Assembly: GCA_002842145.1 (NCBI GenBank)
Contig: PHCF01000055.1
Span: forward strand, 1 to 47,810
Reading direction: 5' to 3'
Source of the DNA: Betaproteobacteria bacterium HGW-Betaproteobacteria-6
GTDB taxonomy: Bacteria; Pseudomonadota; Gammaproteobacteria; Burkholderiales; Rhodocyclaceae
DNA length: 47,810 nucleotides
Below, one piece after another: positions 1 through 47,810 of this stretch. The position numbers and the translations under genes were made by a program. Every line of letters starts with the position of its first letter. Position 1 is the first letter of the stretch. The notes under the pieces are model-generated. The model was not told the DNA's origin. It ran no database searches and saw only the letters and a list, made by a program, of their open reading frames with translations.

Positions 1-1395
1 CATCGAATCGAGGCGGGTGTAGAAGCGGCCGATGTAGGCGAGGAAGGCGGTGAGCACGCCGACGGTCGATTCGCCCTTGGAAATCTGCCAGATGCCGAAA
101 ACCCAGACGACGAGCAGGCCGACTTCGGTGAGCAGGGTGACGGTGGGGGTGAACAGCGACCAGGTCTTGTTGAGCTTGTCGTTCATCTGCAGGTTGTGCT
201 CGTTGGCGGCGCGGAACCGCTCACCTTCGCGCTTTTCCTGGGCAAAGGCCTTGACGACGCGGATGCCGGGGATGGTGTCGGCCAGCACGTTGGTCACTTC
301 GGCCCAGACGCGGTCGATTTTTTCGAAGCCGGTACGCAGCTTTTCACGGACGAAGTGGATGAGCCAGCCGATGATCGGCAACGGCAGCAGCGTGACCAGC
401 GCCAGCCACGGGTTGATGCTGAACAGGATGACGGCCGTCATGGTGATCATCAGCACGTCGGTGGCGAAGTTGAGCAGGTCGAGCGAGAGGAAGATGTTGA
501 TGCGGTCGGTTTCGTTGCCGATGCGGGCCATGAGGTCGCCGGTGCGCTTGCCGCCGAAGTATTCGAGCGAGAGGCCGAGCAGGTGATCGTAGGTTTGCGT
601 GCGCAGGTCGCGGCCCATGCGCTCGGAAACCAGCGACAGGATGTAGGTGCGGATCCAGCCCAGGCCCCAGGCCAGCACGGCGGCGCCGAACAGGCCGCCG
701 AGATACATGCCGACCAGCGGCCAGTCGATCGGCTTGCCGTTCTGGAAGGGAATCAGCACCTCGTCCATGAGCGGCATGGTCAGGTAGGGCGGCACGAGTT
801 GCGCGGCCGTCGAGGCCAGGGTCAGGGCGAAGCCGATGAACAGTTGCCAGCGATAGGGGCGGGCGAAGCGCCAGAGGCGGAACAGTGTCCAGGTGGAGGG
901 GGCGACCGCGGCTTCGCGGTTGCAAACCGGGCACTCGTCTTCGCCGGGCGGCAGCGGCGCCTTGCATTTTGGGCAGGAATCGTCGGTTGACCGTAGCACT
1001 GGCTGGCCGCTGACCAGACTGTCGCGGTGCAGGTCGAATTCGGCGATGACGCGCAGGGCGGCGAGATTTCGAGCCAGCGTGTAGCGCCAGGTGGCGAGCC
1101 GGCCGTTTTCGTCGACCAGTTCGAGCGCCCCGACGCCAGCGTGGTCGTGGTGATTGAGCGTCAGGCCGCCGCGCAGCGGCCATTCCTGCCAACGGGTGTT
1201 GTCCGGGGTGTAAGCGAGGAGGCGTCGGTCGGTGACGAGGACGAGTCCGGAAGCGAACTTCAGGCGGTTGTCGAGGTCAATCTCGAGCCAGGCCTGGGGC
1301 TTCTCGCCAGCCGCCAGTTTGGCCTCTACATCGGCCGCCCAGCGGCCGGGAACAGTCGGCTCGTTGCCGGCCGGATTCAGTGCATTCAGGTTCAT
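1..1395 (-). CDS. ABC exporter with PH-like and zinc-ribbon N-terminus (partial)
   Basis: This is the N-terminal 465 residues of an ABC exporter; the gene runs off the left edge before the ATPase domain. Residues 1-125 look like a PH/GRAM-type domain (V-T-D-R-R-L-L-A-Y). Residues 141-158 form a zinc ribbon (C-P-K-C, then C-P-V-C). From about residue 165 an ABC transmembrane domain follows, with a typical loop (G-D-L-M-A-R-I-G-N-E-T-D-R-I) and coupling-helix region. The ATG at 1393-1395 opens the only long frame on this strand. Cytosolic PH-like plus zinc-ribbon additions on an exporter are unusual; ABC transporters found beside cyanophycin genes can look like this, but no such gene is visible here. 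The substrate is unknown. It is divergent from nirJ. A degenerate copy of the window's repeat family lies exactly in the linker before the zinc ribbon. Confidence 0.85.
   Translation of the reverse strand, partial: MNLNALNPAGNEPTVPGRWAADVEAKLAAGEKPQAWLEIDLDNRLKFASGLVLVTDRRLLAYTPDNTRWQEWPLRGGLTLNHHDHAGVGALELVDENGRLATWRYTLARNLAALRVIAEFDLHRDSLVSGQPVLRSTDDSCPKCKAPLPPGEDECPVCNREAAVAPSTWTLFRLWRFARPYRWQLFIGFALTLASTAAQLVPPYLTMPLMDEVLIPFQNGKPIDWPLVGMYLGGLFGAAVLAWGLGWIRTYILSLVSERMGRDLRTQTYDHLLGLSLEYFGGKRTGDLMARIGNETDRINIFLSLDLLNFATDVLMITMTAVILFSINPWLALVTLLPLPIIGWLIHFVREKLRTGFEKIDRVWAEVTNVLADTIPGIRVVKAFAQEKREGERFRAANEHNLQMNDKLNKTWSLFTPTVTLLTEVGLLVVWVFGIWQISKGESTVGVLTAFLAYIGRFYTRLDSM
963..997 (-). repeat. 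Degenerate copy of 37-bp interspersed repeat, inside ABC gene
   Basis: On the minus strand the head GCTACGGTCAACCG is exact, followed by a diverged middle and a recognisable tail (GCCCAAAATG). It encodes residues 133-144 of the ABC protein, the linker between the PH-like part and the zinc ribbon. Confidence 0.5.
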
Positions 1396-1452
1396 CGATG
1401 GAGTATACAGCAGGGTCCGGGGTGCCCATCTAACGTCCCAATATTCCGGTGG

Positions 1453-1466
1453 TTGACGCGTATCAA
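1453..1466 (+). promoter_or_regulatory. FNR/DNR-type box upstream of nirJ
   Basis: TTGACGCGTATCAA matches the FNR/DNR consensus TTGAT-N4-ATCAA at 9 of 10 defined positions. It lies 55 bases before the nirJ start, with room for a class II promoter (start point near 1501). Anaerobic or NO-responsive control is what is expected for heme d1 biosynthesis genes. Confidence 0.7.
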
Positions 1467-1521
1467 GGAATGGGTCGGCGGCCTGCCGTTGAATGGCCGA
1501 AAGCCAAGAACAAGGAAATTC

Positions 1522-2661
1522 ATGTTTCGTATCTCCCAGTACATGCAGGAAATCGCCGCGCCGACGCCGCTTGGTCCCAAGCGCAATCCGCCCGGCCCGG
1601 TGGTCATCTGGAACCTGATCCGGCGTTGCAACCTGACCTGCAAACATTGCTACTCGATTTCGGCCGACACGAATTTCCCCGGCGAGCTGACGACCGACCA
1701 GGTTTACACGGTGATGGACGACCTCCGGGGCTTCAAGGTGCCGGTGCTCATCCTGTCCGGCGGCGAACCGTTGCTGCGGCCGGATATCTACGACATCGCC
1801 AAGCGGGCCAAGGCCAAGGGTTTTTATGTCGGGCTGTCGTCGAACGGGACGCTGATCGATGAAAGCAATATCGACCAGATTGCCGAGTGCGATTTCAACT
1901 ACGTTGGCGTGTCGCTCGACGGTATTGGCGCCACGCACGACAAGTTCCGGCGTATGGACGGCGCTTTCGCGGCTTCGCTCAAGGGGATTCGGCTGTGCCG
2001 CGATCTGGGTTTGAAGATCGGCGTCCGCTTCACGATGACGCAGGACAACGCGCAAGACTTGCCGGGCCTGCTCAAACTGGTCGAGGATGAAGGCATCGAC
2101 CGCTTCTATTTCTCGCACCTCAACTACGCCGGGCGCGGTAACAAGAATCGCAAGGACGATGCCCAGCACCAATTGACGCGCTCGGCGATGGATCTGCTTT
2201 TGGATACCTGCCGGGAATACCAGCAGCGCGGCCTGAACAAGGAATTCACGACCGGTAACAACGATGCCGATGGCGTCTATTTTCTGCACTGGGTGCGCCG
2301 GCGTTTCCCGGACAGCGCGGCACATGTCGAAGCCAAGCTGCGCCAGTGGGGCGGCAATTCGTCGGGGGTCAATGTCGCCAATATCGACAATCTCGGCAAC
2401 GTGCATCCGGACACCATGTGGTGGCACCACAACCTGGGCAACGTCAAGGATCGGCCGTTTTCGCAGATTTGGCCGGATACCTCGGATGCGCTGATGGCCG
2501 GGTTGAAACAGCAGCCGCGCGCGGTCAAGGGGCGCTGCGGGGCGTGCGCTTACCTCGGCATCTGCAACGGCAACACCCGCGTTCGGGCGCAACAGATGAC
2601 CGGCGACGCCTGGGCCGAAGATCCGGGTTGCTACCTTTCCGACGAGGAAATTGGCGTATGA
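1522..2661 (+). CDS. nirJ: Heme d1 biosynthesis radical SAM protein NirJ
   Basis: This 379-residue protein belongs to the NirJ family, which acts on the propionate side chains of the tetrapyrrole during heme d1 synthesis for cytochrome cd1 nitrite reductase. The radical SAM cluster motif C-N-L-T-C-K-H-C is at residues 36-43, followed by the S-G-G-E-P motif for SAM binding. A C-terminal cysteine cluster (C-G-A-C, G-I-C, P-G-C) would hold an auxiliary [4Fe-4S] cluster. The frame is open well upstream, but family length and the conserved N-terminus (I-S-Q-Y-M) place the start at ATG 1522. The stop overlaps the nirN start by ATGA, so the two are translationally coupled. An FNR/DNR box lies upstream. 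Other nir genes, including nirS, are not in this window. Confidence 0.93.
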   Translation: MFRISQYMQEIAAPTPLGPKRNPPGPVVIWNLIRRCNLTCKHCYSISADTNFPGELTTDQVYTVMDDLRGFKVPVLILSGGEPLLRPDIYDIAKRAKAKGFYVGLSSNGTLIDESNIDQIAECDFNYVGVSLDGIGATHDKFRRMDGAFAASLKGIRLCRDLGLKIGVRFTMTQDNAQDLPGLLKLVEDEGIDRFYFSHLNYAGRGNKNRKDDAQHQLTRSAMDLLLDTCREYQQRGLNKEFTTGNNDADGVYFLHWVRRRFPDSAAHVEAKLRQWGGNSSGVNVANIDNLGNVHPDTMWWHHNLGNVKDRPFSQIWPDTSDALMAGLKQQPRAVKGRCGACAYLGICNGNTRVRAQQMTGDAWAEDPGCYLSDEEIGV

Positions 2662-4232
2662 AATGGAACATCCTGATTCCGGCCGGCTTTGCCGCTTATT
2701 TCCTGTTCGGCATGGCACAGCTGGCCGAAGCGGCGGATGTCGCAGCCAACTACAAGCAGCATTGCGCCAGTTGCCACGGCGAAGCCCGGCTCGGCGGCAT
2801 TGGCCCGGCGCTGATCCCCGAGAATCTTGCCCGCCTGCGCAAACACGAGGCCGAGAAGGTCATCCGCGACGGTCGACCGGCGACGCAAATGCCGGGCGTT
2901 GGCGACAAGCTGTCGGCCGATGAAATCAAGGCGCTGGTCGCCTACGCCTACACGCCGATCAAGCCGATGCCGGCCTGGGGCGAGAAGGAGATCGCCGCTT
3001 CGCGCATCGTCAACTTCGCGCCGGGCAGCCTGCCCGACCGGCCGCAATTCACGGCCGACCCGATGAACCTGTTCGTCGTGGTCGAAGCCGGTGACCACCA
3101 TGTCTCCGTGCTCGATGGCGACAAGCTCGAACCGATCCATCGCTTCCAGTCGCGCTTCGCCCTGCACGGCGGGCCAAAATTCACGCCGGATGGCCGCTAC
3201 GTTTTCTTTGCCTCGCGCGATGGCTGGATCACCAAGTTCGACCTGTGGAATCTCAAGGTCATCGCCGAAGTGCGCGCCGGCATCAACACGCGCAACGCGG
3301 CGGTTTCCGGCGACGGCAAATGGGTGGCAGTGGCCAACTACCTGCCGCACAGCCTGGTCATACTCGACGCCGATCTGAACTTGAAGAAAATCCTGCCAGT
3401 GGCCGACAAGGATGGCAAGACGAGTTCCCGCGTTTCCGCCGTCTATGACGCCAGTCCGCGTCAGAGCTTCGTTGCCGCGCTGAAGGACGTGAAGGAGGTC
3501 TGGGAGGTGTCGTACAACCCGCAGGCCGATGACATTGCGGCCGGCATGATCCACGATTACAAATACCAGGAAGGCGCCTTCATCCCGGGTTTTCTCAACC
3601 CCAAACGCACGCAACTCGACGACTACCTCGACGATTTCTACTTTACCCAGGGCTACGACGAAGTCATGGGCGCCTCGCGCAACGACTCGAAGAGCGCCGT
3701 CAGCGGCCAGGTGGTCAATCTCGACGCGCGCAAGAAGATCGCCGACCTCGAACTGCCCGGCATGCCGCACCTCGGTTCGGGCATCAGCTGGCAATGGCAG
3801 GGCAAGACGGTGATGGCGACGCCAAATCTCAACGAAGGCCTGATCAGCATCATCGACATGCACACCTGGCAGACGGTCAAGCAGATCAAGACGCGCGGCC
3901 CGGGCTTTTTCATGCGCAGCCACGAAAACAGCCGCTACGCCTGGACCGACTCGATGATGAGCCGCGAGTTCAAGGACACCATGCAGATCATCGACAAGGA
4001 AACCCTGGAAGTTGTCGCCGAACTCAAGCCTGAGCCGGGCAAGACCTTCGCTCACGTCGAGTTCACCAAGGATGGCAAGTACGTGCTGGCCAGCCTGTGG
4101 GACATGGACGGCGCCTTGATCATCTATGACGCGGCGACGCTCAAGGAAGTGAAGCGCCTGCCGATGAAAAAGCCGGTCGGCAAGTACAACGTCTGGAACA
4201 AGATCACCAAATCCGAGGGCACCAGCCACTGA
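2658..4232 (+). CDS. nirN: Cytochrome c/d1 protein NirN (dihydro-heme d1 dehydrogenase)
   Basis: This 524-residue periplasmic protein has a signal peptide (about residues 1-26, cleaved after A-E-A), a cytochrome c domain with C-A-S-C-H at 36-40 and likely methionine ligand M78, then an eight-bladed cytochrome d1-type propeller from about residue 130 to the end. NirN catalyses the last step of heme d1 synthesis and hands the cofactor to NirS. The C-terminus (K-P-V-G-K-Y-N-V-W-N-K) is typical of NirN/NirF. The heme c domain rules out NirF. The short N-terminus and absence of the NirS-type N-terminal arm argue against NirS. It overlaps nirJ by four bases. A repeat copy follows six bases after the stop. 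Confidence 0.88.
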   Translation: MKWNILIPAGFAAYFLFGMAQLAEAADVAANYKQHCASCHGEARLGGIGPALIPENLARLRKHEAEKVIRDGRPATQMPGVGDKLSADEIKALVAYAYTPIKPMPAWGEKEIAASRIVNFAPGSLPDRPQFTADPMNLFVVVEAGDHHVSVLDGDKLEPIHRFQSRFALHGGPKFTPDGRYVFFASRDGWITKFDLWNLKVIAEVRAGINTRNAAVSGDGKWVAVANYLPHSLVILDADLNLKKILPVADKDGKTSSRVSAVYDASPRQSFVAALKDVKEVWEVSYNPQADDIAAGMIHDYKYQEGAFIPGFLNPKRTQLDDYLDDFYFTQGYDEVMGASRNDSKSAVSGQVVNLDARKKIADLELPGMPHLGSGISWQWQGKTVMATPNLNEGLISIIDMHTWQTVKQIKTRGPGFFMRSHENSRYAWTDSMMSREFKDTMQIIDKETLEVVAELKPEPGKTFAHVEFTKDGKYVLASLWDMDGALIIYDAATLKEVKRLPMKKPVGKYNVWNKITKSEGTSH

Positions 4233-4237
4233 GCGGA

Positions 4238-4274
4238 ATTTCAAATTTGGGCGAATTTTCCGGTTGACCGTGGA
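4238..4274 (-). repeat. 37-bp interspersed repeat, copy 1 (inverted)
   Basis: Read on the minus strand this matches the window consensus at about 32 of 37 positions (by eye), with head TCCACGGTCAACCGG and tail ending TTTGAAAT. It starts six bases after the nirN stop. Its head variant TCCACGG is shared only with the copy at 5108, which faces the other way. Confidence 0.85.
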
Positions 4275-4295
4275 TTGTCAGTCCTGGCTGACAAT
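4274..4295. promoter_or_regulatory. Perfect palindrome, candidate activator site
   Basis: ATTGTCAG, six-base spacer, CTGACAAT: 8-base perfect arms. No T-run follows, so it is a poor terminator. It lies about 110-130 bases before the predicted sigma-54 start near 4403, the usual distance for an enhancer-binding protein. The half-site ATTGTCAG recurs at 4656-4663. Confidence 0.45.
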
Positions 4296-4375
4296 TCTGA
4301 CGCAAACGGTGGGCGTGTAGTGTTGGTGATTGGTTAACGTGTTGATTTGTTGTTGTTTTGATCGTTCCTATGCTA

Positions 4376-4391
4376 TTGGCACGTATCTGGC
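4376..4391 (+). promoter_or_regulatory. Sigma-54-type promoter (-24/-12)
   Basis: TTGGCACGTATCTGGC fits TTGGCACG-N4-TTGC with one mismatch in the -12 half, and has the required GG-N10-GC spacing (GG at 4378-4379, GC at 4390-4391). The predicted start, near 4403, falls at the edge of the foldable segment. There is no sizeable ORF directly behind it. Confidence 0.5.
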
Positions 4392-4402
4392 TATAGAACT
4401 TT

Positions 4403-4620
4403 CAGGAAGCCGGCTGTACCCAAAGGCGCTCCTTCCTTTCCTCCCAGGGGAAGTGGCGCCAAATCTCCGCCATTGAAATTCGACAATGTTTTGCGGCCAC
4501 GCTGCAGCCTGGAACTGAGTCACAGCAGGGGAAACGCCGGCTTCCAACCCAACCGCCTCGGCAAGTACGAGTGGGTTCCCTAGTCTGAATCGTCGCCGCC
4601 CGCAAGGCGGCGGGGACGTG
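4403..4620 (+). ncRNA. Candidate structured RNA of unknown family
   Basis: No coding frame is convincing in this stretch, but it is rich in compensating stems. GGAAGCCGGC (4405-4414) pairs perfectly with GCCGGCTTCC (4536-4545), closing a domain of about 141 bases. Inside it GGCGC and CTTCC (4425-4436) pair with GGAAG and GCGCC (4449-4460). Outside it AACCCA and CTCG pair with CGAG and TGGGTT (4547-4576). CGCCGCC pairs with GGCGGCG around the loop CGCAA (4594-4612). I compared it by eye with cobalamin, c-di-GMP (GEMM), Moco, TPP, guanidine, 6S and RNase P consensus features and found no match. It could be a small RNA or a leader for the short ORF at 4915. Confidence 0.4.
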
Positions 4621-4914
4621 TCATTTCTGGCGAGAGTTTTCAGTTGATTGACATAATTGTCAGTCGCGTGAACGCCTGAAGCCGGCTGTGGCGCGCGCTC
4701 AAAAGTGACGAGTCCCGCTCACCAACGTTTTTTCGCGCAGCCAAAAATCCCGTCGTACTGTCGATTTCGGCTGATTCCAGGCTATCCTGCCTGGTCGTTT
4801 TCCTGGCGAACCGGCCCGGTCGTTTTGCCCCCGCGGGTGCCGGGCATATGTCTTGCACATAACAGCGGGCAGCAAAACGAATTCATCCCTATTCACCATT
4901 ACTGGAGAAGACTC

Positions 4915-5004
4915 ATGGCATGGGAACTCTTATTCACGTCCGACATCGGCATACTCAGCTTGATCACCATCGGTTTCAGCACGTGGCTGGCGCGCATTAG
5001 CTGA
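4915..5004 (+). CDS. Very short DUF3149-like membrane peptide (truncated?)
   Basis: This 29-residue ORF begins M-A-W-E-L-L-F-T-S-D-I-G, very like the start of DUF3149 proteins, small betaproteobacterial one-helix membrane proteins of about 40-60 residues. A good ribosome site (GGAGAAG) lies before the ATG. The hydrophobic helix begins (I-L-S-L-I-T-I-G-F) but then breaks into S-T-W-L-A-R-I-S and stops, so the usual second half of the helix and the basic tail are missing. Neither other frame restores them. It may be a real but short peptide or a degraded gene. The function of DUF3149 is not known. Confidence 0.5.
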   Translation: MAWELLFTSDIGILSLITIGFSTWLARIS

Positions 5005-5107
5005 ATGCCGGCAAGCAAAGGCCAGGGGAGGTCGGGGAGAATGAGCAAAAACAGTCCCTGCTGCTCCTGGTCCTGCCGGCTTGTGGCTTCAGCCGGCAAC
5101 CGTCGAT

Positions 5108-5144
5108 TCCACGGTCAACCGGAATAAACGACCCAAATCGCAGC
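5108..5144 (+). repeat. 37-bp interspersed repeat, copy 2
   Basis: Head TCCACGGTCAACCGG is clear; the middle and tail are diverged (about 27 of 37 by eye). It lies between the DUF3149-like ORF and the 3' end of the PEP-CTERM gene and is the inverted partner of the copy at 4238. Confidence 0.7.
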
Positions 5145-5159
5145 GAGTGAGCGGTAGCT

Positions 5160-5178
5160 GACCGCCAGATTGGCGGTC
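5160..5178. terminator. Hairpin after the PEP-CTERM pseudogene
   Basis: GACCGCC, loop AGATT, GGCGGTC, seven bases past the stop at 5185 of the minus-strand gene. No T-run follows on that strand, and only TCGTCTTT on the plus strand, so intrinsic termination would be weak. Confidence 0.35.
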
Positions 5179-5184
5179 TCGTCT

Positions 5185-5929
5185 TTAGCTGCGCTTGCTA
5201 CGGCCGATGCTGGGTAAACAGAGCAGGGCAAGGCTGGCCAAGGCCAGCGAACCCGGTTCGGGCACGGTGTGGGTGCCGCGGGCGCTCAGCGAAAAATCGT
5301 CGATGGCCAGGCCATCGTCCGCGCCGCTGGCATCGAAATCGACCCAGCGCAGCCAGAAACCGGTGTTGGCAGCGATCTCAAGGCCGCTGATGGTGCTTTT
5401 CAGGGCTGTTCGGCTGGCGGCGGCATTGCCGTCGCGGGCGCCGACGTCGGTTGTGTCGGGGCTAACGAAGTCCAGTGCTGCGAAGTCGACGAAGTTTCCC
5501 TCGGTCAGCGAGACGGCATCGGTGCTGTATTGAAAAATCAGGCGGTCGCTGCGGTCGGCTTTGCCGAGGCGCCATTGCTCACCGGTGAAGGACGCCGAAG
5601 AGCGGAATGAGTGCCCCGCTGCGCAGGCTGCCGAGGGCGCGCTCCGTGGCGCCGGACGTGCCGTAGCTGTAAATGTCGCCGCTGTTGTTGCCGCCGCTAT
5701 CGACCGCATAGAGATCGTTGTCCCGTGTGCCCCCGCCGTCTTCGCTGATTGTCCAGCCGGTCGGCAGGTTGGCGTTGGTGGTCGAGCCGGCGCTGTTGGC
5801 CAGCGTGTCGAAATTTTGCTGGTAGGCGCTGCCCAGTGTTTCCAGGCGGACAGCCTCGGCCTGCGCCGCAGTGGCCAGGGCGATGCTGGTGGCGAGCAAC
5901 AGGCTGGCTGTTCGGGTTATTTGGCTCAT
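5185..5929 (-). pseudogene. PEP-CTERM sorting-domain protein, frameshifted
   Basis: Two overlapping minus-strand frames make one PEP-CTERM protein. The first (from ATG 5927-5929, ribosome site GGGAG) has a signal peptide ending near A-Q-A-E-A and reads through G-A-L-I-P-L-F-G, then hits a stop at 5579. The second frame carries F-T-G-E-Q-W-R-L-G, a beta-rich region (D-F-N/D-A-S-G-A-D-D-G-L-A-I-D-D-F-S-L) and the C-terminal V-P-E-P motif, hydrophobic helix and basic tail (S-I-G-R-S-K-R-S). Relatives usually carry about 15 more residues between the I-P-x-F-G and G-E-Q-W-R motifs, so one short out-of-frame deletion near 5590 would explain both the shift and the missing residues. Intact, it would be exported and sorted by an exosortase. 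An assembly error is possible. Confidence 0.75.
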
Positions 5930-6094
5930 TGATTTGCTCCCTGGCTTGACGTGGTTTTACGGCTGGCGAAGGTGCCAAGTCTAGTTCTTTGCCAAGGTGT
6001 TATCCGTGAAATATGCCGCGGTAATATGCATTGATTTGGCATGGATGGGCGTCAGGCGAGACGCGTTGCCGGGCCGGGCATAAAATGGGCGAGT

Positions 6095-6131
6095 CCTACG
6101 GTCGACCGGAAAAATCGGCCAAAAATGAAAT
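6095..6131 (+). repeat. 37-bp interspersed repeat, copy 3
   Basis: About 34 of 37 positions match by eye (head CCTACGGTCGACCGG, full middle, tail AAAAATGAAAT). It ends 28 bases before the preferred start of the L,D-transpeptidase. Upstream initiation would translate it as Y-G-R-P-E-K-S-A-K-N-E. Confidence 0.9.
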
Positions 6132-6159
6132 CGACCATCTTCATTTCCAGGTTGCCCAC

Positions 6160-6885
6160 ATGCCGTTGTCGCCACCAGCACCAGCTTCGCCTGTCGTCGG
6201 CATGTCCCGGCAACTGGTCCTCGTCGTCGCCCCGGATTGGGACAGCGCGGTGGGCCGCTTGCAGCGTTTTGAGCGGGTCGGGATCGATGACGATTGGCGC
6301 TCGGTCGGGCCGGACATTTCCGTGAGCCTGGGCAAATCCGGACTGGCCTGGGGGCGGGGGCGGCATGCGCCGATGGCCGGGCCGGAGAAGCGCGAGGGAG
6401 ATGGCCGCGCCCCGGCAGGCATTTTCGCCATCACGACCCTGTTCGGCTACGCCGCGCCGGACAGCCCCGTGGCCCGTGCCGCCATGCTGCCCTACTTGGC
6501 GGCGACGCCAGACCTCAAGGCCATCGATGACCCGGCTTCGGTCCATTACAACCGGATCGTCGATCAATCCGCCGTGGCCCGAGCCGATTGGGCGTCGTGC
6601 GAGGACATGCTCCGCTCCGACGAACGCTACGCCATCGGCGCCGTCGTCGCCCACAACGACGAACCGCCAGTGCCCGGCGCCGGTTCATGCATCTTCCTGC
6701 ATGTCTGGGCCGGCAAGGGCGTGCCGACCGCCGGCTGCACGGCCATGGCGCTCGCCGACATGCGCGAGATCGCCGGCTGGCTCGATGCCTCCGCGGCGCC
6801 CCTGCTCGTGCAACTGCCTGAGGCGGAATACATCGCCCGCCGCACCGCCTGGGGTTTGCCAACGTGCAGCTTGCCGATGCGGTGA
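6160..6885 (+). CDS. L,D-transpeptidase (YkuD) family protein
   Basis: A YkuD-type catalytic domain with the histidine and cysteine of the active site in F-L-H-V-W-A-G-K-G-V-P-T-A-G-C-T-A-M (residues about 178-195). Such enzymes form 3-3 peptidoglycan cross-links or attach proteins to peptidoglycan; some members have other hydrolase roles. The frame is open back to 6031, but that stretch contains the interspersed repeat and gives an unlikely N-terminus. I prefer ATG 6160 (241 residues) or ATG 6205 (226 residues). No clear signal peptide is seen from either start, which is odd for a periplasmic enzyme. It stands alone, with its stop 57 bases before the next gene. Confidence 0.75.
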   Translation: MPLSPPAPASPVVGMSRQLVLVVAPDWDSAVGRLQRFERVGIDDDWRSVGPDISVSLGKSGLAWGRGRHAPMAGPEKREGDGRAPAGIFAITTLFGYAAPDSPVARAAMLPYLAATPDLKAIDDPASVHYNRIVDQSAVARADWASCEDMLRSDERYAIGAVVAHNDEPPVPGAGSCIFLHVWAGKGVPTAGCTAMALADMREIAGWLDASAAPLLVQLPEAEYIARRTAWGLPTCSLPMR

Positions 6886-6942
6886 CAGGCTTCGGCCGGC
6901 CGGCTAGACTGGCTGCCTTTCAATCATTCCGCGCCGCCGCCT

Positions 6943-8187
6943 GTGCTCAATAAAATCTGGGTCGCCTTCATCCTCGTCGGCTTTGTCTCGGCGGTGGCGC
7001 AGTTGCTGCAGGGCGATCTCGACATCTTCACGCGCGTCCTGAACGGGCTGTTCGATACCGCCAAGACCGGTTTCGACATCTCGCTCGGCCTGGTCGGCAT
7101 CATGAGCCTGTGGCTGGGCATCATGAAGATCGGTGAAAAGGGCGGGCTGATCGAACTCTTCAGCCGCCTCGTCGCGCCTTTCTTCCGCCGCGTCTTTCCC
7201 GACATCCCGGTCGGCCATCCGGCCAGCGGCAGCATCGTCATGAATGTCAGCGCCAACATGCTCGGCCTCGACAACGCGGCGACGCCGCTCGGCCTCAAGG
7301 CCATGCGCGAACTGCAGGAAATCAATCCGCAGAAGGACACCGCCAGCAACCCGATGATCATGTTCCTGGTCCTCAATACGGCCGGCATTACGCTGATCCC
7401 GACCTCGGTCATCGCCATCCGTCAGGCCATTGCGCTCAAGCAGGGGCTGGTCGGCTTCAACGCGGCCGACATCTTTCTACCGACGCTGCTCGGCACCTTC
7501 GTTTCCTTCTGCGCCGGGCTCATCGCCGTCGCCGTCTGGCAGCGCATCAACCTGTTCTGCCGGCCGGTGATGGCCTTCTTCGGCGGTTTCGCGGCGCTCA
7601 TGGGCGGCCTCTATTTCTGGCTGGCTGGCATGCCGCCCGAACAAATGGCGCAAATGATCGGTCTGCTTGGCAGCGGGTTGATCGTCACTATCATCGTGCT
7701 CTTCGTTGCGGTCGCCGCGTGGCGCGGCATCGACGTCTACGAAAGCTTCGTCGACGGTGCCAAGGAAGGCTTCGGCGTCGCCGTCCAGATCATTCCCTAC
7801 CTCATCGCCATGCTCGTCGCCATCTCGGTCTTCCGCACCACCGGCGGCATGGATGTCCTGATCGGCGCCATCCGCAGCCTCGTCCTGGCGCTCGGCATGA
7901 ACGATGACTTCGTTCCGGCCCTGCCGGTCGGCCTCATGAAAACGCTCTCCGGCAGTGGTGCCCGCGGCCTCATGGTCGACGTCATGACGACCTATGGCGT
8001 CGATTCCTTCCAAGGCAAGCTCGCCGCCATCATCCAGGGTTCGACCGAAACCACCTTCTACGTCCTGGCCGTTTATTTCGGCAGCGTGAACATCACCAAA
8101 ACACGCTACGCCCTGGCTTGCGGACTGATCGCCGACGCCGTCGGGCTGGTCGGCGCCATCCTGATCGGCTACGCCTTCTATCACTGA
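6943..8187 (+). CDS. SpmA/SpmB-like nucleoside-recognition membrane protein
   Basis: This 414-residue polytopic protein is a fusion of two Gate/nucleoside-recognition domains, equivalent to Bacillus SpmA (about 1-200, with N-M-L-G-L-D-N-A-A-T-P-L-G) followed by SpmB (about 205-414, with P-V-G-L-M-K-T-L-S-G-S-G-A-R-G and G-S-T-E-T-T-F-Y). The fused form is common in proteobacteria, which do not sporulate. The transported substrate is not known; a role as transporter or channel is inferred from the family. It starts with GTG at 6943, and no strong ribosome site is visible. A repeat copy begins 10 bases after its stop. Confidence 0.88.
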   Translation: MLNKIWVAFILVGFVSAVAQLLQGDLDIFTRVLNGLFDTAKTGFDISLGLVGIMSLWLGIMKIGEKGGLIELFSRLVAPFFRRVFPDIPVGHPASGSIVMNVSANMLGLDNAATPLGLKAMRELQEINPQKDTASNPMIMFLVLNTAGITLIPTSVIAIRQAIALKQGLVGFNAADIFLPTLLGTFVSFCAGLIAVAVWQRINLFCRPVMAFFGGFAALMGGLYFWLAGMPPEQMAQMIGLLGSGLIVTIIVLFVAVAAWRGIDVYESFVDGAKEGFGVAVQIIPYLIAMLVAISVFRTTGGMDVLIGAIRSLVLALGMNDDFVPALPVGLMKTLSGSGARGLMVDVMTTYGVDSFQGKLAAIIQGSTETTFYVLAVYFGSVNITKTRYALACGLIADAVGLVGAILIGYAFYH

Positions 8188-8196
8188 AAAGCGGTT

Positions 8197-8233
8197 GCTA
8201 CGGTCAACCGGGAAAATCGGCCAAAAACCAAAT
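8197..8233 (+). repeat. 37-bp interspersed repeat, copy 4
   Basis: About 33 of 37 positions match by eye (head GCTACGGTCAACCGG exact; tail AAAACCAAAT). It begins 10 bases after the stop of the SpmA/SpmB-like gene and 130 bases before the next gene. Confidence 0.9.
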
Positions 8234-8362
8234 GGTGGCGAAACCGCCATTTCATTTTTTGACGGTTAATGACAAAAGAATAGTCGATGGCCTTGAGCAC
8301 TGGTGGATATCGCGCACCACGACTAGAATGAAAACAAACAACCGCAAAGATGATCGTCAGTC

Positions 8363-9631
8363 ATGAAAATGTACATGCCGGCAACGTTCGGGAGGGCGTT
8401 GGTTAGCCTGTTGCTGGCTTTAGGCAATGCGCCGGGCTGGTTGGCATATGCCGCCGAAGGCGGCGAACCGCTGGTGATTGCCCATGTCGCGCCGACCACC
8501 GGGCGTTTTGCCCTGCATGCGGAGGCCGACCGCCGCGGCAGCGAAATGGCTATCGAGGAATTCAACGCACGCGGCGGCGTTCTCGGCCGCGAAATCATCC
8601 TCATTGCGCGTGACCCGACCCTGGACGGAAAACAGGCGGCGCGCGTCGCCGATGAACTCATTACCCGGACCAAGGCGGCCTTTCTTGTCGGCGCCATCAG
8701 TTCCGGCGTCGCCGCCAGCATGTCGGCCGTCTGCCAGAAATACGGCACCATTTTCATCAATACCAATTCCTCGGCACCTTCCGAATCGGTCGAAAATGCC
8801 CATCGCACAAAATTCGTGTTCGACGCGCACGGGGCCAATGTCTATCGCGCCCTGATCAAGTACGCCCTGGCCAACCGCCAATCGAAGCGCGTCGTTCTGC
8901 TGACCGAGGATAATGTCTGGGGCAAGGGCAATGCGACCGCCAGCCGTCAATACATCGCCGAATCCGGCGGCACGGTGGTCGGCGAAGTGCTGGCCCCCGA
9001 GACCTTGCCTGACCCCTCCGCCATCCTGGCCAAAGTGGCCGCCATCCGGGCCGATACGGTGGTGACCAGCATCAGCGGCGACAACCAGATCAAGCTTTTC
9101 GCCCAGATCGACCCGCAAGTTCTCGAGCGGCAATCGTGGATCGTCGGCGAAGTCGACTGGGAAGAACTCTATCCCGCACCGGGCACGCCCCGTCCTCTGT
9201 TCGCCACGACCTGGGCCTGGAATCTGAAAACCCCGGGCACCGCCGAATTCGTTGCCCGTTATCGCCAGCGCTATGGCCATACCAAGCTGGACTACCCGGG
9301 CGACGTGACGCACGCTGCCTATCTTGCCACCAAGGCCTTGCTCGCTGCTGTCGAAAGGGCCGGGACGACCGACAACCATGCCGTCATCGCCGAGCTGGAA
9401 AAGTACCGGCGCACGGCCCAGGAAGGGATGCAGGATGTCGATGCTTTCATGGATGCAGACAGCCATCACGTTCAACAAAGCATCTACATCGCCCGCTGGA
9501 ACCCGCGCGCTGCCCGCCCCGAACTCGGCCTGGAAATTCTCGGCCACATTCCGCCCGGGCAGTCCCGCTTCGAGGGTGAAACAGCAGCCCGCCTGGAGCC
9601 GCTGAGCAGCACGCCACGCTACGCCCCATGA
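8363..9631 (+). CDS. Periplasmic binding protein of the branched-chain amino acid type
   Basis: This 422-residue protein has a signal peptide (about 1-30, ending L-A-Y-A-A) and a type I periplasmic binding fold of the Leu/Ile/Val or amide-binding family ([23 protein letters not shown]). No ABC permease or ATPase gene is nearby. Its stop overlaps the start of a hybrid histidine kinase (ATGA at 9628-9631), so it most likely serves as the ligand sensor for that kinase rather than for uptake. The ligand could be an amino acid, amide, urea or aromatic acid; the sequence does not decide. Confidence 0.85.
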
Positions 9632-12033
9632 AAACACCCCGATTCGGTCTCATCGCCCGCATTGCGCTGCTCGTCATCGGCGTTGAACTCGCCGCCTTCG
9701 GCGCTCTCGGCGGGTTCTACATCAACCGCTACAGCACGGCCGCCGATGACCACCTCCAGTCGCGCCTCGAATTGCTCGGGCGCATGATCAGCAACGATGA
9801 GCTGGCGCCAACCACCCTGTCGCGTCGCGAACTGATCAGCGACCTGCTGGCCGCACCGTGCACCCAGGCGATCATGATCGGCGGAAATGGCCGCGTCATT
9901 ATTTCGACCGACCCGCTTCACCTCGGTCGCAAAGCGGGCAGTGTCCCCGGATTTGACGAACGCTGGATGGCCGCCGACGCACCCGACTACCAGTCGATGA
10001 TCAACGGCGATCGTCTGACCGCCGTCATGCATATCCATAACCCGGCCAGCCAGGCGCTGCTCTATGTTGCCGCCTTCCAGGTGGATATCAGCGCCATCAA
10101 CGCCCAAAAGCGCTCCATCGCCCAGTGGGGCATCTTCGGCTCCGCGCTGTTCATCTTGCTCAGTTCGCTGGCCATCCTGTTTTTTGCCCAGCGTCTGATT
10201 ACCCGTCGCATCCGCGGCTCATTGAGCGTCCTCAAACAGGTTGAAGGGGGCGACCTCGATGCCCGCATCCCCGTATCGGCACAGGACGAATTGGGTGAAT
10301 TGCAGCACGGCATCAACTCGATGACCGAAAAAGTCGGCGAATTGCTCAGGCAACATCGGCGCAACGAGGAAGAAATTCGCAGTTCCAGCCGTTTGCTCAA
10401 TTCGATCATCGAAAATATCCCCAACATGATCTTCCTCAAGCGCGCCGACGATTTGCGCTTCGTACTCTTCAACAAGGCCGGGGAACAATTGCTCGGCTAC
10501 GGTCGACAGGAGCTTCTGGGCAAAAACGACCACGACTTCTTCGCCAGCGAACAGGCCGATTTCTTTGCCAGCAAGGACCGCGAAGTACTCGCCTCGACCT
10601 CGCTCACCGACATTCCCGAAGAAACCATCACGCCGCGCCACGGCCAGCCGCGCATCCTGCACACCAAGAAACTGGCGCTACGCAACGCCCAGGGCGAGCC
10701 CGAATTTTTGCTCGGTATTTCGGAAGACATTACCGATTTCAAACAGGCCGCCGAAGAACTCGAGCGCTACCGGGTTCATCTCGAGCAACTGGTCGCCGTG
10801 CGCACGGCCGAGCTTTCGCAGGCCAAGGAAGAGGCGGAGTCGGCCAATGTCGCCAAGAGCACCTTCCTGGCCAACATGTCGCACGAGATCCGCACCCCGC
10901 TCAACGCCATTACCGGTCTCGCCCACATGATCCGCCGCGGTGGCCTGACGCCGGAACAGAGCGAGCGCCTCGACAAACTGCAAGGGGCCAGCACGCATCT
11001 GCTCAACATCATCAACACCATTCTCGATATCTCGAAAGTCGAGGCCGGGAAACTCGAGCTTGAGGAATCATCCGTCAAGATCGAGGCCATCCTCGGAAAT
11101 GTCGCCTCCATGCTGCGCGACCAGGTGGAAGCCAAAGGCCTCGATCTGCGCAGCGAAGTCGCGCCGCTGCCGCCCCACCTGTTTGGCGATGTGACCCGGC
11201 TGCAACAGGCTCTGCTCAATTACGCCATCAACGCCGTCAAATTCACTGAAACTGGCAGCGTCACGCTCCGGGTAAAACCGGTCGAGGAGGCTGACGACAG
11301 CATCCTGCTGCGTTTCGAAGTCATCGATACCGGCATCGGCATCGCCCAGGAAACTCTGGGCCGGCTGTTCTCGGCTTTCGAACAGGCCGATAACAGCACC
11401 ACCCGAAAATATGGCGGCACCGGCCTGGGCTTGGCCATTACCAAGCGGCTGGCCAAACTGATGGGCGGCGAGGCCGGTGCCGAAAGCGCCCAGGGGATAG
11501 GCAGCACCTTCTGGTTCACGGTGCGGCTCCGCAAGGGGGCTGCGAGCTACGATGAAGTCAGCGAGGTTTCCCGGACCGATGCGGCAGAGCTGCGCCTCAA
11601 GAATGACTACCCGGCGCTGCGAGTCCTGCTCGCCGAGGACGAACCGATCAACCAGGAAATCACCAGGGAGCTGTTGACCGATATCGACTGGCAGGTCGAT
11701 GCCGCCGCCGATGGTGTCGAGGCCCTGGCGCTGGCCGCGAAAAACGACTACGCGCTGATCCTGATGGACATGCAGATGCCCAATATGGACGGCATTGAAG
11801 CCACCCGGCGCATCCGGCAACTGGCCGGGGGCGCGGCCACGCCGATCCTGGCCATGACTGCCAATACCTTTGCCGAAGACAAGGTGAAATGTCTGGCGGC
11901 CGGGATGAATGATTTCATCAGCAAACCGGTCAGCCCGGAACACCTCTACGCGACCCTGTACAAATGGGTGGCCAAAAATCAGGGGCGGCCGGATTCGGCC
12001 AACGATAAAGCGCCCGATCAAGTTGTGACGTGA
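9628..12033 (+). CDS. Hybrid histidine kinase (HAMP-PAS-HisKA-HATPase-REC)
   Basis: 801 residues. TM helix about 10-32, a periplasmic sensor loop 33-160, TM 165-188, HAMP 190-243, PAS 252-370, HisKA with phosphoacceptor H419 ([10 protein letters not shown]), ATPase domain with N535 region, D-T-G-I-G-I (567-572) and G-G-T-G-L-G-L (596-602), then a receiver domain with acceptor D714 and K766. No Hpt or DNA-binding output is present, so a separate partner must carry the signal on. It is translationally coupled to the upstream binding protein, which probably docks on the periplasmic loop. Confidence 0.92.
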
Positions 12034-12101
12034 AATGCACACCTTGTCGGGAATAGGCCAAGCGATGATTGATATTCCCCTCTTTTTTCTCGACAGGGGG
12101 C

Positions 12102-12130
12102 TTAACGTGATGAAGATTTTTCGTTAGAAT
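12102..12130 (+). promoter_or_regulatory. Sigma-70 promoter for tRNA-Leu
   Basis: TTAACG (12102-12107), 17-base spacer, TAGAAT (12125-12130). The predicted start, near 12137, gives a leader of about 44 bases before the tRNA. An AT-rich stretch (TCTTTTTTCT) lies upstream. Confidence 0.55.
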
Positions 12131-12180
12131 CCCGCCCCTTCCTCGTCGTACAAAATACGCAAGCATCCCCGGATGCCGTA

Positions 12181-12265
12181 GCCTTGGTGGTGAAATTGGT
12201 AGACACGCTATCTTGAGGGGGTAGTGGCGCAAGCTGTGCGAGTTCGAGTCTCGCCCAAGGCACCA
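12181..12265 (+). tRNA. tRNA-Leu (anticodon GAG)
   Basis: 85 bases including an encoded CCA. The acceptor stem GCCTTGG pairs with CCAAGGC, the D-loop region is that of a leucine tRNA (GGTAGACACGC), and the anticodon stem CTATC/GGTAG encloses loop TTGAGGG with anticodon GAG. The long variable arm (TGGCGCAAGCTGT) is typical of tRNA-Leu, and the T-loop is GTTCGAGTC. No integrase gene or attachment repeat is seen on either side. The 212 bases after it hold no gene or clear signal that I can support. Confidence 0.97.
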
Positions 12266-12477
12266 ATTTTCCGGATCGTTCCTGCTTCGCTGCTGATCGG
12301 GTCCAAGGCTCGACCGGTAATCGCCGGCGGGAACCTTGTCGTTCCTGCTGACTCGAAAGACTGAATGGAAGCAACACGGCCATTCAAGTCATGTGCGGCG
12401 CGCTGACCATCACGGGATTGGCGGCCACCTGAAGTCAGGAGGATGGCATCCAGCCTTCTGGCGGGAAAGGAGGGACG

Positions 12478-12747
12478 ATGAGCACGTTCATCAGCAGGCT
12501 GTTCAATATGGACAGCGCCGAGTCCCCGGCCGGCAAAATCGACCGCGGGTATGTCTCCGAATACACGCATTTCATCGATCAGTTTCTGGCCGATCATCCC
12601 GAGGCACTTGTCGATCAGCACGACGGGCGCCAGCTCTACTGGGACAGGAAGGTCGATCTGGCGGATCTGGAAAAGGCCGGGCAGGACAGCGTCGATGCTG
12701 ATGGCTACGGCTTTTACAGCTCGGCCTGGCGAGCCATGAAGCATTAG
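12478..12747 (+). CDS. DUF3460 family protein
   Basis: This 89-residue protein fits DUF3460, a small family largely confined to betaproteobacteria. Hallmarks seen are Y-V-S-E-Y-T-H-F-I-D-Q-F-L, H-P-E-A and a later L-Y-W-D-R-K. A strong ribosome site (AAGGAGGG) precedes the ATG. No signal peptide or membrane segment is present, so it is probably cytoplasmic. Its function is unknown. The next gene starts 23 bases after its stop. Confidence 0.85.
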   Translation: MSTFISRLFNMDSAESPAGKIDRGYVSEYTHFIDQFLADHPEALVDQHDGRQLYWDRKVDLADLEKAGQDSVDADGYGFYSSAWRAMKH

Positions 12748-12770
12748 GCGCACTTCGGCAGACCGTCACC

Positions 12771-13313
12771 ATGGCCATCAGCTTGAGTTTCCAGCCCGTT
12801 TCGCTCGGCAGGGTGAGCGCGATAGCCCCCGTCGTCGTCCGGCCGCTGGCGGCAACGCGCAACGCAGCCGCCGCCGAGACGCCGTCAACCATTGTCAGCC
12901 TCTCGCTGCAGGGCCGCCGCCTGGCGGCAACGGCAACGGCTGGAACCGCGCCGCAGGCCGTCAACAGCCTGAGTTCTCTGGTCATTTCGGTGCCGCGACA
13001 AGCCGGCGCCCTGGTCGGCGATATTCAGTCCGCCCGGCGGGATGCCCTGGCGGCCCGCATTTACCTGCAATCCCTGATCGACAACCCGGCCCTGCGCGCC
13101 ATCGCCAACAACCGCTTCAATCCGGTTTACTCGGCGCTCCTCGCTGCCGCGCATCAGGCCGATTTCATGACGCCGAAAGCGCCGACCCGGGCGAATGCCA
13201 TCCCGGTCGATATTCCCGAGCCGGTTCTGCCGGTGGACGGGGTAGATGCGGTCACCGACGACCGTCAGGCCGCCCGCGAATTTGCCCGTCGACAGTTATC
13301 CGCCAATCACTGA
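12771..13313 (+). CDS. Hypothetical protein, alanine/valine-rich
   Basis: I do not recognise this 180-residue protein. The N-terminal 70 residues are rich in Ala, Val, Thr and Ser with few charges, but there is no clear signal peptide or membrane helix. The middle (residues 72-125) looks helical, with R-R-D-A-L-A-A-R-I-Y-L-Q-S-L-I-D-N. The C-terminus has a proline-rich linker (P-V-D-I-P-E-P-V-L-P-V-D) followed by an acidic/basic helix. No good ribosome site precedes ATG 12771, so it may be co-translated from the DUF3460 gene. Codon use resembles its neighbours. Confidence 0.55.
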   Translation: MAISLSFQPVSLGRVSAIAPVVVRPLAATRNAAAAETPSTIVSLSLQGRRLAATATAGTAPQAVNSLSSLVISVPRQAGALVGDIQSARRDALAARIYLQSLIDNPALRAIANNRFNPVYSALLAAAHQADFMTPKAPTRANAIPVDIPEPVLPVDGVDAVTDDRQAAREFARRQLSANH

Positions 13314-13362
13314 TGGCGCCGGGCCTGAGCGGCTTTGTCCCGGGCTACCGAGGAGTCATGTC

Positions 13363-13704
13363 ATGGACACCATCTGCAATCTGAGTGAAAAGAGCTGCAT
13401 ACCCTGTGAGGGCGGCACGCCGCCGCTGGCGCAGGAAGAAGTCGGCCGGCTGCTGGCCAGCCTCGATGGCTGGGGGCAGACGGGGGGCGAGATCAGCAAG
13501 ACTTTCGAGTTTCGCAACTATTACGAAACCATGGCCTTCGTGAATGCGGTTGCCTGGATCTCGCATCGCGAAAACCACCATCCCGACCTCGAGGTCGGCT
13601 ACCGGCAGTGCCGGGTGCGCTACATGACGCACGCCATCGGCGGGCTGTCGGAAAACGATTTCATTTGTGCCGCCAAGATCGAGCGCAGCCTGCTCGGCGT
13701 GTAA
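13363..13704 (+). CDS. phhB: Pterin-4a-carbinolamine dehydratase
   Basis: This 113-residue protein has the dehydratase signature H-R-E-N-H-H-P-D-L-E (catalytic histidines) and W-x-x-x-x-x-x-I-x-K-x-F-x-F. It dehydrates 4a-hydroxy-tetrahydrobiopterin for recycling of the pterin cofactor of aromatic amino acid hydroxylases. No phenylalanine hydroxylase gene is in the window, so another moonlighting role is possible. ATG 13363 follows AGGAG; a second ATG at 13358 is out of frame. A short cysteine-containing N-terminal extension (C-N-L-S-E-K-S-C-I-P-C) is unusual for the family. Confidence 0.9.
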   Translation: MDTICNLSEKSCIPCEGGTPPLAQEEVGRLLASLDGWGQTGGEISKTFEFRNYYETMAFVNAVAWISHRENHHPDLEVGYRQCRVRYMTHAIGGLSENDFICAAKIERSLLGV

Positions 13705-13714
13705 ACTGGCGGCC

Positions 13715-14245
13715 ATGATCGACAGCCCCTATGTTTCGACCTTTCTCGGTCACCGTTTTTTCCTGACCCGACCGCATATCGACGATATAGCCATCGAGGA
13801 CATCGCGCACGGGCTGGCCTACCAGTGTCGCTTCAACGGTCAGACGCGGGAATTCTATTCGGTAGCCCAGCACAGCCTGATGGTCATGCAACAGGTGCCC
13901 GCGCGGCTGCGGCTGGCCGCCTTGCTGCACGATGCCGCCGAGGCCTATCTCGGCGACATGGTCAAGCCGCTGAAAAACCTGTTTCCCGAATTCAGCGTGA
14001 TCGAAGCTCGCGTCATGCAGATCATCGGCGAGCGTTTTGCGGTCGATCTTGAACACCTCGACCCGGCGATCAAGGCTGCCGACCTGGTTGCCCTGGCCAC
14101 CGAAAAGCGCGACCTCATGCCGCACTCGACCGAAGCCTGGGCCAATCTTCGGGACATCAGGCCGCTGCCCGACTGCATCCAGCCGCTCATGCCGGTGGAT
14201 GCCAAGTCAGCCTTTCTCGACAGCTTTCGCTTGCTGCACGCCTGA
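13715..14245 (+). CDS. HD-domain phosphohydrolase
   Basis: 176 residues with the HD metal-binding pattern: H53 (A-Q-H-S), H72-D73 (L-L-H-D-A-A-E-A-Y-L-G-D) and a later Asp in A-I-K-A-A-D. The closest recognisable group is the YfbR-like 5'-nucleotidase/phosphohydrolase class, which acts on nucleoside monophosphates; the true substrate is not shown by the sequence. The start is ATG 13715, ten bases after the phhB stop, so the two are likely co-transcribed. It converges with the Yip1-like gene, with 7 bases between the stops. Confidence 0.85.
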   Translation: MIDSPYVSTFLGHRFFLTRPHIDDIAIEDIAHGLAYQCRFNGQTREFYSVAQHSLMVMQQVPARLRLAALLHDAAEAYLGDMVKPLKNLFPEFSVIEARVMQIIGERFAVDLEHLDPAIKAADLVALATEKRDLMPHSTEAWANLRDIRPLPDCIQPLMPVDAKSAFLDSFRLLHA

Positions 14246-14252
14246 CGCGGTT

Positions 14253-14858
14253 TCAGAACAGCGCGGTGAGCCCCTGCAGTACGCTGAGCAGGGCGGCCGA
14301 GACGATCATCAGCGCGACCCATGCCATGACCCCGCCGGCCGTCGCCAGATTCGAGATGGTGTGGGCTTTGCGCGCGTCGTCGACCTTGAGCAGCGGCCGC
14401 ACGCCATGCCGGATCAGTGCCGCCGAGGCCAGCCAGGCCGCCGCCACGACCAACAGATTGACCGCCAGGCTGGGTACCAACAGCGCCAGCGACGACAGCC
14501 ACAGCGGCACCGGCGCAATGGCCGCCAGCGTGTAGGCATTCTCGTAACCGGGGTCGTGATCCTGGCTGATGGCCATGCGCTGGATCAGCATGGCCATGAA
14601 GGAAACCATGGCCAGTTGCACGGCGAAAAGGACGATACCGCTGACCAGCAACTGGCCGCCGGTCATCGCCGGCACCGAGAGCGGAAAAATCGCGCCGGGA
14701 TAAGCCAGTTCGGCAAAGGCAAACATCGCCGGGGGAATGATCGAGAGCGGCATGACCAGGCCGAAGAGCAGGGAGCGGGAGGGGATATGGCTGCGTTCAA
14801 TATCGGACCAGCCCTCGGTTTCCGATATCAACATCGCCGGGAAATGAGTCAGGGACAT
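14253..14858 (-). CDS. Yip1-family membrane protein
   Basis: 201 residues with about five membrane helices (around 37-58, 68-92, 105-128, 130-155 and 175-198), fitting the Yip1/DUF1282 family of small bacterial inner-membrane proteins of unknown function. The frame is open far upstream, but a perfect ribosome site (AAGGAGG) sits just before ATG 14856-14858, which fixes the start. It is divergent from rluE, with a repeat copy in between. Confidence 0.8.
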   Translation of the reverse strand: MSLTHFPAMLISETEGWSDIERSHIPSRSLLFGLVMPLSIIPPAMFAFAELAYPGAIFPLSVPAMTGGQLLVSGIVLFAVQLAMVSFMAMLIQRMAISQDHDPGYENAYTLAAIAPVPLWLSSLALLVPSLAVNLLVVAAAWLASAALIRHGVRPLLKVDDARKAHTISNLATAGGVMAWVALMIVSAALLSVLQGLTALF

Positions 14859-14975
14859 GATGAACCTCCTTGTCGCCGCCAAAAAGTGCCGAAAACCGGG
14901 GGGCGGCGACGGCAGACGCGGGACAGGGGTTGGACGCCGGTTGGTCCTTGCCGGTTCCGCCTTTTTCCGAGGACT

Positions 14976-15012
14976 CCTACGGTCAACCGGAAAAATCGGC
15001 GAAAATTGAAAT
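14976..15012 (+). repeat. 37-bp interspersed repeat, copy 5
   Basis: About 35 of 37 positions match by eye: head CCTACGGTCAACCGG, middle with one change, tail exact. It lies between divergent genes and ends 27 bases before the preferred rluE start. A possible TTG start for rluE falls within its tail. Confidence 0.93.
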
Positions 15013-15038
15013 CCTCTCACTCCGTCAAAACCGCCCTC

Positions 15039-15611
15039 GTGTCTTCCCTCGTCCTCTTCAACAAGCCTTACGGCGTACTCAGCCAATTCACGCCGGAAGG
15101 CAAGTGGCGGGCGCTGGTCGAGTTCATTCCGGTCAAGGGCGTGTACGTCGCCGGCCGGCTCGATGCCGACAGCGAGGGGCTGCTCCTCCTGACCGACGAT
15201 GGCAAGTTGCAGGCGAAGATCGCCGACCCCAGACACAAGCTGGAAAAAACCTACTGGGCGCAGGTCGAAGGTGTGCCGGACGAAGCGGCGCTCGACAAAC
15301 TGCGCGCCGGGATCGAACTTTCCGACTTCACCGCCAAGCCGGCGAAAGTGCGACTCATCGCCGAGCCGCCCGGCCTCTGGCAGCGCGACCCGCCGATTCG
15401 CTACCGCGCCGCGATCCCGACCTCGTGGCTGGAAATCCGCATTGCCGAAGGCAAGAACCGCCAGGTACGGCGGATGACGGCGGCCATCGGTTATCCTACG
15501 CTGCGTCTGATACGGGCCGCCATCGGGGCGGTCGGGCTCGATGATCTGGCGCCTGGCGAATGGCGAAAGATCGACGGCAGTTACCCGGATTTGGAAGGAA
15601 AATTTCAATGA
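15039..15611 (+). CDS. rluE: 23S rRNA pseudouridine synthase, RluE type
   Basis: This RsuA/RluE-family enzyme converts a 23S rRNA uridine to pseudouridine (U2457 in E. coli numbering). The catalytic motif is G-R-L-D-A-D-S-E-G-L-L-L-L-T, and the C-terminal G-K-N-R-Q-V-R-R-M is also present. There is no S4 domain, as expected for RluE. There is no ATG start: GTG 15039 gives 190 residues beginning just before the conserved F-N-K-P-Y-G-V, while in-frame TTG 15006 (inside the repeat tail) would add 11 residues. The stop overlaps the next start by four bases. Confidence 0.9.
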   Translation: MSSLVLFNKPYGVLSQFTPEGKWRALVEFIPVKGVYVAGRLDADSEGLLLLTDDGKLQAKIADPRHKLEKTYWAQVEGVPDEAALDKLRAGIELSDFTAKPAKVRLIAEPPGLWQRDPPIRYRAAIPTSWLEIRIAEGKNRQVRRMTAAIGYPTLRLIRAAIGAVGLDDLAPGEWRKIDGSYPDLEGKFQ

Positions 15612-16051
15612 ACAAGACACTCGTCGGCCTGCTGTTTGGCCTGACCATGAGCGCTACTGGCTGGGCGCAAAACGCCATGCCGGTCATGGAGTTGAGCGCC
15701 GGCTTCCACCGCATCGAGGCCGAAGTGGCGGCCACCGACCCCAATCGCCAGCTCGGCCTGATGAACCGCAAGGCGATGCCGGCCCAGCGCGGCATGCTTT
15801 TCGTGTTCACTCAGGACAACACCCACTGCATGTGGATGCGCAACACGCTGCTGCCGCTCTCGGTCGCCTTCATGGATGGCGAAGGCAAGATCATCAACAT
15901 CGAGGACATGCAGCCGCAGACCGAAGACAACCACTGCGCCCGCCGTCCGGCCCGTTACGCGCTGGAAATGAACCTCGGCTGGTTTGCCCAGCGCGGCATC
16001 AAGCCCGGCGTCAAGCTCGGCGGTCTCGACAAGGCGCCGCGTCCGCAATAA
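15608..16051 (+). CDS. DUF192 family exported protein
   Basis: 147 residues with a signal peptide (1-20, ending G-W-A-Q) and a DUF192 domain: the family motifs R-Q-L-G-L-M-N-R, G-M-L-F-V-F and C-M-W-M-R-N-T-L-L-P-L are all present. The family forms a small beta-barrel, and its function is not established. It overlaps rluE by ATGA and ubiC by one base, so rluE, this gene and ubiC form one operon. Confidence 0.88.
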   Translation: MNKTLVGLLFGLTMSATGWAQNAMPVMELSAGFHRIEAEVAATDPNRQLGLMNRKAMPAQRGMLFVFTQDNTHCMWMRNTLLPLSVAFMDGEGKIINIEDMQPQTEDNHCARRPARYALEMNLGWFAQRGIKPGVKLGGLDKAPRPQ

Positions 16052-16584
16052 TGCCGCCAAACAAATGGCGCGCCCGCCCGACCGGCGGGGCGCTCGATGC
16101 CGACCTGGCCTCCTGGCTGACCGAACCCGGTTCCCTGACGGCGCGTTGCCAGCGCAACTGCCGCCAGTTTCGCGTCCGTCTGCTGCGTTACGAAAAGGGC
16201 CGGGCGCTGGCCGATGAAGGCTTGCGCCTCGAGCAATCGCGCCACCCGGCCTGGATCCGCGAAGTGGCGCTTGAATGCGACGGCGTGCCGGTCATTTTTG
16301 CCCATACCACGCTGTCGACCGTCAGCAATGGCCGCCTCAGTCGCTGGCTGGCACGCCTTGGCAGCAATTCGCTCGGCTCGCTGTTGTTCACCCATCCCGG
16401 CTTTAAACGGGGGGACATCGAGTTTCGCCGGCTCGACCCGCGTCACCCGCTGTTCCAGCGCGCCGCCGCGCTGGGCGTGGCCGGCGACACCCTGTGGGCC
16501 CGCCGCTCACTGCATCGTCTCGGTGGGCAGCAGGTGCTGGTGACCGAGGTTTTTCTGCCGGCCGTCGCCTCGCTCGGCTGCTGA
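16051..16584 (+). CDS. ubiC: Chorismate pyruvate-lyase
   Basis: 177 residues. It converts chorismate to 4-hydroxybenzoate and pyruvate, the first step of ubiquinone synthesis. Family features are the internal arginine segment I-R-E-V-A-L-E-C-D-G, the central G-S-L-L-F-T-H-P-G-F, the R-L-D-P-R-H-P-L loop and the C-terminal glutamate in V-T-E-V-F-L-P. The start codon overlaps the previous stop (TAATG), which indicates coupling. ubiA, often next to it, is not in the window. Confidence 0.92.
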   Translation: MPPNKWRARPTGGALDADLASWLTEPGSLTARCQRNCRQFRVRLLRYEKGRALADEGLRLEQSRHPAWIREVALECDGVPVIFAHTTLSTVSNGRLSRWLARLGSNSLGSLLFTHPGFKRGDIEFRRLDPRHPLFQRAAALGVAGDTLWARRSLHRLGGQQVLVTEVFLPAVASLGC

Positions 16585-16658
16585 TCGGGCATGCACCATC
16601 GCCCGCAGCCTGTCGCCCCAGAACGCCACGAAACCCTTGTCAGCCCTATAATCGAGCC

Positions 16659-17684
16659 ATGAACCTTCGCAAGTTTTTGGCGATTATGCTGGTGTCTTCG
16701 GTGGTTGCCGCCGGCTATTGGGGCATGCGCGACGATGCTGATTCGGGTCCGCTTGAGACCGGCCCCGCCGTTTCTTCGCATTCAAGCCTCCTTTCTGGCT
16801 CCGCCGCCTTGTTGCCGCTTCCGCCAGTCCCGGCCTTGCCGGCCGAGAAGGTCGCGCTTGGCAAACGCCTGTTCTTCGACACACGCCTTTCCCGCGACAA
16901 CACCATTGCCTGTGCCAGCTGCCACCAGCTTGAAAGCGGTGGTAGCGACCGTCTGCTCGTATCCGTCGGCATCGATGGTCGGCAGGGGAGCATCAACGCG
17001 CCGACGGTGTTCAACAGCAGCCTGAATTTCGTCCAGTTCTGGGATGGCCGGGCCGCCAGTCTCGAAGAGCAGGCCGCCGGTCCGGTACACAACACGCTTG
17101 AAATGGATTCGAACTGGGCGGAGGTCATTGCCAAGCTCAGTCGCGACGAGGCTTATAACCGGGCTTTTGGCCAGCTCTACAAGCAGGGCATGAGCGGGGA
17201 GACCATCGTCGACGCCATCGCCACCTTCGAACGGTCCCTGCTGACGCCAAACGCACCGGTCGACCGCTTTCTGGAAGGCGACCAGACGGCCCTCAATCCG
17301 CTTGAGCGCGACGGCTACCAGCGCTTTCTCGACTACGGTTGCGCCAGTTGCCATCAGGGCGCCGGCATTGGCGGCAACATGTTCCAGCGCTTTGGCGTGA
17401 TGGACGATTATCTCAGGGAGCGCGCCAACCGGCAGTCCGACCTCGGTCGCTTCAATGTCACCGGCCTCGATCAGGACAAGAATGTGTTCAAGGTGCCCAG
17501 CCTGCGCAACGTCGCCGTCACGCCGCCGTATTTTCACGACGGTTCGGCCAAAACGCTCGACGAGGCGGTCATCGTCATGGGGCGCTACCAGCTCGGGCGC
17601 GAACTGTCAGAGGACGACGTCAAGGCACTCACCGCCTTCCTGAGGGCGCTGACTGGCGAATGGGAAGGAAAACGGCTGCAATGA
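16659..17684 (+). CDS. Di-heme cytochrome c peroxidase (CcpA/MauG family)
   Basis: 341 residues with an N-terminal membrane or signal helix (1-20), a low-complexity linker, and two heme c sites: C-A-S-C-H at 85-89 and at 228-232. The MauG/CCP segment A-P-V-D-R-F-L-E-G-D lies between them. It would reduce hydrogen peroxide in the periplasm with electrons from cytochromes or, as in some MauG relatives, oxidise another protein. The stop overlaps the start of the GGDEF-EAL gene by ATGA, an unusual pairing that links a periplasmic peroxidase with c-di-GMP turnover. Confidence 0.88.
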   Translation: MNLRKFLAIMLVSSVVAAGYWGMRDDADSGPLETGPAVSSHSSLLSGSAALLPLPPVPALPAEKVALGKRLFFDTRLSRDNTIACASCHQLESGGSDRLLVSVGIDGRQGSINAPTVFNSSLNFVQFWDGRAASLEEQAAGPVHNTLEMDSNWAEVIAKLSRDEAYNRAFGQLYKQGMSGETIVDAIATFERSLLTPNAPVDRFLEGDQTALNPLERDGYQRFLDYGCASCHQGAGIGGNMFQRFGVMDDYLRERANRQSDLGRFNVTGLDQDKNVFKVPSLRNVAVTPPYFHDGSAKTLDEAVIVMGRYQLGRELSEDDVKALTAFLRALTGEWEGKRLQ

Positions 17685-20680
17685 TTCCTTCCAAATCCAC
17701 GCCGGACATGGCGAGAAAGCATCTCAGCCTGGGCCTGGCCCTGTTGGTCGGGATTTTTGCTGCGGCCCTGAGCGGGCTGTTTTTCCTGGCTGAAAAGGTC
17801 TCGCCCGACGCGCACTTCGCCTACACGCAGAAGCTGCGCGATATTGGCGAGCTCGATGCCCGCGTTGACGGGCAAATTCTGGCCAATCGCCTTGAGCAGG
17901 TCCGCAATTTCGACGCGATGACCCGCTATATCCAACGCCTCGACGAACTGGGCAGGCAGGTCAATTCAGTCCCCGCCTTCCTCTCCGCGGCAGACCGCAC
18001 GGCCGTCGCGGCGGCGGCCGGCGAGCTGGTCGAGGCCCTTGGCCACAAGGCTGTGCTGGTCGACCAGTTCAAGCGCGAGAACGCCATTTTGCGCAATTCG
18101 ATCTCCTTCTTCCCGATTGCCACCTCGGCCTTCCTCGAAGCCGGTTCGTTCTCCCCGCAGCCTGGCAGGCAGCTCCACCTGATGGGCAAATATGCGCGTG
18201 AGGTGCTGGCTTTCGCTCATGCCCCGAGCGACGAAGGGGGGCGGCGCGTCCTTGGCGTGCGCAATGAACTGGCCACTTTGGTGCAGGGATCGAGAGATGG
18301 ACGACTTGTCGACAACATCATTCGCCACGGCGACAACATTGCAGCCCGGCTCCGCTCGCTCGATGCCTTGATGACCGATATTTCCGCCCAGGCCAGCAGC
18401 GCCCGACTCGAAAAGCTGAGCAGCGACTACGCGGTCGGCCATGCCCGGGCACAGCGCGCGGCAACCCGCTACCGCGCAGCGCTTTACATGCTGGCCATTG
18501 TGCTCACCGCCTTCCTTGCCTTCCTGTTCTTCCGGCTCGTTCTGGCCCGCCGTTCGCTGGCCCGGGTCAATAACGAACTGGGCGAGCGCTACGCCGCGCA
18601 ACTCGCTGTCGAAAAGCAGCTGATCCTGCATGCCACGGCCTTCCGCAGCGCCCACGACGGCATCACGCTGACCGACGCTTCCGGCAACATCCTCGACGTC
18701 AATCCGGCCTTCTCGCGCATTACGGGCTGGGAGCGCAGCGAAGTCATCGGCCGCAATCCTCGCGTCCTCAAGTCCGGCCGCCACGATCTCGAGTTTTACG
18801 CGGCGATGTGGAAAAGCATCAACGAAACCGACAGCTGGCGCGGCGAAATCTGGAATCGCAACAAATACGGCGAGATCTACCCTGAACTGCTGTCGATCTC
18901 GGCCGTGCGCGACAAGGATGGAAATCTCACCAACTACGTCGCCGTCTTTTCCGACATCGGGCGCCTCAAGGCGCAGGAGTCGCAACTCACGCAGATGGCC
19001 TACTACGACTCGCTGACCGAGTTGCCCAACCGCACCCTGCTCGCCGACCGCCTCGTTCAGGGGATTGCCCAGACCCGTCGTAGCGATGCCTTGATGGCCA
19101 TCTGCTATCTCGATCTCGACGGCTTCAAGCCGGTCAACGACACCTGGGGTCATGGCGCCGGCGACATGGTGCTCGTCGAAATCGCCAACCGACTGCGTCA
19201 AATGGTGCGCGGCGGTGATACCGTCGCTCGCCTTGGCGGAGACGAGTTTGTCATGCTTCTGCTCGGCTTTTCGAGCGAAGCCGAATGCCACGAAGCGATC
19301 CGCCGGGTGTTGGCCAGAATCGCTCAGCCGCTGACCGTCCTGCCCGAGTCGGTGAGCGTCTCGGCCAGTATCGGCGTGACGCTCTATCCTCACGACAATG
19401 AAGACCCAGACACCTTGCTGCGCCATGCCGACCAGGCCATGTACCGCGCCAAACAGGCCGGCAAGAACTGCTTCCAGATTTTCGATGCCGAGCAGGACCG
19501 CCACACGCGCAGCCGGCGTGACCACGTCAACCGCATCCGTCAGGCCCTCGACGACCACGAGTTCGTCATCTATTACCAGCCCAAGGTCAATATGCGCCTG
19601 GGCAAGGTCACCGGCGCCGAGGCCCTGATCCGCTGGAATCACCCGGAGCGCGGAATTCTGGCGCCGAGCGAGTTCCTGCCGCTGATCAACGACGACCTGA
19701 TGATCAAGCTGATCGGCGACTGGGTCATCGAGGCGGTGCTCGGCCAACTGCAAGCCTGGCATGTCGCCGGACTGGATCTGACGGTCAGCGTCAATGTCGC
19801 CAGCAAGCAACTGCAGGCACCGGAGTTTGTCGAAAAGCTCAAGGCCGCGCTGTTCGTGCACCCCGAGGTGGCCCATCTGCTCGAAATGGAAATTCTCGAA
19901 ACAGCCGCGCTCGAGGATGTCGCCAAGACTTCGCGGGTCATCGACGAATGTCGTGCCCTCGGCGTACGTTTCTCGCTTGATGACTTCGGCACCGGCTATT
20001 CCTCACTGACCTACCTCAAGCGTCTGCCGGCCGAGATCATCAAGATCGACCAGAGCTTCGTCCGCGAAATTCTCAGCGACTACAACAATCTGGTCATCGT
20101 CCAGGGCGTCATCAGCCTAGCCGGCGCCTTCCAGCGCGAAATCATCGCCGAAGGTGTCGAAACCGTCGAACACGGCCGCCTGCTGCTCCAGCTGAACTGC
20201 GATCACGCCCAGGGCTACGGCATCGCCAAGCCCATGCCGGCCGAGCTGGTCGTCGACTGGGTCAGGCAATGGCGGCCCGACCCGATGTGGCAGGCGATCA
20301 GCGACCTGCATTGGGATGTTGCCGATTACCCCATGCTCATCGCCGAAATCCAGCTGCGCAACTGGGTCAGCCAGATCGTCTATGCCAGCAACGAAGGACA
20401 GGCAGCGTTGTCCCAGATCATCGACGACCCGGCCAGCAGCGAATTTGGCGCCTGGTACTACGGTGACCACCTGCACCATTACGAAAGCCACCCGGTCTTT
20501 GCCGACATCGACGAGCCCTACCGTCGCCTGCACCGGATCGCCGGCCAGATCGACCAGCGCTGGCGTGATGGCCAAGTGCAGGAATCGCGAGCCCTGGTTC
20601 CCGAACTGCTTGTTGCCCGCGACGCGACGCTGGCGCTGCTCCTCCAGTTGCAGCGCGCCGTGGGGGTACGCCGGACATAG
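17681..20680 (+). CDS. DAHL-PAS-GGDEF-EAL c-di-GMP enzyme
   Basis: 999 residues. TM helix 15-37, a helical periplasmic DAHL-type sensor about 45-265, TM 267-288, PAS 312-425, GGDEF domain with intact G-G-D-E-F at 519-523 and an I-site R-G-G-D at 510-513, EAL domain with E-A-L at 647-649 and D-D-F-G-T-G-Y-S-S-L at 767-776. Both catalytic halves look competent, so it could make and degrade c-di-GMP. Residues 885-999 resemble a CZB zinc-binding domain (L-R-N-W, S-S-E-F-G-A-W-Y-Y, L-H-R-I-A), but the first His and the Cys ligand positions are Gln and Ser. It is coupled to the peroxidase upstream. The last codons touch the border of the duplicated fragment. Confidence 0.93.
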   Translation: MIPSKSTPDMARKHLSLGLALLVGIFAAALSGLFFLAEKVSPDAHFAYTQKLRDIGELDARVDGQILANRLEQVRNFDAMTRYIQRLDELGRQVNSVPAFLSAADRTAVAAAAGELVEALGHKAVLVDQFKRENAILRNSISFFPIATSAFLEAGSFSPQPGRQLHLMGKYAREVLAFAHAPSDEGGRRVLGVRNELATLVQGSRDGRLVDNIIRHGDNIAARLRSLDALMTDISAQASSARLEKLSSDYAVGHARAQRAATRYRAALYMLAIVLTAFLAFLFFRLVLARRSLARVNNELGERYAAQLAVEKQLILHATAFRSAHDGITLTDASGNILDVNPAFSRITGWERSEVIGRNPRVLKSGRHDLEFYAAMWKSINETDSWRGEIWNRNKYGEIYPELLSISAVRDKDGNLTNYVAVFSDIGRLKAQESQLTQMAYYDSLTELPNRTLLADRLVQGIAQTRRSDALMAICYLDLDGFKPVNDTWGHGAGDMVLVEIANRLRQMVRGGDTVARLGGDEFVMLLLGFSSEAECHEAIRRVLARIAQPLTVLPESVSVSASIGVTLYPHDNEDPDTLLRHADQAMYRAKQAGKNCFQIFDAEQDRHTRSRRDHVNRIRQALDDHEFVIYYQPKVNMRLGKVTGAEALIRWNHPERGILAPSEFLPLINDDLMIKLIGDWVIEAVLGQLQAWHVAGLDLTVSVNVASKQLQAPEFVEKLKAALFVHPEVAHLLEMEILETAALEDVAKTSRVIDECRALGVRFSLDDFGTGYSSLTYLKRLPAEIIKIDQSFVREILSDYNNLVIVQGVISLAGAFQREIIAEGVETVEHGRLLLQLNCDHAQGYGIAKPMPAELVVDWVRQWRPDPMWQAISDLHWDVADYPMLIAEIQLRNWVSQIVYASNEGQAALSQIIDDPASSEFGAWYYGDHLHHYESHPVFADIDEPYRRLHRIAGQIDQRWRDGQVQESRALVPELLVARDATLALLLQLQRAVGVRRT

Positions 20681-20900
20681 TCCGGCGGCTTGGCGCGCAG
20701 TTCGTGCTCGGAAGGGAAAGCGTTGGCGATGCCGCGGCGGTCGGCGAGTTCCGGCTGGGGCAGTTCATGGGTCACGAAATTGGGCGCGATGATCGTGTCG
20801 GGACGGATGTTGGCCAGCGTGAATTGCGAAATTGGCTCTTTTTTCCGGTCGACCGTAGCAATCGCCGAGCGCGAGTTGAGGCGCGACCGGGTAGCCGGGA
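20668..20900 (-). pseudogene. Internally deleted copy of the M15 peptidase/membrane gene pair
   Basis: On the minus strand this region is near-identical to the start of the M15 peptidase gene at 24363: both read S-A-I-A-T-V-D-R-K, E-P-I-S-Q-F-T-L-A-N-I-R-P-D-T, A-P-N-F and E-L-A-D-R-R-G-I-A-N-A-F-P-S. After E-L-R-A the match ends and the sequence switches to A-K-P-P-D-Y-V-R-R-T, which matches the 3' end and downstream flank of the membrane gene (R-A-E-L-P-D, stop, V-R-R-T). The join is at GGCGCGC, present at both parental sites. It is therefore a duplicate of the operon end that has lost about 2 kb. No start or complete domain remains. The 170 bases to its right (20901-21071) hold nothing I can name. 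Confidence 0.8.
20823..20859 (-). repeat. 37-bp interspersed repeat, copy 6 (in duplicated fragment)
   Basis: Head GCTACGGTCGACCGG intact, tail diverged (about 29 of 37 by eye). It was carried here by the duplication and corresponds to the copy at 24099. Confidence 0.8.
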
Positions 20901-21071
20901 CGGCTGCCCAAAGAAGGCAGAGATAGTTCCGATTCTCATTTTGCAGCCATTTCTAAGCCACTTTTCCCAAAGTACGGAGCGATCAATCTGATCTATCCCA
21001 TCTTTCAATTCGAGCACCAACTGTCGGATAACTTGACACCATTCTCTCAATGCACCTGGCGAACATTAAAA

Positions 21072-21088
21072 GTTGTTTTTAAAACAAC
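21072..21088. promoter_or_regulatory. Perfect palindrome upstream of sigma-54 promoter
   Basis: GTTGTTTT, one centre base, AAAACAAC. It is centred about 58 bases before the predicted start point, so it could be an enhancer-binding protein site (a PrsR-like activator would be the expected candidate for PEP-CTERM genes). Confidence 0.45.
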
Positions 21089-21111
21089 GTAATACAGAGT
21101 TGCATTTAAAG

Positions 21112-21126
21112 TGGCGCGAATATTGC
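21112..21126 (+). promoter_or_regulatory. Sigma-54 promoter of the PEP-CTERM gene
   Basis: TGGCGCGAATATTGC fits TGGCACG-N4-TTGC with one transition, and GG (21113-21114) and GC (21125-21126) are exactly 10 bases apart. The start is predicted near 21138, 28 bases before the ATG. Confidence 0.72.
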
Positions 21127-21165
21127 GGATAAATTTTCCGTCAACCCAGCCTTGGAGTATCAATA

Positions 21166-21828
21166 ATGAAACTTTCCAAAATTGCATCTGCGCTCACAGT
21201 GGCTGGCGTACTTGCCACGTCGCTCCCGGCCAACGCTTCGAGCGCACTTTTTTCAGGCTTTGGCCTGCCCAGTTCCGATGCCCTGCTAACCGGCGCCACG
21301 GTCGTTGATTTCACGTCGCTCACCGCTGGCATCTATACATCGCTGACTACGGGCAACGTCACCTTTGGTGGCGGGGGGGGTAGTTTTGTTATTACTAACA
21401 ACTTGGGGGGGGACTACAACACTCAGGGCCGTAACCTGCAAAACCTGCACGGTCAGGGCAGTACGACCATTCTCGATTTTACTTTCGCCAGTCCGGTCAG
21501 CGCCTTCGGCTTCAATTTCGGCGCTTCGAACGAAGACTGGAGCCTCGCCATCTACGACGCGGCCAACAACATTATCGAGAGCCAAATTCTCAACCAGACT
21601 TGGTTCAGCAATGCCGGCGATTACTTTGGCATGGCAACATCCGGAATTGCCAGCGCCCGCCTGACGCAACTGACCCACGTTAACGACGCGGGTGCTGACT
21701 GGATTCTGCTCGACAACTTCTCTTATGTCGGCCGCAACAATGTACCCGAACCAGAAACACTTCTGCTGTCCGGCCTCGGCCTTTTCGCACTGGCTGCCAG
21801 CCGTCGTCGAAAGATGAAGCAGCGGTAA
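21166..21828 (+). CDS. PEP-CTERM sorting-domain protein
   Basis: 220 residues. A signal peptide (1-25, ending P-A-N-A) is followed by a beta-rich domain (residues 35-190) with a glycine run (G-G-G-G-G-S) and then the C-terminal sorting signal: V-P-E-P at about 194, a hydrophobic helix (L-L-L-S-G-L-G-L-F-A-L-A-A) and R-R-R-K-M-K-Q-R. It would be exported and processed by an exosortase for surface or matrix placement; no exosortase gene is in the window. The ribosome site is GGAG. It has its own sigma-54 promoter and a strong terminator, so it is a single-gene unit. Confidence 0.9.
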   Translation: MKLSKIASALTVAGVLATSLPANASSALFSGFGLPSSDALLTGATVVDFTSLTAGIYTSLTTGNVTFGGGGGSFVITNNLGGDYNTQGRNLQNLHGQGSTTILDFTFASPVSAFGFNFGASNEDWSLAIYDAANNIIESQILNQTWFSNAGDYFGMATSGIASARLTQLTHVNDAGADWILLDNFSYVGRNNVPEPETLLLSGLGLFALAASRRRKMKQR

Positions 21829-21894
21829 CCGTACCCGGTGGTGGTTCCACCATCAAAAAAGAGGGGGGAGTGTCTTCCCCTCAGACGGCCGACA

Positions 21895-21926
21895 ATGCCT
21901 CCAAAGAACTGGAGGCATTTTTTTTC
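21895..21926 (+). terminator. Rho-independent terminator of the PEP-CTERM gene
   Basis: ATGCCTCCA, loop AAGAAC, TGGAGGCAT, then a run of T. The 9-base perfect stem lies 67 bases after the stop. Confidence 0.92.
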
Positions 21927-21975
21927 GGCAGCCCCGGCTAATGGGTGACCCCTCTGGTGTTCGTGTGCGCCGGAC

Positions 21976-23562
21976 TTAGTCAGGCAGCTCGGCGCGCTGC
22001 GGGCGCGGCGGCGGGGCGGGAAACAGCGCGGCGAGTACCTCGGCCGGTCTGAGGCCGGCCTCGTCTTTTTCATCGAGCCAGATAAATCGGCCTGCGGGGG
22101 CGCCGGCTGTGGCTGCCAGGGCGGCATCGCGTTCGGTCTGCGGATTGCTCAGGATGACGACGCGGGCGAGGTGGCCGGCCCTGGCCAGGACGCCGAGCTC
22201 ATGAATGCAGCCGGCGTTCTTGGCATTGAAGTTGCGCAGGTCCATGAGCACCACGTCGCTGATCCCGACCAGCCGGTCGAGTGCCTGTTGCCAGGTGTTG
22301 TCGTGGCAATAGCATTCGTTCACCCGGTAGCGGCCTTCGACGTCGGGCTTTAGCTCGAACTGGCGGAGCCGGGGTTCGATGTCGGCGACGCGGTTGATGA
22401 AGCGTTCGCCTAGCCGGCCGTCGATGAAGGTGAAGATGTCGTCGGCGTCGATGGTGCGGTCGGCCAGATCGGTGCCGGCGATGAGCACGGTGTTGCCACT
22501 CAGCCGCCAGCGCTCGATGACGCGGTCGAAAATGGCCTGGGCGTTGGCATCCTGCTGGAAGACGCGGAGGATGAGCAGGGTCGGCGGCTGGCCGGCGCCA
22601 GCCGGGCCAGCGAAGCCTTGCATGAGCGTGGCGCCGAGCGGTATCCACAGGAGCGGGGCAAAACAGACTACGGCACCCCAACCGAGATCGCCGATGGCGC
22701 CAAGGGTCGGGCTGATCAGGGCGATGGTCCATACCGCGGTGAACAGGTAGAAAAGTTCGGAAATGCGGCGCTCCCGGTAGCTTTTGGCCAGCCAGCGGCC
22801 AAGCGCACGGGCCGGCCACCAGGCGATCAGCCAGGGCAGCACGGCGAACAGCGTGAAGGCGCTGGTGGCGCTGGTGGCGCCCAGCCAGCCGGCCAGCCAG
22901 ACGATGAACGGGCTTTCCGCTTCGACCATCGCCGCCAGCAAGTCGAGGCCCAGTTGCGACGAGCCGCTGAGGACGATGAACAGCGGTGCCAGCCAGGGGC
23001 CAACGGCGCGCGTGGCACCACCGAGACAGAGGGCGGTGACGACAACGAGCGGCAGGCCGGTGTCGAACAGCATCCAGCCGACGATCTGGACAAAGCTGAC
23101 ATTCTCGTTGGTGCGCCAGCTCAGCAAGGCGATGGCGAGGACCAGCCAGCCAAGCATGGCGCCGACAAAACGCGGGCGGGACCAGCGGCCGATCACGGCG
23201 AGCACGGGCAGAATCGGCCAGGCATAGGCGGCGCCAAGGGTGGCCACGGTTTTGAGGGTGATCGGGCCGTCGGCGATGAACTGGGTCAGCACCGTGCGGC
23301 TCAGGGCGATGACGAGGGTCAGGCCGATGAAGGAAAAGAGCAGCCGGCGGTAGGCGTCGTCGTTGTCGGCGAGCGATGGAAACCGGGGCGGGCGAGCGAC
23401 GGGGGGCGTGCTGGCTGGCGCGCTGCCGTCGCCCGGCTCGGCCACCGGCGCCTTCATGAGGCGCTGCATGCTCCGCCGGTAGCTGCGCGCGACGACCCAG
23501 GCGCCGACCAGCGCGAGCAGCGTCGCGATGATCAGCAGGGTCAGGATCTTGCCGGAGGCCAT
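21976..23562 (-). CDS. Polytopic membrane protein with TIR/deoxyribohydrolase-like C-terminus
   Basis: 528 residues. One TM helix at 5-25, a proline-rich linker, then about seven helices between 73 and 318. The soluble C-terminus (about 325-515) has alternating strands and helices: L-L-I-L-R-V-F, T-V-L-I-A-G-T-D-L, then I-S-D-V-V-L-M-D-L-R-N-F-N followed by C-I-H-E-L-G and R-V-V-I-L-S. This pattern of D-x-V-x-x-D-L, Asn, E-L-G and R-V-x-x-L parallels the first gene of the operon (A-D-L-V-V-A-D-L, N-P-N-V, Y-E-L-G), suggesting a TIR or nucleoside deoxyribosyltransferase-like fold; E455 would be the catalytic position. It starts 3 bases after the M15 gene ends. I do not know a named family for the whole protein. 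A membrane-bound NAD- or nucleotide-acting effector is inference. Confidence 0.75.
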   Translation of the reverse strand: MASGKILTLLIIATLLALVGAWVVARSYRRSMQRLMKAPVAEPGDGSAPASTPPVARPPRFPSLADNDDAYRRLLFSFIGLTLVIALSRTVLTQFIADGPITLKTVATLGAAYAWPILPVLAVIGRWSRPRFVGAMLGWLVLAIALLSWRTNENVSFVQIVGWMLFDTGLPLVVVTALCLGGATRAVGPWLAPLFIVLSGSSQLGLDLLAAMVEAESPFIVWLAGWLGATSATSAFTLFAVLPWLIAWWPARALGRWLAKSYRERRISELFYLFTAVWTIALISPTLGAIGDLGWGAVVCFAPLLWIPLGATLMQGFAGPAGAGQPPTLLILRVFQQDANAQAIFDRVIERWRLSGNTVLIAGTDLADRTIDADDIFTFIDGRLGERFINRVADIEPRLRQFELKPDVEGRYRVNECYCHDNTWQQALDRLVGISDVVLMDLRNFNAKNAGCIHELGVLARAGHLARVVILSNPQTERDAALAATAGAPAGRFIWLDEKDEAGLRPAEVLAALFPAPPPRPQRAELPD

Positions 23563-23565
23563 GGT

Positions 23566-24363
23566 TCAGGCCAGGGCCGTGGCGCGCAGGCCGGGCACGT
23601 AGACCATGCGGCCGTGGTCGGCGATATAGCTCAGCAATTGCCGGCGATTCTCGCCGCTGCCCGGCGCCTTGAGCGAAATGTGCACCCAGCCCGAGTTGGG
23701 GCCTTTGGCCGGGTCGTAGCACTCGCAGATGATCTGGTCGAAAGCCTTGAGGTTGTCCTTCGCCCAGTTGGCCAGAGCCAGCGTGCTGACGCCGACGATC
23801 TCGATGTCGCAGGCTTCGCCGCGCGCATGCTGGCTGGTGCTGAGCCAGCTCGCCGGTTTGTTTTTCAATGCGCGTTCGAGCGGGTGGCCGCGAAAGACGC
23901 TGTTCGGCGTGAAGCGGCCGAAGTGGTCGCGGATCGGCTGGAGGACTTCGCGGGCGAGGTGGATGGCGGCGCGCAGTTCGCGGTCGGAAGGGAACGCATT
24001 GGCGATGCCGCGGCGGTCGGCGAGTTCCGATCGGGTCAGTTCATGGATCAGGAAATTGGGCGCAATGCGCGTGTCGGGACGGATGTTGGCCAGCGTGAAT
24101 TGCGAAATTGGCTCATTTTTCCGGTCGACCGTAGCAATCGCCGAGCGCGAGGTGCTGCGCGACCGGGTGATGGGCCGGATAACTGCCGGCGCCGGGTTGG
24201 CACGCGGTTTCGTCGCCCGCGTGGTGGCCAGCTTGGGCGGCACGGCTGTCGCCCTGGCGCTGGCGGCTGGTTCGGGATTTGCCGGGGCGGCGCTCCGGGC
24301 AGTGGCTTTGGACGCGGCAGGGCGCCGGCTGCGGGGTTTGGCCGAGGCGGGACGGGGGCTCAT
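23566..24363 (-). CDS. M15-family peptidoglycan peptidase
   Basis: 265 residues. The C-terminal domain (about 100-250) is an M15A-type zinc peptidase: N-F-L-I-H-E-L-T-R-S at its start, zinc ligands in S-T-S-Q-H-A-R-G-E-A-C-D-I-E, and G-W-V-H-I-S for the third histidine. Relatives cut D-Ala-D-Ala or peptide bonds of peptidoglycan, often as phage endolysins. The first 80 residues are low-complexity Ala/Pro/Arg/Ser with no signal peptide, and residues 77-87 (A-T-V-D-R-K-N-E-P-I) are encoded by a copy of the interspersed repeat. The start overlaps the stop of the CHAT gene by ATGA. A decayed second copy lies at 20668-20900. Confidence 0.85.
   Translation of the reverse strand: MSPRPASAKPRSRRPAASKATARSAAPANPEPAASARATAVPPKLATTRATKPRANPAPAVIRPITRSRSTSRSAIATVDRKNEPISQFTLANIRPDTRIAPNFLIHELTRSELADRRGIANAFPSDRELRAAIHLAREVLQPIRDHFGRFTPNSVFRGHPLERALKNKPASWLSTSQHARGEACDIEIVGVSTLALANWAKDNLKAFDQIICECYDPAKGPNSGWVHISLKAPGSGENRRQLLSYIADHGRMVYVPGLRATALA
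24099..24135 (-). repeat. 37-bp interspersed repeat, copy 7 (inside M15 gene)
   Basis: Head GCTACGGTCGACCGG intact, tail diverged (about 30 of 37 by eye). It is read in frame as part of the N-terminal extension of the M15 peptidase. Confidence 0.85.
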
Positions 24364-27300
24364 GCGAGGTCCTCCTTGATCTGGTCGATCAGTCCGGCGA
24401 TGGGGGCATCGTCGGCGACATTGGCGCGCAGGAAATCGAGGTGTTCGGTGACGGATGAACGCTCGCGCACGCTGGCCCCGCGCAGGATCGCCTGGCGGTA
24501 GGTCTGCCTGGCGGTTTCACCCGTCGCCGCGCCCTTCTTGCCGCGCCGGGTTTCGGCCAGGGCGTGGACCAGGTCGAGATCGGCCAGGCTGGCGCCGTCC
24601 CAGAAGTTCGGGGCGGTTTCGTTGCGCCGCTCGAGTTCCGTGCGCAGGCGGGCGACGTCTTGCTTGAGCGTGGCCAGCCCGGTCAGCGGCGCCTGATCGA
24701 TGGCCTGGTCGGGGTACAGTCGGCGAATGAGCAGGGCGGCGCTGGCCCAGTTGGTGTAGGCATAGGGGCTGGCCTGGCGGGCGTAAGCGTCGCGGTAGTG
24801 GGCGGCCATGTTGACCAGGGCTTCGCGGCGGCCGCCGTCTGCCGTCTCGATGAGCGCCAGCCGTTTGTAGGCGCCGCCAAGCAGGCTCAGGCGTTCGCTG
24901 GTCTGGCCGTTGGCGGCGAGCGCAGCGAGACGGCTTATCGCCTGCTCGATGTCGTGGCGCAGGCTGGCCCGCAGGTGGTCGTCGCGCTGACTGTCGTCGG
25001 CCGCCAGCCAGCGGCTGCCGGCCTGCCTGATTTCGTAATTGGCCAGTTGCTCGATGACGCGCACAGGGCATTGGCCGCGTTCAGCGACGAGCGCGGCGCG
25101 CAGGCCGGCGATCGCCTTGTCCCAATGGCCTGCCTCGCCCCAGGCGAAGCCGAGCGCGGCGGCGACATCGGCACGACCGGTCCACGCCTGTTGGGCCGGC
25201 GGGATGCGGCACAGGCGGCGTTCGATGCGTTCGGCGATGTCCGAACTGTCGCCGCCGTCGCGCAGGTCGCTGGCCAGATTGTCGAGGTCGACGGCCAGTT
25301 CGTGTGGCGTGACATAGGGCGGCGCTTCGGCGCGGCGCGCCTCGCCGTCGTGCGACAGGCGGAAATTCGGATCGCCGTAGCACTGGTAGGCGCCCCAGGT
25401 ATTCACGTTTTCGCAGACGATGAAGATTTCCTCGCGGGCGGCACGGACCGCTTCGCCGAAGAAGCCGCCGCTCACCATGTGGCGGTAGAAGGCTTCGGCG
25501 AAGATCTTGCCGGCGATGTCGTCCACCGCCCAGCCGGCGGCGACGACGGCGGCGAGGACGCCGGGTTCGGTCTTGCCGTGGCCATCGATGAGGCCCAGGT
25601 GGCAGCAGTTGATGAAGACCAGTTCGGGCACCCAGCGCATCTGGTCGATGTCGCCGGGGGTCAGGATGGTGTCGATGCCGATCACCATGCCCGAGCGGGG
25701 GACGGCCATTTTCGCCGACTGGTATTGATGCACGCCGTGCCCGGCGAGGTGGAGGATGCGCCATTTTTCGCGGTGCAGCGCTTCGAGGATGGCCGGTGTT
25801 CGCTCGTTGACGCGGTCGGTCACTTCGTAGCCGGCGTTGGCCAGGGTGCCGACGACGCTCAGCGCCTCATCGCGGGCGCCGGGCAGGTCGGCGAAATCGG
25901 ACGCGTTGTCGAGATCGGGGTTGCCGATGACGAGCGCCGTGTTGCCCGGCGCATAGGCCGGCCGGGCGCGGAAATGGCGGGTCTTGAACTGGCGGATCAT
26001 GCCGGCGCTGACGGCCGGCGGACGCGGGCTGGCGCCCCAGCGGTCTTCGAGCAATTCCCACGGATAACGCGCCGAGCGTTGGTCGACGAGCATCACGAGG
26101 TTGCCCTGCTGGGCCGACAGTTCCTTGATGCGTACGGGCAGGAGCAGTTCGAACAGCGTCTTGGCCGCCTCGGCATTACGGTTGGTGTCCTGGCTGGCCA
26201 GTTCGATGAAGGAGTCGGCCAGCGACAACTGGCCAGTGGCCATGGTTTCCTCGGCGCGCGCCTTGTCGGTCGGGAAAATGAAGCGCAGCGCCTGGTCGTT
26301 GTGCTCGTCCTCGATGATTTCCAGGCGGTGCCACCACTCCGGCGCCTCGTCGGTGCGCAGGCGGTGCCGGCCGGCCTGGCCGGCTTCGATGGCGGTGGCG
26401 TCCCAGCGCAGGCTGGCCGCCAGCTCGGCGTTGTCGACGGACTTGCGAATGGCTTGGGCGGCGGCGATGGCGAGGTCTTCGTAGAGTTCGACGAATTCGA
26501 CCTGGTCGATGACCACCCGGCCGTCCATCTGGTTGGCAACCAGCCGCGCATTGGTGGCAATCGCCGCGCGCAGGACGGCTTCAACGGCGTCGCCGATCGG
26601 CACGCCGCCGGCGCCGGTGCCGATCAGCAGGCAACTGACGGCGGCCGAACGCGGCCGGCTGGCTTCGCCGAAACGGTCGTCCGGCCAGTGGGCGACGGCC
26701 AGCGCGAAATCGAGCAGGGCGCTGCGCATGGCTTCTTCGAGCTGGCCGGGGCCAAGCTTGCCGACTTCGCCGAGGCCGACGACGACGGCGCCGGCCGGCT
26801 TGGCGCTCGGGCTGTCGTTGAGGAAGAGGCTGCTGGTGCCGAGCGGGCCGGGGTAGATGCCGAGATCGGCGCGGCGCGACAGGGCACCATCGAGTTGCCG
26901 GTCGAGCGCCTTTTCGGCGCTGACGATGGTGTCGCCCTGGTAGTGGCCGACGACCACCGGGTGCCGGGCGTAGGCCAGGCTGCCGTGGGTGATGCCGACC
27001 CGGATGACCTGGCCGTCTTGTTCGCCATGCCCGCGGTCAACCGGAATTCCGCCCGAAAATCCAAAGCTGCCGATGTCGTCCGGGCCGGGGATGCTGTCGG
27101 CCACCGGCAGCGAGGGCAGGACGAAACGCTCTTCGAGGCCGGCGCCGCGGGCGCGGCTCGGCGGTGTCGCCGGGAGCAGCGTCGTGCTGCCCTTGACGAG
27201 CAGGTCGAGGTAGCCGGGGAAAGCCTTGGGCTGGGCGCACAGGGCGTCGTGTGCGGTGTTTTCGACATACCACACGGGGACGCCGGGCAGGCGGCCGGAA

Positions 27301-29732
27301 TCCCAGCTCACCGTGCCGTCGCCGGCGGCGGTGGCGATGAATTCGAGCTTCTTGCGCTGGCTCGCCGGCTCATCGTCACGGCTGACCAGCTGGTAGTCGA
27401 TGACCGTAGCCGGCTGGCAGCCGGCCACGTAGAGCATGAGCGGGTCGGCCGGCGCGGCGCGCAGGCGTTGCCAGGAGGCGGCAGCCGCCTGGAGGGTGGC
27501 CGGGCTGGCCGTTTCCCACGTCGCCTCTGTGCCTTGCTGGATCGCCTGCCAGTGGGTGAGGTCGGTGAAATCGGGGTCGTTTGGCGCGAAGGGCAGCAGT
27601 TCGAGCAGGCCGGGGTAGTCGCGGACGATGCCGATGATGTCGTCGGTGCCGTGGGTGATGTCGAGCAGCGTCAGCTTGGCCTGCGTCGGATTGAAGCCGG
27701 TCAGCCAGCGTACCGCTTCGTAGGAGCCGAGGTTGGGCGTGCCGAGCATCAGGAAGCGGCTGCCCGGCAGGCGGGAAATACGCTGCCAGAGGGCGCTGCC
27801 GGGGCCGCCGTCGGCGATCATGGCACGGACGACGAGGCCGCCCATCGAATGGGCGACAAGGCGCACCGGCTGTTGCGTGCGCTCGGCCCGGTCGACCAGC
27901 GGGGCCAGCGTTTCCGCCAGGTGCGCCGCGGCATCGCGGATCGAGTGGCGCCAGTCGTAGGGAAAAATCTCGACGTCGTGGCTGCGCTCCAGGAAGTCGA
28001 CGAGCGGGCCGTAGAAGTCGTCGACCAGACCGACCGGCGCGATGTCCGGCTTGCCCATGCGCAGCTTGCCGAGGCCGCCGGCGAACAGGGCCAGGTAGTT
28101 GAGCCAGATCGACCGGTCGCCGGCCTTGAGCTCGCTGCCCATGGTGCCGGGCAGGACGACGGCGATGGGCCGCGGCAGGTTGTCGGCGCGGTGGCGAATG
28201 AGGGTGCGGGCGGCGCGCGGCGCCTTGGCCTCGATGGGCAGGAAACCGCCCGTTTCCTGGTCGCTGCGGGTCAGCGCCGTGCGCAGCCAGTTGATGCTCT
28301 GGCCGTTGGTGAAATAGCGGAAATGATTGACCTTGGCACCCCGATCCTTGCGGTAGCGGGCGCCACCGTTGAGGCGCGGCAGGCCGCCGAGCATCGAGGC
28401 GGTATCGACGACGAGGTCGTGCTCATCCTTGTAGAACCAGTCGGTGGCCAGCACCTTGAGCGTGTTGAGCAGCGTGTCGCCGGCCTCGATGTCGCCGGCG
28501 ATGACGGCCAGGTCGGCATCGGTGGCCAGTTCGGGCAGGCTGTTGAGGAGTCGGGTCAGGGCCGAGCCGGGAATCATCGCCTCGATGCCGGGCAGGGTGC
28601 GCGGGTCCGTGCGCTCGGCGACGACGGCCTGGATGAAATCGACGGCGCCGCCGATGCCGAGCGAGCCGAAGGACAGGTAATCGAGCACCGACAGCCAGCG
28701 GTCGAGCCGGCCGGAAGCCAGCGTCGTGCCGCGGGCCGGGCAGGCGACACGGGCAAAGCGGCTGACGCGGATTTTCTTCTTGCCGAGCAGGGTGACGAAT
28801 TTGACTAGCAACTCGCGGTCGGCGGCATAGGCCGCGTTGCGCGCCTTCTCCTCGGCGGCGGCAAGCGGGGCCAGGCCCATTTGCGGGGCAATGCTACGGT
28901 CGACGGCAAAAAAGGTCTCAATTTGACGTGGCGTCAGCACCTCGGCCAGCTGCCGGCAGCCCGACAGGCAGAGCAGTTCGCCAACCAGCCCGCCGCGCGA
29001 GTGCGAGACGAGATGCACCTCGGCGCCCTCGGGCAGGCGTTCGAGCAGGGCGTAGGCGTTCTGGATCGGGCTTTCGGTCAGCGTCCGGTGCTCGAAGGCG
29101 AAAACCCGGTCGCCGTAGGTCAGGGCCAGGCTCTCGCGCAGCTTCCGGGCGTCGGCGTTGTGCGGATCCCACAGCTTGCCGTAGCCGCCCGTCGTGCTCG
29201 ACGCCGTGCCGTGGATGAAGACGAGGAGTGGCCCGGGGGCGGCGGGCAGCGGGGCGGCGCCGGGAACCGGCACGAGCGTCAGCGTGTCGCCAGCGGCGAT
29301 GCGGTAAAGACCCGGCGTCTTGTTCTCGAGCGATTTTTCCTCGAAAGCTTTGCCGATCTTGCCGGCCACCTTTTTGCCGATGTCGACACCAAAAAATTCC
29401 AGCACGCGTATGGCCAGCCCGGCTGCCCCGCGTTCGCTGACGACGGCGCGGCGCGGCGTCAGATGGGTGAATTCCCAGGCGCCGCCTTCACCGCGCGGCG
29501 GCGGGTTGCCGTATTCGCGGGTCAGGTCGTCGGCCCGGCTCCACAGTACGAAGCCGTTTTCAAGCGCGACGCGGACGACGGTTTCCGGTTTGACCTCGAT
29601 TTCCTCGCCGGCCCCGTCGCGGGCGCTGCCCGGCGCCAGGCGGTAAAGCGGTTGAGGCCCGCCGGGCTGGCTGGCACCGCGGCTGCCAGCGCCGATTTTC
29701 GTGCCGCGAATGCGTATCGTCCGTGTGCTCAT
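24360..29732 (-). CDS. Giant double alpha/beta-hydrolase, CHAT protease and TPR protein
   Basis: 1790 residues. Hydrolase 1 spans about 160-430, with V-F-I-H-G-T at 171-176 and nucleophile elbow S-H-S-R-G-G (S245). Hydrolase 2, of LCAT/lipase type, spans about 520-845, with P-G-T-M-G-S at 528-533, A-H-S-M-G-G (S629), and likely Asp 805 (G-D-G-T-V-S) and His 828. Residues 908-1105 form an alpha/beta domain I cannot name. The CHAT caspase-like protease spans about 1130-1460, with His 1332 (L-A-G-H-G) and Cys 1377 (F-I-N-C-C-H-L-G). Helical TPR-like repeats fill 1515-1790. No signal peptide is present, so it is cytoplasmic. The TPRs probably sense or recruit a partner, CHAT would be activated by it, and the lipase-type domains could attack membranes. 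Start ATG 29732 has ribosome site AAAGGAG. Two degenerate repeats lie within the coding frame. Confidence 0.88.
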   Translation of the reverse strand: MSTRTIRIRGTKIGAGSRGASQPGGPQPLYRLAPGSARDGAGEEIEVKPETVVRVALENGFVLWSRADDLTREYGNPPPRGEGGAWEFTHLTPRRAVVSERGAAGLAIRVLEFFGVDIGKKVAGKIGKAFEEKSLENKTPGLYRIAAGDTLTLVPVPGAAPLPAAPGPLLVFIHGTASSTTGGYGKLWDPHNADARKLRESLALTYGDRVFAFEHRTLTESPIQNAYALLERLPEGAEVHLVSHSRGGLVGELLCLSGCRQLAEVLTPRQIETFFAVDRSIAPQMGLAPLAAAEEKARNAAYAADRELLVKFVTLLGKKKIRVSRFARVACPARGTTLASGRLDRWLSVLDYLSFGSLGIGGAVDFIQAVVAERTDPRTLPGIEAMIPGSALTRLLNSLPELATDADLAVIAGDIEAGDTLLNTLKVLATDWFYKDEHDLVVDTASMLGGLPRLNGGARYRKDRGAKVNHFRYFTNGQSINWLRTALTRSDQETGGFLPIEAKAPRAARTLIRHRADNLPRPIAVVLPGTMGSELKAGDRSIWLNYLALFAGGLGKLRMGKPDIAPVGLVDDFYGPLVDFLERSHDVEIFPYDWRHSIRDAAAHLAETLAPLVDRAERTQQPVRLVAHSMGGLVVRAMIADGGPGSALWQRISRLPGSRFLMLGTPNLGSYEAVRWLTGFNPTQAKLTLLDITHGTDDIIGIVRDYPGLLELLPFAPNDPDFTDLTHWQAIQQGTEATWETASPATLQAAAASWQRLRAAPADPLMLYVAGCQPATVIDYQLVSRDDEPASQRKKLEFIATAAGDGTVSWDSGRLPGVPVWYVENTAHDALCAQPKAFPGYLDLLVKGSTTLLPATPPSRARGAGLEERFVLPSLPVADSIPGPDDIGSFGFSGGIPVDRGHGEQDGQVIRVGITHGSLAYARHPVVVGHYQGDTIVSAEKALDRQLDGALSRRADLGIYPGPLGTSSLFLNDSPSAKPAGAVVVGLGEVGKLGPGQLEEAMRSALLDFALAVAHWPDDRFGEASRPRSAAVSCLLIGTGAGGVPIGDAVEAVLRAAIATNARLVANQMDGRVVIDQVEFVELYEDLAIAAAQAIRKSVDNAELAASLRWDATAIEAGQAGRHRLRTDEAPEWWHRLEIIEDEHNDQALRFIFPTDKARAEETMATGQLSLADSFIELASQDTNRNAEAAKTLFELLLPVRIKELSAQQGNLVMLVDQRSARYPWELLEDRWGASPRPPAVSAGMIRQFKTRHFRARPAYAPGNTALVIGNPDLDNASDFADLPGARDEALSVVGTLANAGYEVTDRVNERTPAILEALHREKWRILHLAGHGVHQYQSAKMAVPRSGMVIGIDTILTPGDIDQMRWVPELVFINCCHLGLIDGHGKTEPGVLAAVVAAGWAVDDIAGKIFAEAFYRHMVSGGFFGEAVRAAREEIFIVCENVNTWGAYQCYGDPNFRLSHDGEARRAEAPPYVTPHELAVDLDNLASDLRDGGDSSDIAERIERRLCRIPPAQQAWTGRADVAAALGFAWGEAGHWDKAIAGLRAALVAERGQCPVRVIEQLANYEIRQAGSRWLAADDSQRDDHLRASLRHDIEQAISRLAALAANGQTSERLSLLGGAYKRLALIETADGGRREALVNMAAHYRDAYARQASPYAYTNWASAALLIRRLYPDQAIDQAPLTGLATLKQDVARLRTELERRNETAPNFWDGASLADLDLVHALAETRRGKKGAATGETARQTYRQAILRGASVRERSSVTEHLDFLRANVADDAPIAGLIDQIKEDLA
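27030..27066 (+). repeat. Degenerate repeat copy in a linker of the CHAT gene
   Basis: CGCGGTCAACCGGAATTCC followed by GCCCGAAAAT: head strongly matching, rest partly. On the coding strand it specifies residues 889-901 (F-G-F-S-G-G-I-P-V-D-R-G), the linker after hydrolase 2. Confidence 0.5.
28893..28928 (+). repeat. Degenerate repeat copy in hydrolase 1 of the CHAT gene
   Basis: GCTACGGTCGAC is exact, then GGCAAAAAAGG and CAATTTGA. The coding strand gives I-E-T-F-F-A-V-D-R-S-I (residues 271-281). Confidence 0.5.
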
Positions 29733-29792
29733 TTTGGGTCTCCTTTGGTGCTGCCCGAGGCGAAAGGGTGACGCTAAAAAATGACATTCAGA

Positions 29793-31772
29793 TTACCAGA
29801 GCTGGCGCGTGTCGAGCCAGCTCACCTGCCCGGTTCGTCGCTTCACCTCGCGCACCATGTGCGCCGTGCCGCCTGGCCCGTCGCCACCGCCGCCGTTCCA
29901 CAGGCAGATGAAACGGACTCGGTGCAGACCTTGGGTCAGGGCGCTGTAAAGCAGCCACAGGTTGCAGCGTTCGAAGGCGTCCATTTCGCGGCCGTCACGC
30001 TCGCGCGGTAGCGGGCCGAGTTCGACCGGCATGATGCGCGGCGCCAGGGTGAGTTTGTCGCGCAGGGCGAAATAACGCTGGCGCCAGGCCTCGCCGTTGG
30101 CCGAGGGGAGCACCGAGGCTTCGATGAAATCCGGCTCGGCAAGCGGCAGCAGCATCTGGAAAGGCACGCCGCGGGCGACGCAGGCTTCGCCGAAAAGGAT
30201 GTCGCCACCAGCCGCGCCCTGGGCGAAAGCGAGGTCGTCCGGCCCGGCGCCCAGGCTGTCGAGCAGCTCGCCGATGCGGGCGGCGGCGACCGGCTCCCGG
30301 TCGGCCGGGAAACGTGGCTCGGCGCGGTCCGGGCTGTCGATCATGTGGCCGGAAAAGAGAAAGACCTTGTCCGGCCGGCGCTTGCTGTGCGGCGGCTTGA
30401 GGCGCTGCATGGCCCGCTCCAGCGTGGCCAGGGCCGCCTTCACGTTGTCTCGGCGAAAGGCGAGGAGGTCGAGCAGGGAGAGGTGTTTCCAGGTTGCTTC
30501 GAGGGCCAGCCAGTCATTGTCGACATGGGCGATGGCCTCGCGAAAGGCGGCGCCGACGGTGGCCGGGTCGCGGTCGATGATGGCCAGGGCGCCGAGATTG
30601 GCCAGCGCCCAGTAGCGGTTGGCGTCGTCGCGCTCGCATGAGGCGGCCCACGCCACGCCGCCGGCCATGATGGCCGCTTCGTTGGCATAGCGCGGGTCGC
30701 CGGTCAGTTCGCGGTAGACGTGCATCATCATGACCGCGTTGATGCCCGACAGATAATGCCCGGGGCTGGCCCGGAAAGCCCGGCTGTAGCTGAGGATGGT
30801 GTCGCGCAGCAGGGCGTCCTCATAGGCCGCGTCGCGGCGCATCTGCTCCGGCGTGTGGCCTTCGACGCGCCAGGCGTTCACCCATTCCGCCTTGTCCAGG
30901 CGACCGAGCAGTTCCCAGGCTTCGATGTCGTCCTGGTTATCGTCGATGAGCTTCTTGAAGGCGGCGCGTGCTTCGTCGGTCCGCCCGAGGCGTTGCAGGC
31001 AGACGCCGCGCTGGCGGGCAGCCTCGTGATTGTCCGGGGCGAACTCGAGGGCTAGCTCACATTGTTCGAGGGCAAAATGGAAGTGCGCCATGCGGCGCAG
31101 CGCCTCGCCGGCCTTGAGGTGGGCCTCGACACGCAGCGGCGTGGCCGGGGCCTCGTCGGCCAGGACGAGAATGTCCTCCGGACGGTTGGCGTTGCGCGCC
31201 ACTTCGATGCGGGTTGCCCATTCGTCGTGGTTTTCCCAATACTGCAGCGCGTTGCCGACACGCAGCCGGGTCCAGTCCGGCTCCTCCAGGTTGGGCAGCA
31301 GGCTGTACACCGGGCTGGTCTTGCGGCCGCGCCAGGCGCTCAGGGTGTTCTTCGCCATCGTTGCCAGCGCCGCGATGTCGGCGGCCAGCACCTGCGGGTC
31401 AGGGGCGCCGTCCCGCAGGTGATAGGTCAACTTGCGGTCAGTGTAGATGTCGAAAGGCTGAGCCGCCCGCGGTCCCTGGACGAGAATGACGCCGCGCGCC
31501 CGCAAGGCGTGGCGGACGCCGAGTTCGTACCAGACATTGGGGTTGTCGAGCGTCAGGTCGGCGACCACGAGGTCGGCCATCAGCAGTTCCTGAAAAAGGT
31601 CGGCGCGAATGTCGCCGGCTCCTTGTTCCTCGTCGGCCCGCAGGACTTCCAGCCCGGCGCACTCCAGTGCCGGGCGGATCAGTTCGCCGTAAACCCGGTC
31701 GAAATCGATCGGGCAGCCGTCAGCAGCGGCTTTGATCCCGAACGGCATGGCGACGAAGACATGCAGACTCAT
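29793..31772 (-). CDS. TIR/deoxyribohydrolase-like, TPR and SLOG-like protein
   Basis: 659 residues, first gene of the operon. Residues 1-120: V-F-V-A-M-P-F-G, A-D-L-V-V-A-D-L-T and N-P-N-V-W-Y-E-L-G (77-85), the signature of TIR-like/nucleoside 2-deoxyribosyltransferase-like domains, with E83 as likely catalytic residue. Residues 210-455: TPR helices including a TRAFs-binding (DUF4071/TPR-S) type stretch around 315-360 (A-Y-E-D-A, H-Y-L-S-G-I-N-A-V). Residues 468-655: V-F-L-F-S-G-H-M-I-D, A-A-G-G-D-I-L-F-G-E-A and L-L-P-L, a SLOG/LOG-like nucleotide-binding fold. The start is ATG 31772 with ribosome site GAGGGG; an upstream ATG at 31826 is in frame but lacks conserved sequence. Sensor and effector in one protein is the inferred role. 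A 60-base gap separates it from the CHAT gene. Confidence 0.85.
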   Translation of the reverse strand: MSLHVFVAMPFGIKAAADGCPIDFDRVYGELIRPALECAGLEVLRADEEQGAGDIRADLFQELLMADLVVADLTLDNPNVWYELGVRHALRARGVILVQGPRAAQPFDIYTDRKLTYHLRDGAPDPQVLAADIAALATMAKNTLSAWRGRKTSPVYSLLPNLEEPDWTRLRVGNALQYWENHDEWATRIEVARNANRPEDILVLADEAPATPLRVEAHLKAGEALRRMAHFHFALEQCELALEFAPDNHEAARQRGVCLQRLGRTDEARAAFKKLIDDNQDDIEAWELLGRLDKAEWVNAWRVEGHTPEQMRRDAAYEDALLRDTILSYSRAFRASPGHYLSGINAVMMMHVYRELTGDPRYANEAAIMAGGVAWAASCERDDANRYWALANLGALAIIDRDPATVGAAFREAIAHVDNDWLALEATWKHLSLLDLLAFRRDNVKAALATLERAMQRLKPPHSKRRPDKVFLFSGHMIDSPDRAEPRFPADREPVAAARIGELLDSLGAGPDDLAFAQGAAGGDILFGEACVARGVPFQMLLPLAEPDFIEASVLPSANGEAWRQRYFALRDKLTLAPRIMPVELGPLPRERDGREMDAFERCNLWLLYSALTQGLHRVRFICLWNGGGGDGPGGTAHMVREVKRRTGQVSWLDTRQLW

Positions 31773-31896
31773 TGGCGCCCCTCTGTTGGTCCTGCTTATG
31801 TTTTTTGTGCTTCGACTTGCCTGCATACAAGTCGTTGAATCATCTTAGACCGATGATTGTGTCATGCCAAGGGACATTCTTGCCGGCCAGATCAAT

Positions 31897-31933
31897 GCTA
31901 CGGTCAACCGGGAAAAACGGCCAAAATTGAAAT
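31897..31933 (+). repeat. 37-bp interspersed repeat, copy 8
   Basis: About 35 of 37 positions match by eye (head GCTACGGTCAACCGG, tail AAAATTGAAAT exact). It sits in the 271-base divergent region between the TIR-TPR operon and the cysteine-cluster gene. Confidence 0.93.
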
Positions 31934-32043
31934 GCCCATGGCGGGCCGCTTGTCCCGCTCTTGCCACCCGCTTGGGGATCGTGCTATCAGTGGCCGATGA
32001 TCTCGACAAATCCTTCTCCCTCGCTTTTCCGGGCCGTGCTCCG

Positions 32044-32577
32044 ATGAGCGCCCGCGACACCCGCCGTCGCCTGGCCACCGAACTTGCTGCTGCAGCAGCC
32101 GCCTATCAGGTCGCCGCCGTCATCCCTCACTGCGCCCAGTGCACCAAGCCGTGCTGCCGACTCGACGTGCTCGTTCTCGAGTTGGAATGGAAGCAGGTCA
32201 AGGTGCTCTGGCAACTCGGTGAATCGCGTCCGGCCTTCGACCGCCGCCTTGCCGCCGGCCAGGGGCCCGAGGAAATCCGGGCCGGAAACGGGCTTTACTA
32301 CGCCCACAGCAAACCCTGCCCCGCCTACGACCAAAGCTGCGGCGCCTGCCGGGTCTACGGCCAGGAAGCCAAGCCGGACGGTTGCACCGACTTCCCGGTC
32401 TATGAAGACGACGGGGCTGTCATCGCCGACCTGCGCTGCGAAGCTGTCAACCTCGAGGTGCTGACTGCCTGGCTAGCTCGTGCCGTCGGGCCGGCCTACC
32501 GCATGGTCAAGTCTGCCGATGCAGAGTTCCCGTTCCTGGTTACTCTGGAAGTGAAGAAGGGCGCCAGCAGGGGCTGA
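32044..32577 (+). CDS. YkgJ-family cysteine cluster protein
   Basis: 177 residues from ATG 32044. The N-terminal C-A-Q-C-T-K-P-C-C and later C-P-A-Y, C-G-A-C and G-C-T-D-F-P cysteines fit the CxxCxxxCC family (YkgJ), thought to bind a metal or Fe-S cluster; function is not established. The frame is open back to 31864 through the repeat, but that part is not conserved-looking, so the later ATG is preferred. No ribosome site is strong. It is divergent from the conflict-like operon and separate from the kinase downstream. The 253 bases after it carry a small hairpin (CCCCC/GGGGG near 32660) and nothing else I can name. Confidence 0.75.
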   Translation: MSARDTRRRLATELAAAAAAYQVAAVIPHCAQCTKPCCRLDVLVLELEWKQVKVLWQLGESRPAFDRRLAAGQGPEEIRAGNGLYYAHSKPCPAYDQSCGACRVYGQEAKPDGCTDFPVYEDDGAVIADLRCEAVNLEVLTAWLARAVGPAYRMVKSADAEFPFLVTLEVKKGASRG

Positions 32578-32830
32578 GCATTTCAGCAAAAAGAAGAAGT
32601 GGTTGGCTCTTGCCGGGTGACCCGCTCCTGCCGGCCATCGGTCGCGCCACCATATCCCCCGTCCTGAGGGGGAATCCCCTTGCTTTTTGCGTGATGCCGG
32701 AGATCCCTGCAATTGGAAGCGGCCTGACCGATCTGTCGATCCTGTTTTGTGGCAATACGACGATATATGCCAAAAGTCATAGAAGTTAATGCAAAATAGG
32801 CGCTTCTCAGGGTTTACCAATTGACTGCCG

Positions 32831-35800
32831 ATGCTATCTGACCTCTTTGCGGGCACGCTCCGCTTCTTGTTGCTGGGGATCCTGGTTGGCCTGCCATGTT
32901 CCGTGCCGGCCGCGATGCCTGAAAAGGTGGTTTTACAGCTCAAGTGGTTCCATCAGTTCCAGTTTGCCGGCTACTACGCGGCCAAATCCCAAGGCTACTA
33001 TGCAGCAGAGGGCCTGGACGTCGATATTCGTCCGCTCGACCCGAAAACGAACGTGGTGGAGCAGGTCACCTCCGGCGCGGCACAGTACGGAATCGGCGAT
33101 TCCGGAATCATTGCCGCCTACGCGCAAGGGGCCAGGATTGTCGCGCTGGCTGCAATTTATCAGCACGATCCCCTGGTTTTCATCAGCCGGCGCGAAGCGG
33201 GAATCATCAGTCCCTATGAAATGAAAGGCAAGCGCCTAATGTTTGACAGCAAGGGCAGCGACGAGGGGCCGTTGCGCGCGATGCTGGTTGAAGCCGGCGT
33301 TATGCCGGGGACGTACACCTATGTGCAGCACACCTACAACAAGGAGGATCTGGTCGACCGCAAGGTGGATGTGATGTCGGCCTATCTGACTGACCAGCTC
33401 TATTATTTCCGACAGCGCGGCATACCGATCGACGTCATCAACCCGCAAAGCTACGGCATCGATGTCTACGGCGACATGCTGTTCACCAGCGAAAAGGAAC
33501 TCGAAGCGCATCCCGACCGCGCCGAACGCTTCCGGCGTGCCAGCCTGAAGGGCTGGGCGTATGCGTTGACGCATAGCGAGGAGTTGATCCAGCTGATCAA
33601 GAATGAATACGGGAGTGCGCTGACGCTGGGGCATTTGCAGTTCGAGGCGGAGGAGTCCCGCAAACTGATTCTGCCGGAAAGCATCCCGCTCGGTTTGATC
33701 GATGCCGGCCGCCTGCGGCGACTGGCCTCGGTCTATTCGGAACACCGGTTGGCGCCGCGGCTGTCGGAACGGCAATTGCAGAATTTTGTGCTGGGCAATC
33801 GTCAGTCGCTGGCCTTGACCGACGAGGAAAAGCAGTGGCTCACGGCACATCCGGTGATCCGGGTTGGCATTGACCGGGACTTTGCGCCCTATGAGTGGCT
33901 TGACGAAAAGAGCCAGTTCCGTGGCATGAATGCCGAAATCCTGCGTTTGCTGGAAACGCGTCTGGGCGTGCGCTTCGAGGTGGTCAAGGGCAAAACATGG
34001 CAACAGACGCTCGACATGGCGCGAGACGGCGAACTCGACATGTTGACCGACGCGGTGGACACGGCCGAGCGCCGCGCCTACCTGACTTTTACACGGCCCT
34101 TTATCAGTTCGCCGATCATCATCATCAACGACGGTCGCAATGGCTACGTCGGCAATCTCGACAATCTCCGCGGGAAACGGGTAGCGGTGAAGCAGGGTTA
34201 CTTCATGCAAGAGGTCCTGGCCCGCGAATATCCCAAAATCGAGTTGATTTCCACGGTCGACGAGCTGGCCGCCTTCGATTTGATCAAGGCCGGTGAGGCC
34301 GCCGCCTATGTTGGCGACGCGCCATCGCTGAACTACCTGATTCAGCAAACCGGTGCATTGAACCTGCGATTTTCGGGCAATACCGAATTCACCAGCGGCC
34401 ATAGCATGGCGGTCACTCTCCGCCATCCCGAACTGCTCAGCATCCTCGACAAGACGCTGGCGGCGATACCGCAAAACCAGATGGACGACATTCTCAACCG
34501 CTGGATGAGCGTGCACATTGAACAAGGTATCTCCAAGGAAAAGGTCATGACCTATGGCCTGGTGATTTTTACCGTGTTGCTGCTTGTCGCCTTGTGGAAC
34601 TATCGCCTGCATCAGGTCGTCGCGGCACGGCGGCGGGCGGAAAAGCAGCTGGCCGAGTTCAGCCGGGATTTCGAGTCTTTCCTCGAACAGACTACCGACT
34701 TCATCTATTTCAAGGATGCAAACGGCTGTTTCCGTTTTTGCAGCCAGACGCTGGCCAACATTACCGGGCATGCCAGTTGGCGCGACATGATCGGAAAACA
34801 CGGCCTCGACGTCTTCCCGCAGGATACGGCGCGGATCTATTACGAAGAGGAATTGCCGATCTTTGCCGAAGGCAAGCCGCTGTTGAACAAGGTCGACCCT
34901 TATTACGACACACAGGGACAGCCCGGTCACGTGTTGACCAACAAATGGCCTTTGTTCGATGAGCAGGGCAAGGTTGTCGGCATCTTTGGCATCAGCCGCG
35001 ACATCTCCGAGCGGATGCGCCTCGACAAGGAGATGGAGGCTTACCGCAACGATCTGGAAAGCATGGTCGAACTACGCACGGCCGATTTGAAATCGGCGCA
35101 CGCCAAATTGCTCGACACGCAATTCGCCATGGAAAAGGCCGGCATTGGCATTCGCTGGATCAACGCCAATACGGGGCGCGTTCTGTACACCAACCGATAT
35201 GCGGCAGAAATGCTTGGATACAGTGTCGATGAAATGCTCGCGATGAGCGTTCAGGACTTTGACCCGAATTGTCAGGAGATAGAACTCGGGCAAATCATCG
35301 ACAATCTTCGGAACAAGGGGCATGGCGAAGTTGAAACGCTCAACCGCGCCAAGGATGGGCGCTTGATTCCGGTAGCGATTTCGACTTATTACATCCCGGG
35401 GCAGGGCGAGACCCCGGCCCGACTGATCGGATTCGTCACCGATATTACCCAGCGCAAGGAGGCCGAGAGGTTGCTGCATGAGGCCAAGGAGGCAGCCGAA
35501 GCCGCCAATGTGGCGAAGAGTGCCTTCCTGGCCAACATGAGCCATGAAATCCGCACCCCGCTCAACGCCATCACCGGCATGGCCCACATTCTGCGTCGGA
35601 CGGGGCTTTCCCCGGTACAGACCGACAAGCTCAACAAGATCGAAGCCGCCAGCAGCCATCTGCTTGAGATCATCAACGCCATCCTCGACCTCTCGAAGAT
35701 CGAAGCCGGCAAGTTTGTGCTGGAAGACGCCCCGATTCATGTCGAGGCCATGCTTGGCAACATCACCTCGATGCTGTCCCAGAAAGCAATGGAAAAAGGC

Positions 35801-36646
35801 GTTACTTTCAATATCGAAACGGTGGCGCTGCCCCACAACCTTCACGGCGACGCCACCCGCTTGCAACAGGCCCTGATCAACTACGTCGCCAACGCCATCA
35901 AATTCACGGAGGCCGGGCGCATCACCCTGAAAGTGAAGGAAGAGTCGCACACTAACGAGACGGCCACGCTGCGTTTCGAGGTCGAAGACACCGGCCCCGG
36001 CATCGCCCGGGAAGCCATCCCCAAACTCTTCGGCGCCTTCGAGCAGGCCGACAACTCGATGACGCGCAAGTACGGTGGCACCGGTCTGGGCCTGGCGATC
36101 ACCAAAAAGCTGGCTGAAATCATGGGCGGCTCGGCTGGGGTCAGCAGTACCGAAGGCAAGGGCAGCACCTTTTGGTTTACGGCTGTCCTCAAGAAAGGCG
36201 GGCAGGGTGCCCCGAAACCTGCCGTCGTCGATGGCGATGCGGTCGCCCGGGGAATCGTGCTCGGGCATGCCGGCAAGCGCATCCTGCTCGCCGAGGACGA
36301 ATTGATCAATCGGGAAATCGCCCAGCAGTTGCTGGAGGATGTCGGACTCGAGGTTGACATCGCCGAGGATGGCCGGGAAGCGGTCGAGAAGGCAAGCTCG
36401 GGCAGCTATGCCGCGATCCTCATGGACATGCAAATGCCGCACATGGACGGTCTCGAAGCGACACGCCGGATCAGGCTGTCACCGGGATGCTCGGCAACGC
36501 CCATTCTGGCGATGACGGCGAATGTTTTCGCCGAGGACAGGGCGCGCTGCTTCGAGTCCGGGATGGATGACTTCATCGCCAAACCGGTCACGCCGGAAAT
36601 CCTGTACATGACCCTGCTCAAGTGGCTGGAATCGAAGGGCCGTTGA
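32831..36646 (+). CDS. Hybrid kinase with tandem NMT1 and SBP3 sensor domains
   Basis: 1271 residues. Signal peptide 1-28, a periplasmic NMT1/THI5-like domain 31-300 ([13 protein letters not shown]), then a family 3 solute-binding domain 335-562 ([12 protein letters not shown]), TM 574-594, PAS 615-728, PAS 762-878, HisKA with H905 ([10 protein letters not shown]), ATPase with D-T-G-P-G-I and G-G-T-G-L-G-L, and a receiver with D1199. Two different binding-protein folds in series suggest sensing of a pyrimidine-like or sulfonate-like compound and an amino-acid-like compound. The kinase core closely resembles that of the kinase at 9628. No response regulator with an output domain is adjacent. 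A strong terminator follows. Confidence 0.92.
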
Positions 36647-36708
36647 GCAACCGCTTTGTTGCCCGCCATGTATTCAGGATTGGGTGGCTGGGGTCCGGAA
36701 AAACAAAA

Positions 36709-36731
36709 CCCCCGATTTATCGGGGGTTTTT
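36709..36731. terminator. Bidirectional terminator between kinase and sodB
   Basis: CCCCCGA, loop TTTA, TCGGGGG, then TTTTT; AAAA precedes the stem, so it also works for the convergent sodB gene. Confidence 0.93.
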
Positions 36732-36776
36732 GATGCTTCGGGATTCGGCATTGCCATCCCCGAAAGGGCGATCGAA

Positions 36777-37361
36777 TCAGGCGAAGTTGGCTTCGGCGAA
36801 CGACCAGTTAACCATCGAAGCCAGGTAGGTTTCGACGAATTTCGGACGCATGTTGCGGTAGTCGATGTAGTAGGCGTGTTCCCAGACGTCGACGCAGAGC
36901 AGAGCCTTGTCGCCGGTGGTCAGCGGGGTGCCGGCGGCGCCCATGTTGACGATGTCGACCGAACCATCGGCCTTCTTGACCAGCCAGGTCCAGCCGGAAC
37001 CGAAGTTGCCGACGGCAGAGGTCTGGAAAGCGGTCTTGAAGGCGTCGAGTGAACCCCACTTGGCGTCGATGGCGGCAGCCAGGGCGCCCTTCGGTGCGCC
37101 GCCGCCGTTCGGGGTCAGGCAGTTCCAGAAGAAGGTGTGGTTCCAGACCTGGGCGGCGTTGTTGTAGATGCCACCGGCCGGGGCTTTCTTGACGATGGCT
37201 TCGAGGTCGAGGTTTTCGTACTCGGTGCCCTTGATCAGGTTGTTCAGGTTGGTGACATAGGCCTGATGGTGCTTGCTGTAGTGGTAGTCAAAGGTCTCGG
37301 CCGACATGTGCGGGGCAAGGGCGTCTTTGGCAAACGGCAGGGCGGGCAGTTGGTGTTCCAT
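36777..37361 (-). CDS. sodB: Iron superoxide dismutase
   Basis: 194 residues, the standard SodB length. Metal ligands are H27, H75 (V-W-N-H-T-F-F-W), D158 and H162 (D-V-W-E-H-A-Y-Y-I-D-Y). The local motif F-F-W-N-C-L-T-P-N and the close likeness to E. coli SodB favour the iron form, though cambialistic use of Mn cannot be excluded. It is cytoplasmic and removes superoxide. It lies 43 bases downstream of xseA on the same strand and shares a terminator with the kinase. Confidence 0.96.
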   Translation of the reverse strand: MEHQLPALPFAKDALAPHMSAETFDYHYSKHHQAYVTNLNNLIKGTEYENLDLEAIVKKAPAGGIYNNAAQVWNHTFFWNCLTPNGGGAPKGALAAAIDAKWGSLDAFKTAFQTSAVGNFGSGWTWLVKKADGSVDIVNMGAAGTPLTTGDKALLCVDVWEHAYYIDYRNMRPKFVETYLASMVNWSFAEANFA

Positions 37362-37404
37362 TTATGTTCTCCGTTGGGTTTTGATGAGGGGTGAATCGAA
37401 AATT

Positions 37405-38757
37405 CTAGTCAGCTTCCGGGTTGGCGACAACCTGATTTACCGTGGCTTCGGCCGAACCGCTGGCAAAGCGTAGTCTGAGCAGGTCGCCGGGGCTTAATCG
37501 GGTGGCATCGCGGATGGCCCGGCCATCGGCGCCCATGGCAAGGGTGTAACCTCGCGACAGGACGGCGTGTGGGTCAAGCTGGGTCAGACTGTTGCCGAGC
37601 GAATTTAGTTTCCCTGAATAGTGAGAAATTGCCCACTGGGTCTGCCGGGACAGGCGATATTGCAGGTGGGCGATGCCGTCGGCCAGCTGCGCCGGGTGGG
37701 GGCGGGCGCTGGCGTGGCGCTGGCCGAGGGAGTGCAGGCGGACGGCGCAGTGCTCGGTTTGGCGGCGCAGGGCGTGGCGCAGGCGGTTGCCCAAGGTTTC
37801 GGCCTCGCGCTGACGCTGACCGATGCGTTCGGCTGGGTGAACGAGGCGGGTAGCCAGCCAGTCGAGGCGTTGCAGCTGATCGGACAGTGTCCGGTCCATG
37901 CGCCGGCCGAGGAGGTTTTCGAGCTGGGTCAGGCGGTCGACCAGGGCGTCGCGGTCGGGGCTGGCCAGTTCAGCGGCGGCGGTCGGCGTCGGGGCGCGCA
38001 GGTCGGCGGCGAAGTCGGCAATGGTGAAGTCGGTTTCGTGCCCGACGCCGGAAACGACGGGAATGATTGAGGCGTTGATGGCGCGGGCGACGCACTCTTC
38101 GTTGAAGGCCCAGAGGTCTTCGATGCTGCCGCCGCCGCGACACAGGATGATCGCATCACAATCGCTGTTGGCCGCTTGAGTGATGGCTTCGGCAATCTTG
38201 GTGCCGGCGCCTTCGCCCTGGACGGGCGTCGGGAAGAGCGTGATGGCCACATGCGGCGCGCGCCGGTGCAGGGTGGTCAGGACGTCGCGCAACGCGGCGG
38301 CTTGCGGGCTGGTGACGACGGCCACGCGGCGCGGGAAGGTTGGCAACGGTTTCTTGCGGTCAACGGCAAAAATGCCCTCATTTTCAAGTTTGGCCTTGAG
38401 TTGCAGGAAGCGCTCGAAAAGGTCGCCCTGGCCGGCCCGACGGACGGCTTCGACATTGAGCTGGAATTCGCCGCGCGGCTCGTAGAACGAAACCAGCACG
38501 CGGGCTTCTATCTTCTGCCCGTTCTCCAGTCGCCAGCCAATCACTTGCGCCCGGCTTCGCCACATGACGCAGCGCACCTGGGCGTTGGCGTCCTTGAGCG
38601 AAAAGTAAACGTGGCCGGAGGCGGCGTAGGTCAGGTTGGAAATTTCGCCGCTTACCCAGCTCAGCGGGAAGGCGGATTCGAGGCAATCCCGGACTTTTCT
38701 ATTCAGGCTGGATACGCTGAGGACGGCGTTGCTGACAGGTGGAATGGCATTTTGCAT
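37405..38757 (-). CDS. xseA: Exodeoxyribonuclease VII large subunit
   Basis: 450 residues. An N-terminal OB fold (about 10-110: V-S-G-E-I-S-N-L), the conserved K-K-P-L-P-T-F-P followed by V-A-V-V-T-S-P, and the catalytic G-G-G-S-I-E-D-L-W-A-F-N with G-V-G-H-E-T-D are all present. XseA with several XseB subunits degrades single-stranded DNA into short fragments. xseB is not next to it. It is divergent from exbB, with a 283-base regulatory region between. Confidence 0.95.
   Translation of the reverse strand: MQNAIPPVSNAVLSVSSLNRKVRDCLESAFPLSWVSGEISNLTYAASGHVYFSLKDANAQVRCVMWRSRAQVIGWRLENGQKIEARVLVSFYEPRGEFQLNVEAVRRAGQGDLFERFLQLKAKLENEGIFAVDRKKPLPTFPRRVAVVTSPQAAALRDVLTTLHRRAPHVAITLFPTPVQGEGAGTKIAEAITQAANSDCDAIILCRGGGSIEDLWAFNEECVARAINASIIPVVSGVGHETDFTIADFAADLRAPTPTAAAELASPDRDALVDRLTQLENLLGRRMDRTLSDQLQRLDWLATRLVHPAERIGQRQREAETLGNRLRHALRRQTEHCAVRLHSLGQRHASARPHPAQLADGIAHLQYRLSRQTQWAISHYSGKLNSLGNSLTQLDPHAVLSRGYTLAMGADGRAIRDATRLSPGDLLRLRFASGSAEATVNQVVANPEAD
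38352..38388 (+). repeat. Repeat-like segment in xseA
   Basis: TTGCGGTCAACGGCAAAAA and a diverged tail (CATTTTCAAG). It encodes F-A-V-D-R-K-K just before the conserved K-P-L-P of XseA. The match is weak and could be chance. Confidence 0.3.
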
Positions 38758-38908
38758 TGTTCGATTGTAACCCGTGGCACTTTTTTTCTGTCTCTTGTTG
38801 ACAGCGTTTTATTTTGTTAAGTATTTGATTTTTAAAGGTGTAAATAACATGCCTTGTTTTTTGGCAGAGTATAAAAAATCCTTTGCTGGGTAGGGTTTAG
38901 CACAACTG

Positions 38909-38951
38909 ATGACACGTCATTCACAGACTTATCCACAGCTTTTGGGGATAA
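38909..38951. promoter_or_regulatory. Palindrome and paired DnaA-box-like sites between xseA and exbB
   Basis: ATGACACGTCAT (38909-38920) is a perfect 12-base palindrome. TTATCCACA (38929-38937) is an exact DnaA box, and 38943-38951 on the other strand reads TTATCCCCA, one mismatch from it. The pair also forms a 7-base stem (CTTATCC/GGATAAG). The rest of the 283-base gap is AT-rich, with a TTGACA at about 38798. Regulation by DnaA is a guess. Confidence 0.4.
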
Positions 38952-39040
38952 GCCGCGCCAACCCCGCCATTTCGTCGCTTGCCCTGAGGCGGGGGGCAGG
39001 GCAGAATTGCGGGCTAATGTTTCATCAAGGATAAATTCAC

Positions 39041-39649
39041 GTGTTAGCTATCGTTCAAGCGGCCGGCTGGCCGATCTACCCCTTGTTGTTGGCGTCGATC
39101 ATTTCGGTGGCGCTGATCATCGAGCGACTGGTTTCCCTTCGCCGCAACAAGGTTGTCCCGGCCGGCCTGCTCAAGCGCGCAGTGGGTGAGTTCAAGCGCG
39201 GCGCCAACAACGACAAGCTGCTTGAGGATCTTGATGGCCATTCGCCGCTCGGTCGTGTGTTGTCGGCTGGCCTGCGCAACGTCAATGCCTCGCGTGAAAT
39301 CATGAAGGAATCAATAGAGGAAGCCGGCTCGGCCGTCTCCCATGATCTGAATCGCTATCTGACCACGCTCGGCACCATCGCCTCGATCAGTCCGCTCATG
39401 GGCCTGTTCGGCACCGTGGTCGGGATGATCGAAATCTTCGGCTCGCAGTCGCCGACCGGCGTCGCCAACCCGATGCAGTTGGCGCACGGCATTTCCATCG
39501 CGCTGTATAACACCGGCTTCGGTATTTTCATTGCCATTCCCAGTCTCATCTTCTGGCGGCATTTCCGCGCCTTGGTTGATGGCTTTGTCGTCGAGATGGA
39601 GCAGCAGGCCGTACGTCTCGTCGAATACATGCACGGCGACCGGAAGTAA
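39041..39649 (+). CDS. exbB: MotA/TolQ/ExbB proton channel protein
   Basis: 202 residues with three membrane helices (about 8-30, 103-130 and 145-170) and the family motifs G-T-I-A-S-I-S-P-L-M-G-L-F-G-T-V-V-G-M and N-T-G-F-G-I. With ExbD it uses the proton gradient to energise TonB-type or Tol-type outer-membrane processes. It starts with GTG 39041. It is the first gene of exbB-exbD-lpxK-ycaR-kdsB, a common betaproteobacterial order. Whether it works with TonB or Tol is not shown by the sequence. Confidence 0.9.
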   Translation: MLAIVQAAGWPIYPLLLASIISVALIIERLVSLRRNKVVPAGLLKRAVGEFKRGANNDKLLEDLDGHSPLGRVLSAGLRNVNASREIMKESIEEAGSAVSHDLNRYLTTLGTIASISPLMGLFGTVVGMIEIFGSQSPTGVANPMQLAHGISIALYNTGFGIFIAIPSLIFWRHFRALVDGFVVEMEQQAVRLVEYMHGDRK

Positions 39650-39652
39650 GCG

Positions 39653-40066
39653 ATGAATTTCCAGCGCGGGCGCAGCCGGGAAGAGCCGGAAATCAACCTG
39701 ATTCCGATGATCGACGTATTGCTGGTCATCATCATCTTCCTGATGCTGACCACCACCTACGCCAAGTTCTCGGGCCTCGAGATCAACCTGCCGACAGCCG
39801 ATGCCAGCAAACAGGTCGAGCAGCCCAACGAGGTCAATGTCGCGGTGACGGCCAGCGGCCAGATACTGATCAATAAATCGCCGTTGGCGGCCAGTGACGT
39901 CACGAGTATTTCCGAAGGCTTGCGGCGCGCTGCAGGCGGCCGCGAAGATCCGCTGATCGTCATCAACGCCGATGCCAAGGCGACGCATCAAAGCGTGGTC
40001 GATGTCATGCAGGCGGCGCAGACGGCCGGTTATCCGCACATTTCCTTCGCCACCCAGAATCGCTGA
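39653..40066 (+). CDS. exbD: ExbD/TolR biopolymer transport protein
   Basis: 137 residues: a cytoplasmic N-terminus (E-P-E-I-N-L-I-P-M), one membrane helix containing the proton-carrying aspartate (M-I-D-V-L-L-V-I-I-I-F), and a periplasmic domain (about 45-137). It starts 3 bases after exbB stops and its stop overlaps lpxK by one base (TGATG). Confidence 0.93.
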   Translation: MNFQRGRSREEPEINLIPMIDVLLVIIIFLMLTTTYAKFSGLEINLPTADASKQVEQPNEVNVAVTASGQILINKSPLAASDVTSISEGLRRAAGGREDPLIVINADAKATHQSVVDVMQAAQTAGYPHISFATQNR

Positions 40067-41064
40067 TGTTTTCTCGCTGGCTGCAGCGACAGTGGTTTGA
40101 GCAACGCCGGCTGACGCCGGCGTTGTGGCTTTTGCTGCCGCTGGCCTGGCTCTACGCCCTGTTGAGTGCGCTGAGTCGTCGGCTGGCCAAGCCGGTGCGG
40201 CTGCCTGTGCCGGTCATCGTGGTCGGTAATCTGATCGTCGGCGGTGCCGGCAAGACGCCGCTAACCCTCTGGCTGGCACAGCAACTCAAGGCGCGCGGCT
40301 GGCAACCGGCGATTGTCAGCCGGGGTTATGGACGCAAGGGTGATGGTGTCATTTCGGTAAGCGCCGATTCGCTGCCGGAAGAGGTGGGCGATGAGCCTTT
40401 GCTCCTGGCTCGCCGGAGCGGGGTGCCAGTCTGGGTCGGGCGCCAGCGCGCGGCGGCGGCTACTGCGTTGCTCTCCGTGCATCCTGACGTTAATGTCGTG
40501 CTTTGCGACGATGGTCTGCAGCACTACGCACTGGACCGTGACGTCGAGTTAGTCGTTTTCGACGCGCGTGGTGCCGGCAACGGCTGGCGTCTGCCAGTCG
40601 GGCCGCTACGCGAGCCGCTGGCGCGACTTGCTACGGTCGACGCGATTATTGGCAATAATTTGAGATCCGGGTTTGGCACCTCGGTGCCGACCTTTGACAT
40701 GACGTTGCAGCCCGCCAGCTTCTATCGCCTCGACGATCCACGGCAAACCTGTTCGGCCGAGAGCTTGCGCAGCCGGGGGGGGCTGTATGCGCTGGCCGGC
40801 ATCGGCAATCCGGGGCGTTTTTTCCAGACGCTGGAATCGCTGGGATTGAACTGCGAAACCCACCCGTTTCCCGACCACCATCGCTATTCGGCCGCCGATC
40901 TGGCTTTCGCCCGGGGTGGCGTCCTGCTGATGACGGAGAAGGATGCAGTAAAATGCGCCGGACTGACGGCGGGTGAAACTTGGGTTCTGCCCGTCGAGGC
41001 CGAGCTTTCGCCGGCCCTTATTGAACTGATTTTGGAGAAACTCCATGGACGCCAGGCTGCTTGA
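40066..41064 (+). CDS. lpxK: Tetraacyldisaccharide 4'-kinase
   Basis: 332 residues. It phosphorylates the 4' position of the lipid A disaccharide precursor. An N-terminal membrane-associated helix (residues 18-34) is followed by a P-loop V-G-G-A-G-K-T-P (about 60-67), D-D-G-L-Q-H (about 150) and the C-terminal H-P-F-P-D-H-H-R-Y. It overlaps the downstream Trm112-like gene by 20 bases, which fits a tightly coupled lipid A/Kdo operon with kdsB. Confidence 0.95.
40630..40666 (+). repeat. Repeat-like segment in lpxK
   Basis: GCTACGGTCGAC is an exact 12-base head match, followed by a diverged tail (AATTTGAGAT). It encodes [10 protein letters not shown], at a position where LpxK proteins normally have a V-D-A-I-like segment, so selection on the protein may explain part of it. 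Confidence 0.3.
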
Positions 41065-41221
41065 TATTCTCGTCTGCCCGATTTGCAAGGGCAATCTCGA
41101 ACACCGCAAGGCGGAAAAGGAACTGGTCTGCAAACCCTGCAAGCTGGCCTTTCCAATTCGCGATGACATCCCGATCATGCTCGAGGACGAAGCGCGCCAG
41201 CTCAACGCGGACGGACAGTAA
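41045..41221 (+). CDS. ycaR: Trm112-family protein (YcaR/UPF0434)
   Basis: 58 residues with a zinc-ribbon C-P-I-C and C-K-P-C and the family end [10 protein letters not shown]. In other organisms Trm112 proteins are small activators of methyltransferases; the bacterial YcaR role is not settled. It overlaps lpxK by 20 bases and its stop overlaps the kdsB start (TAATG). It is too short and overlapped to be obvious by length alone, but the order lpxK-ycaR-kdsB is widespread. Confidence 0.92.
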
Positions 41222-41994
41222 TGTCCGGCCTCGCCTTCAAGGTCGTCATCCCGGCGCGCTACGCGTCGACACGATTGCCGGGCAAGCCGCTGCTCGATCT
41301 GGGGGGCAAACCGATGGTCGTTCGGGTGGCCGAGAGAGCCCGCCTGTCGGGCGCCGAGGAAATCTGGGTGGCGACCGATCATGCCGATGTCCGGGCTGCT
41401 GCCGAAGCGCACGAAGTGGCCGCACTGATGACGCGAGGCGACCATCCGACCGGCACCGACCGTCTGGCCGAAGTCGTCGAACAGCGCGGCTGGGGCGGCG
41501 ACACCATCATCGTCAATGTGCAGGGCGACGAGCCGTTGATCGAGCCCGAGGTCATCCTGCAGACGGCCCGCCAATTGGCGGCCTCCGGCGCCGATATTGC
41601 CACCGTCGCGCACCCGATCACCGATCCGGCCGATTTTTTCAATCCGAACGTGGTCAAGGTAGTTTGCCGCGCCGATGGCGACGCGGCGTACTTCTCACGC
41701 GCGCCGATCCCTTATGCCCGTGACCATTTTGCCAGGGAGGCCGGTGGCGAAACCTTGCCGGCCAATTTCCCAGCCTATCGTCACGTCGGTCTGTATGCCT
41801 ATCGCGCCTCGTTTTTGAAGGCTTTTTCCGGGTTGACCGTAGCACCCACCGAACACTTCGAATCGCTCGAGCAATTGCGTGCCTTATGGCATGGCTACCG
41901 CATCAGCGTGACGCTGATTGACGCGGCGCCGGCGCCGGGCGTCGATACGCCCGAAGACGCCGAGCGGATGCGCAAACTGTTTGACCGTCCCTGA
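41221..41994 (+). CDS. kdsB: CMP-Kdo synthetase (3-deoxy-manno-octulosonate cytidylyltransferase)
   Basis: 257 residues. It activates Kdo with CTP for lipopolysaccharide inner-core synthesis. The nucleotide-binding N-terminus [16 protein letters not shown], the N-V-Q-G-D-E-P-L metal/substrate motif and the C-terminal E-S-L-E-Q-L-R-A-L are present. It is the last gene of the lipid A/Kdo operon. The 86 bases to adk hold only the adk ribosome site. Confidence 0.95.
41807..41843 (-). repeat. Repeat-like segment in kdsB
   Basis: On the minus strand GCTACGGTCAACC is exact, then CGGAAAAAGCC and TCAAAAACGA. It overlaps the codons for F-S-G-L-T-V-A-P just before the conserved E-S-L-E-Q-L-R motif. Confidence 0.4.
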
Positions 41995-42080
41995 AATAGC
42001 GAGTAATTTTCCGCCTCTAGAGAACGGCCACCACTGAAGCCGATAAAAAGAATTTTTCGACAAACCCGAGGGACTTATTC

Positions 42081-42699
<619 letters not shown>

Positions 42700-42712
42700 G
42701 AAGGCAACCACG

Positions 42713-43966
42713 GTGAAAAACGCCTTCTACGCACAGTCAGGGGGCGTGACCGCCGTGATCAATGCGACGGCGTGCGGCCTGATCCAGGAAGCACGCCGGC
42801 ATCCCGACAAGATCGGGAAAGTCTACGCCGGGCGCGACGGCATCATCGGCGCCCTGACCGAAGACCTCATCGACACCAGTCTCGAGTCCGACGAAACGAT
42901 TGCCCGCCTGCGCCATACGCCGGGTGGCGCTTTCGGTTCCTGTCGCTACAAGCTGAAGAGTCTCGAACAGCACCGCGCCCAATATGAACGCCTGATTGAC
43001 GTCTTCAAGGCGCACGACATCGGCTACTTCTTCTACAACGGCGGCAACGACTCCATGGATACTGCCTGGAAGGTGTCGCAGATCGCCGAGAAGATGGGCT
43101 ACCCCGTCGTTTGCGTCGGTGTGCCGAAAACGGTAGACAACGATCTGCCGCATACCGATTGCTGCCCCGGCTTCGGTTCGGTTGCAAAATATGTTGCCAC
43201 CTCGATTCGCGAAGCCGGCTACGACGTTGCCTCGATGGCTCGTACCTCAACCAGGATTTTCGTGCTCGAGGTCATGGGGCGCCACGCCGGTTGGATTACT
43301 GCCGCCTGCGGCCTGGCATCGGAGATGGCCGGCGAGCCGCCACATATTCTGCTCTTTCCCGAAGTGCCGTTCGATCCGGAGCGTTTCCTTGCACGGGCAG
43401 ATGAATGCGTCAAGCAATATGGCTATTGCACCGTCGCCGTCTCCGAAGGCTTGTCTGACGCTTCCGGCAAACTGATCGCCGAATCCGGCAGCAAGGATGC
43501 TTTTGGGCATTCCCAACTGGGCGGTGTCGGCCAGATGGTCGCCCAGTTGATCAAGGACAAGCTTGGCTACAAATATCACTGGGCGCTAGCCGATTATCTG
43601 CAACGCTCTGCTCGTCACCTGGCATCGCGTACAGACCTCGAACAGGCCCATGCGCTGGGCGTTGCTGCGGTCGACCTGGCTTTGCAGGGAAAAAATGCCG
43701 TGATGGCGACGATCGAGCGCCTCGCCGATAGCCCGTATCGTTGGCAAATTGGCAATGCACCACTGGCTGAAATTGCCAACGTCGAGCGCAAGATGCCGGC
43801 CGAGTTCATTACACCTGATGGCTTTCATATCACGGATGCCTGCAGGACCTATTTGCAACCATTGATCGAAGGCGAAGAGCCGCCGCCGTATCGCCACGGA
43901 TTGCCGGATTACGTTCGCTTGAAGAACCTGTCGGTGCCAAGAAAGCTGGAGGCATTCACAGTCTGA
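42713..43966 (+). CDS. pfp: PPi-dependent 6-phosphofructokinase
   Basis: 417 residues, GTG start at 42713. It interconverts fructose 6-phosphate and fructose 1,6-bisphosphate with pyrophosphate as phosphoryl donor. The donor-binding motif is G-G-N-D-S (110-114), where ATP enzymes have G-G-D-G-T, and the P-K-T-V-D-N-D motif (138-144) carries the lysine typical of PPi enzymes. It is followed by the pyrophosphatase hppA, which handles the same metabolite. Confidence 0.94.
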
Positions 43967-43994
43967 TTTTTTTGTCTGTCAAAGGGGGAGAGTA

Positions 43995-46061
43995 ATGAGT
44001 GCAGCGTTGTTACTGGCGCTTGGTTGCGCCGTGTTGGCAGTCCTGTATGGCTGGATTTCCAGTCAGCAGATCCTCGCGTTGTCAGCCGGCAACGACCGCA
44101 TGAAAGAGATTGCCAAGGCAATCCAGGAAGGTGCGGAGGCTTATCTCTCCCGACAGTACAAGACCATTGCCATGGTCGGCATAGTTCTTTTTCTCGTCAT
44201 TGGCCTTGTTCCAAAACTGGGCTGGTTGACGGCGTTTGGCTTCCTGATCGGTGCCGTGCTGTCCGGCGCAGCCGGCTTTATCGGCATGAACGTTTCGGTG
44301 CGTGCGAATGTGCGTACGGCCGAAGCTGCGCGTAGCGGTATCGCCGCCGCGCTTGACGTCGCCTTCAAGGGCGGCGCCATTACCGGCATGCTGGTGGTTG
44401 GTCTTGGTCTGCTCGGCGTCGCCGGCTATTACGCCTTCCTCAAGTCGATCGGTGGTGCTGGTGCCGACCTGCACCACGTCATTGAGCCGTTGGTCGGATT
44501 GGCCTTCGGGTCTTCGCTGATCTCCATTTTCGCCCGTCTGGGCGGCGGCATCTTTACCAAGGGGGCGGACGTTGGAGCCGACCTCGTTGGCAAGGTTGAA
44601 GCCGGTATTCCCGAGGATGATCCGCGCAATCCGGCAGTCATCGCCGACAACGTCGGTGACAATGTCGGCGACTGTGCCGGCATGGCGGCCGACCTGTTCG
44701 AAACCTATGCCGTGACCGTGGTTGCAACCATGGTGCTTGCCGCGCTGATCATCAAGTCGGCGACCGGCCTCGGCGAAAACCTCGTGCTCTATCCCCTCGC
44801 TCTGGGTGGCGTCTCGATCATTGCCTCCATCGTCGGCTGCTATTTCGTCAAGGCAACCGAAGGCGGCAAGATCATGGCCGCCCTCTATCGCGGCCTGATC
44901 GTTGCCGGTGTTCTGGCGCTGGTTTTCTACTATCCGGTGACCTCCTGGCTGATCGGTGCCGGCGCTACCTTGGCCGATGGGACTGTGATCAACACGGCGT
45001 CGATGTTTGGGTGCTCCGTAGTTGGCTTGGTGCTGACTGCTGCCCTGGTCTGGATTACCGAGTACTACACCGGTACTGACTATGCACCGGTCAAGCATGT
45101 TGCAGCTGCCTGTCAGACTGGCCACGCAACCAACATCATTGCCGGTATTGGCGTTTCCATGAAGGCAACTGCGCTACCAGTGCTCTCTGTCTGTGCAGCG
45201 ATCTATGCGGCTTTTGCCATGGGCGGCCTGTTCGGTATCGCCATCGCGGCCACATCAATGCTGTCGATGGCCGGTATCGTCGTGGCGCTCGACGCCTACG
45301 GTCCGATCACTGATAACGCCGGCGGTATCGCCGAAATGGCCGAACTGCCGAAGGAGGTGCGCAACGTTACCGATCCGCTCGACGCCGTCGGCAATACCAC
45401 CAAGGCGGTGACCAAGGGTTATGCCATCGGGTCCGCCGGTCTGGCTGCGCTGGTGCTCTTCGCCGACTACACGCATGGTCTGGAAGCAGTGTCGGGCAAG
45501 GTCTTCACTTTTGACCTTTCCAATCACCTGGTCATTATCGGTCTCTTCATTGGCGGTCTGATCCCCTTCCTGTTCGGTGCCATGGCCATGGAAGCAGTGG
45601 GCCGTTCAGCCAGTGCGGTGGTCGTCGAGGTCCGTCGTCAATTCAAGGAAATCCCCGGCATCATGGAAGGCACGGCCAAGCCAGACTATTCGCGTGCTGT
45701 CGATATGTTGACCGTGGCGGCCATCAAGGAAATGATGATCCCGTCCATCCTGCCTGTGGCCGTTCCGATCGTCGTCGGCCTGCTTTTAGGCCCGGTTGCG
45801 CTTGGCGGTCTGCTGGTAGGCACCATCGTGACCGGCTTGTTCGTTGCCATTTCGATGACGACGGGGGGCGGTGCCTGGGACAACGCCAAGAAATACATCG
45901 AGGATGGTCACTTTGGTGGCAAGGGGTCGGAGGCCCACAAAGCTGCGGTAACGGGTGATACAGTCGGCGATCCGTATAAGGATACGGCTGGCCCCGCTGT
46001 CAATCCGCTGATCAAGATCATCAATCTGGTTGCCTTGTTGATCGTTCCGCTGATCGCTTGA
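43995..46061 (+). CDS. hppA: Membrane pyrophosphatase, K+-independent H+ pump type
   Basis: 688 residues and about 16 membrane helices. It couples hydrolysis of pyrophosphate to proton export. Substrate and metal motifs [19 protein letters not shown] and [12 protein letters not shown] are present. [10 protein letters not shown] has lysine where potassium-dependent enzymes have alanine, which predicts a K+-independent pump. The ribosome site is AGGGGGAGAG. With pfp it suggests reversible PPi-linked glycolysis and energy storage. A strong terminator follows. Confidence 0.95.
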
Positions 46062-46078
46062 TCGGTATTGCAGTATTG

Positions 46079-46105
46079 AAAAAGGCGGCCATGGGCCGCC
46101 TTTTT
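46079..46105 (+). terminator. Rho-independent terminator of hppA
   Basis: AAAAAGGCGGCC, loop ATG, GGCCGCC, TTTTT, 18 bases after the hppA stop. Confidence 0.94.
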
Positions 46106-46168
46106 ACATTTCTTTGAATCGCAATTTTCAAGCCAAGTTAGAATCTGCAAATGAATTCAGGGAGTGGC

Positions 46169-47810
46169 ATGAGCGAGGTTGCAAGCGGTTCCGCCGGTGT
46201 CGGCAATTCTGGTGTGCGGGAAGATCTCCTGCACCATGATCCTTTACTGGATTGCCTGGTCGAGTTGACCCGTATTCATGGTCGTCCGAGTACACGCGCG
46301 GCGCTGGTTGCGGGGTTGCCTCTGGAAAAGGGGTCGCTGACACCATCCTTGTTCGGACGCGCGGCCAGTCGTGCCGGATTGTCGGCCAAGGTAGTCAAGC
46401 GTTCGCTGGATCGTATCGACGATGTTTTGCTACCAGCTGTTCTGCTGCTGAACGGTGATGAGGCCTGTGTCCTGCTAGGTTGGGATGAATCCGGTCAGAC
46501 AGCCCGCCTGCTGTTTCCGGATACGGGGCAGGGTTCACATCAGATGGCGCGGGATGACCTGGCGCTACGCTATACCGGGATCTCCATATTTGCCCGGCCG
46601 CATTTTCGCTTCGACAGCCGCACGCCGCAGGTGGGTGAGGTCAAGCTGCGTCACTGGTTCTGGGGGGCTTTGGCCGAGCAGATGCCGGTCTACCGGGATG
46701 TTCTGGGTGCAGCTTTACTGATCAACGTGATGGCTTTGGCCATGCCGCTGTTCACGATGAATGTCTATGATCGCGTCGTTCCCAACCGGGCGATGGAGAC
46801 GCTATGGGTTCTCGCTCTTGGCGTTGTCCTCATCATCGGTGTCGACATGGCGCTGCGTTCCCTGCGTGGCTATTTCATCGATCTGGCCGGGGCTCGCATC
46901 GACATGAAATTGTCCGCCGCGATCATGGAGCGCGTGCTGGGTGTGCGCATGGAGGCACGGCCGGCGGCAGTTGGCGCATTTGCTTCGAATCTGCGTTCAT
47001 TCGAGTCGGTTCGCGATTTCATAACATCGGCTTCGGTCACCGCTTTTATCGATCTGCCGTTTGCCCTGCTTTTTGTTCTGGTCATCGCGCTTATCGCCTG
47101 GCAACTGATCATCCCTGTATTGCTGGCTATCGCGGCCGTAGTGGTTTATGCGTATGTACTTCAACACAAAATGCACGCACTCTCGGAATCGACCTATCGG
47201 GCCGGTGCGCTGCGCAATGCGACCCTGGTTGAAAGCCTGACAGCGCTGGAAACCATCAAGACGCAAGGGGCCGAAGGGCTGATGCAGGCGAAGTGGGAAA
47301 AGACGGTTTCCTTTGTCGCCGGGGTCAACAATCAGATGCGTTTTCTCTCTGCCGCGGCGACCAACGGGGCAATGGAAATCCAGCAGATCGTCAACATTGC
47401 GGTGGTGATTGGCGGTGTGTACCTGATCGCTGACGGAAAGCTCAGCATGGGCGGCCTGATTGCCTGCACTATGCTGACTTCGCGCGCGGTTGCTCCGCTG
47501 GGGCAAATGGTTGGTTTGCTCATGCAGTATCACAATGCCAAGGTGGCGCTGACCTCGCTTGAGCAGATCATGCAGAACCCGGTTGAGCGGCCGGGCGATG
47601 CCAATTTTGTGCATCGCCCCGAACTCAAAGGGAATATCGAATTCCGCGATGTTCAGTTCAGTTATCCGAATTGCCAGGTTGCCGCGTTGAAGGGCCTGAA
47701 TTGCCGGATCGACGAAGGTGAAAAGGTCGTGGTGATCGGCCGCATCGGTTCGGGAAAGACGACCTTGCAGAAATTGCTGCTCGGCCTGTACCAGCCGACC
47801 GGCGGTGCGG
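46169..47810 (+). CDS. Type I secretion ABC transporter (partial)
   Basis: The first 547 residues of an RTX/LapB-type secretion ATPase; the gene runs off the right edge. Residues 25-150 form a C39-like peptidase domain (D-P-L-L-D-C-L-V-E-L-T) that appears to lack the catalytic pair, as in CLD-type exporters that bind but do not cut their cargo. Six membrane helices span about 170-450. The ATPase domain begins near 485, with Walker A G-R-I-G-S-G-K-T-T at the very end. ATG 46169 has GGGAG upstream; in-frame ATG 46151 is less well placed. The membrane fusion partner and cargo would be further right. Confidence 0.93.
   Translation, partial: MSEVASGSAGVGNSGVREDLLHHDPLLDCLVELTRIHGRPSTRAALVAGLPLEKGSLTPSLFGRAASRAGLSAKVVKRSLDRIDDVLLPAVLLLNGDEACVLLGWDESGQTARLLFPDTGQGSHQMARDDLALRYTGISIFARPHFRFDSRTPQVGEVKLRHWFWGALAEQMPVYRDVLGAALLINVMALAMPLFTMNVYDRVVPNRAMETLWVLALGVVLIIGVDMALRSLRGYFIDLAGARIDMKLSAAIMERVLGVRMEARPAAVGAFASNLRSFESVRDFITSASVTAFIDLPFALLFVLVIALIAWQLIIPVLLAIAAVVVYAYVLQHKMHALSESTYRAGALRNATLVESLTALETIKTQGAEGLMQAKWEKTVSFVAGVNNQMRFLSAAATNGAMEIQQIVNIAVVIGGVYLIADGKLSMGGLIACTMLTSRAVAPLGQMVGLLMQYHNAKVALTSLEQIMQNPVERPGDANFVHRPELKGNIEFRDVQFSYPNCQVAALKGLNCRIDEGEKVVVIGRIGSGKTTLQKLLLGLYQPTGGA

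Follow-up and report, generated by a model that had tools for sequence, protein, structure and literature searches.

Gene content and domain architecture

The window, by which we mean the whole 47,810-nucleotide stretch of DNA analysed here, carries four minus-strand genes, designated A, B, C and D, between positions 21976 and 31772 (Table 1). A 60-base spacer separates A from B, B and C overlap by 4 bases, and C and D lie 3 bases apart, exactly the packing given in the original prediction. The same gene order recurs in other genomes, most of which have an additional caspase gene between A and B, and this conservation excludes a chance arrangement. The operon lies at a chromosomal site near SOD and xseA, and dN/dS values of 0.09–0.28 for its genes indicate that purifying selection persists in the window's clade. 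Pfam, NCBIfam and PADLOC offer no system name that suits B, C or D, and a literature search covering mainly open-access papers listed no description of this operon.

Table 1. Features of the operon in window coordinates
Feature	Position	Strand	Details
Gene A	29793..31772	-	659 aa; DNPH1/NDT-like domain, TPR-S, YpsA-like SLOG (Pfam, predicted model)
A residues 1-144, deoxyribohydrolase (DNPH1/nucleoside deoxyribosyltransferase)-like domain	31341..31772	-	
A residues 180-462, TPR-S helical region	30387..31235	-	PF20308 7e-14, 52.6 bits
A residues 467-659, SLOG domain (YpsA-like)	29796..30374	-	
A-B spacer, probable deletion scar of caspase gene	29733..29792	-	60 b; start matches A-caspase spacer of related locus L034; ends in ribosome-binding-type element before B
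Gene B	24360..29732	-	1790 aa; hub with two alpha/beta-hydrolases, weak M17_N match, CHAT, TPR-S
B residues ~170-474, alpha/beta-hydrolase 1 (DUF7379)	28311..29225	-	PF24096 5e-32
B residues ~520-830, alpha/beta-hydrolase 2 (LCAT-like)	27243..28175	-	PF02450 3.7e-8
B residues 927-1005, weak M17_N (macro-like) match	26718..26954	-	PF02789 0.0012, below its cut-off
B residues 1188-1454, CHAT	25371..26171	-	PF12770 1.6e-20; H1332, C1376-C1377
B residues 1537-1664, TPR-S	24741..25124	-	PF20308 2.1e-12, 47.9 bits
Gene C	23566..24363	-	265 aa; M15 peptidase core behind basic, length-variable N-terminus; PF08291 (M15_3) 8.5e-6
Gene D	21976..23562	-	528 aa; membrane helices (residues 1-317), Rossmann-like tail (325-517); model pLDDT 83.5

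The domain reading proposed from the letters alone largely holds in Pfam searches and in predicted models of A and D, and both TPR-S matches exceed the PF20308 cut-off of 27.6 bits. Judged by fold and motif only, the DNPH1-like domain makes A a putative nucleotide- or NAD-processing partner; its glutamate motif, NPNVWYELG, is present in all 13 full-length A proteins, the protein matches a PADLOC TIR effector model (2e-6), and its TPR-S region resembles ASK1. An alternative upstream ATG lies at 31826, and many A homologues are 659–663 aa, as long as the 659-aa call used here.

Putative catalytic triads of the two hydrolase domains of B, assigned by eye (S245, D439, H470 and S629, D805, H828), are present in 31 of 31 aligned proteins, namely those of 1700–2000 aa among 36 clustered B proteins (five partial or fused ones were dropped). 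These lipase-type domains could be metabolic enzymes. The family is large, with 3714 of 7991 scored candidates matching over residues 900–1500; the relatives among the 120 matches listed bear at most domain-type names (CHAT domain-containing, TPR repeat protein), and no relatives of B were found in phage records. A 2674-aa B–D frame in one genome, which contains ambiguous bases and lacks C, was rejected as evidence of fusion.

Sequence searches found no solved structure matching B or C. Zinc-site motifs of the M15 pattern are present in 20 of 20 C proteins, with peptidoglycan as the putative substrate. None of A, B and C has hydrophobic segments by hydropathy, and since C shows no visible export signal, attack on the wall would need a prior breach of the membrane. 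Both model and hydropathy agree with the prediction that D is polytopic, but its tail, with an invariant E455, is Rossmann-like and our tests do not single out TIR; TIR chains are absent from the structural matches listed for D, which does not speak against a TIR fold. Matches of D to XRCC4 (E 0.04) were taken as chance. Relatives of D at about 30% identity have housekeeping-type neighbours and offered no further clue.

Loss of the caspase gene and deletions in CHAT

B is present in 31 of 76 genomes of the genus (Azonexus/Dechloromonas), and 30 of these also have D. In 28 of the 31 genomes a fifth gene, encoding a metacaspase-like caspase, adjoins B at a gap of 27–665 bases; it lies between A and B in most relatives and is absent exactly in the window's clade (three genomes). 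No caspase was found elsewhere in the window genome by a query that matches in 49 of 149 relatives, and, from its sequence, the A–B spacer is probably a clean deletion scar of this gene. The CHAT domain is damaged in two of the clade's three genomes: the window's B has a 13-residue in-frame deletion in the CHAT core, at about 25550/25551, and in one of two sister genomes 34 core residues are missing, the catalytic cysteine included. With both the caspase absent from the clade and CHAT shortened, the window operon is a derived form, probably with reduced proteolysis.

Distribution and neighbours of B

Outside the genus, 13 B loci were compared, with flanks of up to about 10 kb (one-sided for one locus; three on short contigs were left out). 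Caspase genes lie nearby in seven and SLOG stretches in six, as counted, like M15 and D, with our own gene caller and BLAST clusters; by Pfam, a TIR_2 gene is near B in five (one below the cut-off, at a locus where one of two TIR-like frames was scanned), and a peptidoglycan hydrolase in four, one of them a non-homologous amidase. Two loci (L040 and L041) have no recognisable partner. In six loci a patatin and a TIR-like–TPR-S pair follow downstream, and both proteins match PADLOC effector models at the locus where they were scanned (L022). BREX, type I restriction-modification (R-M) and type III R-M genes adjoin B at one locus each. Among plasmid-borne copies (four of eight hits were opened), B stands next to type I R-M genes (one plasmid) or TIR genes, and on two Paracoccus plasmids it lies amid metabolic genes.

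Such surroundings are consistent with a stand-alone anti-phage abortive-infection system, its link with extracellular contractile injection systems (eCIS; see below) arising from hitch-hiking in shared variable loci. TPR-S, SLOG, TIR, caspase and patatin partners, the R-M or BREX neighbours and the patchy distribution all fit this account. We nevertheless regard it as possible rather than probable: B, C and D have no PADLOC match, and the eCIS association survives correction for the tree. As for the defence-island location that the original prediction suggested checking, a PADLOC scan of 10 other window proteins around the operon found no defence genes; two large proteins of signalling type gave weak matches, to SduA and PDC-M43B, and a defence island in the window was rejected. 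A housekeeping function in envelope or lipid stress, to which the chromosomal site, the purifying selection and the two plasmid homologues amid metabolic genes would point, appears very unlikely in view of the patchy presence and the caspase, TIR, SLOG and patatin partners.

Association with eCIS

Presence of eCIS was scored as a Pvc16_N match above 57 bits, which 23 genus genomes have; ten with weak hits (27–41 bits), the window's included, were dropped as carriers. B occurs in 21 of 23 genomes with this marker vs 10 of 53 without it (Fisher, kinship ignored, p 2.6e-9), and with the gp19 tube as marker in 20 of 24 vs 11 of 52 (p 4.5e-7, likewise ignoring kinship). The association survives a tree-based dependence test within the genus (Pvc16_N LR 31.8, p 2e-6; tube LR 26.2, p 3e-5), based on a single gene, rpoB, in the 60 of 76 genomes where it was found (B is present in 21 of the 60, Pvc16_N in 17 and both in 15; 10 of the 16 genomes outside the tree carry B). 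Outside the genus no association was found: Pvc16_N is present in 3 of 7 B genomes vs 10 of 66 others (Fisher, kinship ignored, p 0.10), and tblastn with 14 eCIS proteins gave no match in any of the 13 B loci from outside the genus; two control loci from within the genus do match.

In 13 of the 23 eCIS genomes, equal to 13 of the 31 B genomes, no more than 10 kb separates the marker from B; judged from strand and position, 11 of these 13 have the two diverging at a distance of at most 3.4 kb. D remains at the eCIS locus of G043, with B 410 kb away, and a lone sheath gene adjoins the caspase gene in G065 and G066. eCIS particles are freed by lysis of the producer, yet a lysis cassette is missing from some of their loci (PMC10598620). 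Together these observations would suit an eCIS-dedicated lysis or death module that lyses the producer for particle release, or kills it on firing, the window copy being a remnant left after eCIS loss. We consider this rather doubtful, since both markers are absent from 10 of the 31 genomes with B, among them the window's, the genes are still under selection in the window's clade, the association is confined to the genus and to a single-gene tree, and some genomes lack B although they have eCIS (G006 and G047) or a tube match (G059 and G060). The window genome (94% complete) yielded no eCIS sheath protein or gp19 tube family member and no linkage of the operon to an eCIS cluster. A 151-aa Pvc16_N-like frame in it (37.6 bits) was taken as unrelated, with neighbours that look ordinary by eye.

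Least likely of all is a role for A–D as payloads that eCIS inject into other cells, for which the N-terminus of C, basic (net +15 over the first 90 residues) and variable, would be a loading tag. The operon adjoins eCIS in relatives, and TIR and alpha/beta-hydrolase proteins are reported to be toxins associated with eCIS (PMC11297309), but B is 1790 aa long, D sits in the membrane, and genomes without an eCIS marker retain the operon.

Comparison with known systems

TPR-S sensor systems (PF20308, 'Tetratricopeptide Repeats-Sensor') were reportedly described by Burroughs and Aravind in 2020. The operon shares with them the TPR-S domains of A and B, the ASK1-like helical region and, in related loci, partnership with TIR, SLOG, caspase and patatin; it appears to differ in its eCIS association, its M15 and polytopic partner and a hub that combines CHAT with two lipase-type domains and a weak M17_N match. 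Thoeris pairs an NAD/nucleotide-processing enzyme with a SLOG sensor, in ThsA (SIR2-SLOG) and ThsB (TIR). A echoes this idea but carries both domains on a single protein, and Thoeris models gave no match to the four operon proteins at E up to 1. The patatin following the operon in six related loci, of which the one tested matches the PADLOC phospholipase effector, resembles CBASS with a patatin effector; the window operon has no patatin, and neither Pfam nor PADLOC found a CD-NTase among its four proteins.

A peptidoglycan hydrolase-type C with a membrane protein D, beside a tail-like machine in relatives, also resembles phage or tailocin lysis cassettes, but D, polytopic yet 528 aa long and with a soluble tail, does not look like a small holin, and the operon further contains domains of sensor, lipase and protease type. 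In Streptomyces a contractile system is reported to be tied to producer death and the membrane protein CisA (PMC12237407). The likeness lies in the combination of contractile system, producer death and membrane protein, and no firing role is known for our operon.

Proposed mechanism

We lean slightly towards the operon being a modular self-killing system, perhaps recruited in the genus to eCIS producers as their missing lysis module; each enzymatic step, the trigger and the cell itself as target are what we infer from the domains. The deoxyribohydrolase-like domain of A (in other bacteria, TIR proteins encoded near B) would produce or process a nucleotide or NAD-derived signal, which the SLOG and TPR-S domains in A and B would sense, releasing B. 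The two lipase-type domains of B would then attack membrane lipid and C the peptidoglycan, while D would hold its nucleotide-binding tail against the membrane. Where all five genes are present, the caspase and the CHAT protease may add a proteolytic step. The original prediction of ligand sensing, proteolytic activation and attack on lipid, wall and nucleotide pools is partly supported, with proteolysis probably reduced in the window copy.

A more specific scenario, which we hold to be unlikely, is that this apoptosis-like operon (SLOG/TPR-S sensor, caspase–CHAT protease pair, double lipase, wall peptidase and membrane protein) is the missing lysis/release module of the protein-injecting eCIS in Azonexus/Dechloromonas, acquired with them and, after eCIS loss, disarmed stepwise, first by deletion of the caspase and then by cutting of the CHAT active site, as in the window. 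That a sensor-type death operon tracks eCIS across the genus tree makes the question of producer lysis directly testable. With the caspase lost and CHAT damaged in two of its three genomes, the window's clade would carry an operon acting with little or no proteolysis, and offers a natural experiment on whether both proteases act in one cascade.

Operon architecture and novelty

Four packed minus-strand genes, separated by 60, -4 and 3 bases, were recovered as the original prediction had described them. In a Pfam search of the four proteins, A and B both carried TPR-S; B (the 1790-aa hub protein) additionally had CHAT and hydrolase stretches of the DUF7379 and LCAT types, C had M15_3, and D gave no match above cut-off. 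None of the four matched NCBIfam at cut-off, and PADLOC matched A alone, whose best hit was a TIR effector model (2e-6), followed by two weaker ones. A PEP-CTERM motif protein adjoins D on the opposite strand (21166-21828).

Coordinates of the operon genes in the window
Feature	Coordinates	Strand
Gene A	29793-31772	minus
Gene B	24360-29732	minus
Gene C	23566-24363	minus
Gene D	21976-23562	minus

The combination of TPR-S with TIR, caspase and SLOG partners is already known as a predicted kind of system. In the available portions of the literature, including PMC8213781, PMC11297309, PMC10907252, PMC8195603, PMC12237407 and PMC10598620, we found neither this operon nor the link reported below to extracellular contractile injection systems (eCIS) described, and we therefore count the operon as a variant of the known TPR-S kind.

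Distribution and gene loss within the genus

Titles of related contigs name Azonexus, Dechloromonas, Rhodocyclaceae, Thauera and Rhodoferax. B is present in 31 of 76 genus genomes (34 matches at E 0.001 minus three short CHAT-only matches, and counting G007, G062 and G075, where B is split across contigs), at merely 36-46% identity in G044, whose wall enzyme is a LysM-M15_4 protein. D (at least 54% identity) was found in 30 of these 31 and, in 29 of them, lies at most 3 kb from B. G043 departs from this pattern: there D (L059:12118-13716) lies at the far end of an eCIS locus and B is 410 kb away. A is variable, being reduced to its SLOG part in some loci (for example, L026 and L055) and absent from L046 and L050. 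In G020, a single 2674-aa frame containing ambiguous bases spans B and D (L048:6518-14542), either a fusion or an assembly error. D relatives at ~30% identity (L071-L073, L076-L078) lie among housekeeping-type genes named by eye, such as mutL- and miaA-like genes.

A caspase gene (PF00656, 4.9e-26; closest solved structures GSU0716 and metacaspases) directly precedes B in 28 of the 31 genomes, in most cases standing between A and B, at a distance of 27-665 bases from B; G066 has the caspase but no B, on a contig that stops within the caspase gene. The three B genomes without it are the window genome and its nearest two, G052 and G053. The window A-B spacer opens with sequence resembling the spacer between A and the caspase in locus L034 and ends before B in a ribosome-binding-type element, as expected from a clean deletion of the caspase.

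Window B also lacks 13 residues of the CHAT core directly after the Cys-Cys loop (25550-25551; residues 1394/1395), and B of G053 (L024) lacks 34 at the same place, cysteines included. B of G052 (L026) is intact here, and the remainder of the 31 aligned proteins have no gap of five or more residues at this site. The two deletions may be assembly errors, although both keep the reading frame. Values of dN/dS were 0.094 for A (window versus L024 alone) and, against L024 and L026, 0.17-0.19 for B, 0.22-0.28 for C and 0.18 for D, with 0.14-0.15 for neighbouring xseA; these low values indicate that the remainder of the operon is maintained.

Association with contractile injection systems

Inside the genus, the device tracks eCIS. 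In many relatives, genes for contractile injection cluster near the operon (sheath, gp19 tube, CIS_tube, gp25, spike, AAA ATPase and Pvc16_N), and relatives also carry a second eCIS cluster type, in which eCIS_core and baseplate J accompany sheath, tube and AAA. Scoring genomes as eCIS-positive by a strong Pvc16_N match (>57 bits; 23 of 76), we found B in 21 of the 23 versus 10 of 53 others (Fisher p 2.6e-9). High-quality genomes alone gave 10 with both, 9 with B only, 2 with eCIS only and 30 with neither (p 3e-4), and with gp19 tube as marker B occurred in 20 of 24 versus 11 of 52 (p 4.5e-7). Thirteen genomes have the eCIS marker no more than 10 kb from B; in 11 of these it is divergent and at most 3.4 kb away. 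When 60 genomes were placed on an rpoB tree with midpoint rooting, parsimony required 10 changes for B and 9 for eCIS, and dependent evolution was favoured over independent (LR 31.8, df 4, p 2e-6; tube marker, LR 26.2, p 3e-5).

Counting against the link, Pvc16_N outside the genus was found in 3 of 7 B genomes versus 10 of 66 others (p 0.10). Fourteen eCIS proteins had no matches at 13 non-genus B loci, while both genus control loci with eCIS genes were positive, and three queries detected no eCIS in the window genome. 

A single tail-sheath gene adjoins the caspase at L069:2360-3799, and a relative of that gene does so at L079:2344-3795 (a 4.9-kb contig), with other eCIS genes not seen nearby; these are possibly decayed clusters.

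Proposed function

No export signal is visible in window A, B or C, which fits a cytoplasmic device that, once triggered, would damage its own cell. We lean slightly towards a self-killing system, whose catalytic and signalling steps we infer throughout; a dedicated role in eCIS release, which overlaps with self-killing, seems rather unlikely. Particles of eCIS exit via producer lysis and a lysis cassette is missing from some eCIS loci (PMC10598620), and CIS-linked death of the producer is known in Streptomyces (PMC12237407).

Exchangeable partners around B

The shared core is B, in which two lipase-type domains are combined with one protease-type domain and one sensor-type domain; around it, signal enzymes, proteases and wall enzymes are interchangeable. 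Among the 13 non-genus loci, a caspase is near B in seven, a SLOG stretch in six, a TIR_2 gene in five (one below cut-off), a peptidoglycan hydrolase in four (one an unrelated amidase), and D and restriction-modification (R-M) or BREX genes in two each; L040 and L041 have none of these at B. A patatin and TIR-like-TPR-S pair lies 3' of D in L022 (17838-20347), L034, L038, L056 and L081, and 3' of C in L021, which has its D at another site. In L022 the two genes of the pair are matched by the Pfam families patatin and TPR-S, and also by PADLOC effector models. Type III R-M genes lie upstream in G024. Eight plasmid relatives of B were found (30-34% identity), and in the four contexts inspected B adjoins type I R-M and Fic genes (Azotobacter), is flanked by TIR genes (Rhizobium) or is surrounded by metabolic genes (two Paracoccus plasmids).
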